A DNA stretch of 64,000 nucleotides. Source: Bacteroidia bacterium (GTDB lineage Bacteria > Bacteroidota > Bacteroidia > Flavobacteriales_D > Cryomorphaceae). Positions 1 to 64,000 of this stretch are shown here, piece after piece (positions within the stretch are counted from its first letter, which is position 1; the number at the start of each line of letters is the position of its first letter). The position numbers and the translations under genes were made by a program. Where the stretch lies: assembly GCA_030427905.1 (NCBI GenBank), contig JAUICL010000003.1, positions 248,001 to 312,000 of the forward strand, in the 5' to 3' direction. Below the pieces are notes generated by a model that searched no databases, was not told where the DNA came from, and saw only the letters and a program-made list of their open reading frames with translations.

Positions 1-1
1 T

Positions 2-91
2 CAGGTAGCGGCCTTTTTGTCGAAACCCATTACCCACGAAGCGCTCGATGCGCTGCGCGCCAAAGAATCTGTAGAAACGAATGCCGAATGA
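2..91 (+). CDS. 3' end of an unrecognised gene (partial)
   Basis: The window opens inside a reading frame of 29 codons that ends with TGA at 89-91. Its last residues read LRAKESVETNAE. The stop overlaps the xseA start by 11 bases, an arrangement that usually means co-transcription and translational coupling. The other two forward frames give a Cys/Arg-rich peptide or an immediate stop, so this frame is the likeliest one. Too little is visible to assign a family; only the tail and its link to xseA are supported. Confidence 0.55.
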   Translation, partial: QVAAFLSKPITHEALDALRAKESVETNAE

Positions 92-1469
92 GACCGAAAC
101 CTTAAAAAAGACTTTTTCTCTCAGCCAGATCGCTGAGAACATTCAGGCACAAATCAACAAAATATACGCCCAGAACTATTGGATCAGGGCTGAGATTGGT
201 AAACTCAATTTCTACCCACAGTCTGGGCATGCCTACCCCCAGCTCCTTGAAAAGAAATCGGGAGCTATAGTGGCCGATATTCGCGGGTTTATTCCCAAGC
301 ACAAGTACCAGCAAATTCAATCGAATTTCAGAAAAGTACACGGTGATGAAATGAAGGACGGGATGCAAGTCCTTCTCCTGACCAAGGTGCAGTTTCACCC
401 CGTATATGGACTCAGCCTACTCATCTCCGACGTTGATCCTTCATTTACACTCGGCGAGATGGCTCGGCTGCGAAAGGAAGCCATTCTCAGGCTTAAACGC
501 GAAGGGCTTTTCGATCTCAATTCAAAATTAAATACCCCACTCCTATTCAAAAGGCTTGCTGTAATCTCGGTGGAGACTTCGAAAGGCTACCACGATTTTT
601 GCGAAGTTTTGAATGCGAGCCTTTACCACAGCGGAATTGAACTCACGCTTTTTCCTGCTCTCCTACAGGGTGACCCAGCGGTTAAGAGCATATCAGATGC
701 GCTGGACCGAATCAGGCCGTACGCTCACTCTTTTGATGCTGTAGCCATCATACGCGGCGGTGGTGGCGAAACCGGACTGGACTGCTACGACAGCTATCAT
801 TTGGCCAAAGTTGTGGCGTCTTTCCCCGCTCCCGTTTTGACTGGAATTGGGCACGCCACCAATCTCACGGTAGTAGAGCAAGTAGGACACGCCCATTTTC
901 TGACTCCAACACATCTGGCCCAATACATTCTCTCAGGTTTCGAAAAGGTGTCGGAGCGAATCAAAGAGAGCACCAAGGTCATAGCTGCGATCCGAAAAAA
1001 CCGTCTTTCCAAAGAATCAGACCTATTGAGGTCACTATCAAGAAGTTTGGGTCATGAGTTGGAAGTGGCTAACCTAAAGGAAAAGAATAAGCTGAGCTTG
1101 GCAGGAAGTCAGATAAAGCAATTGACGCGAAACGTATTTTTAGCCGCGAATAAAAGACAAGCAATCCAAAGCGAAGCCCTTTCTCAGGTCACGGAGAAAA
1201 GACTCCGAATCGAAAACGAAAAAGTGACTGAAATCAAAGTCAGTTTGCCCGAACTGGCAGAAGAACTGATCGAAGTGAAGCGATTGAGATTGGCATCTTT
1301 TGAAGAAAAAAGGCGGATATTAGACCCCATTGAAACCCTTAAGCGTGGGTATAGCATGACCGTGAAAGACGGAAAGCCGATCGGCAGTAATGCGGAGCTG
1401 AACGAAGGCGACGCGATTGTCACCAAAATGCGCGATGGGGAAGTAAAAAGTATTGTCACCAAGAAATGA
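81..1469 (+). CDS. xseA: Exodeoxyribonuclease VII large subunit
   Basis: This is the large subunit of exonuclease VII, which degrades single-stranded DNA from both ends together with XseB and acts in repair in the cytoplasm. At 462 residues it has the usual length. The N-terminal ~110 residues carry the OB-fold region (YWIRAEIGKLNFYPQSGHAY). The catalytic block at about 222-283 holds RGGGGETGLDCYD, GIGHATNLT and LTPTHLAQYI. A long helical region follows, then the family tail LKRGYSMTVKDGKPI. The usual GHETD motif reads GHATN here, so two acidic positions are changed while the His is kept. The start at 81 overlaps the preceding gene, and the stop overlaps xseB in an ATGA. Confidence 0.95.
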   Translation: MPNETETLKKTFSLSQIAENIQAQINKIYAQNYWIRAEIGKLNFYPQSGHAYPQLLEKKSGAIVADIRGFIPKHKYQQIQSNFRKVHGDEMKDGMQVLLLTKVQFHPVYGLSLLISDVDPSFTLGEMARLRKEAILRLKREGLFDLNSKLNTPLLFKRLAVISVETSKGYHDFCEVLNASLYHSGIELTLFPALLQGDPAVKSISDALDRIRPYAHSFDAVAIIRGGGGETGLDCYDSYHLAKVVASFPAPVLTGIGHATNLTVVEQVGHAHFLTPTHLAQYILSGFEKVSERIKESTKVIAAIRKNRLSKESDLLRSLSRSLGHELEVANLKEKNKLSLAGSQIKQLTRNVFLAANKRQAIQSEALSQVTEKRLRIENEKVTEIKVSLPELAEELIEVKRLRLASFEEKRRILDPIETLKRGYSMTVKDGKPIGSNAELNEGDAIVTKMRDGEVKSIVTKK

Positions 1470-1675
1470 CCATGGCAAAGAAGAATTCATACGAAGCATA
1501 TATCGAAGAGTTGGAAGGCATTATCGCAGAGATCGAAAACGCCGAGATTCCAATCGATGAGCTAACGAACAAAGTGAAGCGAGCAGCCGAATTGATTAAA
1601 GTGTGTCAAGCTACGCTCCAAAAGACCGAAGACGAAGTGAATGAGATTATCGCTTCGCTTGATGGGAAGGGATAA
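1466..1675 (+). CDS. xseB: Exodeoxyribonuclease VII small subunit
   Basis: The 69-residue product is the small subunit of exonuclease VII, which binds the helical region of XseA. It is short, charged and all-helical, with the family pattern SYEAYIEELEGIIAEIEN and a central LTNKVKRAAELIKVCQ. The ATG at 1466 overlaps the xseA stop (ATGA), which suggests translational coupling. A second in-frame ATG at 1472 would give the more typical N-terminus MAKKNSYEAY, and I cannot decide between the two. It is the last gene of this short operon and is followed by a terminator. Confidence 0.93.
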   Translation: MTMAKKNSYEAYIEELEGIIAEIENAEIPIDELTNKVKRAAELIKVCQATLQKTEDEVNEIIASLDGKG

Positions 1676-1677
1676 AA

Positions 1678-1712
1678 AAGCCGTCAACCCGAAGGTAGAC
1701 GGCTTCATTTTT
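1678..1712. terminator. Bidirectional intrinsic terminator between xseB and the S9 peptidase
   Basis: Arms AAGCCGTC (1678-1685) and GACGGCTT (1698-1705) pair perfectly over 8 bp with a 12-nt loop. A T-rich run follows on the plus strand, and a run of seven T's follows on the minus strand. It lies between two converging genes and can serve both; the minus-strand U-tract is the stronger one. Confidence 0.9.
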
Positions 1713-1726
1713 AGCGTTCGAAAGGC

Positions 1727-3682
1727 CTAGCCTTCCACTTCTTCTGTACTCTCTTTTAAATGTTTAGCGAGGAAAGATTCCATAGCACGGTAGAATTCAA
1801 ATTTATTCTCTTCGTTTCTAAAGCCGTGACCTTCATTATCCTTCACAAGGTATTCTACTTCCACACCCCGCTCGCGCATTGCTTCTACCATCTGGTCGCT
1901 TTCATCTTTGTTTACACGTGGATCCATAGCTCCCTGGGCAATGTAAAGTGGTGCTTGAATTTTATCGACGTGGAAAACAGGAGATGCTTCACGAAGCATG
2001 AGCGAATCGGCCGGGTTGGTTGGATCACCTACCATCTCGTACATCATTTGCTTGAATGGCTCCCAGTATGGTGGGATCGTTCCCATAAAGGTGAAAAGGT
2101 TTGACACACCTACGTAATCGATTCCACAAGCGTAAACGTCTGGTGAAAATGCCAGTCCGGCTAGTGTGGCGTATCCACCATAGCTACCACCGTAGATGGC
2201 CACACGATCTTTGTCAGCGATTCCCTTTTCTACCAAGTAGTTTACACCGTCAGTGATATCGTCTTGCATCTTCTTACCCCACTCTCTGAATGAAGCTTCC
2301 CAGAATTCGCGGCCGTATCCTACCGAGCCTCTGAAATTCATCTGAAGAACTGCGTAACCACGGTTTGCCAAAAACTGAATTTCCGGGTTAAAACCCCAAG
2401 TATCGCGAGCCCATGGCCCACCGTGTGGGTTTACGACAACAGGCAAGTTCTTAGCATCAGCCATTTCTACACCTGCTGGGAGCGTGAGATACCCGTGAAT
2501 GGTCAGACCATCGCGACTTTTGTAGGTGATCGGGTGCATCGAAGCCATCATCGACTCATCAATCCATGGAGAAGGATCTCCGATATCAGATATTTCTTTG
2601 GTAGCGCGATCGTACAAGTAGTACTCACCAAGCGACTTATCGCCGTACGTTCTGATGATGAATTTGTCTTCTGCATCTGTGGTCGAAGTCACGTAGATTT
2701 CTAATCCGGGAAACTCTTTCTCTAGCTGAGCGTGCATGCTCTTGTACTCTTCGTCAAAGAAATGGTATCGATGCTTTACGCCAGTATAGCTAGCCGCAAT
2801 CAACTTCTTTTCCTTTTCGCTGTAGCTCAATCCCGTTACATCGTACTCTGGGTCTTCAAAAAGAACTTCTTCTTCCTTTCCAGTAGAAGGATCAAAGACC
2901 ACAATCGCTGCCTTATCGCGACCGAGATTGGAACTAGCGTAGAGTTTTTTGTTGTCGAATGTGAAGAACTGTGGCGAAAGAGTGTTCTTAAAGTTTGTGG
3001 TCAATACCGGTGCAAAGTCCATGTCTTCTGTTTCGCGGTAAAGGATGGAAGTTGATACGCCATCGCTAGTCATAGCCACACGTAGCTTTCCATCATGATC
3101 GGTCATCCAACCGGTTATGTTTCCAGGGTTCTCAGCGATCATGGTCATTTCACCTGTATTGATATTGAGTCGGTATGGGTCAAACACCTGTGGGTTTCGC
3201 TTGTTCAGCCCCACAATCATGTGTTCTTTATCGTTTTCCAGATTGTCGATAATCTGCGTACGCACACCTTCTTCTTTTGTCAAGGCGATTAGGTTTTCAC
3301 CATTGGCATCAACTGCTACGATATAGAAATTCTCATCTCCATTGTCGTCCTTCAGGTAAACCAAACGGTTGTCGTTGGCCCAAAAATATCCAGCGATATC
3401 ACGGTCGAGTTGCTCCGTAATTCGGATTGTTTCATTTGATTCTATTGAACGAACATGAAGGTTCATTCGCTTCTCATAAGGGGCGAGATAGGAATAGTAT
3501 TTCCCATCAGGTGAGATTTGAAAAGAAGACATTTCAGGGTTCTTGAAAAAGTCTTCCAGAGCAATCTCTTTAATTTCAACAGGTGCTGTTGTACTCATTT
3601 TATCTGTATCTGTTTTTGTAGAATCTGAGCAGCTTGCCAGCAAGATGGCTGTGGCCGCAAGTATGGAATAAGGTTTGAGCAT
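1727..3682 (-). CDS. S9 family (prolyl oligopeptidase-type) serine peptidase, lipoprotein
   Basis: A 651-residue secreted peptidase that probably cleaves oligopeptides outside the inner membrane. Residues 1-18 are a lipoprotein signal with lipobox LASC and Cys18. Residues ~45-375 form the beta-propeller (SPDGKYYSYLAP, WANDNRLVYLKDD). The C-terminal alpha/beta-hydrolase domain carries PHGGPWARDTWGFNPE, the nucleophile elbow GGSYGGYATLAG (Ser500), the acid region GAMDPRVN (Asp587) and EGHGF (His619). All three catalytic positions of the family are present. It stands alone on the minus strand and ends at a bidirectional terminator. The exact substrate class (dipeptidyl-, acylaminoacyl- or oligo-peptidase) cannot be read from sequence. 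Confidence 0.93.
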   Translation of the reverse strand: MLKPYSILAATAILLASCSDSTKTDTDKMSTTAPVEIKEIALEDFFKNPEMSSFQISPDGKYYSYLAPYEKRMNLHVRSIESNETIRITEQLDRDIAGYFWANDNRLVYLKDDNGDENFYIVAVDANGENLIALTKEEGVRTQIIDNLENDKEHMIVGLNKRNPQVFDPYRLNINTGEMTMIAENPGNITGWMTDHDGKLRVAMTSDGVSTSILYRETEDMDFAPVLTTNFKNTLSPQFFTFDNKKLYASSNLGRDKAAIVVFDPSTGKEEEVLFEDPEYDVTGLSYSEKEKKLIAASYTGVKHRYHFFDEEYKSMHAQLEKEFPGLEIYVTSTTDAEDKFIIRTYGDKSLGEYYLYDRATKEISDIGDPSPWIDESMMASMHPITYKSRDGLTIHGYLTLPAGVEMADAKNLPVVVNPHGGPWARDTWGFNPEIQFLANRGYAVLQMNFRGSVGYGREFWEASFREWGKKMQDDITDGVNYLVEKGIADKDRVAIYGGSYGGYATLAGLAFSPDVYACGIDYVGVSNLFTFMGTIPPYWEPFKQMMYEMVGDPTNPADSLMLREASPVFHVDKIQAPLYIAQGAMDPRVNKDESDQMVEAMRERGVEVEYLVKDNEGHGFRNEENKFEFYRAMESFLAKHLKESTEEVEG

Positions 3683-3773
3683 GATAAGTGGTTTTTTCCA
3701 AAGATCACTAAACTAATTGTCTTTCAGGCCTTCTTGTGATGAACGGTGTAAAACATTTTCAAACTGCAATAGG

Positions 3774-4874
3774 CTATGATGCAGCTCCTTGCTCGTCAAA
3801 AAAGGCGTCTGTTTTAGCATTCAGGAATATCCGAGCCCGTTGCTTTCTGTACTGAATAACTTCATCATCCGACTTGATAGATTCGTATACCGTTTCATCA
3901 ATAACCGACTCAGAATGCTGGAGCTTAGCCAATTGGGCGCGCTTTGCTTCGAGCACATCTACCACTTGGGCGTCAGAGAAGGCGAGACGCACATCGTAGG
4001 GGCCTTTGTTTGACAGTAGTTTAGTGAGAATCGGAGCCGTTTCAAGAGCGATAAAGAGGAGAATGATAAACCATTGTGGCCATTTCGGAAGTTCATCCAA
4101 AGCTGTAAGTCTGGCTAAAAACCCATCAAACCCGTCAATGATAGGCTGTGTTTCTGCTACTTCCTGGTGCATAGACTCGCGTAAGTTGGCTATCTCTTCT
4201 GTATTTTGATTCTGGAGAAGACTGTGTTCAGCTCGTTTAGCTTGAAGATCTTGAAGAGCCATATCGTGTTTTTCTCTCTTCTCAGCATAGACGGGACCTT
4301 TGCCGAGCTTTTGAGTGCCGGAAGTTCCTTCCGCTTCACCGATGTAGATGTCGTACAGTCCATCTACTTCAGCCTTTTTGGCATCCAAATCTGCTTGACT
4401 CGCCGTAATTTCTGACTGCAGGCGATCGATATCGGCCTGATAGTTTGCCTGAATCTCGTTCTTGTTCTCAAGCGTGCTTTGATTTCGCTGCGAGAGCAAG
4501 ACCCGGTCTATCTCCTTTTCAAAAATCTTGATCTCAAGTGGTTTCGAAATGACGATAGCGATCAAGATGGCAAGGACTATTCTCGGACTGGCCTGAATGA
4601 GTTCGTGCTTTAGTCCTTTCTCCTTTCGCATAGTGGAGACAATAAATCGGTCTAGGTTAAAGATTACGAGCCCCCAAATCACGGCAAATGCCACCGCCAT
4701 GAAGATGGAGTCGAAAATGGTGAAGAGCGCATATCCACCAGAGAGCGCTGCCAAGAAGGCTGTGAAGAAAACCGTAGCGCCTATTCCGGCGTACTTCTCC
4801 TGTTCAGATTTGGGACAAGCGGATAGGATATCCTGGTCGGCCCCGCTACAGGTCCAAAAGAATTTTTTTAGCAT
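3774..4874 (-). CDS. DUF4407 family membrane protein with coiled coil
   Basis: A 366-residue protein of the DUF4407 family, which has no established function. The N-terminus (FFWTCSGADQDILSACPKSEQEKYAGIGATV is the characteristic region, residues 6-34) leads into three hydrophobic segments at about 29-51, 56-74 and 97-113. A long charged heptad-like stretch at ~130-245 (IDRLQSEITASQADLDAKKA) looks like a coiled coil, and a fourth membrane segment lies at ~262-280 (PQWFIILLFIALETAPILTK). Both ends are probably cytoplasmic. It is monocistronic and is divergent from the MbnP-like gene. A TACCTTGG box on the minus strand just upstream may be its -7 element. Confidence 0.85.
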   Translation of the reverse strand: MLKKFFWTCSGADQDILSACPKSEQEKYAGIGATVFFTAFLAALSGGYALFTIFDSIFMAVAFAVIWGLVIFNLDRFIVSTMRKEKGLKHELIQASPRIVLAILIAIVISKPLEIKIFEKEIDRVLLSQRNQSTLENKNEIQANYQADIDRLQSEITASQADLDAKKAEVDGLYDIYIGEAEGTSGTQKLGKGPVYAEKREKHDMALQDLQAKRAEHSLLQNQNTEEIANLRESMHQEVAETQPIIDGFDGFLARLTALDELPKWPQWFIILLFIALETAPILTKLLSNKGPYDVRLAFSDAQVVDVLEAKRAQLAKLQHSESVIDETVYESIKSDDEVIQYRKQRARIFLNAKTDAFFDEQGAAS

Positions 4875-5021
4875 AGCCTTGCAAGTTTGTTTGTCCCAAG
4901 GTAACGGTATTATAGGGGTTGAGATTGTGAGGATTTGTTAATTCCGTTTATCCCGAATTGGAATGTGACTTATTCGAAATGAGAATATTGGCTTATCTTG
5001 AAAGTCCAAACGACTTACGAT

Positions 5022-5990
5022 ATGCGTTTCTTTCTCTGCTTTGCCCTATTTTTCTCTTGGTTATCCGCCCAATCGCAAACCGAAATCATATTTGAAATCG
5101 ATCACAGGCTCAATGGGACATCGTTTAACGAAGGGATTGAGCCAACGTGGTCGTTTGAATTCGAAGCTGAGAATAATTTGGGACATGCCTTTACGCTACA
5201 GCGATTTGACTACTACTTATCGAATTTCACCATTGTACATGATGGTGGGCAAGAGACGTTTATTGAAGAGTCGTTTTACATTCTGCACTCATTAGAAGAA
5301 TCTGAATTAAACTTTGGCACCCATGAAATCAGTCATATTGAAGCCTTGAAATTTCACTTTGGGCTAGATGAGATTTACAATCATGGCGATCCCTCAACTT
5401 ATCCAGCTGATCACCCTCTTGCTCATCAAGGGCTCTTTACTATGTTCTGGGATTGGCAATCGGGCTATATTTTTGCGGGAGTTCATACTCACTCTGATTC
5501 TGATATGGCCATATTTCATTTTGCCGGTGATGAGAATTACACGGAAATGGTTGTACCGTTAGACGCAGATGTGAGTGGTGATGTGTGGACCCTAGAATTA
5601 ACCGCAAGAATAGAAGAAACTTGGCGGGATATAAATCTAGAAGAAGACCTTAACTCTATGGATGATTACTTCTTGGAAAACTTTACCAACCATGTTTTCT
5701 CTTACGAAGGTACGCTCTCAGTTGATGATCAAAATTTGAGTAATGTTTCAGTCTATCCCAACCCCAATTCAGGAAGCTTTCAGATCCAATGGGGAGAAGC
5801 TGATGTCCTAGTAGATCGGGTGGAGATATTCGATCTTTCTGGTAAATCTGTTTTTCTCCGCAGCGTAGAGCCAAACAGCCAAAACTTGTGGATTGAAGGA
5901 CTATCAGAAGGACTTTACATTGTTAGTCTTCAGAGTAATGGGTCTGTTGTGAGTAATCAGAAAATTGTCTGCTCAGGTCAGGCCCATTAG
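5022..5990 (+). CDS. MbnP-like secreted protein with T9SS sorting domain
   Basis: I place the start at the ATG at 5022 (322 residues), because the upstream TTG at 4998 would put eight polar residues in front of a clean signal peptide (MRFFLCFALFFSWLSAQSQ). Residues ~25-225 resemble the MbnP/copper-binding periplasmic fold, with FDYYLSNFTI, DPSTYPADHP and the tryptophan-rich MFWDWQSGYIFAG. From about 245 a T9SS type A domain follows (VSVYPNPNSGSFQIQW, EGLYIVSLQSNG). The family is associated with copper handling; export to the surface through T9SS is inferred from the tail. The protein ends with a Cys-containing extension (IVCSGQAH) in place of the common basic end. Confidence 0.75.
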   Translation: MRFFLCFALFFSWLSAQSQTEIIFEIDHRLNGTSFNEGIEPTWSFEFEAENNLGHAFTLQRFDYYLSNFTIVHDGGQETFIEESFYILHSLEESELNFGTHEISHIEALKFHFGLDEIYNHGDPSTYPADHPLAHQGLFTMFWDWQSGYIFAGVHTHSDSDMAIFHFAGDENYTEMVVPLDADVSGDVWTLELTARIEETWRDINLEEDLNSMDDYFLENFTNHVFSYEGTLSVDDQNLSNVSVYPNPNSGSFQIQWGEADVLVDRVEIFDLSGKSVFLRSVEPNSQNLWIEGLSEGLYIVSLQSNGSVVSNQKIVCSGQAH

Positions 5991-6244
5991 GGCTAGATGT
6001 AGGAGATCATCTCACAATATTTCTGAGTGCTATAACCTATCGCTGCACTACTCAGAACACAGTCCATCAAAAGCAGTGAAATCGGAAGTATTTCGAGTTG
6101 CTAACATCATTTTTGGATTAAGTCTTGATGAAAATGCAATGAATCTCACCTGGTGCCGTTAATTTTGGGGTCTGAAAAGGCATCTTTTTTGATAGAAGAT
6201 AGTCTTTTACAAACAGACTTGCTACGAAATAAGATACTTACTCG

Positions 6245-7318
6245 ATGCGCGTGAACCGCTTTCTCCTATTAGGTGCTTTCATTCTCGCTTGCCTTGTATC
6301 CAAGGCTCAGTGGACTGATATTTCTCTCGATACTCAAGAAGATTTTAAACGGATCAAAATGGTGACCGACAAGGATGGCTTTATTCTTTCGGATCAGCAT
6401 TTTTACAAAACTTCGAACGGTGGAGATACGTGGGATGAAATTAAAATCACAGGTGATGTCCAAGACTTTTTCTTCGTAAATCCATCTAAGGGATATATGA
6501 TAGCCACGGTAAGTGGTGAAACTCTTTTGAAAAAGACGCATGATGCCGGTATGACTTGGCAGAACGTAGGTCCATGCCAAAGTGGAATTCTATTCTTCTC
6601 AAGTGAAAGCAATGGGTATATCGTTTCATCAGACTTTACGGAGTATTCGACATCTGATGGTGGATCGAGCTGGAATAAGGTTGGAAAAGCGACCAAAGAC
6701 AATAAGGAAAATAGTGTTTACTCGCTTTCAGCCTATGTCGGATACATTGGTAACGATAGCCCTTCAGGGTTTGCCAAAACTACCCAGGAGCGAAAGTCGT
6801 GGGAAAGCATGATGGCCAATGGCGAAGACATGCGAACGTATGCGGCAATAGACAACATCGATGCCGATCACTGTATACTGGTCGGTAGAAGTGGAAAACT
6901 CGCTATCACCAATTCAAAAGGAGATATCCAGAGCGAAGAGCAAGTAGGCCAACACGACTTTACAACAGTTGACTGTACAGAGCGGTACTGCTTTGTGGCC
7001 GGTGATGACGGTGTCATTCTCAGACTTGAACAGGCTAAGGCCAGTGAAGATGGACCAGTAGCCCAGCCCGGCGCACCAATCAGCCTCTACCCCAACCCCG
7101 TTGCGAGTGATTTTGTAACTATCGAGATTGACAAAACCCGAGCGGTGTACCCTATCAAGTGCAAGGTATTCAATGAAATAGGCAGCCTGACTTTTACGGA
7201 AGAACTGGCCCAAGGCAATGACAAGCTTTCAGTTGCCGATTTGCCAAATGGCACCTATATCCTTCGGATTGAAAGTTCGACGGGGAGGTATTTGGGAAGT
7301 AAGAAGTTTGTGAGGTAG
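6245..7318 (+). CDS. Ycf48/BNR-repeat secreted protein with T9SS sorting domain
   Basis: A 357-residue secreted protein. Residues 1-22 are a signal peptide ending SKAQ. Residues ~23-260 carry repeated beta-propeller blades of the Ycf48/BNR kind (FYKTSNGGDTWDEI, LKKTHDAGMTWQNV, YSTSDGGSSWNKV), each with the S/T-x-D/N-G-G-x-x-W signature. The C-terminal ~85 residues are a T9SS type A sorting domain (ISLYPNPVASDFVTIEI, NGTYILRIESSTGRYLGSKKFVR). Such proteins are commonly annotated only as T9SS cargo and their role is unknown. It stands alone, with no clear terminator downstream. Confidence 0.85.
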   Translation: MRVNRFLLLGAFILACLVSKAQWTDISLDTQEDFKRIKMVTDKDGFILSDQHFYKTSNGGDTWDEIKITGDVQDFFFVNPSKGYMIATVSGETLLKKTHDAGMTWQNVGPCQSGILFFSSESNGYIVSSDFTEYSTSDGGSSWNKVGKATKDNKENSVYSLSAYVGYIGNDSPSGFAKTTQERKSWESMMANGEDMRTYAAIDNIDADHCILVGRSGKLAITNSKGDIQSEEQVGQHDFTTVDCTERYCFVAGDDGVILRLEQAKASEDGPVAQPGAPISLYPNPVASDFVTIEIDKTRAVYPIKCKVFNEIGSLTFTEELAQGNDKLSVADLPNGTYILRIESSTGRYLGSKKFVR

Positions 7319-7616
7319 TCAACAGTCGAAATCAGTTTGCGCAAAAGAGCTGCGCAGGATTTATTTCCTTCGGTCATTTTACCCTGTGCCACACGCAATT
7401 TTAACGCGACGAAAACCAAGAGTCAAAAGTCGAGATCTGCCTTTTAATCTAAGACGTAATAGGTCGGTTTTATTTGGGCGCAGCATTGCAAATGCAGCGC
7501 AGCGATGAGCCGTTGACAGATTCTACTCGCAGAAATCATTGGGCTAACAATAGGAACGTATAAGTTTTGAGATTTATACGGTGATTGATTCTTTTTCCTA
7601 GTCATTAAGTTGTTCG
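7319..7616. other. Intergenic region between converging genes, small hairpins only
   Basis: No coding region is supported. The stretch contains a GC-rich palindromic patch around 7478-7502 (GCGCAGCATTGCAAATGCAGCGC outline, with GCATT/AATGC arms). No T-run follows it, so I do not call a terminator. Confidence 0.5.
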
Positions 7617-8540
7617 CTAGTCGGCATTTTTCTCCAGATGCGCTTTAATTTCCATCAGCCTAATTCTTTTCTCTTCGCTTATCTCAGGGAACGATAGATT
7701 CAAACTCGAGATTTTCTCAGTGATAATCATGGAGATAAGTGCGCGCATTTTCCACTTATCGTCGGCAGGAATGATGTACCAGGGCGCTACCGAGGTAGAA
7801 GTGGCGTTGATGCAATCTTCGAATGCGTTCATATAGTCGTCCCAGTATTGACGTTCGGCAATATCAGATTCAGAGAACTTCCAATGTTTATCTGGCTCAT
7901 TAAGCCTATCGAGAAATCTTTGCCTCTGCTCTTGTTTTGACACGTTCAAAAAGAACTTTAAAATTACCGTGCCATTCCGACACAGATGCCTTTCCATGGC
8001 ATTGATATCTTCATATCGCCCTTCCCAAAAAGCGCTTTGAGAGGGATCGAAATGAGAAGGACTATCGGCAAGAATATCGGGATGCACCTTAGTCACAAGC
8101 ACATCTTCGTAATAAGATCGGTTGAAAATGCCAATCTTTCCCCGCTCGGGCATTTTCTTCCAGTAGCGCCAGAGAAAATTGTGATCCAGCTCTTCCTTTG
8201 ATGGCACCTTGAAACTGCTTACCTCTACGCCTTGTGGATTCACACCCGACATAACATGCTTGATGGTACTGTCCTTGCCAGCCGCATCCATAGCCTGAAA
8301 AACGATCAACATGGAGAGCTGGTTGCTAGCCCAAAGAAGCTCTTGTGCTTCGGTCAATTGCTTTAGGTTTGACTTGATGTAACGCTTGGCTTCCTTTTTA
8401 AGTCCTTTCTCATTGAGCTCCTGTATTCGCTTCGTACCTTTCCATTCAGTTGCGTGAGCCTCAATACGAAAGGTTTCATGTATGTCTATCCGAAACTCGT
8501 CCATCAACAGCTCATTTCGCTCATTATCATTTACCATCAT
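7617..8540 (-). CDS. Polyphosphate kinase 2 family protein (class III-like)
   Basis: A 307-residue cytoplasmic nucleotide phosphotransferase that uses polyphosphate to phosphorylate AMP and/or ADP. The P-loop FQAMDAAGKDST lies at 81-92, followed by IKHVMSGVNPQGVEVSSF, which is characteristic of PPK2 class III. The Walker B region GIFNRSYYEDVLVT is at 137-150, and the lid region (RQRFLDRLNEPDKHWKFSE) follows. Length and motifs match the class. It is divergent from the glutathione peroxidase gene across ~160 bp. A second ATG at codon 2 is equally possible as start. Its role is probably ATP/ADP regeneration under energy stress. Confidence 0.92.
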   Translation of the reverse strand: MMVNDNERNELLMDEFRIDIHETFRIEAHATEWKGTKRIQELNEKGLKKEAKRYIKSNLKQLTEAQELLWASNQLSMLIVFQAMDAAGKDSTIKHVMSGVNPQGVEVSSFKVPSKEELDHNFLWRYWKKMPERGKIGIFNRSYYEDVLVTKVHPDILADSPSHFDPSQSAFWEGRYEDINAMERHLCRNGTVILKFFLNVSKQEQRQRFLDRLNEPDKHWKFSESDIAERQYWDDYMNAFEDCINATSTSVAPWYIIPADDKWKMRALISMIITEKISSLNLSFPEISEEKRIRLMEIKAHLEKNAD

Positions 8541-8703
8541 TATCGGTTTTACTTTCCCTAAGGTAACAACTGATCTGGTAATTGGCGAATGCTGGAAACA
8601 TCTATGGAATTTAGTGAGATGGTCCCAACTTTGCCGCGGGATATTGGACTTTCAACAGAACATTCTCGTATTTTAGTTGTCATCAATTCCAAAACCGGGA
8701 CTT

Positions 8704-9249
8704 ATGAAATTATCAGTTCTGCTCGTGGCCTTTTTGGCTTCCTTGAGCATAAATAATGAAACCCTTAAAACAGAAGTAATGAGCGTTTACGACTTTAAAA
8801 TTAAAGCCCTTACAGGTGGTGAAATAGATATGAATAGCCTGAAAGGAAAAAAGATTCTATTTGTGAATACTGCTTCAAAATGTGGGTACACACCGCAATA
8901 TGCTGAGCTGCAGGAACTGCATGAAAAGTACGGTTCGAAAGTAACCGTGATCGGTTTGCCATGCAATCAGTTTGGTGGCCAAGAACCCGGCAGCGAGTCT
9001 GAGATAGCTAGTTTCTGCGAAGCCAATTACGGTGTGAGCTTTCAAATGACTGAGAAAATTGACGTGAAAGGAAGTGATCAGCACCCGCTTTACGCTTGGC
9101 TTACCCAAAAGGAACTGAACGGAAAGGAAGACAGTAAAGTGAAGTGGAACTTCCAGAAGTACCTGGTGAGCGAAGATGGAGAGTGGTTGGCCATGTTTCC
9201 TTCGGGAACAGGTCCTATGGATGAGGAGATAACGAATTGGTTGAAGTAG
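8704..9249 (+). CDS. Glutathione peroxidase family thiol peroxidase
   Basis: The start is taken at the ATG at 8704 (181 residues). The TTG at 8677 would only prepend polar residues. The N-terminus MKLSVLLVAFLASLS is hydrophobic and suggests export or membrane anchoring, but an internal ATG giving MSVYDFKIK would make a cytosolic 156-residue form of normal family length. Catalytic signatures are NTASKCGYTPQY (peroxidatic Cys60, so not a selenoprotein), LPCNQFGGQEPG and VKWNFQKYLV. FCEANYGVSF holds the position of a possible resolving Cys (105). It reduces hydrogen or lipid peroxides, in such bacteria usually with thioredoxin. Confidence 0.92.
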   Translation: MKLSVLLVAFLASLSINNETLKTEVMSVYDFKIKALTGGEIDMNSLKGKKILFVNTASKCGYTPQYAELQELHEKYGSKVTVIGLPCNQFGGQEPGSESEIASFCEANYGVSFQMTEKIDVKGSDQHPLYAWLTQKELNGKEDSKVKWNFQKYLVSEDGEWLAMFPSGTGPMDEEITNWLK

Positions 9250-9300
9250 TACCATTTGGAATTCGGAGTTCGGAATGGGGAATTCGGAATGAGAATTTGG

Positions 9301-9375
9301 AGCTGCGAAGCAGTGGTGACCGATAGCGTCAGTACAAGAAGCAGTGGTGACTGACTAAGGGGGAGCGTCAGTATT
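9301..9375 (+). repeat. Dispersed repeat A, copy 1 (internally duplicated)
   Basis: The core AGCTGCGAAGCAGTGGTGAC followed by CGA and AGCGTCAGTA recurs at 17322-17365. In this copy the unit GAAGCAGTGGTGAC...AGCGTCAGTA appears twice in tandem (9307-9333 and 9340-9373). Confidence 0.8.
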
Positions 9376-9470
9376 CGGAGTTCCGTCTCCGCGTAAGGCG
9401 AATTTTGCGGATAACTGTGGAGTTGGGAATTCGGATGTCCTTCCTTGATTAATGTTGACCGCTGCTCAAA

Positions 9471-9498
9471 AGTTGTCAATTTTTAATTATTCATTGTC
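9471..9498 (-). repeat. TTGATAATTGAC-type short repeat (minus orientation)
   Basis: Read on the minus strand this is GGACAATGAATAATTAAAAA then TTGACAACT. It matches the family seen at 17243, 26537 and 50592 in degenerate form. Confidence 0.5.
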
Positions 9499-9659
9499 CG
9501 TTCGTTTGGTCTCGTCCCTTCAGGACTTCACTGTGGTGCACAACCGTCGCATTCGGTTTCACCGAATGCTAGAATCTTGCGCCCTTTCAGGGCTGGCGAA
9601 CTTCTAAAATTGCCATTTAATGTTTCATGTTCAAAAATCAAAACGGTCAAGGCTATGTA

Positions 9660-9683
9660 GAGAAGGTGATTCTCCACCTTCTC
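9660..9683. terminator. 9-bp perfect hairpin, possible weak terminator
   Basis: GAGAAGGTG (9660-9668) and CACCTTCTC (9675-9683) pair perfectly around a 6-nt loop. CCCTTTT follows on the plus strand. The T-run is short, so termination is uncertain; it could equally be part of the repeat landscape. Confidence 0.35.
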
Positions 9684-9780
9684 CCCTTTTGGTAGATATG
9701 TCGGATAGATGTGGAATTCAGAATGCCCAGTTTAGGTGAAAATGAAAATTAGATATGTAAAGAATTCAGCGAAGACCTTG

Positions 9781-9833
9781 ACCCTTAGTTACCCCTTAGT
9801 TGCCCCTTAGTTGACTCTTAGTTGCCCCTGACT
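9781..9833. repeat. 11-bp tandem repeat B, copy 1
   Basis: Five units of period 11 built on CCCCTTAGTTG, each keeping the TTAGTT core except the last degenerate one. A second array with the same core and period is at 17500-17555. Eleven bases is close to one helical turn. Confidence 0.85.
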
Positions 9834-9908
9834 GGATTTGAAGCTCGGAGCTGTTAAGATTTGAAAAGAGTGTGTGCACTTACACCCTAATCATTTTATC
9901 TTGCGGAA

Positions 9909-10235
9909 ATGAATCGCGAAGAGCAGATAGCTAAGTATGATGTCATTGTAGCCAGGGCGAAGGGCTGTGAAAGACTGGGTAAAACCATGCCTTACACTTC
10001 TTCGAACGGGTATATGTACTCCCAAGTCAACAAGGCTGGAGAAATCGGAATCCGACTCCCAAAATCGAGACAAGCCGAATTGAATGTGAGTCATGGTTTG
10101 GGGCCTTTTAAGTCGTATGGAGCTACCATGAAAGATTATGTAACCCTCAGCGAGGAAATCATTCGTGATCATTCATTTGCTACCAGCCTACTTGAAGAAG
10201 GGCTGGCTTTTGTCAATAGCTTACCTCCAAAATAA
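9909..10235 (+). CDS. TfoX N-terminal-like conserved protein
   Basis: The 108-residue product resembles the TfoX/Sxy N-terminal domain family: GKTMPYTSSNGYMYSQVNKAG, then IGIRLPKSRQAE, and a tail YGATMKDYVTLSEEII with LAFVNSLPPK. TfoX in Haemophilus regulates competence, but stand-alone N-domain proteins in Bacteroidota have no proven role. The stop is 3 nt before the tag start, so the two are almost certainly co-transcribed. A TATCTTGC box about 10 nt before the ATG suggests a very short leader. Confidence 0.7.
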   Translation: MNREEQIAKYDVIVARAKGCERLGKTMPYTSSNGYMYSQVNKAGEIGIRLPKSRQAELNVSHGLGPFKSYGATMKDYVTLSEEIIRDHSFATSLLEEGLAFVNSLPPK

Positions 10236-10238
10236 TTT

Positions 10239-10784
10239 ATGGAACCGAATTCATATTGCGCTGCCGTCGCGAAACTTGACAAGGTGCATCAAGATTACCA
10301 CAACAACGAATATGGATTTCCGATCCACGATGACAATGCACTTTTCGGTCGACTGATTTTGGAAATAAACCAAGCTGGGTTGTCGTGGACCACTATTCTC
10401 AAAAAGAAGGAAAACTTCTTTAAGGCATACGATGGTTTTAAAATCGACAAGGTGGCCGCGTATGGCGAGTCGGATCGAGCCCGGCTGCTCCAAGATGCTG
10501 GTATTATCAGAAACAAACTCAAAGTAAACGCGGCTATTCACAATGCCCAAGTGATTCAAACCTTGCAAAAAGAATTTGGGTCATTTGAAAACTGGTTGGA
10601 CCATTATCATCCCAAAACGAAGGCTGAGTGGGTGAAGCTTTTTAAGAAGACGTTTAAGTTTACCGGTGGCGAAATCACCAATGAGTTTTTGATGAGTACG
10701 GGGTATCTGCCTGGCGCGCATGTGGATGGATGTCATGTGTTGGAGAAAGTGGCGAAGGAGAAGCCGAAGTGGATGGAGGGATAG
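10239..10784 (+). CDS. tag: DNA-3-methyladenine glycosylase I
   Basis: A 181-residue base-excision repair glycosylase that removes 3-methyladenine from alkylated DNA. Zinc ligands of the TAG family can be placed at Cys7, His21 (DYHNNEYG), His161 and Cys165 (GAHVDGCH). The core signatures LILEINQAGLSWTTILKKKENF, ending with FFKAYDGF, and IIRNKLKVNAAIHNA are present. Two usual features differ: the residue after Cys7 is not Trp, and YHD reads YHN. It is the second gene of a two-gene unit with the TfoX-like gene. No terminator is visible. Confidence 0.93.
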   Translation: MEPNSYCAAVAKLDKVHQDYHNNEYGFPIHDDNALFGRLILEINQAGLSWTTILKKKENFFKAYDGFKIDKVAAYGESDRARLLQDAGIIRNKLKVNAAIHNAQVIQTLQKEFGSFENWLDHYHPKTKAEWVKLFKKTFKFTGGEITNEFLMSTGYLPGAHVDGCHVLEKVAKEKPKWMEG

Positions 10785-10885
10785 TGTTATTCCAAAGGGT
10801 TGAAAATAGAGCCGATCATTTAAACAACAGCAGATAAACCGGAGATACTAGGTCATTCGCAAGATTTCCAACAGTAAAATGCTTC

Positions 10886-11083
10886 TTCCTTTTGCCTTGA
10901 TGCAAAAGGAACAAAAGATCAGGGCTGTAATTTTATTTCTTGAAACTCTAGAAAACACTACAGCACCTTACCCAAACTCGCAAACGGTATTAACGGAAGC
11001 ATAGCTTCCGATACCTGAGCTCAAACATGGGTGCGGTGGACTTCCGTTTATTTCCGAGTTTCTAAGAGAATAAAATTATGGCC
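10886..11083 (+). repeat. Structured element C, copy 3 (hairpin plus long-range stem)
   Basis: A perfect 10-bp hairpin TTCCTTTTGC/GCAAAAGGAA (10886-10895, 10902-10911) is followed by CAAAAG and a 15-bp long-range stem. The arms are 10923-10937 (GGCTGTAATTTTATT) and 11069-11083, pairing with only two G-T wobbles. Inside is GAAACTC/GAGTTTC (10942-10948, 11056-11062). At the apex is GGTAT...CGGAAGC-ATA-GCTTCCG-ATACC (10986-11015). The same hairpin-linker-stem layout occurs at 22525 and 63714. Structure is seen on paper only; whether it is transcribed is unknown. Confidence 0.6.
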
Positions 11084-11216
11084 GATGCTTGGCTCACAAC
11101 TTCCTTGTCGAATCTTAGATAAAAACTATGCAAGCTGCGAGCCAATTGAAACCAGAGCCTGAACAAATAAAAAAACAGTAATTCTGTGCTAAACGATTCT
11201 TTGCGCAGGAACAAGA

Positions 11217-11258
11217 GTCATTTCGAGTGCCCCGGATCCTTTCGGGGTGTATCGAGAA
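11217..11258 (+). repeat. Palindromic repeat D, copy 1
   Basis: GTCATTTCGAGTG is followed by a hairpin CCCCG...CGGGG and then GTGTATCGAGAAA. The block TGCCCCG...TTTCGG..GTGTATCGAGAAA recurs at 19014-19046. Confidence 0.7.
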
Positions 11259-11325
11259 AGACGAGTCGCTTGTACTAATACCACACATTATTTGGGAAAA
11301 AACGATCTAGTTAGGAGCACTACAA

Positions 11326-11562
11326 TCAAGACTTCGAAGCTTCAATGCGCTTGAGTTCCCAGAGGATTTCTTCGAGTCCGTTGAGTTTGATTTGATAGAG
11401 AATTTGGAGAAGGTCTCCGAGTTTTCCATCTGGAAATCCTTTGCGCTGGAACCACTCGAGATAGGCTATGGGCAAATCGGCGAGCAGCCTGCCCTTGTAC
11501 TTGCCAAAGGGCATTTTCCACTGCACAAGAAGGGGCAAGGATTCTTTGGGAAGGCCTTCCAT
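11326..11562 (-). CDS. DUF3820 family small protein
   Basis: A 78-residue protein of the DUF3820 family, with the characteristic MPFGKYKGRLLADLPIAYLE at 17-36 and WFQRKGFPDGKLGDLLQ after it. The fold is a small domain often found near nucleases; no biochemical role is established. The ATG lies one base after the stop of the upstream lipoprotein gene on the same strand, so the two are probably one transcript. Nothing links their functions otherwise. Confidence 0.85.
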   Translation of the reverse strand: MEGLPKESLPLLVQWKMPFGKYKGRLLADLPIAYLEWFQRKGFPDGKLGDLLQILYQIKLNGLEEILWELKRIEASKS

Positions 11563-11563
11563 T

Positions 11564-13081
11564 CTATTTCAAGAACTCAAAACACCCCAGTGGTCGTGGG
11601 TTGTTGTAAGGAGTGCCAATGATATCGCTGTCAGGTAAATTGGCAAAATTTGACCCCTTCCCTATTGAGAAGGCATCAGCCGCCAACCTGAAGTCTCCAC
11701 CTGCAAAATCAACGAATCCGGGATCATTTCCAACATAGTTCGTATCCAAAAGATAGACACCAACGTAAGGCTTGAGCTCTTCTTCTTCGCCACGAATCAA
11801 GCAGTTCTTAAACTCCAAATCAATTGATATTCCGGGCTGGTCATCATCCATATCAAAACCGAGTTCATTGAAGCCATTGCCATGGATGATGCAATTCAAA
11901 AAGTGGCTATCCTGAATACTACCTATCCCCACCGTATTCGCATCAAGGGGTGCGACGTTGGTGAGAAAAACCGAAGGTGTTTGTCTCGTTGAGAAGCGCC
12001 AGTTGTTGGCGAATGTCGCATGTTCAAATCGGTAGGAGCCGCTTCCAGTACCCGCTAAGACGTACTGCCCCGCACTTGATCCCAGAAAATTTTGAGCTTC
12101 AACTTCAAAGTTCTTAGCAAAAACGGAAGCGATCGAATTGTTTCGGATCACCACATTTTCCAACACGAGCTTGTTTGGTGAACGCTCTCCAGGGTTTGGT
12201 GACACCGTGAATGGGTCGCTTTCTGCCTGAATACCGATAAAGTTGTTTTTGATCAGGACATTTCTGAAGATGTGATCTACTCCAGAAGGAGCATCATTTA
12301 CCCAAATTCGATCCCATTGACCCGGCTGTTCATCATAGAAGGATTCAAGACGGTCGCCTTGAAAAATTATTGGATTTTCGCGGGTACCCTCAGCTATGAG
12401 CTGCCCGTATCGATAGGCCCACAAACCCGACCCACTGTGAAAGAATACCTGAGTACCAGGCTCTATAGTCAGGGTTTGAGTAGAGTCTATAACAACGTAG
12501 CCATAGACCACTACGGGTCTATCTGCCGTCCAAGTAACGGACGCGTCGATTTCACCAATGCCATCCACAAAGCTAAAGTCGGGAAGTCCATTGGTAGGAA
12601 ACTCAGTCGGGACGTAAAATATGGCGTCCCATCCCCAAGCCACGAGTTTCACGCTCTGATCATTGCCATTGGTAGTAAATTGCACTTCGCCTTCTACAAA
12701 TGGATAGAGAGCATTGGCATTTGGTTCGACGGTCACTTCTACAAAAACGAATAAACTGTCTTTTGGTCCAATTTCTACGTCGTTCATTTCGGTCCCTGAG
12801 AGGCCATCGACATTGATTCGGAATGAATTGTTGGGATCATTGGCGAGACGAATGCGCGAGATATTGACGTACTCATCTTCGTTGTTGTAGATCATAAAGC
12901 TTCGAGTAGCTGAGCCAACTGTCGCAAACAGGGTATCGAAGTGTACCGAGTCGGTCGAGAAAGAAAGGCGCACATCTGGCGATGTATTGACTTCATCTTT
13001 TTTACAACTCGAAAAGCCCGCCATCACTACGACAACCAGCAATAAAACGGGTACTACCCTTTCAAAAATTCGCTTTCCCAC
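11564..13081 (-). CDS. Lipoprotein with predicted right-handed beta-helix, function unknown
   Basis: A 505-residue secreted lipoprotein. Residues 1-26 form the signal with lipobox FSSC (Cys26). Residues ~38-150 look like an immunoglobulin/ASPM-like beta domain (DTLFATVGSATRSFMIYN, then INVDGLSG). Residues ~170-500 carry repeats typical of parallel beta-helix proteins (LTIEPGTQVFFHSGSGLW, RNVLIKNNFIGIQAESD, VIRNNSIASVFAKN). It is probably outer-membrane anchored. Proteins of this kind are common in Bacteroidota and uncharacterised. It forms a unit with the DUF3820 gene and is divergent from rpmE2. Confidence 0.75.
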   Translation of the reverse strand: MGKRIFERVVPVLLLVVVVMAGFSSCKKDEVNTSPDVRLSFSTDSVHFDTLFATVGSATRSFMIYNNEDEYVNISRIRLANDPNNSFRINVDGLSGTEMNDVEIGPKDSLFVFVEVTVEPNANALYPFVEGEVQFTTNGNDQSVKLVAWGWDAIFYVPTEFPTNGLPDFSFVDGIGEIDASVTWTADRPVVVYGYVVIDSTQTLTIEPGTQVFFHSGSGLWAYRYGQLIAEGTRENPIIFQGDRLESFYDEQPGQWDRIWVNDAPSGVDHIFRNVLIKNNFIGIQAESDPFTVSPNPGERSPNKLVLENVVIRNNSIASVFAKNFEVEAQNFLGSSAGQYVLAGTGSGSYRFEHATFANNWRFSTRQTPSVFLTNVAPLDANTVGIGSIQDSHFLNCIIHGNGFNELGFDMDDDQPGISIDLEFKNCLIRGEEEELKPYVGVYLLDTNYVGNDPGFVDFAGGDFRLAADAFSIGKGSNFANLPDSDIIGTPYNNPRPLGCFEFLK

Positions 13082-13154
13082 AGGTGTATAACTAAATTCG
13101 CAGGCAAATATTACAAAATTGGTCGAAGTATTTTTTTCAAACGAAAGAAATCCC

Positions 13155-13162
13155 TACATTTG
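13155..13162 (+). promoter_or_regulatory. Promoter -7 element of rpmE2
   Basis: TACATTTG matches the Bacteroidetes -7 consensus TAnnTTTG exactly. A T-rich run at 13130-13137 stands at the -33 position. It is 22 nt upstream of the rpmE2 ATG. Confidence 0.65.
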
Positions 13163-13184
13163 CACCCCAATTAATGAACAGGTC

Positions 13185-13442
13185 ATGAAAAAAGACATCC
13201 ATCCAGAAGACTATAGACTCGTTGTTTTCAAAGACATGTCTAACGACTACTCTTTTCTAAGTCGCTCTACTGCTCCTTCTAACGAGACAGTAAAGTGGGA
13301 AGATGGGAATGAGTATCCTTTAGTAAAACTCGAGATTTCACATACATCGCACCCTTACTTTACTGGTAAAATGCAGTTTGTTGATACGGCAGGACGTGTT
13401 GACAAATTCCGCAAGCGTTACGCGAAATTCCAGAAGAAGTAA
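13185..13442 (+). CDS. rpmE2: 50S ribosomal protein L31, type B
   Basis: An 85-residue ribosomal protein of the L31 type B form. The ATG at 13185 gives the family N-terminus [17 protein letters not shown]; an upstream in-frame ATG at 13119 lies before the promoter and is rejected. Later signatures are [20 protein letters not shown] and [12 protein letters not shown]. It contains no cysteine, so it is the zinc-independent form that in other bacteria replaces zinc-binding L31. Here it may be the only copy, as is usual in this phylum. A terminator follows. Confidence 0.97.
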
Positions 13443-13466
13443 TTCTGCGATTCGAATAAATTTGAA

Positions 13467-13498
13467 AAAGCCTTTCCGATGCGGGAAGGCTTTTTTTA
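13467..13498 (+). terminator. Intrinsic terminator of rpmE2
   Basis: A 10-bp stem (AAGCCTTTCC with GGGAAGGCTT, one T-G wobble, 5-nt loop) is followed by TTTTTTTATTTT. It ends about 20 nt before the next start codon. Confidence 0.9.
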
Positions 13499-13517
13499 TT
13501 TTGACCAAAACTTTGCC

Positions 13518-14720
13518 ATGCAGGTAGTCTTAATTGATTTACACTGGAAGAAACTTCTTCCGCTCACTTTCTCTCGATCCCTCAGTGATCTATTGATTGG
13601 TTGCTCCACCATCAGGTCGAAATGGGAAACAGCTCTCAACGTTGATGTGGCTGTGGTGAGTCGGGATTACCTTCAAGGTCTCTATGGAGAACAACTATCA
13701 GGAGAATGTCTTGTGTTGAATTCAGGTTTGCTACCGACCGCTTCGATTCTAAACGGCATCCAAAGCCTAGAAAAAGGACAGGTATTGAAAAACGGTGATC
13801 GTTTTTTAGTGGGGAAACTGGAAGTTAGCATTGCAGAAAATCTCTTTAAAAAGGTGGCAGAAGGTGAATCAATCGACTTGGACGGATTTGGCTCAAACCC
13901 TACTGAATGGAGTGAAGATTTGGAAATAATTGACAGGCCGTCTGACATATTTGCACATAATGACACCTGGCTTCGAAAAGATTTTGAGCCATGTGAACCG
14001 ACCCCAAAAAGCCAAATACCCGAAGGGGTTCAACTTATCGGCAGTGAAATCTACGTTCACCCTACTGCTAAAATTGGTCCTTGCATTCTGAATGCTAGCA
14101 CAGGCCCTATTTACATTGATGCCCATGCCGAAATCATGGAAGGCAGCCTTATCCGGGGCCCTTTTTACTTAGGCGAGCATAGCACCGTAAAAATGGGAGC
14201 GAAAATTTATGGCGCTACCAGTGTGGGTGCGCATTGTAAAGTAGGTGGTGAAATTGGAAACTCCGTTATCCACAGCTATTCAAACAAGGGGCACGATGGT
14301 TATTTGGGCAATTCGGTGCTCGGTAGCTGGTGTAACCTGGGCGCTGATACCAACACATCAAACTTGAAGAACAATTACGGAGAAGTGAAGGTATGGGACT
14401 ATGCCACCGAAACTCAGAGCCCTAGTGGACTGCAGTTTCACGGATTGGTCATGGGCGACCATTCCAAATCGAGTATCAATACCATGTTTAATACTGGTAC
14501 GGTGGTAGGGATGTGTGCCAATGTATTTGACGGAGGCTTTCCACCTAAATTTGTTCCATCGTTTACTTGGGGAAGTCCGGGCCAAATGACGAGTTTTAAA
14601 ATGGAGAAGGCCTTCGAAGCAGCAGAAGCCATGATGAGTCGCAGAAACCTTGACTTAAGTGAAACAGAGCGAGAAATATTTCGTTTTGTTTCAGACTACG
14701 ACAAGAAGTTCCGCGGGTGA
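13518..14720 (+). CDS. GlmU-like family protein (putative sugar nucleotidyltransferase with left-handed beta-helix)
   Basis: The start is taken at the ATG at 13518 (400 residues); the ATG at 13479 lies inside the rpmE2 terminator. The N-terminal ~170 residues resemble a reduced nucleotidyltransferase domain (VVLIDLHWKKLLPLTFSRSL, TIRSKWE). The C-terminal part is a hexapeptide left-handed beta-helix (IYVHPTAKIGPCILNA, GEHSTVKMGAKIYGATSVG, GNSVIHSYSNKGHDGYLG). The classic LxxGxGTRM nucleotide loop of GlmU is not visible, so substrate and activity are uncertain. The family is conserved in Bacteroidota. The start is only 2 nt after a CTTTG box, hinting at a leaderless message. Confidence 0.85.
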   Translation: MQVVLIDLHWKKLLPLTFSRSLSDLLIGCSTIRSKWETALNVDVAVVSRDYLQGLYGEQLSGECLVLNSGLLPTASILNGIQSLEKGQVLKNGDRFLVGKLEVSIAENLFKKVAEGESIDLDGFGSNPTEWSEDLEIIDRPSDIFAHNDTWLRKDFEPCEPTPKSQIPEGVQLIGSEIYVHPTAKIGPCILNASTGPIYIDAHAEIMEGSLIRGPFYLGEHSTVKMGAKIYGATSVGAHCKVGGEIGNSVIHSYSNKGHDGYLGNSVLGSWCNLGADTNTSNLKNNYGEVKVWDYATETQSPSGLQFHGLVMGDHSKSSINTMFNTGTVVGMCANVFDGGFPPKFVPSFTWGSPGQMTSFKMEKAFEAAEAMMSRRNLDLSETEREIFRFVSDYDKKFRG

Positions 14721-14813
14721 CATCCCCCTTTGGCACGCCTATTGACTAAATGGGATTGGACCGAAATTCCCGGAGGGGACTGACATTTTGTCCACAACAC
14801 ATAGATTTAGTAC

Positions 14814-17258
14814 ATGAGCATGTTCGAGCAAATCGAGTTTCAAGATATTATAGACACAGAGACGGAGATCATTCCGTTGATCACTTCGGAAGATGAAGAC
14901 CAGATCAATGCGGAGGAAACCCCTCAAGAATTACCCATCTTACCCATTCGGAATACCGTTTTGTTTCCAGGTGTGGTTTTGCCTATCACTGTTGGGCGAG
15001 ACAAGAGCATTAAACTTATCCGTGAAGCGTATGCTGGCACCCGAACTATCGGAGTGGTGAGCCAAAAGGATCAGGAAGTGGAAGATCCGGAAATTGAAGA
15101 TCTAAATACCATAGGTACGGTTGCTAAAATTGTACGGATGCTAAAGATGCCCGATGGGAGTACCACGGTGATCATTCAGGGTAAAAAGCGATTTGAGCTT
15201 TTGGAAGTAGTGGAAGTTGACCCGTACATCAAAGCTCGTGTCAGCGCATTTCCAGAGATCAAGCCGAAAAGAGAGATAAAAAAGTTTGAGGCCTTGGTGG
15301 GGTCACTAAAAGACCTTGCCTTGCAGATTATCAAGCAAAGTCCGAACATACCGAGTGAAGCATCCTTTGCTATCAAAAACATCGAGAGCTATAGCTTCCT
15401 AATTAATTTCATCTCGAGTAATATGAATGCGGCGGTGAGTGATAAGCAAAAGCTTCTCGAAACAGCCGATCTCCGCAAGCGAGCTGAGATGGTTTTGGAG
15501 TATCTGACTAAAGAGCTCCAGATGCTGGAACTCAAGAACGACATTCAGAGCAAGGTTAAGACCGATATCGACCAGCAGCAGCGCGAGTATTTCCTTCACC
15601 AGCAGATGAAGACCATTCAGGAAGAGTTGGGTGGGAATCCGCAAGAAGAAATGGTAGCCGAGCTGAGAGCTCGTGGAGAGAAAAAGAAGTGGAATGCAAA
15701 AACCGCCAAAGCCTTTACAAAAGAGCTCGATCGGTTGGAGCGGATGAACCCACAAGGTGCCGATTTTTCGGTTCAACTCAACTACATTGAAACGCTTCTC
15801 GACCTACCATGGAACGAGTATTCGAAAGACTTGTTTGATCTGAAGCGTGCGCAAAAAATCTTAGATAAGGACCACTACGGACTTGAAAAGGTAAAGGACC
15901 GAATCATAGAGCACCTGGCAGTCCTGAAGTTGAAAGGGAATATGAAGTCGCCGATCATTTGCCTTTATGGCCCTCCCGGAGTTGGTAAAACATCACTCGG
16001 GAAATCGATAGCAGAAGCATTGGGCCGCAAGTATACGCGTATGTCCCTCGGGGGATTGCGAGATGAAGCTGAGATACGAGGTCATCGTAAGACCTATATC
16101 GGTGCATTGCCAGGGCGAATTCTCCAAAACATTAAGAAAGCGGGAACGAGCAATCCGGTTTTTATTCTCGATGAGATCGACAAATTGGGTCGAGATTCGC
16201 ATGGAGATCCATCTTCAGCTATGCTCGAAGTCTTGGATCCAGAGCAGAATGCAGCTTTCTACGACAATTACGTGGAGATGGATTACGATCTATCGAACGT
16301 GATGTTTGTGGCTACAGCCAACTCGCTCAACACCATCCACCCAGCGCTGAGAGACCGCATGGAGATCATAGAAGTGAATGGGTACACCGTTGAAGAGAAG
16401 ATTGAAATTGCCAAAAGACACTTGCTTCCTAAGCAGATTAAGGATAATGGATTGAAAGCCACCCAAATCAAAATTGGAAAGGCTACACTGGAGAAATTGG
16501 TTGTAGAGTACACCAATGAATCTGGAGTCCGAGGTCTCGAGAAGCGCATATCAAAATTGGTGCGACACCGCGCCATGCAGATTGCGCTCGAGGAGACGTT
16601 TGAGCCAGCTATTCTACCCGACCAATTGGAGCCCATTCTCGGCCCATCGCGAGCTAAAGACAAGTACCAGGACAATGAAGTAGCTGGTGTGGTGACTGGG
16701 CTCGCGTGGACTGCTACCGGCGGCGATATTCTGTTTATCGAAACCAGTATCACGAAAGGAAAAGGTAAATTGACTTTGACTGGAAACCTCGGTGATGTGA
16801 TGAAGGAATCGGCGGTGATTGCTTTGGAGTACCTAAAGTCTCATTCCGCAGAAATTGGGTTGAATCCCGATGTGTTTGAGAACTGGAACGTTCACATGCA
16901 CGTTCCTGAAGGAGCTACACCGAAAGATGGCCCTTCTGCGGGAATAACAATTTTGACTGCCTTAGCATCGCAATTTACGCAACGAAAAGTGAAGAAATAC
17001 CTGGCCATGACCGGGGAGATCACTTTGAGAGGAAAGGTGCTGCCTGTGGGTGGAATTAAAGAGAAAATTCTGGCTGCTAAACGCGCTAATATCAAAGAGA
17101 TTATTCTCTCGAGTAAAAATGAGCAAGACATCAACGAGATCAATCCGCGATATCTAAAAGGATTGACCTTCCACTATGTTGAGAACATGATGGACGTGAT
17201 AGACAAGGCGCTCACGAACCAGAAGGTGAAGAATCCGATTGAGACAATTGACAGTTGA
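14814..17258 (+). CDS. lon: ATP-dependent Lon protease
   Basis: An 814-residue cytoplasmic AAA+ protease that degrades misfolded and regulatory proteins. The LAN substrate-binding domain is at ~40-235 ([19 protein letters not shown]), the AAA+ domain carries Walker [10 protein letters not shown] (386-394) and [10 protein letters not shown], and the protease domain has [10 protein letters not shown] with Ser708 and [12 protein letters not shown] with Lys751. A ~38-residue acidic N-terminal extension precedes the LAN domain. A second ATG lies at 14820. A TAGATTTA box at 14802 may be the -7 element. The last codons (TIDS-stop) are written by a TTGACAGTTGATAG-type repeat that continues downstream. 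Confidence 0.97.
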
Positions 17259-17275
17259 TAGTTGATAATTGATAG
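17243..17275 (+). repeat. TTGATAATTGAC-type short repeat running out of the lon 3' end
   Basis: GACAATTGACAGTTGATAG then TTGATAATTGATAG. The first 16 bases encode the end of Lon and its stop codon. Related sequences lie at 26537-26568 and 50592-50626, and on the minus strand at 9471-9498. Confidence 0.7.
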
Positions 17276-17321
17276 GTGTCGAGTGAATTCCACCATCCGC
17301 ACGTATGCCTTATGAATGGGA

Positions 17322-17365
17322 AGCTGCGAAGCAGTGGTGACCGACTGAAAGGAGCGTCAGTATTC
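17322..17365 (+). repeat. Dispersed repeat A, copy 2
   Basis: AGCTGCGAAGCAGTGGTGAC plus CGACTGAAAGGAGCGTCAG and TATTC, nearly identical to 9301-9375 but without that copy's internal duplication. Confidence 0.8.
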
Positions 17366-17499
17366 AGAATTCATAGTATAACCGTCTTCGGCTGAGGAGG
17401 ATATAGTTGGTGAATGCATATTTAGCGAAAACAACCATATCTTTCCGATTTATTTTACTGATTTGAGAAGAGTTAGCTCCTTCAGAAACTCATGACTTT

Positions 17500-17555
17500 A
17501 TACTTAGTTGGTATTTAGTTGGTACTTAGTTGGTACTTAGTAGCCCCTTAGTAAG
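17500..17555. repeat. 11-bp tandem repeat B, copy 2
   Basis: Five units of period 11 (TACTTAGTTGG, TATTTAGTTGG, TACTTAGTTGG, TACTTAGTAGC, CCCTTAGTAAG). The CTTAGT core and the period match 9781-9833, but the flanking bases of the unit differ (GGTA against GCCC). Confidence 0.85.
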
Positions 17556-17585
17556 GTTCTTTTCAAGGTTAAGCAGAAATTTTAT

Positions 17586-18833
17586 TTATTCCCGGAATAG
17601 GACTACCCTGCCTACTCTTATTTGGTTGCCATCTTGTATTTTGATTGTGTAGATACCTAGAGCTAAACCAGAGAGATCAAATTGATTCTTTGTTAGAGCA
17701 CCTTTCCAAACAAGTGTACCGTCCATATTATATACTTCAAGGTAAGATTTAGGTGAAGCTTCTATGTCCAGATTTAGTATTCCCGATGAGGGATTAGGGT
17801 AAAAGTTCAAAGGTTCGATTACCAATTGATCTGTCCCTAAAGCTTGAATAGAGATTGTTTGAGTGGTTGTAATCGTATCGCAATTACTTATAGCCGTGAA
17901 GACAATGTCGTGGTCGCCTTCTGTTTGGAAGGTGTGGGTAAAGTCTTCGTTTGTAAACATCTCGCCTTCAATAGCCCATAGCACTGATGTATAGTTGGTT
18001 GCCAGGCTCGAAAACTGGACATCTAATCCATTGATGGGTTCCCAGGTCCAGTCGTTCGTTAAGTCATAGGTCCCAACAAACCAATCTTCCAGCTGATCGA
18101 AGACTACTACTTTCGAAGCCTGCCGGATCGTTTCAGCCATGTCTTCACCCAAAGAGAAGTCAAAGGTGAGAAGAGATGGATCCTTTCGGAAAAAGACGGT
18201 GTAGAAAGAACAGGCGGCGGCGTATGAACCTGCTGCTGAAGGATGACTGCCATCGCCCGTGTATAAGTTTATCTCAGGGTTGTTTTCGCGCAGGTATTTC
18301 CATACTTCACCAACTGGAGAAACCACAGCATCGTTTTCTTCTGCCATCTGCATATAGCGGAGGTGAAGGAGACTGTCCATCCCTTCATAGGTGCAGACAG
18401 GCGGCCAGAACTCACAGTTTTGCGCATCACCGTTTTCTCTACCCCAAGTGCGATAGAAGACCGTTTCAGCACAAGGGTTCGATTCCAAAACCTGCTCATT
18501 CAGTTGCTGAGCGTATGGAAAGGTCTCTTCATCGACCTGAGAATCGGGAAAAGAAGGAAGCTGGCTTTGCTCTTGAAGGACTACAAAGTCCCAGGCGCCC
18601 TGAGCGATTAGGTTTTGACTCGTCGCATTGGATGCATGTTGCATCAATCGAAATCCACCAGGCGTGTTGAACCCTACTTCGAGCGTGTCTTCTACAGACA
18701 GAGCGAGGTTTCTGACCAGATTGGGAAGGTTGTTGGAATTGGTGTAACTATTTCCGAGAAATAACACCCGCTTTGTTTGACCGCACGTCGATAAAGCGAA
18801 TAGAACAGAAACAGTCAAAAGGAAAATACGCAT
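17586..18833 (-). CDS. SGNH-hydrolase-like secreted protein with T9SS sorting domain
   Basis: A 415-residue secreted protein. Residues 1-20 are a signal peptide. Residues ~21-235 look like an SGNH/GDSL-type hydrolase: block I VLFLGNSYTN with Ser29, and the late block YTGDGSHPSAAGS with Asp194 and His197 as the other catalytic positions; it resembles the DUF4886 group. Residues ~250-330 form a PKD-like beta domain (EGEMFTNEDFTHTFQTEGDH). The last ~80 residues are a T9SS type A tail (NFYPNPSSGILNLDIEA, ALGIYTIKIQDGNQIRVGRV). Activity on esters or polysaccharide acetyl groups is an inference from the fold. Confidence 0.8.
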   Translation of the reverse strand: MRIFLLTVSVLFALSTCGQTKRVLFLGNSYTNSNNLPNLVRNLALSVEDTLEVGFNTPGGFRLMQHASNATSQNLIAQGAWDFVVLQEQSQLPSFPDSQVDEETFPYAQQLNEQVLESNPCAETVFYRTWGRENGDAQNCEFWPPVCTYEGMDSLLHLRYMQMAEENDAVVSPVGEVWKYLRENNPEINLYTGDGSHPSAAGSYAAACSFYTVFFRKDPSLLTFDFSLGEDMAETIRQASKVVVFDQLEDWFVGTYDLTNDWTWEPINGLDVQFSSLATNYTSVLWAIEGEMFTNEDFTHTFQTEGDHDIVFTAISNCDTITTTQTISIQALGTDQLVIEPLNFYPNPSSGILNLDIEASPKSYLEVYNMDGTLVWKGALTKNQFDLSGLALGIYTIKIQDGNQIRVGRVVLFRE

Positions 18834-19392
18834 GGTTTCAAATTTGGTGGACTGACGGGAAGAGAAATGTAAAGTTGTATTTATGAATCTGATTCCCTTA
18901 AGATTAACTATTGGTTAGAATGAAGGGGTAATTAGTCGACCACTTGACAACTCACAAAAATGAATACAATTCTGTCACTTCGCGCGAGAACGTCCTGATC
19001 GATAGCATCAGGATGCCCCGAATCGTTTCGGAGTGTATCGAGAAATTGAATGAAAACATGAGCACATTAATGGTTCTCGATACGATTTACTCCTAAGGTC
19101 GTAAATCACTCGACCTGACAACTACTGGACGGCTATATAAAATGAAGGATCCCTATGTTTTGTTCAGTCGGTAAAAGCAGGGGAATCAGGTTTAAAAATC
19201 TTCGATTCGAAGGGTTCAAGTTCAAATTGCACTTTGATACTTCGTGATTCCTAATGAAGTTTAATAGTATACATTCTATTTCACCGTAGAGTCGCGAGGA
19301 ACAGCGAATAGGATTCGGTGTTTGATAAAATGTTGGGCAGAATTATTGAATGGGTAAACAATAGAAACTGACTATATTCGTTCCGAAGAAGG
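18834..19392. other. 559-bp intergenic region with palindromic repeat D
   Basis: The gap lies between two divergent genes and contains the palindromic repeat block at 18993-19083. A degenerate palindrome-rich tail follows (CGACCTGACAAC near 19110). A TATATTCG box at 19373-19380 is a one-mismatch -7 element for porQ. Nothing coding is supported; 19190-19240 resembles a TpsiC loop by chance only. Confidence 0.55.
18993..19083 (+). repeat. Palindromic repeat D, copy 2, with inverted partner
   Basis: It includes a hairpin TCCTGAT/ATCAGGA (18993-19013), the shared block TGCCCCGAATCGTTTCGG and GTGTATCGAGAAA (19014-19046), and the inverted partner TTCTCGATAC (19074-19083), which pairs perfectly over 10 bp with GTATCGAGAA (19035-19044). 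Confidence 0.65.
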
Positions 19393-20427
19393 ATGAGTAA
19401 AAGGTTTCTATTAATCGTGGGTCTAGTCTCCAGTTTGGGCTTGTTTGGACAAGGCAATGGAGAAGACAGTTTTCAGATATTGCAATCGACCAGTGCGGCG
19501 CGGATAGCTTCGCTAGGGGGCAATGCTATGGCCGTTAAAGACGGAGACTTAAACCTAGGTCTTCTGACCCCTTCTCTACTCGATTCGAGTTCTACAAGGC
19601 AAATTGCCTTGAGCTACACTCGTTTTTTTGGCGAGTCTAATATCAGTCATGCTGGATACGCCTTTGATGTGAAATCGCTCGGTACGGTATCGGTAGCTTT
19701 TATGAACGTGGGCTACGGCGACTTCGATATGACCAATAGCGCAGGCGAAGTGGTTGGGCAGTTTAATGCCGGCGAGTATATGCTTCAAGCGGGATTAGGT
19801 AGACAGTTGACCGATCGATTCTCTATTGGAGCAAACATAAAATTTGCCTGGAGTGAACTAGCCGAATACAAATCATCAGCTCTAGCTGTGGATGTGAGTG
19901 GAACTTATCACAACTCCGAAAAGCTGTTTACCGCGAGTGTTATGATGCGGAACTTTGGAAATGTGCTTTCACATTATCGAGATGGGGTAGATCAGAGTTT
20001 ACCTTTTGAGATTCAAGCCGGGCTAACAAAAAAGTTAGCTAAAGCACCTATTCGCTTTGGATTGATCGCGGAGAATTTGCAACAATGGGATATGACACCC
20101 GAGCAGAATCAGATAGAAATCGATCCGCTTACAGGTGAAGAAGTCAACACCAATCCAGATGGGTTCGGTGAGAACTTAATGAGACACCTTGTTTTCAATG
20201 CGGAGATTCTCATCACCCAAAACTTTAATATTCGCGTAGGGTACAATTACAATCGTCGTCAGCAGCTCAAAATCGAAGAGAAGCCCGGTGGGGCTGGATT
20301 TACCTACGGACTAGGCATGCGCATCGCAAAAATGCACTTGAGCTACGCCCGAGCTGCATACAGTCTGGCAGGTGCCAGCAATCACTTCTCTCTAAGTGTA
20401 AAATTCAACGACTTCAAAAAAAGCTGA
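19393..20427 (+). CDS. porQ: Type IX secretion system protein PorQ
   Basis: A 344-residue outer-membrane beta-barrel protein of the PorQ/PorV-like family, required in model Bacteroidota for export through the type IX system. Residues 1-20 are a signal peptide. The family start SFQILQSTSAARIASLGGNAMAV (25-47) and repeated aromatic beta strands (IALSYTRFFGESNISHAGYAF, VSVAFMNVGYGDFDM) are evident. It sits 43 bp before cmk, a pairing conserved across the phylum. It provides the machinery matching the six T9SS-tailed proteins of this window. Confidence 0.88.
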   Translation: MSKRFLLIVGLVSSLGLFGQGNGEDSFQILQSTSAARIASLGGNAMAVKDGDLNLGLLTPSLLDSSSTRQIALSYTRFFGESNISHAGYAFDVKSLGTVSVAFMNVGYGDFDMTNSAGEVVGQFNAGEYMLQAGLGRQLTDRFSIGANIKFAWSELAEYKSSALAVDVSGTYHNSEKLFTASVMMRNFGNVLSHYRDGVDQSLPFEIQAGLTKKLAKAPIRFGLIAENLQQWDMTPEQNQIEIDPLTGEEVNTNPDGFGENLMRHLVFNAEILITQNFNIRVGYNYNRRQQLKIEEKPGGAGFTYGLGMRIAKMHLSYARAAYSLAGASNHFSLSVKFNDFKKS

Positions 20428-20470
20428 TCTCTTTTCCCAGAGTTGAAAATGGACGTATATCTTCGCAGGT

Positions 20471-21163
20471 GTGAAGGCTATCAACGTTGCCATAGACGGC
20501 TATTCTTCTTGCGGAAAGAGCACCTTAGCAAAAAACCTGGCTAAGCTTCGGGGCTTTATCTACATCGATACGGGTGCGATGTACCGAGCAGTTACCCTGT
20601 TTGCTATGCGCCAAGGTCTGTTCTCAGATATCGGTTTGGACGAAAGCCAGTTGGTTTCGCTACTCAGAGATGTCACAATCACGTTTGCCCGCAAAGGTGA
20701 CTTTGTGCGAACTATGCTAAACGGAGAAGATGTGGAAGATGAGATACGTAGCCTGGAAGTTTCGAACCACGTAAGCCAAGTAAGTAAAATCAAAGCCGTA
20801 CGATCTAAGCTTAAACTCCTTCAACAAGAAATGGCGAAAAGCGGTGGGGTCGTGATGGATGGGCGCGATATCGGAAGTGCCGTATTGCCCGATGCTGAGC
20901 TCAAGATCTTCATGACCGCCGATCCCGAAGTTCGTGCCAAGCGTCGTTTTGATGAACTTGTGGCCAAAGGTAGTGGCGATATATCGATGGAAGATGTAAA
21001 AGCCAATCTTGAAAAACGTGACCATATTGACACCCACCGAACCGAAGACCCATTGATACAAGTTGATGACGCCCGCGTTCTCGACAATACGAATCTAAGC
21101 CGCAATGAGCAGCTTAGTTTGGTGAATTCCTGGGTGGAAAGTATTGTTTCTCGGGCTAGATAG
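20471..21163 (+). CDS. cmk: (d)CMP kinase
   Basis: A 230-residue cytoplasmic kinase that phosphorylates CMP and dCMP. The start codon is GTG at 20471; the P-loop follows directly (AIDGYSSCGKSTLAK, residues 8-22), with YIDTGAMYRAVTL, VMDGRDIGSAVLPDAELKIF and RRFDELVAKG later. Length matches the family. A TATCTTCG box (20458-20465) stands 5 nt before the GTG, suggesting its own promoter and a leaderless or near-leaderless message. It converges on ispH with an 8-bp overlap of the two 3' ends. Confidence 0.96.
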   Translation: MKAINVAIDGYSSCGKSTLAKNLAKLRGFIYIDTGAMYRAVTLFAMRQGLFSDIGLDESQLVSLLRDVTITFARKGDFVRTMLNGEDVEDEIRSLEVSNHVSQVSKIKAVRSKLKLLQQEMAKSGGVVMDGRDIGSAVLPDAELKIFMTADPEVRAKRRFDELVAKGSGDISMEDVKANLEKRDHIDTHRTEDPLIQVDDARVLDNTNLSRNEQLSLVNSWVESIVSRAR

Positions 21164-22379
21164 CAGATTCTTCGATAGCCTGCTCTACTGACTTAATCGA
21201 TGAGAACATTCCTAAAACTTTTTGCATAACGCGGTCTACGACTGCGTCGGGGCAAGAAGCACCACTGGTTAGAATAACAGTGACCTTTTCGGAGTTTGGC
21301 AGCCAGTTTTCTGTGAGCTCAAGCTTCTTCTCAGGGTAATTGAAGTGATTGATTGCCGCTGCCGATAAAATTTCTTCATCAGATTTTATGAAATACGTAG
21401 GAAGCTTACGCTCACAGAGCTCGGCGATGTGGGAAGTGTTTGAGCTATTGTAGCCACCTACAACTAGCGCCAAATCGGCCTGGTGTTCCAAAACTCCGTA
21501 TGTGGCTTGTTGGTTATCGTTGGTAGCATAGCAAAGCGTATCGCGTGTATCGGCAAAATGATCCTTGTAATTTGCTTCACCGAAAGTCTCGATCATCACT
21601 TCTTTCAGGTAATCGGCAATCGCTTGGGTTTCTGTAGCGAGCATCGTCGTTTGATTCACCACACCAAGCTTTTTGAGATGGGTAGCTGGATCGAAGCCAT
21701 TACTGTATTTCCCTTCAAAATAATCAAAGAAAAAATCTGCATCCTTCTCCCCTTTGATTACGTCGGCGAGCAGAACAGCTTCTTTCATATCCTTCACCAC
21801 CACTGAAGGGGCTCCCTGGTAGCTGTGGGAGAAAGTGGCCCGCGTTTCTTCGTGCTTGTGTTTTCCGTGGATCACCACCGAGTACTCATCGGCTCCGAGT
21901 TTTGCAGATCGCTTCCAGACTTTCTCTACAAAAGGACACGTGGTATTGTATGACTCTGTCTTGATACCTTTTTCTTCGAGGAGATTCATAATCTCCACCG
22001 TAGTTCCGAAGGCAGGAATGATCACAATATCATCTGCGCGTAGCTCATCCCATGGAATAAATTGATTTCCTTCCGTATCCATAATAAACTCAATGCCACG
22101 AGACTGTAGGTCAGCATTGACTTCGGGGTTATGAATCATTTGGCTGAGAAGGAAGATTCGCTTTCCCGGATTTTCTTCAATGGCACGGTACGATATTTCG
22201 ATTGCATTCTCCACTCCGTAGCAGAAACCAAAGTGTCGCGGAATCAAAAAGGCCACCGGTCCAAAATCTAGTTTTGTTGGAGAAAAGTCCTTTTTGCGCG
22301 GATCAGCGGCCTTTCTGGCCGCTTTAACTTTTCCGATTATTGGTGATTTGTAGAATGTCGGGATATCGAATGCCTTCAT
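21156..22379 (-). CDS. ispH: 4-hydroxy-3-methylbut-2-enyl diphosphate reductase
   Basis: A 407-residue iron-sulfur enzyme that makes IPP and DMAPP in the last step of the MEP isoprenoid pathway. The three cluster cysteines are Cys53 (FGFCYGVENAI), Cys148 (NTTCPFVEKVW) and Cys283 (DTLCYATNDNQQA). HGKHKHEETRATFSHS and VNQTTMLATET are also family signatures. It is longer than the ~310-residue proteobacterial form and belongs to the long type found in Bacteroidota and cyanobacteria. The gene is monocistronic, with a promoter about 20 nt upstream. Confidence 0.95.
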   Translation of the reverse strand: MKAFDIPTFYKSPIIGKVKAARKAADPRKKDFSPTKLDFGPVAFLIPRHFGFCYGVENAIEISYRAIEENPGKRIFLLSQMIHNPEVNADLQSRGIEFIMDTEGNQFIPWDELRADDIVIIPAFGTTVEIMNLLEEKGIKTESYNTTCPFVEKVWKRSAKLGADEYSVVIHGKHKHEETRATFSHSYQGAPSVVVKDMKEAVLLADVIKGEKDADFFFDYFEGKYSNGFDPATHLKKLGVVNQTTMLATETQAIADYLKEVMIETFGEANYKDHFADTRDTLCYATNDNQQATYGVLEHQADLALVVGGYNSSNTSHIAELCERKLPTYFIKSDEEILSAAAINHFNYPEKKLELTENWLPNSEKVTVILTSGASCPDAVVDRVMQKVLGMFSSIKSVEQAIEESAI

Positions 22380-22398
22380 GTTGGAGAATGTGTTGGTG

Positions 22399-22406
22399 CA
22401 AAGGTA
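22399..22406 (-). promoter_or_regulatory. Promoter -7 element of ispH
   Basis: On the minus strand this reads TACCTTTG, an exact match to TAnnTTTG, ending 19 nt before the ispH ATG. No clear -33 TTTG is seen. Confidence 0.55.
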
Positions 22407-22524
22407 TTGAAATGTTGGATGGTGTAATTCAGTCGCAGAAATATGAATAGTACTCCAGCAACAAACTTACTACATGGATAGTTTCACATCTGTAAGAAAC
22501 TTATAGCATTGCCTTTCAATAACC

Positions 22525-22747
22525 TTTCTTTTGAAGCCAAAAGAAACAAAAGCTTTGTCCTAAAATATGCTTTCCCCCGCTCTCTTAGATTTCTAAAAGT
22601 CAATCAAAGTAGTCCCTAGCGGGAAAGGACAAGCCCCTTTAATGCCTTTTTACGAAATCTAAGATTCACAACCACCGCCGGCCCGCATTTTAGGACGGGC
22701 CACCCGCGGAACGCAGAAAAAATGAGAAAAGCTTAACTTTCATTATA
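22525..22747 (+). repeat. Structured element C, copy 1
   Basis: It opens with an 8-bp perfect hairpin TTTCTTTT/AAAAGAAA (22525-22546) and a CAAAAG linker. The long-range stem GTCCTAAAAT (22557-22566) with ATTTTAGGAC (22687-22696) follows, then an inner perfect 10-bp stem TCTTAGATTT (22583-22592) with AAATCTAAGA (22655-22664). A GGCCCG...CGGGCC palindrome overlaps the right arm, and the copy ends at TTAACTTTCATTATA. Large parts are identical to 63714-63980. Confidence 0.75.
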
Positions 22748-22953
22748 AGTGTAGCATTCAAGATTGGAAGACTATTTGTGATCTATCAATGCACTTCGAA
22801 TTTGAGTTATTTCGTGAAAGTTAAGTATAAGTGTATGGTGACGAGCACTCATTTGATTCCAAATTGATTAAAGTAAAATTTTGCAAGATAAAGGGTTGAT
22901 GAGATAGCCAGTAATTACTGAGATAAAGCCCTGATTTTCTGATTAAAAAACAC

Positions 22954-22961
22954 TATCTTTG
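22954..22961 (+). promoter_or_regulatory. Promoter -7 element of rpsA
   Basis: TATCTTTG matches TAnnTTTG exactly, with a T-rich TTTTCT at 22935-22940 upstream. It predicts a transcript start near 22968 and a leader of about 70 nt. Confidence 0.6.
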
Positions 22962-22967
22962 CGCTCC

Positions 22968-23038
22968 GAAATATCAAGCCTTGATGGCGGGCCTTATTTA
23001 TAACCACTCTCAGGTGGCCATCACACCCTGAGATACAA
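22968..23038 (+). promoter_or_regulatory. Candidate structured 5' leader of rpsA
   Basis: The predicted leader contains two small inverted repeats, ATCAA/TTGAT (22973-22985) and CTCAGG/CCTGAG (23009-23032). The second ends 6 nt before the ATG and could occlude the start. Ribosomal protein S1 is autoregulated through its leader in proteobacteria; that a similar control exists here is inference. Confidence 0.35.
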
Positions 23039-25096
23039 ATGATTAGCCGAATGGCAAACGAAGAAAAAAAAGCTTCTGAAGAAGTAGAAGAAACGCAAAA
23101 GGTTGATGCTAAGGTTGAGGAAACGAAAGCCGCTGACACCTCCGCTGAAGCTACGGCGTCTGAAGAAGAAGCAAAAGAAGCACCTGCTTCAAAAGAAGAA
23201 ACCGCTCCTGAAGTTGTTGCTGACGCATCTAAAGATGAAGCAAAAACGGAAGAAGCGAAGTCAGATGATTCTGACGACAAAGGAGGTCAAGAAGAGCCGG
23301 TAGCTCCAGCTATTGACCTTGAAAATTTTGACTGGGCAGCCTACGAAGAAGGCGTTGACAGTTATTCAGCAGAAGACAGATCTAGTCTAGACACGCTTTA
23401 CGCCGACACACTTAATGCAGTACAGCAAGGTGAAGTAGTAAAAGGAACCGTTGTGGACATGACCAAGAAAGAGGTTGTGGTAAACATCAACTACAAATCT
23501 GAAGGAATTGTAGCTGCATCAGAGTTCCGTTACAACGCTGAGCTTAAGGTTGGTGATAAGGTAGATGTATATGTAGATACGCTAGAAGACCGTGATGGTC
23601 AGCTAAAAATATCTCACAAGACTGCCCGTATGCACGAAGCATGGCGTCTTGTAAACGAAGCACTTGAGACTGATAAAGTGATCACTGGTCATATCAAGTG
23701 TCGTACGAAGGGTGGTTTGATCGCCGATGTATTCGGAATCGAGGCCTTCCTTCCTGGTTCACAGATCGATGTGAAGCCTATCCGTGACTACGACATTTAC
23801 GTAGGAAAGAACATGGAATTCAAGGTTGTAAAAATCAACCACGAGTTTAAGAACGTTGTTGTTTCTCACAAAGCGCTTATCGAAGCTGAGCTTGAAGAGC
23901 AGAAGAAACAAATTATCGGTGGTCTTGAGAAAGGTCAGGTTCTTGAAGGAATCGTTAAGAACATTACTTCTTACGGAGTGTTTATCGACCTTGGTGGTGT
24001 AGACGGATTGATTCACATCACCGACTTGAGTTGGGGACGTATCAACCACCCAGAGGAGATCGTAGAATTGGATCAGAAGTTGAATGTTGTAATTCTAGAT
24101 TTCGACGACGACAAGAAGCGTATCGCTCTTGGATTGAAGCAGCTTAGCGAGCATCCATGGGATACACTTGGTGAAGATGTTCAGGTTGGAAGCAGTGTGA
24201 AAGGTAAGGTAGTGGTTATGGCCGATTACGGTGCCTTCGTAGAAATTGCTCCAGGCGTAGAAGGTCTAGTTCACGTTAGCGAAATGTCTTGGTCACAACA
24301 CTTGAGAAGCGCACAAGACTTCTTGAAAGTTGGAGATGAAGTAGAAGCGGTGGTATTGACATTGGATCGCGAAGAGCGCAAAATGTCTCTAGGTATCAAG
24401 CAATTGATGCCAGATCCATGGGCTGACATCGCTTCTAAATACCCAGTTGGTAGCAAGCACAAGTCTTCGGTACGAAACTTCACAAACTTCGGTGTATTTG
24501 TCGAGTTGGAAGAAGGAGTAGACGGATTGGTTCACATCTCTGATTTGAGCTGGTCGAAGAAAGTGAAGCACCCATCTGAGTTCTGTAACATCGGAGATGA
24601 GATGGAAGTAGTCGTTCTTGAGGTAGATGAAGAAAACAGAAGATTGAGCTTGGGTCACAAGCAGCTTGAAGAGAATCCATGGGATGTATTCGAGACAATC
24701 TTTGTTGAAGGATCTAGTCACGAAGGAACAGTTACTTCAATCGACAACAATACAGCGATCATTGCTATGCCTTACGGTGTAGAGGCTGTAACTCCAGTGA
24801 AGCACCTTCGCAAAGAAGATGGTAGCACGGCTAAGGTTGATGAGAAACTAGACTTCATCGTTCTTGAGTTTAACAAGAACAGCAGAAGAATTATGGTATC
24901 TCACACACGTACATTCGAAGAAGATCCGAAGCTTACAAAAGCTAAGGAGAGCAACGAGCGTAAGGCTGCTGCTAAGTCTGCATCGAAAGCAGTTAAGGAC
25001 ATCCAAGGAAAACAAGAGAAAACAACTCTTGGTGACTTGAACGTTCTTGCTGATTTGAAAGAAGAAATGGAGAAAGGCGAGAACAACGATAAGTAA
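23039..25096 (+). CDS. rpsA: 30S ribosomal protein S1
   Basis: A 685-residue translation protein that binds mRNA on the small subunit. After a ~95-residue low-complexity acidic extension (Glu, Ala, Lys, Ser), six S1/OB domains can be traced: KGTVVDMTKKEVVVNI, GHIKCRTKGGLIADVFGIEA, EGIVKNITSYGVFIDLGGVD, KGKVVVMADYGAFVEIAPGV, SSVRNFTNFGVFVELEEGVD, and EGTVTSIDNNTAIIAMPYG. The last is divergent. Start could be 23039 or the ATG at 23051 (MANEEKK). The extension makes it longer than the ~557-residue E. coli protein. It is monocistronic, with its own promoter and a strong terminator. Confidence 0.96.
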   Translation: MISRMANEEKKASEEVEETQKVDAKVEETKAADTSAEATASEEEAKEAPASKEETAPEVVADASKDEAKTEEAKSDDSDDKGGQEEPVAPAIDLENFDWAAYEEGVDSYSAEDRSSLDTLYADTLNAVQQGEVVKGTVVDMTKKEVVVNINYKSEGIVAASEFRYNAELKVGDKVDVYVDTLEDRDGQLKISHKTARMHEAWRLVNEALETDKVITGHIKCRTKGGLIADVFGIEAFLPGSQIDVKPIRDYDIYVGKNMEFKVVKINHEFKNVVVSHKALIEAELEEQKKQIIGGLEKGQVLEGIVKNITSYGVFIDLGGVDGLIHITDLSWGRINHPEEIVELDQKLNVVILDFDDDKKRIALGLKQLSEHPWDTLGEDVQVGSSVKGKVVVMADYGAFVEIAPGVEGLVHVSEMSWSQHLRSAQDFLKVGDEVEAVVLTLDREERKMSLGIKQLMPDPWADIASKYPVGSKHKSSVRNFTNFGVFVELEEGVDGLVHISDLSWSKKVKHPSEFCNIGDEMEVVVLEVDEENRRLSLGHKQLEENPWDVFETIFVEGSSHEGTVTSIDNNTAIIAMPYGVEAVTPVKHLRKEDGSTAKVDEKLDFIVLEFNKNSRRIMVSHTRTFEEDPKLTKAKESNERKAAAKSASKAVKDIQGKQEKTTLGDLNVLADLKEEMEKGENNDK

Positions 25097-25139
25097 ACAA
25101 CGCTTATCGGAGCATACGACTAGCTCTTTAGAATAGCCG

Positions 25140-25176
25140 AGCCCCCCAGACATAATTATCTGGGGGGCTTTTTTTA
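25140..25176 (+). terminator. Strong intrinsic terminator of rpsA
   Basis: AGCCCCCCAGA (25140-25150) pairs perfectly over 11 bp with TCTGGGGGGCT (25159-25169) around an 8-nt loop, followed by TTTTTTTAT. Confidence 0.95.
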
Positions 25177-25239
25177 TGCGTATTCGGCGCTTGCCATCTC
25201 TGGTGAATCACGTATTTTCGCTTCCCTATTCAGTAGACT

Positions 25240-26484
25240 ATGGCTGAGATTATTCCCTTCCAATCTGTAAGACCCCCAAAGGACAAGGTACATCTCGTAG
25301 CTTCCCGTTCTTACGTCACATACAAGCCAAAGGCCCTGCATAGAAAGCTGAAGGAGAACCCCTATTCATTCATCCACATCATAAACCCAGAATTTGGCAA
25401 ATCTGAGAAGTCAGACCCAAACTCACCTGAGCGATTTCAAAAGGTTAAAGAGCGGTATGAGGAGTTCAGACAGCAAGCGTTCTTGGAGCAGGACCATAAA
25501 CCAGCCTTTTACTTGTACAAACAAGTCACTCCGCGCCGAAGTTTTATGGGGATTATATGCGGAGTGCAGGTTCAGGAATATTTGGACGGGAAGATTAAAA
25601 TCCACGAAGAGACCATCACACAAAGAGTAGAAGTGTTCACCGAGTATCTAGATACATGTGACTTTAATGCCGAGCCAGTTCTTTTGACTTACAAAGAAAA
25701 AGGTCATATTAATTTACCGGAGCTCGCTGAGACCTACTGCATAAACGCAGCTGAATACGACTTCACTACAACTGATCAGATCAGGCATCAGGTTTGGGTC
25801 ATTGACCAGAAAGATGACATCGAAGAGATTCAAAGGCGTTTTGCCAAGGTAAAAAACCTGTACATAGCCGATGGACATCACCGCATGGCAAGCTCGGCTA
25901 AACTCGGCGAAAACCGCAAATCGCGTAATCATTGGTCTCCAACAGACATCTGCAATTACGCGCTGGCACTTTTAATTCCCGACTCTATTCTCGAGATTGA
26001 GTCATTTCACCGCTTAATCAATCTAGGGGCACCTCTGAACGAAGGCGAGTTAATCGAAAAGTTATCTGTGCATTTCGATGTCGAAAAGTCGGAGAAGAGC
26101 ATATGCCCCGAAAAGCGATTTGAGTTTGGAATGCGCCTACCTAGTGGATGGTACAGTCTGAAGTTGAAATCTTCGGATATATCCTTCAAGACAGTTGTCG
26201 GCCAGCTAGACCCCATGCTATTGACCAAGCACGTATTGGAGCCCATTTTTGGAATCTTAGACCAAAAAACCGATCCGAGGATTCAATTCGTTCCAGGCAT
26301 AGAGTCTCCTCGTAAATTCGAAAAAAAGGTGGATAAAGGTGAAGTTTCGGCTCTGTTTACCCTTCATCCAGTTAGCACGGATGAATTATTTGCCGTAGCA
26401 GATGCCAATGAAATCATGCCGCCGAAGAGTACTTATATCGAGCCTAAGCTAAGAAGTGGGCTGACGATCATGCCGCTGAGCTAG
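25240..26484 (+). CDS. DUF1015 family protein
   Basis: A 414-residue cytoplasmic protein of the DUF1015 family, conserved in many bacteria without an established function. The N-terminus MAEIIPFQSVRPPKDKVHLV and the family block YIADGHHRMASSAKL (~207-221) are diagnostic, as is the late VPGIESPRKFEKKVDKGEVS region. In other Bacteroidota it is often found beside serine biosynthesis genes; that neighbourhood is absent here. It stands alone behind the rpsA terminator. Confidence 0.9.
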   Translation: MAEIIPFQSVRPPKDKVHLVASRSYVTYKPKALHRKLKENPYSFIHIINPEFGKSEKSDPNSPERFQKVKERYEEFRQQAFLEQDHKPAFYLYKQVTPRRSFMGIICGVQVQEYLDGKIKIHEETITQRVEVFTEYLDTCDFNAEPVLLTYKEKGHINLPELAETYCINAAEYDFTTTDQIRHQVWVIDQKDDIEEIQRRFAKVKNLYIADGHHRMASSAKLGENRKSRNHWSPTDICNYALALLIPDSILEIESFHRLINLGAPLNEGELIEKLSVHFDVEKSEKSICPEKRFEFGMRLPSGWYSLKLKSSDISFKTVVGQLDPMLLTKHVLEPIFGILDQKTDPRIQFVPGIESPRKFEKKVDKGEVSALFTLHPVSTDELFAVADANEIMPPKSTYIEPKLRSGLTIMPLS

Positions 26485-26833
26485 GCAGTGATTTAATCAA
26501 GTAATTCCATCAATTGATGCCGCAGGATGCTGGAATAGTTGACAATGGAAAATTGATAATTGACAATTCTTGGACTTCCCTAAATACAGTTGACCGTTTT
26601 GGTTCAACATTCTACTTATAATCCATCGGGAAATTATGAGCCCCCTACTCATAAAGAGTTGGTGTTTTATATCTGATTGCAGCGGTGTTTATGAGCGACC
26701 CCGAGAAACCACGCGATACGCCTTCGGCTAATCGCGCGGTAGCGAAAGCGGATTGAATCAGTTTACACAGTCGAATACGGAATTCCAACTTCTCCGCCTG
26801 AAGCGGATTCGGCGCATAAAAAAGCAATCGAGC
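26485..26833. other. 349-bp gap with short repeat and GC-rich palindromic patch
   Basis: The converging genes are separated by a TTGATAATTGAC-type repeat (26537-26568) and a GC-richer patch (26690-26830) that includes the hairpin TCCGC/GCGGA near 26792. No T-run terminator is visible for the giant minus-strand gene. No gene is supported. Confidence 0.55.
26537..26568 (+). repeat. TTGATAATTGAC-type short repeat
   Basis: AGTTGACAATGGAAAATTGA then TAATTGACAATT, 52 bp behind the DUF1015 stop codon. Confidence 0.65.
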
Positions 26834-29800
26834 CTACTTGGTGATGACCAAGGGCTTGGCTAGCATCTTATTGTTAGTTGTAACCCTAAAGAGATAAATC
26901 CCTGGATCAAAATTACAATCAACCGGTGCTGAAGTGCCTTGCCCATCAACTTGAACATACTCTTGTTTTAGGACCTTTCCAGCCATATCGATAATAGCAA
27001 CTTCGAGCTTCACGTCGTATAGCTTTGACATTCTAAATTGTACCAACCCCGTTTGACTCGGGTTTGGATAAATCAGAAAATCAAGTTCTCCATTTGATGC
27101 ATCCCTTTTCAGGCTAATAACGTGTGGCGCAAACTCAGCATCACCCATAAAGTCAACTTGACTTAAGCGGTAGTATACAATTCCGTATGGTGCGTCGGTA
27201 TCAGTATAAGAATAAGTAGATGTGGTAGAACTATTTCCTGCTCCTTCGACTTCGGCAATCCTAATCCAATTAAACGTATCAAAAGATCTCTCTAACACAA
27301 AGTAATCATTGTCTTGCTCAGAAGCCGTGGCCCACCGCAAGATGTTGTCTTTTCCACTATTTTCACCTTCAAAGTAAAGCCAGGTTACAGGTAGTGGATT
27401 CACTAGTCCATCCGAAGATCCAAGTGTGATAAATCGAGTAGAGAAAGAAAGTTGATCGGTACTTGTAACCGTACCCGTATTCGTTGGTGCATCATACGTA
27501 AAGCCTGTACCACCATAGGAATCCCACTGATCTGTAACGTCGTTGTAGGACATAACCAAGAGGTTACTTTGCTCACCCGTGTTTGTGGAAACGGCGGAAC
27601 TGTCTCCCCAGCTCAATTCAATATTGGCTTCAGCTGGGCTCGTCTCCGACTCCACACGCCAGTATTCCTGGATACTCACGGTTTCAACCACTGGGATATT
27701 GAAAGGGTCTGGGTCCATAGTTACAACAGCAGATTCAACTCTTGCGAGCGTATCGTAATACTGAACTTCCCAGGTTTGTGCAGATGTTCTATTACTAATC
27801 CCAAGCGGACGGTGTCTGTCTGCTGCCCCGAGAGGGAATATTCTTTTTGCCGCCGTAGCTGACAAGGTCCATTCCATAGGACCATCAACAAAAGAAGTAG
27901 GCTGCCCTCCGACAGGAGTTACCTGTGTGGCATCAGAAGTAAGTCTGATCAGATCACCACCATCCGTAAAGATATTTCCATCTGTCAGAAACAACTCTTC
28001 AGATACTTCCACTGTTCCGTCAATAGTCAGCCCTGTAGCGTTATCCAGCTCAAGGGAAGGAATATCAGAAGCGCCTGTGAAGTCGCCGGTTATTGTTTGG
28101 GGTGTTGAACCGTTGAATATTAATTTTGCTCCATCATTACCATCTTGAAATGACCCTAAGGTAGGATTGGTTGTTTTCTCAACGTTTCCTTTGATATGTG
28201 TTTCGCGCGAAATGCTTCCCAAACTCATTCCTGCTCCAGCAACGAGCAAGTTACCCTCTACAGTAAGCAGGCCAAAATTTCCTGCATCGATGAAGTTTCC
28301 GAAAAAGGAAGGGCCCAAAATTTCAGCGTTTCCTTGCACTGTAGATTCACCTTGGCGCAAATTTAGCGTACCGCCCTGGATAACCAAATCACCTCCTATA
28401 TTTAACGAAGAATTATTTGCTGCAATTACAGTCGATATTTCATCCAAAATCAAATCATTGCAAATATTCACTTCACTATCAGCAATTGTAATTGTACCCA
28501 AAGGACCACGTAACGTCACTTCATTTATAGGCGGCATGTTTGAAAGGATTTCAAAGCTCTGTCCTGCCGATTTAAACTCTAATTTTCCGCCTGAGCAGCC
28601 AAAAAAATCGGTGTAATCACCTGCTGGTAGAATTCCTGAACCGTTAACCTGAATTGTACCTGTTCCAGTAACTTTCCCAAGACGGTGCAAATTTGTTTCA
28701 TCAATTGTTAGTCTGGCTCCACTTTCTATCACAGTTCGATAGAAGTTCACCCCATCAATGTTAAAAACCAAATCATGTCCTGAGCTTATCCGCACTAATG
28801 CTCCAGAAGGTGCTCCACCACCGGGCACGGGTTGATCGTAAGTAGTTAAACCTTCATCGACATCATTTCCACTAACTATTGTGTAATACTCAAGGATAGT
28901 GTTGGGGATTGCATCATCGATACCCGCGAAATAATCTCCATCTACGGCATATTCATCACCGAGGAAATCACCTTGTAGATTAAATGTGAGAATGTTGTTG
29001 GTTTCATCTACAGCGAGCTGACCTAGTTTACTAATCGTAGTTTCATCAGCAAGCACACGTGCGGCGATATAATCTGCTTCGGTATACGGAGCTGTAACTT
29101 GTACATATTGCTGATCATATTGGAGCTTTAGATCCATATTGAGGCCATTTCCAATGTTGGATCCATCAACAGAAAAGAACATTCCTAAAACGTTGTTCTT
29201 GTCGTTTATCTCTGGGTTCGGTGATTCTGAGTCTTGAATGACTACCCCGTTCTCAGGCTGGTTCAGCCTTAAGAGATAACTACTTGCTGTTGAACCGCTA
29301 GAATAACCAGGTTCTGAGAAATCCAAATTGATTGGCATATAGCGATCTATACCAAGTGGCACAAAAACGTCGTTTGTAGAATTGGCTGGGACGTGTAAAA
29401 GAAGTCCAAAATTAGCGAAAGCTCCACCCGTAACGATCATGTTCGTCTCACCAAATGCATTGACAGGCGTAAATTGAGATCCACTGGCCATTTCTAGTAA
29501 GTTTCCAGTCAGCGCAAAAACCCCTCTTTGCATTCTCAGGTTATGGTTGATGACAAACTCGAAGAATCCAGCCGGAATTGTAACTCCGTTACCATTGTCG
29601 ATGGTCATCACATCAATTTCCGATCGACCAGACCCCGTTCTTGTAAGCACCTGCTCTTCCGTTCCACTCATTATCAATCCTAGTGAACTTGGGTCAAAGC
29701 TGAGCTTTCCATCAGTTATAACATTACCATTTACCGTCAAGGAATTTGTCCCAAAATCCATCTCTCCATCATCATTAGAGAAATTATTCTCAACCACTAA

Positions 29801-32800
29801 ATTGGTTTGGACATCTGTTAGGCCTGATGGTCCGACTCGCTCTAAATCGTAAAGATTAAAGCTACCCGAACCCGTGATCGTGCCTGTTAAGTCGTGCATC
29901 AACACTAAACTACCTGATTCAGAACTCAACTCACCATCGTTATCAATGTCTCCGTGAATTGTTAGGTCTAGATCCCCACAATTTAGGATGGCTCCATTTT
30001 CAATAGTTAAGTTTCCTTCCAACTCTAACGAATTAGAAATCAGACTTACAATTGGTTCATTTACGGAGTTTATTGTCAAAGAATTTAAAGGGATGGCGCT
30101 TTGGATTCCAAAATTTTGGATAGCTGCACCAGAAGGTGAATCAGCGTTACCTATAATAATTTCAGAAGCTCCAGTAACGTTATAGGTTGTAGGCGCAAGC
30201 AATAGAGATGGGCTTACCGAAGTGTTGACTCCCCTGACGAACGTAAGAGTTCCACCAGTGTGATCAAATCGACTTCCCGGATTCAAAACTTCTAGCATTC
30301 CTCGCGATGGCTCTGGAGAGCTATATCTTCCGATCAATACTGTCCCACCACTCTGGCGGTAATCCAAGGCTCCACCTGTACTTGAAATATTACGTCGAAT
30401 CTGGCTTCCTACAAGTAAGGTTCCATCCGTAATATTGATTTTAGGTGAACTACCTCCACCATACTCAATGTAATTACTAACTCCTTCTGCATTTCCAATA
30501 TTCAGGGATCCACCACCAATATTCAGGGATCCAGAAAGAATAATACCCGTTTCAGGCCCAGTAACTCTCAACGCCCCATCTAATAGCTCAAGCCCACCAG
30601 TTGCCGGAATCACAAAATCACCTCCACCCGTTGACAAGTCTATATTGATTCCAGGATCATCTAGCTTCAGTAAGCCATTCTGGATATCAATTGGTTTTTC
30701 GGCCTCATTGGCTGGCCCATCAATGTTTACATCGGTATTGAATGCAAATCCTGACGATATGTTGATTCCCTTATCAACAACCATCTTCCAAAATCGCGGT
30801 GTTGGGCCATTTAAATTGTCGAACTCATTTTCACCATCTCCTGTCAGAACAAGGTTTACGTATGTGAGTTCTTCGTTGGTATCATAAAGTTTTAGACCGT
30901 TGTTTGATGTAGATGAATTAGTCAAATTTTGAATGATATCACCTTCTACGATGAACCTTGCCTCATCCGCAGTATTATCTACTCCGATGTAAGGAATATT
31001 ATTTTTGTATGGATGCCCCACAGGAAGCTCATCTTCAAGGCCCCATTTGTGTGCGAGATATCCTTCTGTCTTTTGTCTTTCCTCCGTAGTTAATGAGCGT
31101 TTAACAAATATCAATTCTCCGATATCACCATCCATGAATCGGTCAGTCCCATCTTCGGCAGCACCAATTGTCAGATCGTGGGTATTATTGAGTGTGGTGG
31201 CATTAGAAACGTTCGCATCAGAGATACTACCCCCAACTGTGTTGTACAGATAAGCTGTATTTCCCTGGCGTCGAGACCAGCCAAGATTGGGAGCACTAGT
31301 GTGGTTGTTCGGAGCTACCAAGCCAATTCTTCCACCATCCATTGCACATCTGAATCGACCAAGAGCTAAGTAAAAAATGAAATCACGCGATCCATAAGTT
31401 CCCTTTCCATATAAAACGGCATACTCAGATGGAGTTGCTGATGCCGGGTTATCAAACTTCGAAACTCCAAAAATTTCAAAATCATCGTTGGCCAAGATGT
31501 TCAGTTCATTTGAATGCGGAATGGCCAAGAAATCGTCCGTTCCATCAAACCGAACAGTATTCAAACCGTTAATTCCGACTTGGTAGGTAGGACGTTTGGA
31601 TGCAGTGCTTTGGGTAGCGATGTACGTACCAGATGCCTTATCTTGCCATGCTGTCACATTGCTTCCCGAAGTTGTAACTCCGTCTGTTGCATCAAGCCAT
31701 ATCATAGCACTTATCTCATCTGGTGTCCAAGGCACTAAAGGATCAGCTGGAATGCTGCTCGTTGGGCTCACTCCAATATAAGCTGAAGAGCCATATAGCT
31801 TAACATCACCATGAACTTCAACGGTTTTGAGGCTTCCCCTTTTATTAAATAAGAGCTTTGGATGACCTGTAGGAAGTTGGTATTTATCCAAGATTAAATC
31901 TCCATCAATCTCGATGCTCCCTCCGTTATTTTCATTGATGAGCAATTCTGAATTGGCCGCAATTTCAAGGTTTCCATTGACTTTAATATCGTTGGTTAGC
32001 ATTGCTGATGTCTCTGCCAAGAAAAGGTTGGGGACTTTAGGTGGTAGAAAGTCAAAAGTAAAAGGAAGTGGCGAACCATTACTCAAAACAACCAAGGATG
32101 AGTCTTGGGCGAGGAAATCACCTATATCGGTGACCCCTAAATCAACGTTGTCTCTTAAAATAATAGCGCCTTCTCCAGAAATTTGAGCCACAGCAATAAT
32201 ATCACTTGTTGAATATAAATCAAGTGATGGTCTAAGAATAGCAATGTCACCAAAAGAAGAACCGAAATACCTAGGTTGCAAATTACCTGATGCATCCTGC
32301 AGCGGAGTGAAAATTATCTGAGTCGCCTTAATTCCACCAACTGGCGCACTATAGACGTGAGGTCTGTATGGGCTATCGACATTAAAACCAATTATTGCAA
32401 TATCACCAGCTTCAGGAAACTCGGTAGTTGACGCTGGACTTGAAGTACTGTGGTAATCATAGATATCCGAACAACCAGTACAATCACTAAGCTTATTCCA
32501 GTTTGACGGGTTATCCCAAGCAGCACCAACAGTGGAGCTTCGCGAATAGAAAATATCAGGTGATGAACCTATGGGGAAACGGTCTGCAGCACCAGCGGAA
32601 TAATTGGCATCAACCAAGAGTGTCCCGACACCGTTGTTTGCCTGCGCCTGATCCGTGCCATTGTAGTAAATGGTATTTGATGAGAAATTGATATGGCTTG
32701 AAGCAGGTGAATTATCTAAAGAGCGAGTAAAAGGTAAGACTGATAGTACTCTTCCTGACTCCAGGTTGGATTCGGTGTTTCGAACATCGTCTTGATGATA

Positions 32801-35800
32801 GCGAAATTCATGACTTACATTCGGTCGGTCATCATAGTCGGTAGCAGACACTTTCCAGTAGTAGTTAAGGTAATCATCGGTACCAGAAAGATCGGCAGAT
32901 GAAAGCAAGGTATCGACAGGTGTGACTCGAATATATCCATCATCAGACCATCCGCTATTAACATAAATCCGAGCCCATGTATATTTTAGGTCTACGCCTG
33001 TGCTTACTCCTACTGGAAAAATAAGAGTTTGTGAATCGGAGTGATTGTAGATCTCCACCCCTCCTGCGGAGGCATTTCCACTACATACAATGAACTCATC
33101 AGTGGAGTTATATGACTGAATGGGATTGGGATCGGTTGTTTCGAATCGCAAAGCGTTATCTCCAACAAAGAAAGGGCCATCGGTAAAATACAGTCGCCAT
33201 TTAATCGTAAGGTCATCGTTGAGAAGTGACACTCCATCAGGGTTGTTAATCACTAAACTATAAACGACTCCTCCATCTGAGATAATATCTTGTCGCCCTC
33301 CACTACCGATCATCCTTAAATTGGCTGTACTGGATCCATCTCCAAACTGAGTACGGTTTACAAATGTGCCCCGAACGTCTACGTTCCGATTGTTATTATC
33401 AAAATACCCTTTTTCCAAACTAAAAGTCCCCAAAATGTCCATAGCCGGATTCGGACCAACTGGCTGAATACTAACGTAGCGAGAATCTAAATCCTTGTTG
33501 ACTTCTAAGTCGTAGAAAGGAAATGCACTAGAACCGCCAAAGGTGAGGGTGGAGTTTGATGTCCCAACAAAGTGGGTGGTGTTGTTATTGTGGATGTATT
33601 CACAACCATTTCCCAAGGTTAAATTACCATCGACGTATAAATCTGCTGGATCACCTGCAGACCCCATTTCTATTTTGGGATTATTAGCCCCATTAATAAT
33701 GAAATTATTCTTCACAACAAGGTCCTGTACGGGCAGTGCTTCATTTGCACCACTAGGCCCAGAGTCTCCGCCGAGTACTTTAAAACTCCTATTAGTTGAT
33801 GATGTACTTGAGCGGGTGAGTTCAAGGTTCCAAAATGCAGCCCTACTGGTAATTTTATAGTTGTTGTCCGTATCTGATACATCGAGTGCAACTGTTCCTC
33901 CACTAACACTCGTGTTTTCTGGGTCAGAATTAATAAAGATCAATCCGCTGCTGGTGGGACCAGTGATGTTCAACGTCCCCCCAGTCATTTGAAATAAGTT
34001 ACCGGGGTAGGTCAAACTGAAGGTATAATAAGAAGATACAGCGCCACCGGGTAGGTTTCCATCAACATTTACTACACCATCGTTGATAATTAGTCCACCA
34101 ATGTTATCGGCGCCCAGTAAAGAAGTTCGAATGGAGTTGGTATTGACCACCCCTCCATCTACTTGGATAAGGCCATTGTCTCTAGTGGTAAGTCCACTCT
34201 CACAGAGTGAATTCATTACCCCATCAGACACCTTAAGTATACCGTATGGAACTAGTCCACCACTGTTGCTTGAGCCTCCGAGCTGACCTTTGGTAGCTTC
34301 TCCACCATTTATCCAGAGCTGTGCCGTTTTATTGATGTTATAGTTTCCATTATTGGCATGGAGGGGAATGAAAATATTCTCTCTGATTTCAGCGGTTCCA
34401 TTAACGAGGGCAAAACAATTGTAGAACTGTGGCTCAGCGAAGTAATCGGAATTACCCATATTATAATTACAGCGCCCTAGGAGCTTGAAGAAGTTGGCAT
34501 TACTACTCTCGATTGACAAGGTATAGGTTTGATCGATTCCTTTATCGATGACAATTCTCGAGAGGTTGGTTAAACCATTCGCCCTTAGGAGCTGATTATT
34601 ATTGTCGCTTGTAAAGAAGGCTTCAACAATGTCGGTACCTTCGCTAGATGTATAATTGGCATAACTCGCTGTAGTCCGGTTAGTGAATCGAACTTGCCCA
34701 CCTGCGTTAATAAAATCACCATTAAAATACCACCTATGTTTGGTTAAACCAGGATCAGTACTGACAAATATCCGACCTAAACTTTCTACCAACACCAAGT
34801 CGTTTGATGTGATGGACCTCGATACGTTTGCAGTATTGTTTATACGCAATACCCCTCTGTTGACTTCAAATTGACCGTTTGTTGTTAGGTCGGCCGCCAA
34901 TGTAATTTCACTTGAAGAATTGGACAAAGCAATTTTCAGCTTATTCACCTCCAAATCCGTAGACTGAGTGAATCCTCCTGAGCCATAAAATTCGAGGGTT
35001 CCTCCAAAAACTGGGTCAGCAAAGTTCGAAGTATTTCCTGTTGGAAAATTTCCGCTTGAACATCGGATCAACCCAGAACCTCCAATTGTAGTAAAAGATG
35101 CCTGCGGGCTAGAAGCGAAATCAAGCGTCCCAAAGACCCGAAGTTCCCCGTGATTAGGAAGAGTTTGATCAACTAATACATTTCTACCTGCTCCGATATA
35201 CACATTATCAAATACATTCGGGACATCGTTGTCTGGGTTTACATATGAAGGGGCAGAACTTCCGTCGAGGGTCCAGGTCAACGGATCGCTCCAATCACCA
35301 CTCTGGTAAGCGTACCAAGTTCTTCTGATCTGACCCGTCAGTGAACTAGCTGCATCGGTTGTCCCTACCGTATAAAACCTTCCGTGTGTTATGAGTTGAG
35401 ATTTCGGAACACGGAATACGATCTCATCATCGAGAATAAACTTGTTGTGATCGGCTACAGGAAGAATCGAGAAATCACCTGAAGTCTCATCATCTCGGTA
35501 CAGCAACACATAATTTTCAGCACCTTGTGGATTATCCCCGTCTATTCCTTCTCCAAAATCAAAACCAATTTGATAAACTTGGCTATTCCCGTCACCATTT
35601 ACACCTGTAATCTCCCATAGCCTATTCCATCGCTCCAGCACAGTAGGCAGGCTACCAAGACCTTGAGTCACCACGCTATTTGGTGTAATACTGGTTACTG
35701 TACTCCCGACAACGCCGGCACATAAATAAGTTCGGTTTTGAGTCCACTCACCGCTATTTACGCGTAGCACCAGACCTTCTAATCTTGCTTCATTTATTGA

Positions 35801-36763
35801 CCCTGCATTAGGGGTACCGTTATCTCGACCAATACCGATAGGGTTATAGAACTTACCTCCCCACTCTTCTCCAGATGCCGACTCCATATTACCGTGGTAC
35901 TTATCCCATGCACTGTTTCCCGCTCCATTAAGTCCGTATTTCACCCAAAAATAAGTTCTCAGTAATCTGGTATGTGGTCGCGGCAATCGGCCTTCATAGA
36001 TTATAATTTCAGCAATGGATCCGACGAAAGGATCATTTGGATAGGTATTTCCTGCATTTTGAATATCGCCTATCATCGCCGACCCCGAGTTTCCGAAAGT
36101 AATTCCGTTGAATGTGTTGTAACCGCCTTCGTGATGCTGATTCCTATTGTACTCCCAGTTACTGGAATTTGATGTACTTAATAGGGTCGCACCATAGTCC
36201 CAGTTCCCATCACTTATGTCACCAATTGAAGAAGCTCTGTCAAGGGTATTGATCATTTGCTGGCGAAACCCATTATCATTGTAGATAAGCATTTCGCGGT
36301 CATTGGTTGGAGTAGCATAACTGAACAAGCCATAATTGTCATCTTCGGACTTGATCACAAAATATATGGAGTAACCGTCTCCAGGAAGTTCAAAATTGGA
36401 ACAAAGTAAGCGGGTATCAGCAATGTTATCGAATTGAACGCAAGGAGTTTCTGGAGCTCCAGAAAAAGTACCTGCAGGCCCACTAAATACCCCGCTCGTT
36501 TTAAGGACCGCATTAAATCCACCAGCGTCTACAAAGTGATGTCCATTCCCACTTTTATCGTTCCATGCTGTAATTGGTGCATTATTCACGTAAGGTATTG
36601 CACTGCTTCCATCAAGCCATAAAACCAATCTAGGCTGAGGACCAGCCGAAGTAGGGGTACCATTTTGATTCCCAATGCCCATTGGGCCAACCTGTGCATA
36701 AATACTAACAGGTATAAACAAGAAAAGAAGCGGTATTAATACCCTTCGCAAGCTCCATAGCAT
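26834..36763 (-). CDS. Giant T9SS-exported surface protein with LamG-like and beta-helix regions
   Basis: A 3309-residue secreted protein. Residues 1-24 are a signal peptide (ending SIYAQ). Residues ~45-275 form a LamG-like jelly roll (LVLWLDGSSAIPYVN, ITAWNDKSGNGHHF). A companion module follows (NPIGIGRDNGT, RLWEITGVNG, ~300-460). Long stretches at ~500-1600 and ~1960-2950 consist of short strand repeats of the type VNGNLEIAANSELLINENN, as in parallel beta-helix adhesins. A second LamG-like domain lies at ~1680-1920 (ISAMIWLDATDGV). The C-terminus holds an Fn3-like domain (ILRWATASEQDNDYFVLERS) and a T9SS type A tail (FLIYPNPSQTGLVQFRMS). Surface adhesion is an inference. No catalytic domain is visible. 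It is monocistronic. Confidence 0.9.
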   Translation of the reverse strand: MLWSLRRVLIPLLFLFIPVSIYAQVGPMGIGNQNGTPTSAGPQPRLVLWLDGSSAIPYVNNAPITAWNDKSGNGHHFVDAGGFNAVLKTSGVFSGPAGTFSGAPETPCVQFDNIADTRLLCSNFELPGDGYSIYFVIKSEDDNYGLFSYATPTNDREMLIYNDNGFRQQMINTLDRASSIGDISDGNWDYGATLLSTSNSSNWEYNRNQHHEGGYNTFNGITFGNSGSAMIGDIQNAGNTYPNDPFVGSIAEIIIYEGRLPRPHTRLLRTYFWVKYGLNGAGNSAWDKYHGNMESASGEEWGGKFYNPIGIGRDNGTPNAGSINEARLEGLVLRVNSGEWTQNRTYLCAGVVGSTVTSITPNSVVTQGLGSLPTVLERWNRLWEITGVNGDGNSQVYQIGFDFGEGIDGDNPQGAENYVLLYRDDETSGDFSILPVADHNKFILDDEIVFRVPKSQLITHGRFYTVGTTDAASSLTGQIRRTWYAYQSGDWSDPLTWTLDGSSAPSYVNPDNDVPNVFDNVYIGAGRNVLVDQTLPNHGELRVFGTLDFASSPQASFTTIGGSGLIRCSSGNFPTGNTSNFADPVFGGTLEFYGSGGFTQSTDLEVNKLKIALSNSSSEITLAADLTTNGQFEVNRGVLRINNTANVSRSITSNDLVLVESLGRIFVSTDPGLTKHRWYFNGDFINAGGQVRFTNRTTASYANYTSSEGTDIVEAFFTSDNNNQLLRANGLTNLSRIVIDKGIDQTYTLSIESSNANFFKLLGRCNYNMGNSDYFAEPQFYNCFALVNGTAEIRENIFIPLHANNGNYNINKTAQLWINGGEATKGQLGGSSNSGGLVPYGILKVSDGVMNSLCESGLTTRDNGLIQVDGGVVNTNSIRTSLLGADNIGGLIINDGVVNVDGNLPGGAVSSYYTFSLTYPGNLFQMTGGTLNITGPTSSGLIFINSDPENTSVSGGTVALDVSDTDNNYKITSRAAFWNLELTRSSTSSTNRSFKVLGGDSGPSGANEALPVQDLVVKNNFIINGANNPKIEMGSAGDPADLYVDGNLTLGNGCEYIHNNNTTHFVGTSNSTLTFGGSSAFPFYDLEVNKDLDSRYVSIQPVGPNPAMDILGTFSLEKGYFDNNNRNVDVRGTFVNRTQFGDGSSTANLRMIGSGGRQDIISDGGVVYSLVINNPDGVSLLNDDLTIKWRLYFTDGPFFVGDNALRFETTDPNPIQSYNSTDEFIVCSGNASAGGVEIYNHSDSQTLIFPVGVSTGVDLKYTWARIYVNSGWSDDGYIRVTPVDTLLSSADLSGTDDYLNYYWKVSATDYDDRPNVSHEFRYHQDDVRNTESNLESGRVLSVLPFTRSLDNSPASSHINFSSNTIYYNGTDQAQANNGVGTLLVDANYSAGAADRFPIGSSPDIFYSRSSTVGAAWDNPSNWNKLSDCTGCSDIYDYHSTSSPASTTEFPEAGDIAIIGFNVDSPYRPHVYSAPVGGIKATQIIFTPLQDASGNLQPRYFGSSFGDIAILRPSLDLYSTSDIIAVAQISGEGAIILRDNVDLGVTDIGDFLAQDSSLVVLSNGSPLPFTFDFLPPKVPNLFLAETSAMLTNDIKVNGNLEIAANSELLINENNGGSIEIDGDLILDKYQLPTGHPKLLFNKRGSLKTVEVHGDVKLYGSSAYIGVSPTSSIPADPLVPWTPDEISAMIWLDATDGVTTSGSNVTAWQDKASGTYIATQSTASKRPTYQVGINGLNTVRFDGTDDFLAIPHSNELNILANDDFEIFGVSKFDNPASATPSEYAVLYGKGTYGSRDFIFYLALGRFRCAMDGGRIGLVAPNNHTSAPNLGWSRRQGNTAYLYNTVGGSISDANVSNATTLNNTHDLTIGAAEDGTDRFMDGDIGELIFVKRSLTTEERQKTEGYLAHKWGLEDELPVGHPYKNNIPYIGVDNTADEARFIVEGDIIQNLTNSSTSNNGLKLYDTNEELTYVNLVLTGDGENEFDNLNGPTPRFWKMVVDKGINISSGFAFNTDVNIDGPANEAEKPIDIQNGLLKLDDPGINIDLSTGGGDFVIPATGGLELLDGALRVTGPETGIILSGSLNIGGGSLNIGNAEGVSNYIEYGGGSSPKINITDGTLLVGSQIRRNISSTGGALDYRQSGGTVLIGRYSSPEPSRGMLEVLNPGSRFDHTGGTLTFVRGVNTSVSPSLLLAPTTYNVTGASEIIIGNADSPSGAAIQNFGIQSAIPLNSLTINSVNEPIVSLISNSLELEGNLTIENGAILNCGDLDLTIHGDIDNDGELSSESGSLVLMHDLTGTITGSGSFNLYDLERVGPSGLTDVQTNLVVENNFSNDDGEMDFGTNSLTVNGNVITDGKLSFDPSSLGLIMSGTEEQVLTRTGSGRSEIDVMTIDNGNGVTIPAGFFEFVINHNLRMQRGVFALTGNLLEMASGSQFTPVNAFGETNMIVTGGAFANFGLLLHVPANSTNDVFVPLGIDRYMPINLDFSEPGYSSGSTASSYLLRLNQPENGVVIQDSESPNPEINDKNNVLGMFFSVDGSNIGNGLNMDLKLQYDQQYVQVTAPYTEADYIAARVLADETTISKLGQLAVDETNNILTFNLQGDFLGDEYAVDGDYFAGIDDAIPNTILEYYTIVSGNDVDEGLTTYDQPVPGGGAPSGALVRISSGHDLVFNIDGVNFYRTVIESGARLTIDETNLHRLGKVTGTGTIQVNGSGILPAGDYTDFFGCSGGKLEFKSAGQSFEILSNMPPINEVTLRGPLGTITIADSEVNICNDLILDEISTVIAANNSSLNIGGDLVIQGGTLNLRQGESTVQGNAEILGPSFFGNFIDAGNFGLLTVEGNLLVAGAGMSLGSISRETHIKGNVEKTTNPTLGSFQDGNDGAKLIFNGSTPQTITGDFTGASDIPSLELDNATGLTIDGTVEVSEELFLTDGNIFTDGGDLIRLTSDATQVTPVGGQPTSFVDGPMEWTLSATAAKRIFPLGAADRHRPLGISNRTSAQTWEVQYYDTLARVESAVVTMDPDPFNIPVVETVSIQEYWRVESETSPAEANIELSWGDSSAVSTNTGEQSNLLVMSYNDVTDQWDSYGGTGFTYDAPTNTGTVTSTDQLSFSTRFITLGSSDGLVNPLPVTWLYFEGENSGKDNILRWATASEQDNDYFVLERSFDTFNWIRIAEVEGAGNSSTTSTYSYTDTDAPYGIVYYRLSQVDFMGDAEFAPHVISLKRDASNGELDFLIYPNPSQTGLVQFRMSKLYDVKLEVAIIDMAGKVLKQEYVQVDGQGTSAPVDCNFDPGIYLFRVTTNNKMLAKPLVITK

Positions 36764-36792
36764 CTTAATTCGATTTTAAATTAAGCAGTCGG

Positions 36793-36800
36793 GAAAAGTA
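36793..36800 (-). promoter_or_regulatory. Probable -7 element of the giant surface protein gene
   Basis: On the minus strand TACTTTTC is one mismatch from TAnnTTTG, with CTTG about 20 nt further upstream (36821-36824) as a -33 element. It lies 29 nt before the ATG. Confidence 0.45.
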
Positions 36801-37266
36801 CGAATTTCGTCGATGAAATTCAAGTCTTTATAGCGTATTCGAATTAGAATGAAGTTCACCAAAAAACAATACAATGAACTGTTTACCAATTAATTTATAC
36901 CTAAATCAAAATCATTTCAAAATGTGCCGCGCTCTTTCTGCCAAAATTTAAAGAGTAGATTCTGTCGAATTAGTGAAGACCACAAATCAATGGTGTTTAA
37001 TTGACGCGACTATCTACGTTTATTTGAATTTTTTGTGCCCTAGTATACTTAATCAATGTGTCAAGTCGCATCCAACTGCTAAACCTTTAAACATCTGGGT
37101 AGCCCTATCGCTCAAAATGAAAATAAACAGGCATTTGCGAAAAAATACAGATGTCTAATTTAAACACAGTTAGCAGCTATTAGAATGGAAAGTTGTTTGA
37201 GCTGCTTTGTCCACGTTTGAATCGCACTTCCCTTGAGACACCTTCACATATTCATTAAAATAGCCC

Positions 37267-37302
37267 ATAAAAAAAGTCCCGATGCACATGCACCGGGACT
37301 TC
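37267..37302 (-). terminator. Intrinsic terminator of the vWFA surface protein gene
   Basis: On the minus strand AAGTCCCGGTGCATGTGCATCGGGACTT outlines a perfect-ended hairpin (AAGTCCCG/CGGGACTT, extended by GTGCA/TGCAT pairing), followed by TTTTTTATGG. It is 22 bp beyond the stop codon. Confidence 0.9.
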
Positions 37303-37323
37303 TCAGTTAATTGTTTATCGAGA

Positions 37324-40300
37324 TTACTTCGCAATCATGAACTTGTCAACGATTACTTCGTTCTCAGTTGTCATACGGTAGATGTAAACTCCGTTTGGAA
37401 GGTTTGTTCCGTTGAAGTCTAATCTGTATTCAACACCAGCTTCAGCTTCTTGGTTGAAAAGTGCTTTTACCATTCTACCATTCATGTCGTATACTTCAAC
37501 AAGTGTTCTAGCTGTTTCAGCAGTAACAAATACTACTTGAGAAGAACCACTTGTTGGGTTCGGGAATGATGTCAATTGGTTCTGAGAGTCTACAGATACA
37601 AGATCTTCAACTCCTTGACCACCTTCGTTAGACTCTTCACAGTTGTGAAGTGCTACGATTCCATCTACATCAAATCCATCCATAGCTGTAGAAAGAACGT
37701 CATCGTTGGAAACTCTCACATACATTACGTAGTCGAAAGCACCAGCGTCACTGATGTCTACAAAAGGATCACCTTTACAAACTGTACCAGCTACCGCCCA
37801 GTTAACACCATCCATAGAAACTTCTACAGTAGCGTACTCAGGGTATGATGCACAACCTGGGTTGTTGTAAGATGTTTCAACCACTTCGATGTCATCACCA
37901 GGACCGTTAGGAACTGATCCGTCGAAAGAAACTGTGATAGATCCACCGTAACCAAGCGTTGTAAATACAAGTGCATCTACACGCTCTGGCTCACCAAGTG
38001 CGTTGTTTTCATCCGCACGATCAGCTGCCAACGGAGATCCGTTGAACTGCGTACCCTCAATGTACTCTTCAACAGCTACAGCGTAGCACTCACCTTCTGG
38101 TACAATCACTGGCTCATCATCGCCACATCCAGCAGCCATGTCACCATTATCGAGTGTGAGAGCTTCACCGTCAACAAGTGCCGTATACGCAGCCACTTCT
38201 GAACCGTCTGCTATGCTTACTTCTTTGAAAGTAGACGTTCCTGAATGCGCTACTACTAATCCTGTAGCATTATTAGCTTGGGCCATACCATTAGCACCAG
38301 GGATGCTTCCAACTAGGGTCGCAGATCCGCCTGAGATTTCGTAGAGCTTTCCTTGTCCACGGTTGGCTACGTATAGTGTACCATTTTGGAATTCAAGGTC
38401 ACCTCCACTCAAAGGAGCGTCAGCAAAGAAAGTAGCTTGACCAGTTCCAAGATCAATTGTGTAGATCTCACCATCATTTGTATCACCCACGTATAGTTTT
38501 CCATCCGCTGGGTTGTATGTTGTTGAGTAAACAGAATTTACATTTCCGATGATTGGAAGATCACCCAAGTAAGTTTCTGTTGATGGGTCGTATGCTCTTA
38601 CAAAGTTTCCGTTAGGATTTACAAGGTAAAGAATGTCATCTTCAGCATTGTATGCGATGTGTGTAGTAAATGGTACGCTCGTCAAAAATTCGAGAATTGC
38701 ATTAGAACCACTAAATACTACACTGTAAATCTCTGCCGATCCACCAACATGGTGTGAATAGAAAGTAGAGAATGCATCACAGTCGCCTTCGTTCTCGTCA
38801 GAGAATGTGCTACACCCAGAAGCCATATCACCATTATCATGGTCGAAAGCTTCCCCATCTAACATAAGGGCGAATGAGTCACCAGGATTCGAACCATCTG
38901 TGTTACGTACACGTAGGCTAGCATTTCCGTTGTGAGAAGTCAAAAGACGTCCATCTTGCATAAGAGCCATTCCTGTAACTTGACCAGGAAGTGATCCAAT
39001 CAAAACATCATCCATAACTTCATCAGGGTATACTTCGTAAAGGGCGTTTCCTTGACGTGTAGCCAAATACAACTGTCCTTCGTCATCGAATGCGATGTCA
39101 CCACCACTTACAGGTGCGTAGGCATCGTAAAGTGATACATTGTTCGTGTTTACATCTACAGAGTAGATTTTATTCTGAGAACCAGAACCGATCAAAAGGT
39201 CTCCATCAGCACTAAACACTGCAGTAGTTACTCCAGGAACATTCTGAGAAAGGTTGAATACACCACTTACTTCTACTGGAGAAACGTGTGGGTTAATCGT
39301 AACGTAAGACGCATCACCGTTTTTCACAGCGTAGATCAAATTGTTGTCTGGGTTGTAAGCAATGTGCGCACCGTACCCAACAGAAGCGATATAAGTCAAT
39401 TCTGCGTTTCCACCAACAAGCTCTACACCGTAGATATCTGTTTCACTGCTGTTAGCAGCATCAGCTAGGTAAATTACCCAATCCTGACAGTCAATGATAT
39501 CGGGATTGTTGTTTGGTTGACATTCACAGTCAACAACTACTCCATCTTGACCAAGGTCAGTTTCACAAGCATCACCGTTTTCAAGATCAGCTAGATTTGG
39601 ACATGGGTCTTCGTTATCACAGATACCATCGCCGTCTACATCAGCTTCACAATCACCATTACATACTCCAAGTGCGTCAAGCTCTCCGATACAGTCATCT
39701 TCATCATCACAGATTCCATCTTCATCTGCATCAGCTTCACAGTCACCATTACATACTCCTAGTGCATCAAGCTCTCCGATACAGTCATCTTCATCATCAC
39801 AAATTCCATCTTCATCTGCATCAGCTTCACAGTCACCATTACATACTCCTAGTGCATCAAGCTCTCCGATACAGTCATCTTCATCATCACAAATTCCATC
39901 TTCATCTGCATCAGCTTCACAGTCACCATTACATACTCCTAGTGCGTCAAGCTCTCCGATACAGTCATCTTCATCATCACAAATTCCATCCTCATCTGCA
40001 TCAGCTTCACAGTCACCATTACATACTCCTAGCGCATCAAGCTCTCCGATACAGTCGTCTACATCATCACAGATTCCATCTTCATCTGCATCTCCACCTG
40101 CATCAGCACATGGGTCAACATCTCCTTCTTCACAATAACAGTCACCAGAATTAATATCTAGTTGAACTGTACCATCTCCAGTTAGAGGGTTTCCATCATC
40201 ACAAGAATCACCTACTTCAGCATTCAAGTGTACAGTCAGGTCAACAATAAAGCAGGCTTCGCCAAAGCTTAGAACTTCATAAAAAGCACCATTTTCGTCA

Positions 40301-42060
40301 AGGTCTTGCTCTTCGATTGTCACTAAGTTGAATTCAAATCCTTGGACATCTACAGAAACTACGTATTCATCATCACAAGTCGTAACAATTCCGTCAATGA
40401 TAGTGGCTGGAATAACAGTCAACTCAAGCGTGTGCTCATAACAAATGTCATCGCTTACAGCTTCAAAGTAAGTATAAGTACCGCTTGTAGTATAAGTCTC
40501 TCCATTTACATCCCAGGTGTAGGCACCACAAGATGTTTCGATTGATGTATTTTGTTCAATTGCTTCGTTAACCGTAACATTAAGCGTTACTGTTTTCGGA
40601 CATCCTGACTCAGTTTCACCAACAATTACAATTTCGTATGGTGAGTTATCAGAACTTAAAACTTGCTCTCCTGCTTGCACTGGGTTTGAAACCCAATCAC
40701 CAGGAATAACAGTGTAAGAGTCACAGGCTATGATTGATTCACTAGAAATGAATTCATCGCTTTTTGTTACGCTCGCAGCATCTTCAACTTCCAAAGCATT
40801 CGAGGCATCAGCATAGGCCGTGTTCACATATGTATCATCCGCACCGGTCAAGGTAGCTGCAATCTGAATCGTTTTTGACTCGTTTACTGCGAGTGTAGCA
40901 ATTTCATATGTCAAAACTTGTCCATCCAACTCAGCTCCGGCTGGCGCAGGTGCTACAATGCTTAGGTTTGCGAATGCAGCGGGGAAAGTATCTGAAAGCA
41001 ATACTTCAGTAGCTTCATAACCTGTTGACCCTCCTGTATTTTCGATAGTCAATGTAAAAACCAACTCTTGGTTATCAATACATACTTCAGGTACATCAAC
41101 AACTTTTGAAAGCAACAACTCAGTACCACAAATAGAGTTAAGACCTGCGGAAAGATTATCAGCAAGATCTTCAAAAGAACCTGTTGAATAATCAGCTGTA
41201 AAAATATCAGGGTTATCAGCGAAGTTTTCTGTTCCAGAAACTTCTTGTAGGTTAGGAACTACAACTCCACTACCTACACCATACGCAAAAATGTGTGTTC
41301 CATTTCCTTTGAGGTTGTTAGCAGCAGCAATAGCCTGGTTTAGAGGCTCTGATCCACCTGTAACTACGTAACCACATGAGTTCACACCTTCTATCGAGTA
41401 AGAAGTTGGCTCACCATCTGTCAAGAAAACTAAAAGGTTTGGATCCGTCTCAAACAACGTCGTGTCAAGACCAGCTTCCCAGTTTGTATTACCAACTGGA
41501 CATGGCAAACTCAACCCATCATTGTTTGGATCGTAAGTTTCACCATTATAACCAGCACCGGTTAGATAAGCTTCAAGATCCATCAAGACGTCTTCAGTAA
41601 CAATAACTTGATTGAATATTACTCTTGCTGTATTTTCAAACTCTACGATTGATAGACGAGCTTGAGTACCCAAAAGAACATTTGCAAGTGCCATAGTAGC
41701 ATCTTCCACTTGTTCGATACCATCTCTGTTCAAAATAGAACCCGACTCATCCAAGAGAAGAGTTACTTTCAACTGCCCACATTCCAAGTCTAGGAATAGA
41801 TCAGGGTTGTCAACAGCCTCAGTAAGGTTTTTTGCATCAAAACTACCTCTTGCGCCAGTTGCATTTGATAGCTCTGCAGCCACAGGGTCGATTTGAACGA
41901 TAGGGTGGGTAGCAACATCATGCTCACTCTGTACAGCCACTTGTGCCTGTACCGATGTCAATTGAAAGAGGACCGCAGCCGTAAGCAGCATAAGCCCTGT
42001 TGTAAGTTTTCTACAAGAGTGTAAGCCCTTGTTCACATTTTTAATCGTAAAATGTTTCAT
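37324..42060 (-). CDS. T9SS-exported surface protein with vWFA, DUF11-like, Ca-binding-type repeats and propellers
   Basis: A 1578-residue secreted protein. Residues 1-40 are a signal peptide. A vWFA domain (~95-315) has an intact MIDAS DESGS (Asp104, Ser106, Ser108), suggesting metal-dependent ligand binding. A DUF11-like domain follows (~325-425), then Ig-like strands. Residues ~650-830 hold five near-identical 30-residue repeats rich in Asp and Cys (ADEDGICDDEDDCIGELDAL), like thrombospondin type 3 calcium repeats. Two beta-propeller-like halves (YIASVGYGAHIAYNPDNNLIY, FLTSVPFTTHIAYNAEDDILY) and a discoidin-like domain come next, then a T9SS tail (TSFPNPTSGSSQVVFV). Adhesion is inferred. 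The promoter and terminator make it monocistronic. Confidence 0.9.
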   Translation of the reverse strand: MKHFTIKNVNKGLHSCRKLTTGLMLLTAAVLFQLTSVQAQVAVQSEHDVATHPIVQIDPVAAELSNATGARGSFDAKNLTEAVDNPDLFLDLECGQLKVTLLLDESGSILNRDGIEQVEDATMALANVLLGTQARLSIVEFENTARVIFNQVIVTEDVLMDLEAYLTGAGYNGETYDPNNDGLSLPCPVGNTNWEAGLDTTLFETDPNLLVFLTDGEPTSYSIEGVNSCGYVVTGGSEPLNQAIAAANNLKGNGTHIFAYGVGSGVVVPNLQEVSGTENFADNPDIFTADYSTGSFEDLADNLSAGLNSICGTELLLSKVVDVPEVCIDNQELVFTLTIENTGGSTGYEATEVLLSDTFPAAFANLSIVAPAPAGAELDGQVLTYEIATLAVNESKTIQIAATLTGADDTYVNTAYADASNALEVEDAASVTKSDEFISSESIIACDSYTVIPGDWVSNPVQAGEQVLSSDNSPYEIVIVGETESGCPKTVTLNVTVNEAIEQNTSIETSCGAYTWDVNGETYTTSGTYTYFEAVSDDICYEHTLELTVIPATIIDGIVTTCDDEYVVSVDVQGFEFNLVTIEEQDLDENGAFYEVLSFGEACFIVDLTVHLNAEVGDSCDDGNPLTGDGTVQLDINSGDCYCEEGDVDPCADAGGDADEDGICDDVDDCIGELDALGVCNGDCEADADEDGICDDEDDCIGELDALGVCNGDCEADADEDGICDDEDDCIGELDALGVCNGDCEADADEDGICDDEDDCIGELDALGVCNGDCEADADEDGICDDEDDCIGELDALGVCNGDCEADVDGDGICDNEDPCPNLADLENGDACETDLGQDGVVVDCECQPNNNPDIIDCQDWVIYLADAANSSETDIYGVELVGGNAELTYIASVGYGAHIAYNPDNNLIYAVKNGDASYVTINPHVSPVEVSGVFNLSQNVPGVTTAVFSADGDLLIGSGSQNKIYSVDVNTNNVSLYDAYAPVSGGDIAFDDEGQLYLATRQGNALYEVYPDEVMDDVLIGSLPGQVTGMALMQDGRLLTSHNGNASLRVRNTDGSNPGDSFALMLDGEAFDHDNGDMASGCSTFSDENEGDCDAFSTFYSHHVGGSAEIYSVVFSGSNAILEFLTSVPFTTHIAYNAEDDILYLVNPNGNFVRAYDPSTETYLGDLPIIGNVNSVYSTTYNPADGKLYVGDTNDGEIYTIDLGTGQATFFADAPLSGGDLEFQNGTLYVANRGQGKLYEISGGSATLVGSIPGANGMAQANNATGLVVAHSGTSTFKEVSIADGSEVAAYTALVDGEALTLDNGDMAAGCGDDEPVIVPEGECYAVAVEEYIEGTQFNGSPLAADRADENNALGEPERVDALVFTTLGYGGSITVSFDGSVPNGPGDDIEVVETSYNNPGCASYPEYATVEVSMDGVNWAVAGTVCKGDPFVDISDAGAFDYVMYVRVSNDDVLSTAMDGFDVDGIVALHNCEESNEGGQGVEDLVSVDSQNQLTSFPNPTSGSSQVVFVTAETARTLVEVYDMNGRMVKALFNQEAEAGVEYRLDFNGTNLPNGVYIYRMTTENEVIVDKFMIAK
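39640..40095 (-). repeat. Five 90-bp in-frame tandem repeats inside the vWFA protein gene
   Basis: The CTCCGATACAGTC block recurs with exact 90-bp spacing near 39690, 39780, 39870, 39960 and 40050. Differences between units are few, mostly at third codon positions, so the array is young or kept uniform by recombination. Each unit encodes 30 residues with DDCIGELDALGVCNGDC. Confidence 0.92.
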
Positions 42061-42366
42061 AGCATCTTTTGAATTAGTTTTATACTCATTTAATCGATTA
42101 TTGCATGACCATCCAACGCGTTTTGGATTTTATGCGGTGACAAATATATGTTGGGAAAATCTTATTGTCAAGACAGGGCGCAATTTTTAACTCATTTATC
42201 GGGTAATTTCGGCAATACATCGAATATTTAACCATAATTTCACCGCGTTTTAACCCAAAACGACATGGGTAAAACCACCCTTACATCTGATTTGCAAGCA
42301 CAAACGGAATTTGATTGCTAATCCAGCAACTTAAAGATGGACACATACCAGCCAGGATCAATTGAC
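42061..42366. other. 306-bp gap upstream of the vWFA protein gene
   Basis: It holds the promoter at 42141-42173 and a leader of about 75-80 nt. The rest up to the WD40 gene stop shows no feature or terminator. Confidence 0.55.
42141..42173 (-). promoter_or_regulatory. Promoter of the vWFA surface protein gene
   Basis: On the minus strand the -7 element is TATATTTG (42148-42141), an exact match to TAnnTTTG. TTGAC (42173-42169) stands 20 nt upstream as the -33 element. The predicted leader is about 75 nt. Confidence 0.7.
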
Positions 42367-43254
42367 CTACTGTACGTCCCAGGCTTTTATCACCTTGTCG
42401 TCTCCTGCGGAAAAAAGCCTATTGTTAAGACTTAATAAGGTGTTGACTGAAGATTTATGTGTAGTTGACCCCGAGTCTACCAATCGAATTGGCCTGGTCC
42501 AATCTTCTTCCGACCAGATTTTCACCTGTTTATCGCGACTGGCGGTAGCATAGCCCGAGCCTGAGATTTTGACCATATTATATATAGCGTAGTTATGAGC
42601 TGGAATTTTCCAGGATTCACAAAACCCATTTTCATCCCAGTTCCAACTCCGAATATGGCCATCGCGCCCAGTCGAGATGAGATTGCCACTGGAGTCGAAC
42701 ACGATTCCATATACTCCCCCTTCATGAGCCTTAAACTGAGAAAGCTCATTCATATATTCCGTGTCATATATATATAGGTATCCATCACTCGAACCAACAA
42801 AGAGTTTTTTGGCATCAGGCGATAAGGCAAACCTTCTAATTTTCTTCTCAGAAACTGGGATTTGGATTTTCAGTCTAAAGTCATCCAAGTCGAAGACACC
42901 CACACTCCCCTTTCCGCCGGCTGAATACATGAGGTTGTTTTCTGAATCGACCAAAAGATCAAAAACGCCCTGCTGGTGTATTTCAATAAGCCGCACTTCC
43001 TTTTTGGTTTTGCGGTCTACAATGTGAATTCCACCTTTTCCTTGACCAATAATCACCAGATCGCCATGTGTAGCCACAGAGAAAATCGGGCTGCCTACAT
43101 TCACCGAAAAAGGAGATGGCTCAAGTGTATCGATAAACCAAGACCCAAGCATTCCGTCACCAGCACCAGAAAAGAGCAGGTCATCACTATGTCCGAGCGC
43201 ATAGATTGCACCAGCATGACCTCGCATTGATCCAAGAAATTTCGGGCTTTCCAT
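42367..43254 (-). CDS. WD40 repeat protein
   Basis: The start is placed at the ATG at 43254 (295 residues, MESPKFLGSMRGHAGAIYAL), since the upstream ATG at 43281 adds nine hydrophobic residues not typical of the family. The protein is built of about seven WD40 blades forming one beta-propeller (GHAGAIYALGHSDDLLFSGAGDG, split at residues 11-33; GVYGIVFDSSGNLISTGRDG; RLFSAGDDKVIKAWDVQ). No signal peptide is present, so it is a cytoplasmic scaffold or binding protein of unknown partner. Similar lone WD40 proteins are common in Bacteroidota. It is divergent from htpG. Confidence 0.88.
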   Translation of the reverse strand: MESPKFLGSMRGHAGAIYALGHSDDLLFSGAGDGMLGSWFIDTLEPSPFSVNVGSPIFSVATHGDLVIIGQGKGGIHIVDRKTKKEVRLIEIHQQGVFDLLVDSENNLMYSAGGKGSVGVFDLDDFRLKIQIPVSEKKIRRFALSPDAKKLFVGSSDGYLYIYDTEYMNELSQFKAHEGGVYGIVFDSSGNLISTGRDGHIRSWNWDENGFCESWKIPAHNYAIYNMVKISGSGYATASRDKQVKIWSEEDWTRPIRLVDSGSTTHKSSVNTLLSLNNRLFSAGDDKVIKAWDVQ

Positions 43255-43400
43255 GTGTGACAAAATTATAAAAAAGGTCATGTCAAGGTGTCAAAATGAA
43301 AGTCTCACGTTGGCTTTAAAGGCGGAATAGAGTCAAATTGTCAGGCTTCGCCCCATGGCATATGAATTGAAAGGCCTTCGACATCAACAAAAGAAAAGTC

Positions 43401-45293
43401 ATGCAAAAAGGAAACATCAACGTACAAACGGAAAACATCTTTCCGATCATCAAAAAATTTCTCTATTCAGACCACGAAATTTTCTTACGCGAATTGGTTT
43501 CTAACGCGGTTGATGCCACTCAAAAAGTAAAGACACTTACTTCACTCGGCGAGATCACTGCCAACACTGAAAACCTGAAAGTGGAGGTGATTACCGATAA
43601 GGAGAACAAGAAACTCATCATTCGCGACAATGGTATCGGGATGACTGCCGAAGAAGTGGAGAAGTATATTAATCAAATCGCCTTTTCGGGAGCGGAAGAG
43701 TTTGTAGAGAAGTACAAAGACACCGACCAAAAGAATGCGATTATCGGCCACTTTGGGCTAGGGTTTTACTCGGCCTTCATGGTTGCCGAGCGAGTAGATA
43801 TTATTACTCTTTCTCAGAAAGATGGAGCGAAGGCAGTGAAATGGACTTGCGATGGAAGTCCGAACTATGAGATGGAAGAGATTGAGAAAAGTGAGAAGGG
43901 AACAGATATCGTACTCCACGTTGCTGAAGACTCGCTCGAGTTTTTGGAAGACGCCCGTATCGATGGTATCCTAAACAAATACTGTAAATTCTTACCTGTT
44001 CCGATCAAGTTCGGTACAACTGAGCGCACAGAGAAGGAGAAGGACGCTGAAGGAAAGGAAGTAGAAGGTGGAAAGGAAGAGAAAATTGTTGAAGACAAGA
44101 TCATCAACAACCCTTCTCCTGCCTGGACAAAAGCTCCATCTGACTTGGAAGAAGGAGACTACAAGTCATTTTATCGGGAGTTATACCCCATGACATTTGA
44201 TGAGCCTTTGTTCCACATTCACTTGAATGTAGACTTCCCATTTAACCTTACCGGAATTCTGTATTTCCCAAAGCTGAAGAACAACTTTGAAATGCAGAAA
44301 AACAAGATCAGTCTCTACAGCAATCAGGTATTCATTACTGATAATGTGGAGAATATCGTTCCTGAGTTTTTGACCCTTCTTCATGGGGTAATCGACTCAC
44401 CAGACATCCCGCTAAACGTTTCTCGCTCTTACCTTCAGGAAGATGGAAATGTGAAGAAAATTTCTTCGCACATAACTAAGAAGGTTGCCGATAAACTGAG
44501 CAGCATGTTTAAGACTGACCGCGCAGATTTCGAATCGAAATGGGAAGACATAAAGATCTTTATCGAATTCGGAATGCTCACGGATGAGAAGTTCTACGAA
44601 AAAGCGCTGAAGTTCTACCTTATTAAGTCAGTAGACGGTAAATTCTACACCCTTGATGAATACAAAGCCAAAATTGAAGGCAATCAGAAGGATAAGGATG
44701 ACAAGTTGGTAGTGCTTTACGCGAGCGACGAAAAGGAGCAACACAGTTTTATCGCGGCGGCTAAAAACCGAGACTATGATGTGGCCGTCATGGACAGCGC
44801 CCTTACCAGTCATGTAGTAAGTAAGCTAGAGCAGAAGTTGGAGAACACGAGCTTTGCTCGGGTGGATGCCGATACGATTGACAAGCTCATTCAGAAAGAT
44901 GAAGAAATTCCATCAAAGCTAAGCGAAGACGAGCAAGAAGGCCTAAAACCCGTAATAGAAGGCAGCATTGAAAAGGAGAAATTCAACGTTCAATTTGCCT
45001 CGATGAGCGAAAAAGATCAACCTATGATCATCACACAAGCCGAGTTTATGCGCCGCATGAAAGAGCAGCAAATGACCGGTGGTGGAAATATGTTTGGTGC
45101 GATTCCAGAAATGTACAACCTTGTGGTAAATTCAAACCACCCCTTGATTGTAGAAATCGCAAACGAATCGAATGGAGACAAGAAAAAGCAGTTGGTAGAC
45201 CAGGTGGTCGATCTAGCCATGCTTTCTCAAAACATGTTGAAAGGAGAAGCGTTGAGCAATTTTATCAATCGCAGCGTTGACCTAATTAAATAA
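43401..45293 (+). CDS. htpG: Hsp90-family chaperone HtpG
   Basis: A 630-residue ATP-dependent cytoplasmic chaperone. The N-terminal GHKL ATPase domain has FLRELVSNAVDATQK, IIRDNGIGMTAEEVEKY and GHFGLGFYSAFMVAERVDI. The middle domain has YLQEDGNVKKISSHITKKV near residue 345, and the C-terminal dimerisation region ends NRSVDLIK. It differs from E. coli HtpG in using NAVDAT where the common form is NASDAL. It is the first gene of a run of six that continues with lemA 5 bp downstream. Confidence 0.96.
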   Translation: MQKGNINVQTENIFPIIKKFLYSDHEIFLRELVSNAVDATQKVKTLTSLGEITANTENLKVEVITDKENKKLIIRDNGIGMTAEEVEKYINQIAFSGAEEFVEKYKDTDQKNAIIGHFGLGFYSAFMVAERVDIITLSQKDGAKAVKWTCDGSPNYEMEEIEKSEKGTDIVLHVAEDSLEFLEDARIDGILNKYCKFLPVPIKFGTTERTEKEKDAEGKEVEGGKEEKIVEDKIINNPSPAWTKAPSDLEEGDYKSFYRELYPMTFDEPLFHIHLNVDFPFNLTGILYFPKLKNNFEMQKNKISLYSNQVFITDNVENIVPEFLTLLHGVIDSPDIPLNVSRSYLQEDGNVKKISSHITKKVADKLSSMFKTDRADFESKWEDIKIFIEFGMLTDEKFYEKALKFYLIKSVDGKFYTLDEYKAKIEGNQKDKDDKLVVLYASDEKEQHSFIAAAKNRDYDVAVMDSALTSHVVSKLEQKLENTSFARVDADTIDKLIQKDEEIPSKLSEDEQEGLKPVIEGSIEKEKFNVQFASMSEKDQPMIITQAEFMRRMKEQQMTGGGNMFGAIPEMYNLVVNSNHPLIVEIANESNGDKKKQLVDQVVDLAMLSQNMLKGEALSNFINRSVDLIK

Positions 45294-45297
45294 GAAA

Positions 45298-45867
45298 ATG
45301 AAAAGACTATTAATTATACTCCTCGGGGCCATCACCCTTTCTTCATGCGGATACAATAGCATGGTGGAGAAAGACGAGTCTATCACAAAGGCCTGGGCCA
45401 ATGTAGAAACTCAATACCAGAGAAGAAGCGACTTGATTCCAAACCTAGTAGCCACAGTGAAAGGTTATGCAGATTTTGAGCAAGAAACGTTGACAGCAGT
45501 TATCGAAGCACGTTCGAAGGCAACAAGTGTGAATATAAAAGCCGATGAATTGAGCCCGGACAATATTGCCAAGTTTCAGGAAGCGCAGTCAGAACTCTCG
45601 GGTGCCTTATCTCGATTGTTGGTGTCGGTAGAGCGCTATCCAGATTTGAAAGCCTCGAGCCAATTCAGCCAACTTCAGGCGCAGCTAGAAGGCACTGAGA
45701 ACCGCATAAGTGTGGCACGAGACAAGTTCAACGCGACTGTACAGGACTACAACACCTATATTCGGAAGTTTCCGAAGAACATAGTCGCTAATATGTTTGA
45801 CTTCGAAACAAGAGGATACTTCGAAGCAGAAGAAGGGTCTGACCAAGCTCCGGAGGTAGCATTTTAA
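45298..45867 (+). CDS. lemA: LemA family lipoprotein
   Basis: A 189-residue lipoprotein of the LemA family. Residues 1-17 give a lipobox LSSC (Cys17). The family core follows: SMVEKDESITKAWANVETQYQ (part of 20-42), RRSDLIPNLVATVKGYADFEQ and YNTYIRKFPKNIVANMF. LemA proteins are membrane-associated helical bundles of unknown biochemical role that frequently occur with TPM-domain genes, as here. It starts 4 nt after the htpG stop and ends 1 nt before the next ATG, so it is clearly in an operon. An A-rich tract precedes the start in place of a Shine-Dalgarno sequence. Confidence 0.93.
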   Translation: MKRLLIILLGAITLSSCGYNSMVEKDESITKAWANVETQYQRRSDLIPNLVATVKGYADFEQETLTAVIEARSKATSVNIKADELSPDNIAKFQEAQSELSGALSRLLVSVERYPDLKASSQFSQLQAQLEGTENRISVARDKFNATVQDYNTYIRKFPKNIVANMFDFETRGYFEAEEGSDQAPEVAF

Positions 45868-45868
45868 G

Positions 45869-46303
45869 ATGGCTGAAACTTTTTTTACAGAAGCCCAAAA
45901 GAAACAAATTACCAATGCCATTGCTACAGCCGAAAAGGAGAGCAGTGGTGAAATTCGGGTGCATATTGAGCGCAAATGTCACGAAGAAGTTCTAGACAGG
46001 GCCGCTTTTGTGTTCGAACAACTGGAAATGCATAAGACGAAACTCCGCAATGGAGTTTTGTTTTATGTGAGCATTGAAGATCACAAGCTAGCCATCTTAG
46101 GAGATGCTGGAATAAATGCAGTGGTTCCAAAAGGATTTTGGGATCAGATCAAGGATCACCTCATCCAAGCCTTCAAAGACAAAGACTACGCAGGAGGTTT
46201 GAGTGATGGAATCATCAAAGCCGGCGAGCAATTGAAAGAACACTTCCCCTGGGAGAAAGACGATATAAACGAACTGAGCAATGAGATTTCCTTTGGAAAG
46301 TAG
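45869..46303 (+). CDS. TPM-domain protein (short, soluble form)
   Basis: A 144-residue TPM (DUF477) domain protein. The pattern TEAQKKQITNAIATAEKESS, GEIRVHIERKC, GVLFYVSIEDHKLAILGDAG and DYAGGLSDGIIKAGEQLKEH matches the family. No signal peptide is visible, unlike the next gene. Its 3' end overlaps the next coding sequence by 23 bp. TPM domains are proposed to bind metals or phosphate-like ligands in some families and to work with LemA; neither can be proven here. Confidence 0.9.
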   Translation: MAETFFTEAQKKQITNAIATAEKESSGEIRVHIERKCHEEVLDRAAFVFEQLEMHKTKLRNGVLFYVSIEDHKLAILGDAGINAVVPKGFWDQIKDHLIQAFKDKDYAGGLSDGIIKAGEQLKEHFPWEKDDINELSNEISFGK

Positions 46304-47096
46304 AAAACGCGGTATCAAAGCATGGTTTGGACTTAGCTTGATTGCTATCTGCATCGGGGTTTTAGCTCCCGCGCAATTGAGTGCTGACAATTGCTACCCC
46401 AAAAAACCACAAGGTCTCGTGGCTGATCAAGCTGGGTTGCTCACCGATCGTGAAGAAGCCTTGCTCAATCAAAAGCTCGTACAGTTTAACCAGAAAACGA
46501 GCAATCAGATTTTGATCGTCACCATTTTGGAGCTATGTGAGGGTGATGCGGCTATGACGGCCTACGCCATTGGAGAAAAATGGGGAGTTGGTCAAGGCAA
46601 ACTCGATAATGGTATCGTCGTACTGGTTAAGCCAAAAACGAGTGATTCACGAGGACAAGCCTTTATAGCTACTGGCTATGGACTTGAAGGAGCCATTCCC
46701 GATGCCACGGCAAAAGTAATCGTTGAAAACGAGATGATTCCCCGGTTCCGCGGTGAGAACTTCTATGCCGGCCTAGATCAAGCTACGACTGTTCTTATGG
46801 AACTGGCAGCTGGAGAATACAGTCATAAGGACTATCAGAAAAAAGACGGAAAAGGTGGGTTCCTTTCTCTACTTCCTATCCTATTCTTCATATTCATCTG
46901 GTTTATGATCCGTTACTCCAGAACGCGATCCTACGCCCGTAACAATCACCTGGGCTTTTGGGCAGCTTGGGCTTTGCTCAATTCTGCCAGTAGATCGCAC
47001 CGAGGCTCTTTTGGGAATTTCTCAAGCGGTTCGGGAGGCTTTGGCGGATTTGGTGGTGGAAGCTTTGGCGGCGGTGGTGCCGGTGGAAGCTGGTAA
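46281..47096 (+). CDS. TPM-domain membrane protein with Gly-rich tail
   Basis: A 271-residue exported TPM-domain protein of the YgcG type. The signal or anchor segment is at ~11-35 (GIKAWFGLSLIAICIGVLAP). The TPM domain covers ~45-185 (GLVADQAGLLTDREEALLNQ, RGQAFIATGYGLEGAIPDA). A membrane segment follows at ~195-213 (FLSLLPILFFIFIWFMI), then a Ser/Gly-rich tail ending GGSFGGGGAGGSW. The gene overlaps the preceding one by 23 bp. Topology suggests the TPM domain faces the periplasm with the tail in the cytoplasm. Confidence 0.92.
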   Translation: MRFPLESRKRGIKAWFGLSLIAICIGVLAPAQLSADNCYPKKPQGLVADQAGLLTDREEALLNQKLVQFNQKTSNQILIVTILELCEGDAAMTAYAIGEKWGVGQGKLDNGIVVLVKPKTSDSRGQAFIATGYGLEGAIPDATAKVIVENEMIPRFRGENFYAGLDQATTVLMELAAGEYSHKDYQKKDGKGGFLSLLPILFFIFIWFMIRYSRTRSYARNNHLGFWAAWALLNSASRSHRGSFGNFSSGSGGFGGFGGGSFGGGGAGGSW

Positions 47097-47108
47097 AAAA
47101 GAAACAGA

Positions 47109-47846
47109 ATGAAAAAGTATTTGAATCTTATCGGTGGTGGAGTCGGCTGGGTTTTAGGTGGTCCAATTGGTGCCATTCTGGGCTTTGCTGTGGGCTCCAT
47201 GATCAAGAACACTTCGACTGAAGGTGTTCAAAACGTCTACACACAAACGCGTTCACACCACACAACCACCAATGACTTTGTTGCCAGTTTACTCGTTTTA
47301 TCGGCGGCGGTAATGAAGGCCGACAATAAAGTGATGAAGTCGGAACTCGAGTACGTCCATCAGTTTATGTCTAAGCAGTTTGGAAGTGCCAAGGCTAAGG
47401 AGCAGATGCTGCTTTTGCGGCAGATTCTGAAACAGCCCCTACCCTTGCGTCAAGTTTGCCTTCAGATAAAAGGAAATATGGACCACGCTATGCGTCTGCA
47501 GCTCATTCACTATGTGTTTGGTATCGCAATGGCTGACGACAAACTCGACTCTGCCGAAGTAAAGACCATCGAGAATATTGCTCGATACCTAGGGATTAGT
47601 CAAAAAGACTACGAGTCAATTCGCGCTATGTTTGGGCACGATTCACACTCAGCATATAAGATCTTGGAAATCGATGAGAGATCTACAGACCAAGAGATAA
47701 AAAAGGCCTATCGAAAAATGGCACTCAAGTATCACCCAGATAAATTGAGTGAACTAGGCCCAGAGATTCGCAAGGCGGCTGAAGAAAAGTTTATCGAAGT
47801 TCAAAAAGCCTATGAGGCCATTAAGAAAGAGCGGGGTATAAAATGA
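47109..47846 (+). CDS. TerB-DnaJ domain protein (DjlA-like)
   Basis: A 245-residue protein with a Gly-rich hydrophobic N-terminus (IGGGVGWVLGGPIGAILGFA) that probably inserts in the membrane. A TerB-like helical domain is at ~58-165 (FVASLLVLSAAVMKADNKVM, GIAMADDKLDSAEVKTIENI). A C-terminal J domain covers ~181-245, with HPD at 209-211 (ALKYHPDKLSEL). The order matches DjlA, an inner-membrane co-chaperone of DnaK. It ends in an ATGA overlap with the rhomboid gene. A role delivering DnaK to the membrane is inferred from the family. Confidence 0.92.
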   Translation: MKKYLNLIGGGVGWVLGGPIGAILGFAVGSMIKNTSTEGVQNVYTQTRSHHTTTNDFVASLLVLSAAVMKADNKVMKSELEYVHQFMSKQFGSAKAKEQMLLLRQILKQPLPLRQVCLQIKGNMDHAMRLQLIHYVFGIAMADDKLDSAEVKTIENIARYLGISQKDYESIRAMFGHDSHSAYKILEIDERSTDQEIKKAYRKMALKYHPDKLSELGPEIRKAAEEKFIEVQKAYEAIKKERGIK

Positions 47847-48571
47847 GAAGGTCTATCACAAGAGAGCCGGATACATACCCCGGTTTTTGGAACCATTTAG
47901 GAGTTCCATTACTTCTTGTGGTGATCATGTGGGCAGTCTACCTAATTTCTGTAGAAACGGGCTACAGCTTCACCAAATTTGGACTTTACCCCAGAACTGC
48001 AAAAGGACTCCTGGGTATATTCACCATTCCGTTTATTCACGGCTCGTGGGAGCATTTGATGAACAACTCCGTTCCGATGCTGGTGCTTGGTTGGGCGCTC
48101 TTCAAGTTCTATCGCCCTATTGCCTGGAAAACACTGATTGGAATATACTTAATGAGTGGAGTCTGGCTATGGATTTCGGGCCGTCCCTCCTATCACATCG
48201 GTGCCAGCGGTGTGGTTTATGGGCTTGCAGCATTTCTATTTATTAGCGGGTGGATAAGAAGAGAAAAGAAGGTAGCTTCACTTTCTTTGCTCGTAGCCTT
48301 TATGTATGGCGGACTTTGGTGGGGAGTACTACCCGTTGACCCTACCATTAGTTGGGAAGGACATTTATGGGGAGCACTTTCGGGATTTGCACTTGGTTTT
48401 TTGTACCGAAATCAAGGGCCAGTGAAGCGAAAGTACCAGTGGGAGATCGATGAAGAATTGGAAAAAGAGCTGGAACTAGCCCCCGACCAAAATGAAACCG
48501 CCGAAGCAGAACGCCCCGGCGGTTATCATATATCGTATACGTACATTCCCCGAAAGGAAGACGAATCTTAG
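47843..48571 (+). CDS. Rhomboid family intramembrane serine protease
   Basis: A 242-residue polytopic protease. About six hydrophobic segments are visible. The catalytic Ser122 lies in HIGASGVVYGLAAF and His174 in WEGHLWGALSGFALG. The conserved HxxxN-type loop reads HLMNNSVPMLVLG (His71, Asn74 or 75). The cytoplasmic tail is acidic. The start overlaps the DnaJ gene (ATGA) and the stop overlaps the converging FKBP gene by 4 bp. It would cleave transmembrane substrates. Its place behind LemA, TPM and DnaJ genes suggests membrane protein quality control. Confidence 0.93.
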   Translation: MRRSITREPDTYPGFWNHLGVPLLLVVIMWAVYLISVETGYSFTKFGLYPRTAKGLLGIFTIPFIHGSWEHLMNNSVPMLVLGWALFKFYRPIAWKTLIGIYLMSGVWLWISGRPSYHIGASGVVYGLAAFLFISGWIRREKKVASLSLLVAFMYGGLWWGVLPVDPTISWEGHLWGALSGFALGFLYRNQGPVKRKYQWEIDEELEKELELAPDQNETAEAERPGGYHISYTYIPRKEDES

Positions 48572-48996
48572 TTAATCGTTACCACTTCAATTTCGAAAGT
48601 AAGCTCTTTGCCTGCAAGTGGGTGATTCGCGTCGATTGTGATTGAATCTTCAGCAACATCAGTAACCGTCACTGGAATTTGTTGCCCATTTGGAAGTTGG
48701 GAAGCAAGCTGCTGTCCTACTTCTGGCTGAAGATCAGCTGGTAGTTGAGACTTCTCAACTTTTTGCACCAAACCATCTTGCTTCTCACCGTAAGCATCTG
48801 CAGGAGCGATTGTCACTTTTTTTGTTTCGTTTAGTTTCATCCCTACTACAGCTTTATCAAATCCAGGAATCATCATACCCGCTCCAACTGTAAATGCCAA
48901 TGGCTCTCTACCTTTTGATGAGTCAAAGATTTCACCGTTGTTTAAAGTACCTGTGTAGTGCACAGAAACATTGTCTTTTTCTTTTACAATATCCAT
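48568..48996 (-). CDS. FKBP-type peptidyl-prolyl cis-trans isomerase (SlyD-like)
   Basis: The start is set at the ATG at 48996 (142 residues, MDIVKEKDNVSVHYTGTLNN). A longer frame to 49158 would run through the promoter. The FKBP domain shows VHYTGTLNNGEIFDSS, GMMIPGFDKAVVGMKLNE and the inserted IF region (~70-125), then NHPLAGKELTFEIEV. This matches SlyD-type cytoplasmic prolyl isomerases and chaperones. The metal-binding His-rich tail of E. coli SlyD is absent. It converges on the rhomboid gene with a 4-bp overlap and diverges from plsC. Confidence 0.93.
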   Translation of the reverse strand: MDIVKEKDNVSVHYTGTLNNGEIFDSSKGREPLAFTVGAGMMIPGFDKAVVGMKLNETKKVTIAPADAYGEKQDGLVQKVEKSQLPADLQPEVGQQLASQLPNGQQIPVTVTDVAEDSITIDANHPLAGKELTFEIEVVTIN

Positions 48997-49012
48997 GTAA
49001 TCTTGTTTTGTG

Positions 49013-49020
49013 CAAAGGTA
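49013..49020 (-). promoter_or_regulatory. Promoter -7 element of the FKBP gene
   Basis: On the minus strand TACCTTTG matches TAnnTTTG exactly and ends 16 nt before the chosen ATG at 48996. It decides the start, since any longer reading frame would begin upstream of the promoter. Confidence 0.6.
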
Positions 49021-49084
49021 ATCAAAACCAAGGCTTTGCCCGGCGGAAATGGGATTGATTTCATCAATCGTATTGATATTGGAA

Positions 49085-49115
49085 TTTGTGAATTCGATAC
49101 GTTCAAATATTTTTG
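49085..49115 (+). promoter_or_regulatory. Perfect -33/-7 promoter abutting the acyltransferase start
   Basis: TTTG (49085-49088) and TATTTTTG (49108-49115) are separated by exactly 19 nt, which matches the Bacteroidetes consensus at every conserved base. Only five bases separate it from the ATG at 49121, so the transcript should start at or next to the start codon. Confidence 0.75.
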
Positions 49116-49120
49116 CGCCA

Positions 49121-49858
49121 ATGGAGGTCATTGGTCGATTAGTCAGATCGTTTTTCATCGTGCTTGTCAGTGTGTTATGCGCTATAGCGGTGCTTTTGTG
49201 TTCATGGCTTCCGAAGGGTGGAGTTTATCCATTCGTCGGTCATCGAATCTTTGGGCCTATGTTGTTATGGCTGGCTGGTGCTAAATATGAAGTGAGGGGT
49301 ATCGAGAACTTGCCTAAATCGCAAGCCGTTTATATATCAAACCACCAAAGTCATTTTGATATACCGGCCATTATGGCTTCGATCCCAACACCTTTTTACT
49401 TCGTTGCAAAAAAAGAACTGAAGCATATCCCCATTTTTGGTTGGGGAATGTGGTCTATCGGGATGATATTTGTGGATCGGAGCAATAGAGAGAAGGCTAG
49501 AGCTTCTATGAAAAAAGCGGGAAAAGAAGCTAGAAAAGGAAAAGCAATTTTATCATTTCCCGAAGGAACTAGGTCAAAAAACGGACAGCTCCAAGCCTTT
49601 AAAAAAGGTGCTTTTTTTCTGGCCAAGGCTGGTGAACTTTGCGTTATACCTATCAGCGTAAGTGGTACCAACAAGGTATTGCCCCCAGGTGGTAAGCTTA
49701 AAGGTGGTGATGTCATTGTGGAAATTGGCACTCCTATCTCAGCTGAAACGGTAATGAGCGAACAACCGCAAGATTTGGCTAGATTATCGAAGGAAATCAT
49801 TGAAAAGATGACCGTTAAAAACCAAGCTGAGTTAGCAGGCAGGTCAAGGAAAAACTGA
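49121..49858 (+). CDS. plsC: 1-acyl-sn-glycerol-3-phosphate acyltransferase family protein
   Basis: A 245-residue membrane acyltransferase of phospholipid synthesis that adds the second acyl chain to lysophosphatidate. The ATG at 49121 is preferred over 49049, which lies before the promoter. An N-terminal membrane segment (FFIVLVSVLCAIAVLLCSWL) precedes the HX4D motif SNHQSHFD (His75-Asp80), the substrate motif region FVDRSNREKARASM, FPEGTRSKNG and the late VIPISVSG. All family motifs are intact. It is followed by yebC at 25 bp on the same strand. Confidence 0.92.
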   Translation: MEVIGRLVRSFFIVLVSVLCAIAVLLCSWLPKGGVYPFVGHRIFGPMLLWLAGAKYEVRGIENLPKSQAVYISNHQSHFDIPAIMASIPTPFYFVAKKELKHIPIFGWGMWSIGMIFVDRSNREKARASMKKAGKEARKGKAILSFPEGTRSKNGQLQAFKKGAFFLAKAGELCVIPISVSGTNKVLPPGGKLKGGDVIVEIGTPISAETVMSEQPQDLARLSKEIIEKMTVKNQAELAGRSRKN

Positions 49859-49883
49859 CTAAATTGCGGCAAATTTTGAACTA

Positions 49884-50591
49884 ATGGGTAGAGCATTTGA
49901 ATTTAGGAAAGAGCGCAAAATGAAGCGCTGGTCGAAGATGAGTAAAACTTTTACTCGACTCGGAAAGGACATCGTAATTGCTGTAAAAGAAGGTGGCCCA
50001 GATCCTGATTCAAATTCAAAGTTGCGTGCAGTTATTCAGAACTGTAAGGCAGCCAATATGCCCAAGGACAATGTAGAACGCGCCATAAAGCGAGCTTCGA
50101 GCAAGGATCAGGCAGACTACAAAGAAGTTGTTTTCGAGGGATATGCTCCCCATGGTATCGCTATACTAATCGAAACCGCGACTGACAACAATACCCGAAC
50201 GGTAGCCAATGTGCGCAGCTATTTCAACAAGTGCAATGGTAGCTTGGGAACATCGGGTTCTGTTGAATTTATGTTCGATCACAAATGCTCATTCACCATA
50301 GCCAAAGGTGAAAACGATTTGGAAGAATTGGAGTTGTCTCTTATTGACTTCGGTGCGGATGAGATATTCGAAGAAGAAGAAAACATTTTGATCTACGCTC
50401 CTTTCACCGATTTTGGTTCACTTCAAAAGGGAATCGAGGAGCTTGGCTTGGAGGTCATCAGCTCCAGTTTTGAGCGCATTCCAATGGATACAAAAAAGCT
50501 ATCGGAAGACCAAGAAGCCGATGTAGAGAAGCTTATCGAAAAGCTCGAAGACGACGACGATGTCCAGAACGTCTTTCACAATATGGCTTAG
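49884..50591 (+). CDS. YebC/PmpR family protein
   Basis: A 235-residue protein of the YebC family, members of which act as DNA-binding regulators or, for YebC-type paralogues, as factors relieving ribosome stalling at proline runs. The N-terminus MGRAFEFRKERKMKRWSKMS, AVKEGGPDPDSNSKLRAVI, PKDNVERAIKRAS and YEGYAPHG-like FEGYAPHGIAILIET are diagnostic. The acidic C-terminus (EKLEDDDDVQNVFHNM) is typical. It follows plsC closely and may be co-transcribed. Which paralogue group it belongs to cannot be settled here. Confidence 0.93.
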   Translation: MGRAFEFRKERKMKRWSKMSKTFTRLGKDIVIAVKEGGPDPDSNSKLRAVIQNCKAANMPKDNVERAIKRASSKDQADYKEVVFEGYAPHGIAILIETATDNNTRTVANVRSYFNKCNGSLGTSGSVEFMFDHKCSFTIAKGENDLEELELSLIDFGADEIFEEEENILIYAPFTDFGSLQKGIEELGLEVISSSFERIPMDTKKLSEDQEADVEKLIEKLEDDDDVQNVFHNMA

Positions 50592-50626
50592 CAATTGATA
50601 ATGGATAATTAACAATTAATCATTCC
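50592..50626 (+). repeat. TTGATAATTGAC-type short repeat behind yebC
   Basis: CAATTGATAATGGATAATTA then ACAATTAATCATTCC begins at the first base after the stop codon. Confidence 0.65.
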
Positions 50627-51036
50627 GAAAGCGATCGGGGTCTTCCATCGGGCGCCACGGGCTTGCTGTCGGAGCGGCGCTTCGCTACGATTGATCCACC
50701 TGCGCTATTCCTTCGCTAGGTCTTCCGCATAGTAGCTTCGGCGGATAAATGGACAAAGGATAGTTATAACCCATTCCGAAATAGAGTTTGCAGAATTGCA
50801 GATGTCTTCCTTGTCGCTAGCTACTTTAATAAATCGTTTTACATCGATTAGTCAATAGTTTCCTGTGGTTTCTGGGCGAAAAATGTAGTAAAGTAATTCT
50901 TCAGACTATCAACATCTTACCGTTGATTCTCCTGCAACATTGGTAGCAATTTTGCGTAAGATCATGTATCTTTAACTGGGATTAATGTAGGGATATTTGC
51001 CATTGATAGGTAGATATACCCGGTTTATCTATTGCT
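50592..51036. other. 445-bp gap before the third giant surface protein gene
   Basis: After the short repeat comes a GC-richer palindrome-like patch (50630-50745) of unknown nature, then AT-rich sequence. A GATATTTG box at 50991-50998 is a one-mismatch -7 candidate for the next gene. No coding region is supported. Confidence 0.5.
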
Positions 51037-54000
51037 ATGAGAGATTTTTATGTGAAGATTGTCGTGCTGTTATTTGTCTGTTCAACATCTGGCAGTTATG
51101 GACAGCAAGGACCTGGAGGAGTAAGTGTAGAGTCGCCTACGTTGAACGCATGTGGTGGAGCTGCATCCAGCACGTGTGGGCTATGGCTGGATGCCAGCAC
51201 GCTGAGTCTTGCAAATGGTGCTGATGTAACTAATTGGCCCGATGTCAGTTTTTCAGAGACTTGTGATGATGCCATTTCACCAAATTCTATTCACCCGATA
51301 TATAGAAATGATCCGGCTGGAACCATAAACGGGTTGCCAACGATTACATTTAATGTTGGTCAGCACTTTATACTGAACTCTTCTGACGACATGAACCTGG
51401 AGAGTGTCACCTACGATAAGATGGTTTTTTTGGCTTTTCGGACTTCAGAGGATGTGACATCGAAGCAAACAATTTACGAAGAAGGCGGTACGGTACGTGG
51501 ATTCAATATCATGATTCACAATGGAATTGTCATAGTAGGAGCTTATGATAAACAGGTAGATAATGATGGTGGAGTAGGTGGAACTTCTGATAACACTCCA
51601 GCTTGGGGTTACTCATATGTATCACGAACTGTTCAGCCAAATACGACTTACATTCTGACTGCTCAATTTAGGGCAGCTACATTTGGGGTTATAGGTAATA
51701 ACTCGAACTATTATTTGCAGGGTTGGCTCAACGGGGAGCCCTTTGGTGGACCTGGAAACCTCGTCAGTGATGGTAGCTATAGTGGATTTCCAGGAAACGC
51801 ACGAGTCGGGACTCTATATGATCACCCCAACCCATGTGGATTGGGTGCTGTAAATGACGACACCGTTGATCGACAGCAGGTACTGAGCAATAATTCTGGG
51901 TCTTGGCCATTTAAAGGGAAATTAGCAGAGGTTTGCTACTTCAAAGATTCTCAAAATGAATCTCAGCGCGTAATCGTAGAGAATTACCTTGCTTCAAAGT
52001 ATGTTGCCAGCTTAGTTCAAAATGACTTTTATGCCTACGAGTTCCTTATGGGTAAAGATTTAATTGGAGTGGGTCGATTGACAAACTCAGGGCCGACACA
52101 CACATTGAGTCAAGGGAGGAATCCATTTAGGGTGACTGCACAATCTTTGAGTCCAAGTGCCAACCAATTCTGTTTTATTGGTCACAATGGGATCAATGCA
52201 ACTTGGACAGATGCTGGTGTACCAGAAAATTCAGCTAATATTCAACGGTTAGAACGCATTTGGCGTGTAGACAGAGAAAACTTTAATTCTCAACTGACCT
52301 TTGAAGTAGACGAAGACAAACTCCCTGCACCACCTAGCGGATATAATTCAAGCAATGCGAAACTTGTGCTGCTTATTGATCAAACCAGCCAGTTCATCCC
52401 AGACTTCACCAAAGAGAGTACGATTGTTCGTGAAATGTTCGGATCGGCAACTGCTCCTTTTGACTATCAAGAGAATATCAGTTTTACAGATGGTGCATTT
52501 TTTACGTTTGCTTGGTTGAGACCGGAAGTGAACCTGACCGAATCAGTGACTTTTGAATTAGAAGATGATCCTGCTCCTGCCAGTTTCACGGCGGAATATG
52601 AGGTTCAACTTAACTATCAACCACTTGGCAATGTCGGTGGGTATGACGTTATCTACACCGTTGAGGGTATCACAGCAGTTCGCGGAGTTGACTTTGACTT
52701 TGGGGACGGCGCTCAACTAACAGATACGATTAATATACCTGTGAATATGACTTCAGAGGTGATTCCTGTGGAAATCATCAATGACGATATTGCTGAAGAT
52801 CCTTCCACAGAAGAATTCGAAGTCATATTGCTATCTGGAGAGCCATCACTTACGGTGGGTGCTTCTGACACCCTGAATGTCACGATATACGATGATGATC
52901 CAACTCCAAAATTTACTTTTGCAGCTCCTACGAGTATCGTCAATGAAGATGTAGGTACGCACACCATTACTATTCTTAGAACAGGGGATACAGATGGCCC
53001 GGCCCAACTTCGTGTAAGAAGAATCAATGGAAGTACAACTGCTCGATGGACAGTTGACGGATTAGATCCCGTAGATTTTTATTTTGATCATTACCAATAT
53101 GTTTACTTTGTAGATGGGCAAAGTAGTGCTACCGTAGATGTCACGATTTATGATGATGATATAGACGAGGAAAATTCGGAATACATCAGACTAAACATTA
53201 CTAGTATTAGCGGTGCAGGGGCAGGTGACTACCTAAATCACGATATCGAAGTTGTCGATAATGACGTTCCGCTTGGGATGTTTGGTTCACCGACTCAATC
53301 TGGATATGAGACGCAATCAGCCCCATCTCTCCTGGTTACACTGAGCAATATGTCGAGCCGGGTAGTTACCGTTGGATTCACGATGAGTGCAGGGTCGGCA
53401 ACCTTGGAGTCAGACTTTGATGGAGATTTAAGTGGATTTGTAATTTTTGAACCTTTTACCGACGAGGGGTTTATAGGGCCGTTTTTTGTCTATACAGATG
53501 CCTTGGTTGAGAACCCCGAGACGGTAATCTTTAACCTAACTGAGACTACACCAGAAGGGGGCACTCCGATCGTAACGATCGATGACTTAATCTACACCAT
53601 TATCGATTACGCCGAGTTTGAATGGAAGGGTATTGCTGGTGTTGGACAGCTCTCCGACAATATTATATGGATTGACGCCACCCAAGAAAGTGTTGGAAAT
53701 GCTGCAAGTCTCGCAAACAGATCGCCTTATGCACTTTCGATATCCCAAGCTAACAATCCTGCTACCGTCGTTGCGAATGGAATAAATAATCAGCAAGCTC
53801 TTGACTTCAATGGAAGCACAACTGCGAGCAGCGCAGACGCTTATGAGATTGAGAATAGCGATAAGATCAATACCGCTGGAACAGTCGACAAACTTTCCTA
53901 TTTTTTTGTTTTTCAAGCCGATGATGTCCCATCCACCACAACAACAGGAAGTCCAAATACTACCCACGCCAGACTAATCTACGAGCAGGGAGGTGGAACC

Positions 54001-55629
54001 CGAGGTACTTCAATTTATCTATACAATAACCGATTGAGATTTCATGCATGGAATAATGCGAATGACGACGGTGGTGATAATGCGGCAACTACTGATACCA
54101 TAGAAGGGAACCAAGCTCCTTGGGGACATAACGGAAATCGAACAAATAGCGTCCTTGCCTTTTCTAGCCAAGACATTCTGCCCAACACTCCCTATGTTGT
54201 ATCCTGCCATTACAGCAATTTCTCGAATGAACCATTGATGGTTTACGTCAATGGGGTCAAAGGAACAATGACAAATGAAACTGTCGGTTACAACCAATTT
54301 GGCGTCGGCCGGTTATGGGGGCATGCCGGTCTAATTGGGTTAGGTGCCCCGATTAATGCAACTCGCTTTCATTTCTGGAATGGAAACCCATCAGATAGAC
54401 AATGTGCCTTTGATGGAAAGATTGGAGAGTTTATTTCCTATCACGAACCCGGCATGAATGAGGCTAGGCGGGTTATCATCGAAAATTATCTAGCTGCCAA
54501 ATTCGAGATTGACCTTACAGGCGGGGCTACCCCGCAAATTTGGGATTTGACTGATTTAGAGCAGGCCAATTTTGCCAACCAAATAGCAGGGGTTGGAGAA
54601 GCAGGAGATGCTTCCGAATCTCATACAAACTCAGAGGGCCCCGGAGCCATTTTTCAAGTAAAAACCGATGGAGATGAAATGAGCGCCGATAGTTACCTGA
54701 TGTGGGGACATAATGGTGAATCACTGACAGATACCTGGCCATATTCATTCCCAAATGCTAGTCTTCCATCACCTGTCCGCGAGCGCTCTGCCCAAGTATG
54801 GAAAATATTTGAAGAAGGGTCTGTAAGTGAAATGGATGTATTGATCAATTTTAGTGCATCAGACAACGCCGATACACTGACTAATTTCTTACCAAATACC
54901 TACCTAAAACTTCTTACTCACTCCAACACAGATCCGCAAGACTTTAGCAATGCAAGTGTTTACAATGCCTTTCAAATAAACAGCGGAGGTGTTGCCGAAT
55001 TTAGAAATGTGCCGGTTTCAAATGGGATGTATGTGGCTCTTGGAAATACCAGTGATTACTTTAACTCTCCCCTCCCTATCGAACTACTCAACTTCGACGC
55101 TCGACTGAATGAGCCCGTTGTGAATATCGATTGGTCGACAGCAACGGAGACTAATAACGACTACTTCGTCGTGGAGCGAGCTGGTGACGATTTGGTATGG
55201 AAACCGCTGATGCAGGTGCAAGGAGCAGGGAATAGTTCAAGCACAATATCGTATCACGAGGTAGACCGGGAGCCACTGAATGGAGTTTCGTATTATCGTT
55301 TGAAGCAGGTGGATTTTGACGGTCACTTTGAATACTCGGATGTCGTATCTGTGGTGCGAACGCACAAACAAGCCGAGAACGACCTCTATTTATTTCCAAA
55401 TCCAAGTTCTATTGGTTCAGTTTATGTAACGCTGCCAGAACACAAGTCTGACGAGTTAGTTGGTGATCTGAGCATGTTTGAAATTTCAGGTAAAAAAGTT
55501 TGGGAAGAAAGAGCCGCATTCAACGGCGGGCAATTTGTGTTGAATTATGGCGATTTGCCTTCGGGAATTTACCTTATCCAATTGCAGACACAAGACCTAA
55601 ACTTGACAAAAAAGCTTGTGATAAGATAA
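51037..55629 (+). CDS. T9SS-exported surface protein with two LamG-like modules and Calx-beta domains
   Basis: A 1530-residue secreted protein. Residues 1-22 are a signal peptide (ending SYGQ). A first LamG-like domain (~45-325, CGLWLDASTLSLANGADVTN) is followed by a companion module (KDLIGVGRLTNSGPTHTLSQ, RLERIWRVDRENFNSQL). Calx-beta-type domains follow at ~505-850 (GVDFDFGDGAQLTDTINIPV, VTIYDDDIDEENSEYIRLNI), rich in acidic calcium-type loops. A second LamG-like domain (~860-1160) is again followed by the companion module (AGVGEAGDASESHTNSEG). The end has an Fn3-like domain and a T9SS tail (LYLFPNPSSIGSVYVTLPE). It shares modules with the 3309-residue protein. Adhesion is inferred. Confidence 0.9.
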   Translation: MRDFYVKIVVLLFVCSTSGSYGQQGPGGVSVESPTLNACGGAASSTCGLWLDASTLSLANGADVTNWPDVSFSETCDDAISPNSIHPIYRNDPAGTINGLPTITFNVGQHFILNSSDDMNLESVTYDKMVFLAFRTSEDVTSKQTIYEEGGTVRGFNIMIHNGIVIVGAYDKQVDNDGGVGGTSDNTPAWGYSYVSRTVQPNTTYILTAQFRAATFGVIGNNSNYYLQGWLNGEPFGGPGNLVSDGSYSGFPGNARVGTLYDHPNPCGLGAVNDDTVDRQQVLSNNSGSWPFKGKLAEVCYFKDSQNESQRVIVENYLASKYVASLVQNDFYAYEFLMGKDLIGVGRLTNSGPTHTLSQGRNPFRVTAQSLSPSANQFCFIGHNGINATWTDAGVPENSANIQRLERIWRVDRENFNSQLTFEVDEDKLPAPPSGYNSSNAKLVLLIDQTSQFIPDFTKESTIVREMFGSATAPFDYQENISFTDGAFFTFAWLRPEVNLTESVTFELEDDPAPASFTAEYEVQLNYQPLGNVGGYDVIYTVEGITAVRGVDFDFGDGAQLTDTINIPVNMTSEVIPVEIINDDIAEDPSTEEFEVILLSGEPSLTVGASDTLNVTIYDDDPTPKFTFAAPTSIVNEDVGTHTITILRTGDTDGPAQLRVRRINGSTTARWTVDGLDPVDFYFDHYQYVYFVDGQSSATVDVTIYDDDIDEENSEYIRLNITSISGAGAGDYLNHDIEVVDNDVPLGMFGSPTQSGYETQSAPSLLVTLSNMSSRVVTVGFTMSAGSATLESDFDGDLSGFVIFEPFTDEGFIGPFFVYTDALVENPETVIFNLTETTPEGGTPIVTIDDLIYTIIDYAEFEWKGIAGVGQLSDNIIWIDATQESVGNAASLANRSPYALSISQANNPATVVANGINNQQALDFNGSTTASSADAYEIENSDKINTAGTVDKLSYFFVFQADDVPSTTTTGSPNTTHARLIYEQGGGTRGTSIYLYNNRLRFHAWNNANDDGGDNAATTDTIEGNQAPWGHNGNRTNSVLAFSSQDILPNTPYVVSCHYSNFSNEPLMVYVNGVKGTMTNETVGYNQFGVGRLWGHAGLIGLGAPINATRFHFWNGNPSDRQCAFDGKIGEFISYHEPGMNEARRVIIENYLAAKFEIDLTGGATPQIWDLTDLEQANFANQIAGVGEAGDASESHTNSEGPGAIFQVKTDGDEMSADSYLMWGHNGESLTDTWPYSFPNASLPSPVRERSAQVWKIFEEGSVSEMDVLINFSASDNADTLTNFLPNTYLKLLTHSNTDPQDFSNASVYNAFQINSGGVAEFRNVPVSNGMYVALGNTSDYFNSPLPIELLNFDARLNEPVVNIDWSTATETNNDYFVVERAGDDLVWKPLMQVQGAGNSSSTISYHEVDREPLNGVSYYRLKQVDFDGHFEYSDVVSVVRTHKQAENDLYLFPNPSSIGSVYVTLPEHKSDELVGDLSMFEISGKKVWEERAAFNGGQFVLNYGDLPSGIYLIQLQTQDLNLTKKLVIR

Positions 55630-55651
55630 TCTAGAAAAAACATTTCAAATG

Positions 55652-55686
55652 AAGCCATCCCACCTTAGGTCGGATGGCTTTTTTAT
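55652..55686 (+). terminator. Intrinsic terminator behind the third giant gene
   Basis: AAGCCATCC (55652-55660) pairs perfectly over 9 bp with GGATGGCTT (55672-55680), followed by TTTTTATTTTA. Confidence 0.92.
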
Positions 55687-55733
55687 TTTATAAGGGTCAA
55701 CATGACTGACACTTAATTGTTAATAGACCAGTT

Positions 55734-56021
55734 ATGAGAAGCAGTCATGCAAAAAATCTGTCAATTAATGACATAGATAGAATTATTGAAATGGCTTGGG
55801 AAGACCGGACTCCATTTGATGCTATTCAGGCACAGTTTTCAATAACTGAAGACGAGGTCATCAAGCTTATGCGCCAGAACTTGAAAGAAAGTAGCTTCAA
55901 AATGTGGCGCAAAAGAGTACAAGGACGGCAAACTAAACATCTGAAGCTAGGAGAGTCAAGCTTCCGCTTTAAGTCGAAAATGCAAAGGCATATCACCCAA
56001 AACAGAATCAGCAAGAAGTAA
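55734..56021 (+). CDS. TIGR03643/DUF2805 family protein
   Basis: A 95-residue basic protein of the TIGR03643 (DUF2805) family. The diagnostic block is DIDRIIEMAWEDRTPFDAIQ, FSITEDEVIKLMRQNLKESS and FKMWRKRVQGRQTKHLKL. The residues at ~10-55 have the look of a helix-turn-helix. No function is established. In other Bacteroidota it often neighbours photolyase-type genes, which are absent here. It is followed by the TetR-like gene at 51 bp on the same strand. Confidence 0.85.
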   Translation: MRSSHAKNLSINDIDRIIEMAWEDRTPFDAIQAQFSITEDEVIKLMRQNLKESSFKMWRKRVQGRQTKHLKLGESSFRFKSKMQRHITQNRISKK

Positions 56022-56072
56022 ATGGCTCTATCAAGTCAACATACGATAGCAAACATTTGAAAAGACAGTAAA

Positions 56073-56726
56073 ATGACAGCAAAAGCAAAAAAGAAAATAA
56101 AGAAAGAAGACCTGTTGAACGGCTACATGAAAGTAGTTCTGCAAACTGGATATGCTCCCTCAAGTGTTTACAGTTTCATGGAAGATCTCCAATCTGATGA
56201 AGCGGAGTTTTACGGTTTTTATAGCAGCTTCTCTGCACTTGAGAAGGATGTTTGGAATGGCTTTATGAACGAAACTATTCAATCTTTGGAAGGAGATCCC
56301 GAATTTGCTGACTTCGGGTCAAGAGAGAAACTCCTCGCCTTCTACTATACTCACCTCGAGGTCTTACTAAAACACCGGAGCTTTGTAGTCCAAAGAATTG
56401 ATGATTGCAAGAAACCACAAATCAAAACACCAAATTGGATAAGAGGGTATAAAGCCGAGTTTATAGATTTTGTCAAAGGTATTGTCAACGAGGCAATCGA
56501 AGAAAACGAAATCAAGAGTCGTCCATTACTTTCTGAAAAGTACGACCAAGCATTTTGGCTCCAACTGCTTTTTATACTGGACTACTGGGCAAAAGACGAA
56601 AGCCAGAGATTTGAAAACTCAGATGGCGTGATTGAAAAGTCAGTTGACTTAAGTTTTCGCATCCTAGGTGAAACAGCCATTGATGCTGCGATTGATTTTG
56701 CAAAGCACATTTGGAAGTCGATGTAA
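56073..56726 (+). CDS. TetR-like transcriptional regulator
   Basis: A 217-residue helical protein with the outline of a TetR-family regulator: a short N-terminal DNA-binding region (KEDLLNGYMKVVLQTGYAPS, SVYSFMEDLQ, then FYGFYSSFSALEKDVWNGF at ~48-66) and a longer ligand/dimer domain. The recognition helix is less canonical than usual, so direct DNA binding is not certain. It lies 3 bp before an AarF-type kinase gene, and such pairs recur in Bacteroidota. It may regulate its partner or act as a non-DNA-binding sensor. Confidence 0.7.
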   Translation: MTAKAKKKIKKEDLLNGYMKVVLQTGYAPSSVYSFMEDLQSDEAEFYGFYSSFSALEKDVWNGFMNETIQSLEGDPEFADFGSREKLLAFYYTHLEVLLKHRSFVVQRIDDCKKPQIKTPNWIRGYKAEFIDFVKGIVNEAIEENEIKSRPLLSEKYDQAFWLQLLFILDYWAKDESQRFENSDGVIEKSVDLSFRILGETAIDAAIDFAKHIWKSM

Positions 56727-56729
56727 ACT

Positions 56730-58046
56730 ATGAAAGAGCAGGACAAAATTCCCGTTGGAAAGGTAAAACGGGCAGCGAAATTCGTTGGAACTGGAGCCAA
56801 AATGGGCGGAAACTATGTAAAATATTACGCCAAGAAACTGATTAAACCAGAAACGTCGAAAGCTGAACTACACGAAGCTAATGCCAAGGATGTTTATGAG
56901 TCCTTGAGCGAGTTAAAAGGATCGGCATTGAAAGTTGCTCAAATGATGAGCATGGATCAAAATGTGTTGCCAACTGCATATATTGATAAGTTTCAATTGG
57001 CTCAGTACAATGCACCACCACTCTCCTACCCGCTTGTGGTCCGGACCTTCAAAAAGTATTTTGGGAAATCTCCAAAGGAAATTTTCGATACGTTCTCAAA
57101 TCACGCCGTAAACGCCGCTTCGATAGGTCAAGTGCACAAAGCCATTTTGGACTCAAAAGAGCTGGCCATTAAGGTGCAATACCCAGGTGTGGCTGAAAGC
57201 GTTTCTAGTGACCTGAAAATTGCCAGGCCCATAGCCATTCAAATCATGAACGTGAAGGGTAAAGAAATGGATGTTTACTTCAAGGAAGTGGAAGAGCGCT
57301 TATTGGAAGAAACAGACTACATCCTGGAACTAGAACGTTCCATCGAATTGACTGAAGCCTGTAGGCATATACCCAATCTCGTTTTCCCCACATATTATCC
57401 AAAGTACTCATGCGAGCGAGTCCTAACGATGGATTGGATTGATGGCCAACACTTGCGAGAGTGGATCAAAACTAACCCTAATCAAGAAATTAGAAATCGT
57501 CTCGGTCAAGCCTTGTGGGATTTTTACAACCATCAAATCCACGAGTTGAAAACAGTTCATGCCGATCCACACCCTGGTAATTTTATTATTACCCCCACCG
57601 AAGAACTGGCCGTGATAGATTTTGGTTGCGTAAAAGTGATTCCAAAAGAATTCTACCAAAGCTACTTCGAGTTGATGGCCCCTGATGTCAGCCAAAACCA
57701 TGTGACCTTTTCAGCTCTTCTTGAAAAGCTCGATTTTATAAGAAAAAATGACTCCCAAGACGAACGCGATATGTTTTATTCAACCTTTAAAGAGATGGTT
57801 GAACTGTTGAGTAAACCATTTCACACTGAAATATTTGACTTTAGTGACCAAACCTATTTTCAGTCCATATTCAGTCTAGGTGAGCGCATTTCAAAAGATA
57901 AACGGTTTAAAAAGGCAAACAGTGCTCGCGGCTCGCGACACGGTATTTATATTAACAGAACTTATTTTGGTCTCTACACTATCCTGCACGAAATGAAAGC
58001 GCAAGTACGTACAAAAGTGGAAATCAAGATCAAAAAGGCCTCATAA
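56730..58046 (+). CDS. AarF/ABC1/UbiB atypical kinase family protein
   Basis: A 438-residue atypical protein-kinase-like ATPase. The signature helix reads LKGSALKVAQMMSMD (Lys63-Gln70 region, KVAQ in place of KLGQ). The Ala-rich loop is NAASIGQVHKA (128-138), the ATP lysine lies in ELAIKVQYPG (Lys148), and the catalytic and metal motifs are HADPHPGNF (Asp279, Asn284) and VIDFG (Asp297). Family members support ubiquinone or isoprenoid lipid homeostasis. Unlike UbiB, no C-terminal membrane helices are evident. It is co-transcribed with the TetR-like gene, 3 bp upstream. Confidence 0.9.
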   Translation: MKEQDKIPVGKVKRAAKFVGTGAKMGGNYVKYYAKKLIKPETSKAELHEANAKDVYESLSELKGSALKVAQMMSMDQNVLPTAYIDKFQLAQYNAPPLSYPLVVRTFKKYFGKSPKEIFDTFSNHAVNAASIGQVHKAILDSKELAIKVQYPGVAESVSSDLKIARPIAIQIMNVKGKEMDVYFKEVEERLLEETDYILELERSIELTEACRHIPNLVFPTYYPKYSCERVLTMDWIDGQHLREWIKTNPNQEIRNRLGQALWDFYNHQIHELKTVHADPHPGNFIITPTEELAVIDFGCVKVIPKEFYQSYFELMAPDVSQNHVTFSALLEKLDFIRKNDSQDERDMFYSTFKEMVELLSKPFHTEIFDFSDQTYFQSIFSLGERISKDKRFKKANSARGSRHGIYINRTYFGLYTILHEMKAQVRTKVEIKIKKAS

Positions 58047-58202
58047 GGTCTCGCATTTTAACCGTCAAGAGATAGACTCACACTTTCAAGCCGGACTGAT
58101 ATCTTCGATATAATCGTGTCTAGTCTATTCATTATATGTGGAATTTTTATTAACTTTTAGAACCAAAACCAACCAAACCTTTGCAAATCGAGCGAATGAT
58201 GT

Positions 58203-59699
58203 ATGAGCCGATTTAACGAAATCCATAGGATCATTTTACAGTCATCGCGCGCTGAACGCGACGTCATGAAATCTCATTTCAGAACTTATAAAGACAATGA
58301 GTTTGCTCAAATGGGAGAAAAGCTCGTTATGCTTGTTGGTGAGCATGAAAACCTAAATGAAGAACAAATTTTAAAAAAGGTATTTTCTGGCCGAAGTAAG
58401 AGTAGTTTTCTAATGTTCGTGAGAGTCGTAATTCTCGAGGCGCTGCTGTTAGATATTATCGTAGATCGGCCCGACCTACACAATAATAAATTTAGGAACA
58501 GGCTCAACAACCAAAAGAAGCTGATGCAGGGGCAAGTACTTCTTGGAAAAGAACTGTATCCAGAAGCTAGAAAACTTTTTGAAGAAGTCGTTTCAAAGGG
58601 TGAGAAATATCAGCATTTTGATCAAGTAGCTGAAGCCAAAATGCTGTTGCGCTTGATGACTTTATTGGATCCAAAGTCTCGAATAGGGCGAAAGCAAGAC
58701 AAGGGAGTAGAGAGAGCACGAGCCACCAGAAACTTACTTGAACAAATTGGTGACCACTATTTTGATAGTGCCAGCATTGCTAATAAAACGGGTAAATCAA
58801 AAACAGACGGACTTCGAAGTCTCATATCCAAAATAGATGACATTGGGGCTGGACGTCGCGATTTAACACAAGTCAAGTATTTGAAGAGCATTGCTGAGAT
58901 TGAGCTGTGCATGCACCTCGGAAAATATGAAAATGCAATAGTCCATATTGAAAACTCCATAGATCTGGTGCGCTCCGAGCCATCTCTTCAGAGCACAGAA
59001 CGCGAAATGGAACTCATCCTAAAATTGGCTGAATCGCATTCGTTTCTTTTGAATTGGCATGATGCTCTGAAGTCTTTAGACTGGGCCGATCATTTGGTGC
59101 GCAAAAATTCATTCAGTCATTACGAAGTTCTCAAGCATAAAACGCTAATTGACTTTTATAGAGGAGAGTTCGAAAGTTTGGATAAATCATTAACCAAAAA
59201 CCTGAAGTCAAAGTATATCCTGCGCCATCCATATGCCGTACTTCAATTTCGCTTCTTCTATATCTGGCGGGAATTTATTGGTGGCCAGTATATCGAAACA
59301 ATCAAACTTCTTACCGATGAACTTGAGAATACAGCGGATATCAAGCCGGAACTCAAGCTCCATATGTGCACCCTACTCTTTATGAGTATGTATGAGGCGA
59401 AAAATGATAGTGAATCTTACTCCAACTCCAAAAATCTGATTTTGAAGCGTCTTAGCGCGATAAAACCTGATCAAATGGGAGAACGAGGATGGTTTATTCT
59501 AAAGCTTCTGGAAGAGCTTCTCGATCAAGGCGCTAACCTGGATATTAAAGGTTTTGTTTCTAAAAACGTGATCAAAAAACTCAATTCAACCCGAAATGGG
59601 TGGAAATGGTTGCCGTTCAGTGATGAAATTTACCCCTTTCAATATTGGCTTGATTGGAAAATAGGCCATCGAAAAGACTCTCCTTTTACCGTTACTTAG
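58203..59699 (+). CDS. Hypothetical protein, helical-repeat (TPR-like) architecture
   Basis: A 498-residue protein I do not recognise. It lacks a signal peptide and membrane segments and is predicted almost entirely helical. Stretches such as ARKLFEEVVSKGEKYQHFDQ, LGKYENAIVHIENSIDLV and WHDALKSLDWADHLVRK have the spacing of TPR-like repeats, so it may be a protein-interaction scaffold. The N-terminus (SSRAERDVMKSHFRTYKDNE) is different and charged. It converges on the DUF3299-like gene with an 8-bp overlap of 3' ends. A CCTTTG box lies ~40 nt before the start. Confidence 0.7.
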   Translation: MSRFNEIHRIILQSSRAERDVMKSHFRTYKDNEFAQMGEKLVMLVGEHENLNEEQILKKVFSGRSKSSFLMFVRVVILEALLLDIIVDRPDLHNNKFRNRLNNQKKLMQGQVLLGKELYPEARKLFEEVVSKGEKYQHFDQVAEAKMLLRLMTLLDPKSRIGRKQDKGVERARATRNLLEQIGDHYFDSASIANKTGKSKTDGLRSLISKIDDIGAGRRDLTQVKYLKSIAEIELCMHLGKYENAIVHIENSIDLVRSEPSLQSTEREMELILKLAESHSFLLNWHDALKSLDWADHLVRKNSFSHYEVLKHKTLIDFYRGEFESLDKSLTKNLKSKYILRHPYAVLQFRFFYIWREFIGGQYIETIKLLTDELENTADIKPELKLHMCTLLFMSMYEAKNDSESYSNSKNLILKRLSAIKPDQMGERGWFILKLLEELLDQGANLDIKGFVSKNVIKKLNSTRNGWKWLPFSDEIYPFQYWLDWKIGHRKDSPFTVT

Positions 59700-60126
59700 A
59701 TTCTTCAACCTGATTTAGCACATAAATGAGCTCGTCTATGTCTGTATCGTTGAGTCGAAGAACTCCTTCAAATGTGAGTCGTTCGTCAGTCTGATATACT
59801 CGGGGATCTTCCTTGAAGTACAGTGCCATGACCGATTCGGGACCCGCGTTTCCACAAAAAAAGCATGCGCTAAACGGAAAGGCTGACAGAACATAGAGAT
59901 TCTGATCAACGTCAATAGGAATGATGTACCCCGTAACCGTGACCTTCTGACCATCGAATTTACGCTGTTTCTCATCGAACAAGGGGTAGTAAACATAGAT
60001 ATCATCTGCTTCTAAATAGATGTCCTTGAAGGTAACGTCCATTAATTCATTCCACTTCACTTCTGGCGTTTGAGCCTGTAATCCGATAACTGCAAACAAG
60101 CAGATCAATAAAAGCCTAATCTTCAT
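59692..60126 (-). CDS. DUF3299-like secreted protein
   Basis: A 144-residue exported protein. Residues 1-18 are a signal peptide (LLLICLFAVIGLQAQ). The body shows the DUF3299-like pattern: FDGQKVTVTGYIIPIDVDQN, LSAFPFSACFFCGNAGPESV and LTFEGVLRLNDTDIDELIYV. The SACFFCG cysteine pair is a possible metal or redox site. It overlaps the permease gene by 11 bp and is the third gene of an ATPase-permease-DUF3299 operon. Comparable sets occur in zinc-responsive loci of other bacteria as I recall, but the substrate here is unknown. Confidence 0.8.
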   Translation of the reverse strand: MKIRLLLICLFAVIGLQAQTPEVKWNELMDVTFKDIYLEADDIYVYYPLFDEKQRKFDGQKVTVTGYIIPIDVDQNLYVLSAFPFSACFFCGNAGPESVMALYFKEDPRVYQTDERLTFEGVLRLNDTDIDELIYVLNQVEESK

Positions 60127-61294
60127 ATTCTTTCAACGTTTTAAATACATCTCTACGCGATGCGCTAAGTGCTGGAAAAAGCGCAGCCAAAACACAGATG
60201 AGTACGGTGCCCAATATCAAAGCCGTTTCAAAGGCTGTAAAATCTAATGGGTTTAGTTCAAATCCGTATTTCATCATCATTTGCTTCTTTAGCAATGCTT
60301 GAGCGACATGTCCGAAAATAATGCCAAAAACCGCTCCAAATAGTCCCAAAAGTGCGGCTTCAGTTAATATCATCACCAGCAGTTTCGATCGCCCCGCACC
60401 CATAGCCCTGATTAAGGCTAACTCGTAAGCGCGGTCGCTCATGGCGTTGATCATCGATACGAGAACACTGATCCCCCCCAATGCCAACAACAAAATAGTC
60501 ACGATTTCAAAGACTTGTCTTCCCACGCTAAACAATCCCATCAATCTATTTACTTCGATCGCTGGCAAAGCTGCTTGCATGGACGTTTGCTCGTTGACTA
60601 TTCTAGGTAGAGAAAGCATGCCCATCTTGTTCTTAAACCGTACCAACATAGCTGTGATCTCTTCTTCCGAACCCGGCTCACTGTGATGCAAGTCCCTGAT
60701 GCTTTGGTCTGAAACCAGAATGACCCTATCGAGGATGGTAGAGCTGTGCTCCATGATTCCAACCACCTTGAAGTCAACATCATCGTGAACTTCAGCATCC
60801 ATATCGCTACCGTGAGCACTATGAAAGGTAGAACCTATACTCAATCCAGTCTCAGCAGCCACTTGTGCTCCCACCACCGCTTCAAAAGGTTCACTCCAAA
60901 CTCGCCCACTCTCAAGACCGACGTCATACCAATCCATATATTCGGGCGAGGTACCGATGATTTTACGGCCCTTGTAGCTATCTCCGAAAGAGAGTTGTAC
61001 CGTTCGGTCTACCAATCTGTTTTTGGCCAAGTTTTCGGCTTCGGCTTTGGAAATATTTCCGGTAGGATTGTCTATCTGATAGATCGCCGATAGTATCAGC
61101 TGCAAAGGACTTCCCTTAGCTCCCACTACCATATCGGTTCCTTTGATATTCTTTTTGAACCCCTGATCTACACTCTCATTGAGCGCCGAAAGCAAGACAG
61201 CCAATGATACACCAGCCGCTAGCATAATCAAGGTGAGTACGGATCTAAGTCCCGATGCCTTCAAGTTCTTGTATCCAATCGATATCACGTTCAT
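60116..61294 (-). CDS. ABC transporter permease, FtsX/MacB type
   Basis: A 392-residue inner-membrane permease. One N-terminal membrane helix (SVLTLIMLAAGVSLAVLLSA) is followed by a ~220-residue periplasmic domain and three C-terminal helices (VTILLLALGGISVLVSMINA; LLGLFGAVFGIIFGHVAQA; ALILGTVLICVLAALFPA). This is the FtsX/MacB/LolC layout, in which ATP hydrolysis drives movement of the periplasmic domain and not classic transmembrane transport. It overlaps the ATPase gene by 4 bp and the DUF3299-like gene by 11 bp. Substrates of such systems are lipoproteins, peptides or metals. Confidence 0.92.
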   Translation of the reverse strand: MNVISIGYKNLKASGLRSVLTLIMLAAGVSLAVLLSALNESVDQGFKKNIKGTDMVVGAKGSPLQLILSAIYQIDNPTGNISKAEAENLAKNRLVDRTVQLSFGDSYKGRKIIGTSPEYMDWYDVGLESGRVWSEPFEAVVGAQVAAETGLSIGSTFHSAHGSDMDAEVHDDVDFKVVGIMEHSSTILDRVILVSDQSIRDLHHSEPGSEEEITAMLVRFKNKMGMLSLPRIVNEQTSMQAALPAIEVNRLMGLFSVGRQVFEIVTILLLALGGISVLVSMINAMSDRAYELALIRAMGAGRSKLLVMILTEAALLGLFGAVFGIIFGHVAQALLKKQMMMKYGFELNPLDFTAFETALILGTVLICVLAALFPALSASRRDVFKTLKEYED

Positions 61295-61950
61295 AGGGAA
61301 ACAATGTTTTGAAAGTGAGATCTTATGCGCTGATCATGCGAAACCAGAATCAAAGTAGCTCCATGGGCATTGGCTTCCTTCACCAACAAGTTGTATACCT
61401 TTTCGGCATTTTGGTCATCGAGGCTGGATGTGGGCTCATCGGCAAGTAGAATCTTAGGCTGTGAGGCTAAGGCACGAGCTACCGAAAGTCTCTGGCGCTC
61501 TCCCCCACTCAGATCTCTCGGCTGCTTCGATTTCATTTGAAGGAGTCCCAAAGATTTCAATAAAGCTTCAGCCGATTTCGAATCTTTCTGCTTTCCCGCG
61601 AAATACTGCCCTGCGATCACATTCTCCAGAACTGAAAGCGATGAAATAAAACGCGCCTTTTGGAAAACGATTCCAACGTTTTCACCGCGAAACTGGTCCA
61701 TTTCCTTTCTGGAAAAATTTTGAATCTCTTTTCCCAACACCTTGATCTGCCCAGATTGAACTTTGAGCATACCAGCAATCAAGTATAGCAGAGTAGATTT
61801 TCCCGAGCCCGAGAGCCCTGAGATCATCATATGCTCTCCTTGAAAACATTGAAAATCGGGAAATTGAATAGGGGACTGTCCATCAAACTGATGGGACAAA
61901 TTCACCACGTCAACAAGGGGTTTGGGATCGAGTTCTCCTTTTTTCTCCAT
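61291..61950 (-). CDS. ABC transporter ATP-binding protein (LolD/MacB type)
   Basis: A 219-residue cytoplasmic ATPase that powers the adjacent permease. Walker A is GLSGSGKST (45-53), the Q-loop FQKA, the signature LSGGERQRLSVARAL, Walker B ILLADEPTSSLD and the switch VSHDQR. The size and the family fit partners of FtsX-type permeases. It is the first gene of the three-gene operon, and its stop overlaps the next start (ATGA type). A 7-bp inverted repeat lies 79-107 bp upstream of its start. Confidence 0.95.
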   Translation of the reverse strand: MEKKGELDPKPLVDVVNLSHQFDGQSPIQFPDFQCFQGEHMMISGLSGSGKSTLLYLIAGMLKVQSGQIKVLGKEIQNFSRKEMDQFRGENVGIVFQKARFISSLSVLENVIAGQYFAGKQKDSKSAEALLKSLGLLQMKSKQPRDLSGGERQRLSVARALASQPKILLADEPTSSLDDQNAEKVYNLLVKEANAHGATLILVSHDQRIRSHFQNIVSL

Positions 61951-62028
61951 GATTTATGACCCCAAAAATAGCGTATTGAATCGTTCTTCTGAAATGAGTT
62001 TACGTTAGGAAAAGATTGGACGAGAGTA

Positions 62029-62057
62029 GGTGATGATATTATAACGGTGCCATCACC
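62029..62057. promoter_or_regulatory. Inverted repeat upstream of the ABC operon, possible operator
   Basis: GGTGATG (62029-62035) and CATCACC (62051-62057) form a perfect 7-bp inverted repeat with a 15-nt spacer. Read on the minus strand the spacer contains GTTATAATAT, which resembles the core of the proteobacterial Zur box. No T-run follows, so it is not a terminator. Binding by a metal regulator is inference. It could also serve the divergent gene at 62133. Confidence 0.4.
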
Positions 62058-62132
62058 TTTTCTTAACCTTAACCATAGCCTTTATTGAGCTTATAGCTAG
62101 ATGTTTGCGGCAAACATTAAAGAAACTAAATC

Positions 62133-62465
62133 ATGAAAAAGAACATCATTCTGAGCATCTTATTTTGCTTGACAATCTTCACTGGGGCGATAGCATCAAA
62201 CGGTGGAAGTGAACCTTTAACCAAGGTAATTCGAAAAAGCGTAAACTACCCTTCATTTGCCAAAGAAGACCAATTGCACGGTTTGGTTTTGGTAGAGTTT
62301 GAAGTGGATGAAAATGGAGTTATTTCAGTAAACCGTATCAATTCGTCGGACGAGAGTCTTGGATCTCATGTGAAGCAGGTCTTGGAGGGAATCGAATTGA
62401 ATGACATGAACGCTGTTGGGACGCACTTTGCAAAATTTCACTTCAAGTATGTAGCACTGAAATAA
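62133..62465 (+). CDS. Small secreted TonB C-terminal-like protein
   Basis: A 110-residue exported protein. Residues 1-21 are a signal peptide (ILSILFCLTIFTGAIAS). The mature part resembles a TonB C-terminal domain: VNYPSFAKEDQLHGLVLVEF, VDENGVISVNRINSSDESLG and a final beta strand. In Bacteroidota such stand-alone periplasmic TonB-C-like proteins are frequent and their role is unknown; there is no N-terminal anchor and no proline-rich linker, so it cannot act as an ordinary TonB. It is divergent from the ABC operon and ends at a terminator. Confidence 0.8.
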   Translation: MKKNIILSILFCLTIFTGAIASNGGSEPLTKVIRKSVNYPSFAKEDQLHGLVLVEFEVDENGVISVNRINSSDESLGSHVKQVLEGIELNDMNAVGTHFAKFHFKYVALK

Positions 62466-62490
62466 GAATACGATACATTTTTTCACCAAG

Positions 62491-62520
62491 ACCGCCTTCT
62501 TTTTCAGGGGCGGTTTTTTC
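62491..62520 (+). terminator. Intrinsic terminator of the TonB-C-like gene
   Basis: ACCGCC (62491-62496) pairs with GGCGGT around a T-rich loop, followed by TTTTTTCGTTTT. It lies 18 bp before the GSCFA gene start. Confidence 0.8.
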
Positions 62521-62537
62521 GTTTTCTTTGCAGTGGT

Positions 62538-63524
62538 ATGAAGTGGTATACAGAAATAGAATTCCCCAAAGTAACTGAGAAGATAGATTACAAAAGTAAA
62601 GTATGCTTTATGGGGAGCTGCTTTGCCGAGGACATCGGAAAGTGGGCGGGAAGAATGAAGCTGAACTCAAAGCAAAACCTTCTCGGCATTAGCTATAATC
62701 CGGTAAGTATTGGCAAGCACATCGAGCGATCGCTGGCCGGCGGAGCCTTTAGCGCTGATGAACTGGTTGATGCCAATGGCAAATTCGCTCATTTGGATTT
62801 GCACAGCAGTTTCAATTATTCCGATACCAACAAGTTTCTGAGCTACGCCAATCAAAAACTGGCCGAGCAACAGTTGGTGCTGCAGAAAGCTAATTTTCTT
62901 TTCTTGACTTTCGGTTCGTCCATCGTATTTCGCGAAAAGGCAAGTGATAAGATTGTGAATAATTGCCACAAGCTTCCGGGTAATCTTTTTCAAAAGGAAA
63001 TGCTCGATGCAGATGTTATGGTCAGTGAAATGAGTCGAGCACTGTTTAAGTTGACCGAGGCAAACCCGAATGTGAAGATCTTCGTCACCGTGTCGCCTAT
63101 TCGTCATTTACGGCACGGAGCAATCGACAATTCCAGATCAAAAGCTAGGCTGATATCCCTTTGTCAAAAGCTAGAAGAAGTATTCGAGCAGTGCACCTAT
63201 TTGCCGATTTACGAACTGGTGATGGATGAAATGCGAGATTATCGTTTTTACAGATCGGATGATATGATTCACCTGAACGAGCAAGGAATCGAGCATATTC
63301 AGGAAAAAATCAAGATGCATGTACTATCAGATGCCGAAATGCCTTTAATGAATCGTATAGACAAGTGGCAACGTACCCTGCGGCATCGAATTCAAGATGG
63401 TCAATCAGACCAAGCCAAGGCTTTTATCGATTCATGCTTAAAAGAAACAGAGGCTTTGCAAGAAATCTTGCCCGGCAGGTTTGACAATGAGCTTAATGGG
63501 TTGTTGTTGCTTTCGCAGAGGTAG
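62538..63524 (+). CDS. GSCFA domain protein
   Basis: A 328-residue cytoplasmic protein of the GSCFA family, related to SGNH hydrolases. The defining motif FMGSCFAEDIGKWAG is at 25-39, followed by LLGISYNPVSIGKHIERSL, NFLFLTFGSSIVFREK and VTVSPIRHLRHGAIDNSRSK; the final DMIHLNEQGIEHIQEKI holds the D-x-x-H-like pair. No signal peptide is present. The substrate is unknown. A CTTTG box ends about 8 nt before the ATG, again implying a very short leader. Confidence 0.92.
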   Translation: MKWYTEIEFPKVTEKIDYKSKVCFMGSCFAEDIGKWAGRMKLNSKQNLLGISYNPVSIGKHIERSLAGGAFSADELVDANGKFAHLDLHSSFNYSDTNKFLSYANQKLAEQQLVLQKANFLFLTFGSSIVFREKASDKIVNNCHKLPGNLFQKEMLDADVMVSEMSRALFKLTEANPNVKIFVTVSPIRHLRHGAIDNSRSKARLISLCQKLEEVFEQCTYLPIYELVMDEMRDYRFYRSDDMIHLNEQGIEHIQEKIKMHVLSDAEMPLMNRIDKWQRTLRHRIQDGQSDQAKAFIDSCLKETEALQEILPGRFDNELNGLLLLSQR

Positions 63525-63547
63525 TAAATCAATTTCAAATTCAGCTC

Positions 63548-63599
63548 TTCAAAGGTATATGTTCGTTTATTCAAACGAAGTTTACTTCACCTCTTTGAA
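63548..63599. repeat. Nested hairpin behind the GSCFA gene
   Basis: TTCAAAG/CTTTGAA forms an outer 7-bp pairing that encloses TTCGTTT-ATTC-AAACGAA (63562-63579), a perfect 7-bp hairpin with a 4-nt loop. No T-run follows directly, so termination is uncertain. Confidence 0.45.
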
Positions 63600-63713
63600 C
63601 ATCTTGGACTTCACGATTCTTTCTTTTAGCTCCCTTCGCTCTTCCAGACGCACAGGAGATTATAATCTCCGCTGGTCGTGATCCACTTTCAATGATTTTA
63701 AGAGAAAGGTGGA

Positions 63714-63980
63714 TTGAAGCCAAAAGAAACAAAAGCTTTGTCCTAAATTACGCTTCTGCCCGCTTTCTTAGATTTCTAAAAGTCAATCAAAGTAGTCCCT
63801 AGTTTCCAATTAATAATGTTTTGCGCTTAGAGCCAATTATGCGCATAGCGCTTTATTTTCAAAGGAATGCGCATGATCCCTTCGCTTCACTCGGGATTCA
63901 CAGCCACCGCCGGCCCGCAATTTAGGACGGGCCCGCGCTCAGGTCGCAGGAATCATGTACAAAGATTAACTTTCATTATA
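63714..63980 (+). repeat. Structured element C, copy 2
   Basis: It shares with 22531-22747 the blocks TTGAAGCCAAAAGAAACAAA with AGCTTTGTCCTAAA, TCTTAGATTTCTAAAAGTCA with ATCAAAGTAGTCCCTAG, GATTCACA.CCACCGCC with GGCCCGCA, and TTAACTTTCATTATA. The long-range stem GTCCTAAATT (63740-63749) with AATTTAGGAC (63919-63928) carries a compensatory change relative to copy 1. The middle section differs in length and sequence. Confidence 0.75.
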
Positions 63981-64000
63981 GATGATTGCTACTTCAGATA

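Follow-up and report, generated by a model that had tools for sequence, protein, structure and literature searches.

A probable ZrgA-less, Zur-independent ABC operon of the transition-metal Zrg type in a Bacteroidota genome

Within the window (the whole 64,000-nucleotide stretch of DNA analysed here), three minus-strand open reading frames encode an ATPase, a permease and a secreted protein with a CFFC-containing core, and overlap in one operon as the original prediction had described. The ATPase and permease genes share 4 bp, and the permease and DUF3299-like genes share 11 bp. A 182-bp intergenic stretch separates the ATPase gene from a divergent gene at 62133. The features of the locus are as follows:

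59692-60126, minus strand: secreted OB-fold DUF3299 protein, ZrgE/PA4066-like, 144 aa, with a signal-like N-terminus and the motif C88-F-F-C91
60116-61294, minus strand: permease of the MacB/FtsX (type VII) fold, ZrgB/PA4065-like, 392 aa, matching FtsX at E 6.7e-17 and MacB_PCD at 4.7e-12
61291-61950, minus strand: ABC ATPase, ZrgC/PA4064-like, 219 aa, gene 1 of the operon, matching ABC_tran at E 4.5e-34
61963-61970, minus strand: TATTTTTG (TAnnTTTG), a probable promoter element of the Bacteroidota type, situated 20 nt ahead of the ATPase start
62029-62057, no strand: inverted repeat GGTGATG-N15-CATCACC with perfect 7-bp arms, not a Zur box by any test

The ATPase is the conserved first gene at seven orthologous loci of the window's family (L047-L053). 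The motif TAnnTTTG, which we take to be the Bacteroidota promoter consensus, lies no more than 45 nt from the start in the upstream stretches of five of these seven relatives. The models on which the ATPase scores highest are LolD and DevA, both under the cut-off (171 bits against 308 for LolD), and the lolCE model yields 47 bits against a cut-off of 362, so that the system is not classed as LolCDE. The ATPase and the permease are encoded by separate ORFs and an adaptor gene is absent from the operon, which sets it apart from MacAB-TolC; a MacA-like gene is located 6-7 kb beyond the ATPase start. The arrangement of the Zrg-type family, with an ATPase and a DUF3299 partner adjacent to the permease, is present.

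The permease was predicted by AlphaFold2 (pLDDT 88.6) to adopt the MacB/LolCDE fold. In the Foldseek comparison, MacB (5gko) is the best match, and MacB and LolCDE are the closest solved structures, followed at a lower rank by HrtBA. The last match would fit a heme exporter of the HrtBA type, which we hold to be extremely improbable, as HrtBA ranks under both of these, heme genes were not noticed beside the operon, and HrtBA is not known to have a DUF3299 partner. The nearest structures, together with the LolD and DevA scores, would also suit a pump of the Lol or MacB kind that moves lipoproteins, peptides or drugs and has no metal role. Such a pump is unlikely, because the window permease joins the ZrgB family and not the genome's other FtsX permeases, and because of its DUF3299 partner and of relatives with CobW/MerC neighbours and His-rich loops, which are described below.

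In the maximum-likelihood tree (n=51), the window permease groups with 41 other Bacteroidota and four other ZrgB-like permeases (SH-aLRT 99), the latter from Phaeobacter, Catenovulum, Aeromonas and Deinococcus, and five further FtsX permeases from this genome fall outside the clade. The tree is a quick one in which the program flagged long branches, and since these meet, the position of three proteobacterial rows inside the ZrgB clade is unsure. The 13 FtsX matches of the genome comprise the window gene, the five others in the tree and seven outside it, either double-length rows or rows without an extracted ORF; the Bacteroidota rows L083 and L117 were omitted. Furthermore, the 48 aligned family permeases all share D105, H161, G162, D189 and H203 (window numbering).

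The partner protein scores E 0.012 (16.2 bits, cut-off 22) against Pfam DUF3299, and because this is below the Pfam cut-off, the DUF3299-like label needed its relatives as confirmation, which they supply. PF11736 (DUF3299) is matched at E 0.01 by 32 of the 71 aligned homologues, and the profile built from all 71 retrieves PA4066 (PDB 4HSP) at E 2.8e-9, the next match being an antibody at 0.008. The PDB search with the single sequence gave noise only, a tblastn search of plasmids with the window protein matched nothing, and the PF11736 search of the whole genome returned no match, since the window protein is beyond the reach of that model. The predicted structure (pLDDT 91.4) ranks 4HSP first in Foldseek (E 9e-4), and 4HSP is also its best VIA match (Z 9.4, rmsd 3.5, 112 aligned), a fold match that alone is not decisive, as other OB folds lie close behind 4HSP in VIA. 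Within the core of the protein, SACFFCGNAGPES (C88-F-F-C91), Cys88 is invariant in 71/71 homologues, and Cys91 is present in 58/71 and replaced by Ser, Val or His in the remainder. The protein is found in 8/8 genomes of the window's family and in 56/395 sampled genomes of the phylum. By the permease tree, the profile that finds PA4066 and the gene order, the operon belongs to the Zrg family.

The perfect 7-bp inverted repeat reported upstream is present, 79-107 nt ahead of the ATPase start. Its minus-strand spacer, GCACCGTTATAATAT, does enclose a Zur-like sequence, GTTATAATAT, which differs at 2/12 scored positions from the proteobacterial Zur core. The repeat, however, is not centred on this sequence (62043.0 for the repeat, 62041.5 for TTATAA), and four sites match the core equally well in the 64-kb window. 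This resemblance would favour a zinc importer controlled by Zur, with 62029-62057 as operator, as would the Vibrio zrg operon, which is described as repressed by Zur and induced by zinc starvation (PMC9817125). The equally good matches, the offset of the repeat from the core, its absence from the seven relatives and from the zinc genes, and the different palindrome that marks the zinc-starvation genes make that reading very improbable.

When the 182-bp intergenic stretch was shuffled 2000 times with its dinucleotides preserved, 23.9% of the shuffles contained a perfect 7-bp inverted repeat with a spacer of at most 20, and only 1.45% contained one with at least 4/7 G/C stem bases. The 3.8-Mb genome has no exact copy besides the window site, and allowing up to two mismatches gives 15 sites, close to the nine of the reversed control pattern. 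The check suggested with the original prediction, a search for the repeat at other zinc genes, was thus negative. When the upstream stretches of the seven orthologous family operons were read, nothing resembling the inverted repeat was seen; a contig scan for close relatives yielded no member of the genus and a single, distant locus from a betaproteobacterium. The stretch at 62029-62057 was therefore rejected as a Zur box, being unconserved in the seven relatives, without a second exact copy and matched in 23.9% of the shuffles.

A different palindrome, TGCAACANTGTTGCA, was first noticed before a CobW gene and a lipoprotein-TonB receptor-Fur operon. The genome contains two sites with no mismatch, one with one and nine with two, as against a single site at up to two mismatches for the reversed control. 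The three best sites precede MerC-FolE, a ZigA-like CobW GTPase gene and the lipoprotein-TonB receptor-Fur operon, all of types typical of zinc starvation. Against the ZigA zinc metallochaperone model, whose cut-off is 600, the CobW protein behind the palindrome reaches 559 bits, and Zur is reported to co-regulate COG0523 proteins and alternative FolE (PMC2770081). Thus TGCAACANTGTTGCA is likely the Zur box of this genome, to which Zur would bind, and it offers a testable zinc-starvation box for Bacteroidota. The window operon has no such box at up to 4/14 mismatches (best match 5/14), which places it outside the predicted Zur control, and the ZnuA-family operon of the genome (L092) has none within two mismatches in the stretch examined. 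Since the zinc genes lack the repeat and carry another palindrome, which the window operon matches no better than 5/14, a zinc response of this operon is unsupported by sequence.

The comparison of DUF3299 neighbourhoods, proposed together with the original prediction, covered 85 rows, equal to 84 distinct copies (one gene appears twice), in 62 of the 63 genomes with a match. Genome G249, whose copy was not called as a gene, falls outside the count, and L077 was replaced by the larger locus L172 at the same place. In 53 rows (52 distinct copies, 49 genomes) DUF3299 has a family permease no more than three genes away; one of these, L122 (9921), stands apart as a gene on the opposite strand. CobW, MerC or Fur occurs within three genes in 16/62 genomes: CobW in 13, MerC in six and Fur in one (four tandem copies of a single genome). 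By distance, CobW accounts for 13/487 genes at positions 1-3 versus 1/428 at 5-8; CobW, MerC and Fur together account for 23/487 versus 4/428, the Fur and MerC share being inflated by tandem copies.

The likely Zur box, at up to two mismatches, precedes eight DUF3299 copies, and the four palindromes used as controls precede 0, 0, 1 and 0. Five of the boxed copies are linked to CobW without ABC genes and three to ABC genes (G296, G189 and G119). In five genomes that have a copy of each kind, the CobW-linked one carries the box and the ABC-linked one lacks it, and only 3/52 distinct ABC-linked copies possess it. Most boxes thus stand at CobW-linked copies, which weighs against the metal reading of the ABC operon. 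The G189 locus (L172) reads Fur, a 2-mismatch box, and then MerC-FolE-TonB receptor-lipoproteins-two CobW-ATPase-permease-DUF3299, with the genes after the box on one strand and FolE named by its likeness to the FolE of the window genome. On the Phaeobacter plasmid, genes for Fur, ZrgA, ATPase, permease and DUF3299 follow one another. In some Bacteroidota relatives outside the window's family, the operon adjoins CobW, MerC, TonB receptors and Fur, but in the eight genomes of the window's own family it has neither CobW, MerC or Fur genes nor a Zur box beside it. As this family also has a short permease loop, it is relatives further away that supply the evidence for metal.

A FecCD-type importer and its binding protein are situated a few genes from the operon in this genome and in three family members, and a MacA-like adaptor is near the operon in 3/4 of these FecCD-bearing genomes. 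In one distant genome, binding proteins and a FecCD gene are found near ABC-DUF3299-CobW genes. Over the loci compared, FecCD accompanies the operon only in the window's family and one further ABC-linked genome, so that the association is kept as a weak hint.

The permeases of the relatives differ in a loop that follows H203, at a site that belongs to the periplasmic domain and lies between the first two long helices of the predicted permease model. In the alignment (n=48), at least five His residues follow H203 in 23/36 Bacteroidota permeases outside the window's family; such His-rich loops have a median of 11 His and a maximum of 36, with 20% His versus 2% in the remaining protein. None of the 8 permeases of the window's family has one, their loop being short with 0-1 His after H203, nor do any of the 4 non-Bacteroidota permeases (maximum 1 His). 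The profile search for ZrgA (PF10986) found it in 0/149 genomes of the class, the window genome included, and the Phaeobacter plasmid used as positive control was matched at 7.9e-36. The window system is therefore not a complete ZrgABCDE.

ZrgA proteins are described as carrying His-rich loops (PMC8561739, PMC9820375). A tentative reading, to which we would give somewhat less than an even chance, is that the Bacteroidota Zrg system works without ZrgA since metal capture has moved into the permease, where the long His/Asp/Glu-rich loop that follows H203 would replace the His-rich subunit. The window's family would then have lost, or never had, both the loop and zinc control, leaving a pared-down metal mechanotransporter that is constitutive and has DUF3299 as its sole soluble partner. 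The report that the His-rich loop of V. cholerae ZrgA is not essential (PMC9820375) counts against a vital role of such loops. The proposed substitution of ZrgA by the loop is drawn from 149 genomes of one class and four non-Bacteroidota permeases. In the titles and abstract openings searched, no Bacteroidota Zur box or His-rich ZrgB loop was reported, so that the relatives appear to show a Zrg variant unreported within that scope; absence from print is unproven.

Taken together, the operon is probably a ZrgA-less, Zur-independent transition-metal ABC system of the Zrg type, from a Bacteroidota branch, its direction and substrate being unproven. As to the zinc or other metal function suggested earlier, phylogeny and the gene neighbourhoods of relatives favour a metal role, but a zinc response of the window operon has no support in the sequence. 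Judging from the fold, two ATPase and two permease copies would form a MacB-fold complex in which the substrate is not channelled; instead, ATP in the cytoplasm would drive movements of the periplasmic domain. The cargo bound by this domain, with the conserved H161, H203, D105 and D189 as putative ligands, may be a divalent metal, either zinc or cobalt, or else a metal chelate. As a dedicated partner docked to the periplasmic domain, the secreted OB-fold DUF3299 protein would hand over or receive this cargo.

The direction is contested among homologues, with zinc uptake described in Vibrio and pyochelin-cobalt export in Pseudomonas (PMC9817125, PMC9820375, PMC11481552). P. aeruginosa PA4064-PA4065 is presented as a MacB-type exporter of pyochelin-cobalt, and PA4065 mutants are reported to accumulate intracellular cobalt and pyochelin (PMC11481552). 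A similar export of a metal chelate or of excess cobalt from the present organism, which would be our preferred Zrg-type system with its direction fixed, is possible yet on the unlikely side. It draws on the MacB-type fold common to both, on that accumulation, and on the FecCD importer, binding protein and MacA-like adaptor of the family and the distant genome with FecCD near ABC-DUF3299-CobW; however, the FecCD neighbourhood of the family may simply reflect synteny, and just one other genome has FecCD nearby.

How a MacB-fold ABC machine serves zinc nutrition is contested, and the Bacteroidota variants bear on this question. Loci that lack ZrgA, with the loop present in many and absent in the window's family, are natural variants that separate the parts, and they address which parts are essential, where the metal-binding site lies and what role the orphan DUF3299 protein plays.

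The zinc-responsive Vibrio locus cited in the original prediction as pairing similar components is real and homologous. It is zrgABCDE, in which zrgB encodes the permease, zrgC the ATPase and zrgE the DUF3299 protein (PMC9817125), and the system is reported to support growth under zinc limitation (PMC9820375, PMC9817125). The window operon is of the same kind and shares the homologous permease, ATPase and DUF3299 partner, but is without ZrgA (DUF2796), a ZrgD counterpart and a Zur box; its partner protein has CFFC instead of the C-x-H-type core of classical DUF3299. With P. aeruginosa PA4063-PA4066 it shares the MacB-fold permease/ATPase pair and the DUF3299 partner, PA4066 (4HSP), which is described as having no evident zinc binding (PMC11481552), a point against the metal reading. 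In contrast to that system, the window operon has no PA4063, and the second Cys is missing from the PA4066 site. Compared with MacB and LolCDE (type VII ABC), the fold and the probable mechanics of the ATPase-permease core are shared, whereas the window operon has separate ATPase and permease genes, no MacA/TolC and a DUF3299 partner, and its permease belongs to a clade separate from the genome's other FtsX permeases.

Directly before the TonB_C-like gene at 62133, the window carries a symmetrical element in the intergenic stretch that separates this gene from the divergent ATPase gene:
62101-62117 of the window, perfect 8-bp palindrome with a 1-base spacer, ATGTTTGC-G-GCAAACAT
An 8-bp repeat with a spacer of ≤5 was present in 2% of the dinucleotide shuffles of the 182-bp stretch, and a promoter may account for part of the palindrome sequence.

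Elsewhere in the genome of the window, G000, a further DUF3299 gene and additional regulators are encoded, and another transport gene group is located directly past the right end of the window:
G000:C3:408442-408828 (locus L057, 8389-8841), second DUF3299 copy, 40% identity, adjoining a DUF4625-like lipoprotein gene
G000 C8:160766 and C8:183794 (loci L004 and L003), two more Fur-family regulators
Locus L086, 11505-16974, FecCD-type ABC importer, binding protein, MacA-like adaptor and MacB-type permease
In three relatives, the pair of DUF3299 and DUF4625-like lipoprotein genes adjoins a TonB receptor gene. The four components of the L086 group all lie within ~8 kb of the window's right end, and the group is partially conserved in the relatives G001, G003, and G004. 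Counting the two on C8, G000 contains five Fur-family genes. At least one of the regulators at L004 and L003 adjoins genes resembling heavy-metal efflux.

Two loci of relatives contain the following features:
Locus L114, 7996-10257, single operon of ATPase and permease that also encodes one Fur-family protein and four DUF3299 proteins
Locus L172, 6062-6868, lipoprotein with a His/Asp-rich N-terminal stretch, within the Zur-like super-locus
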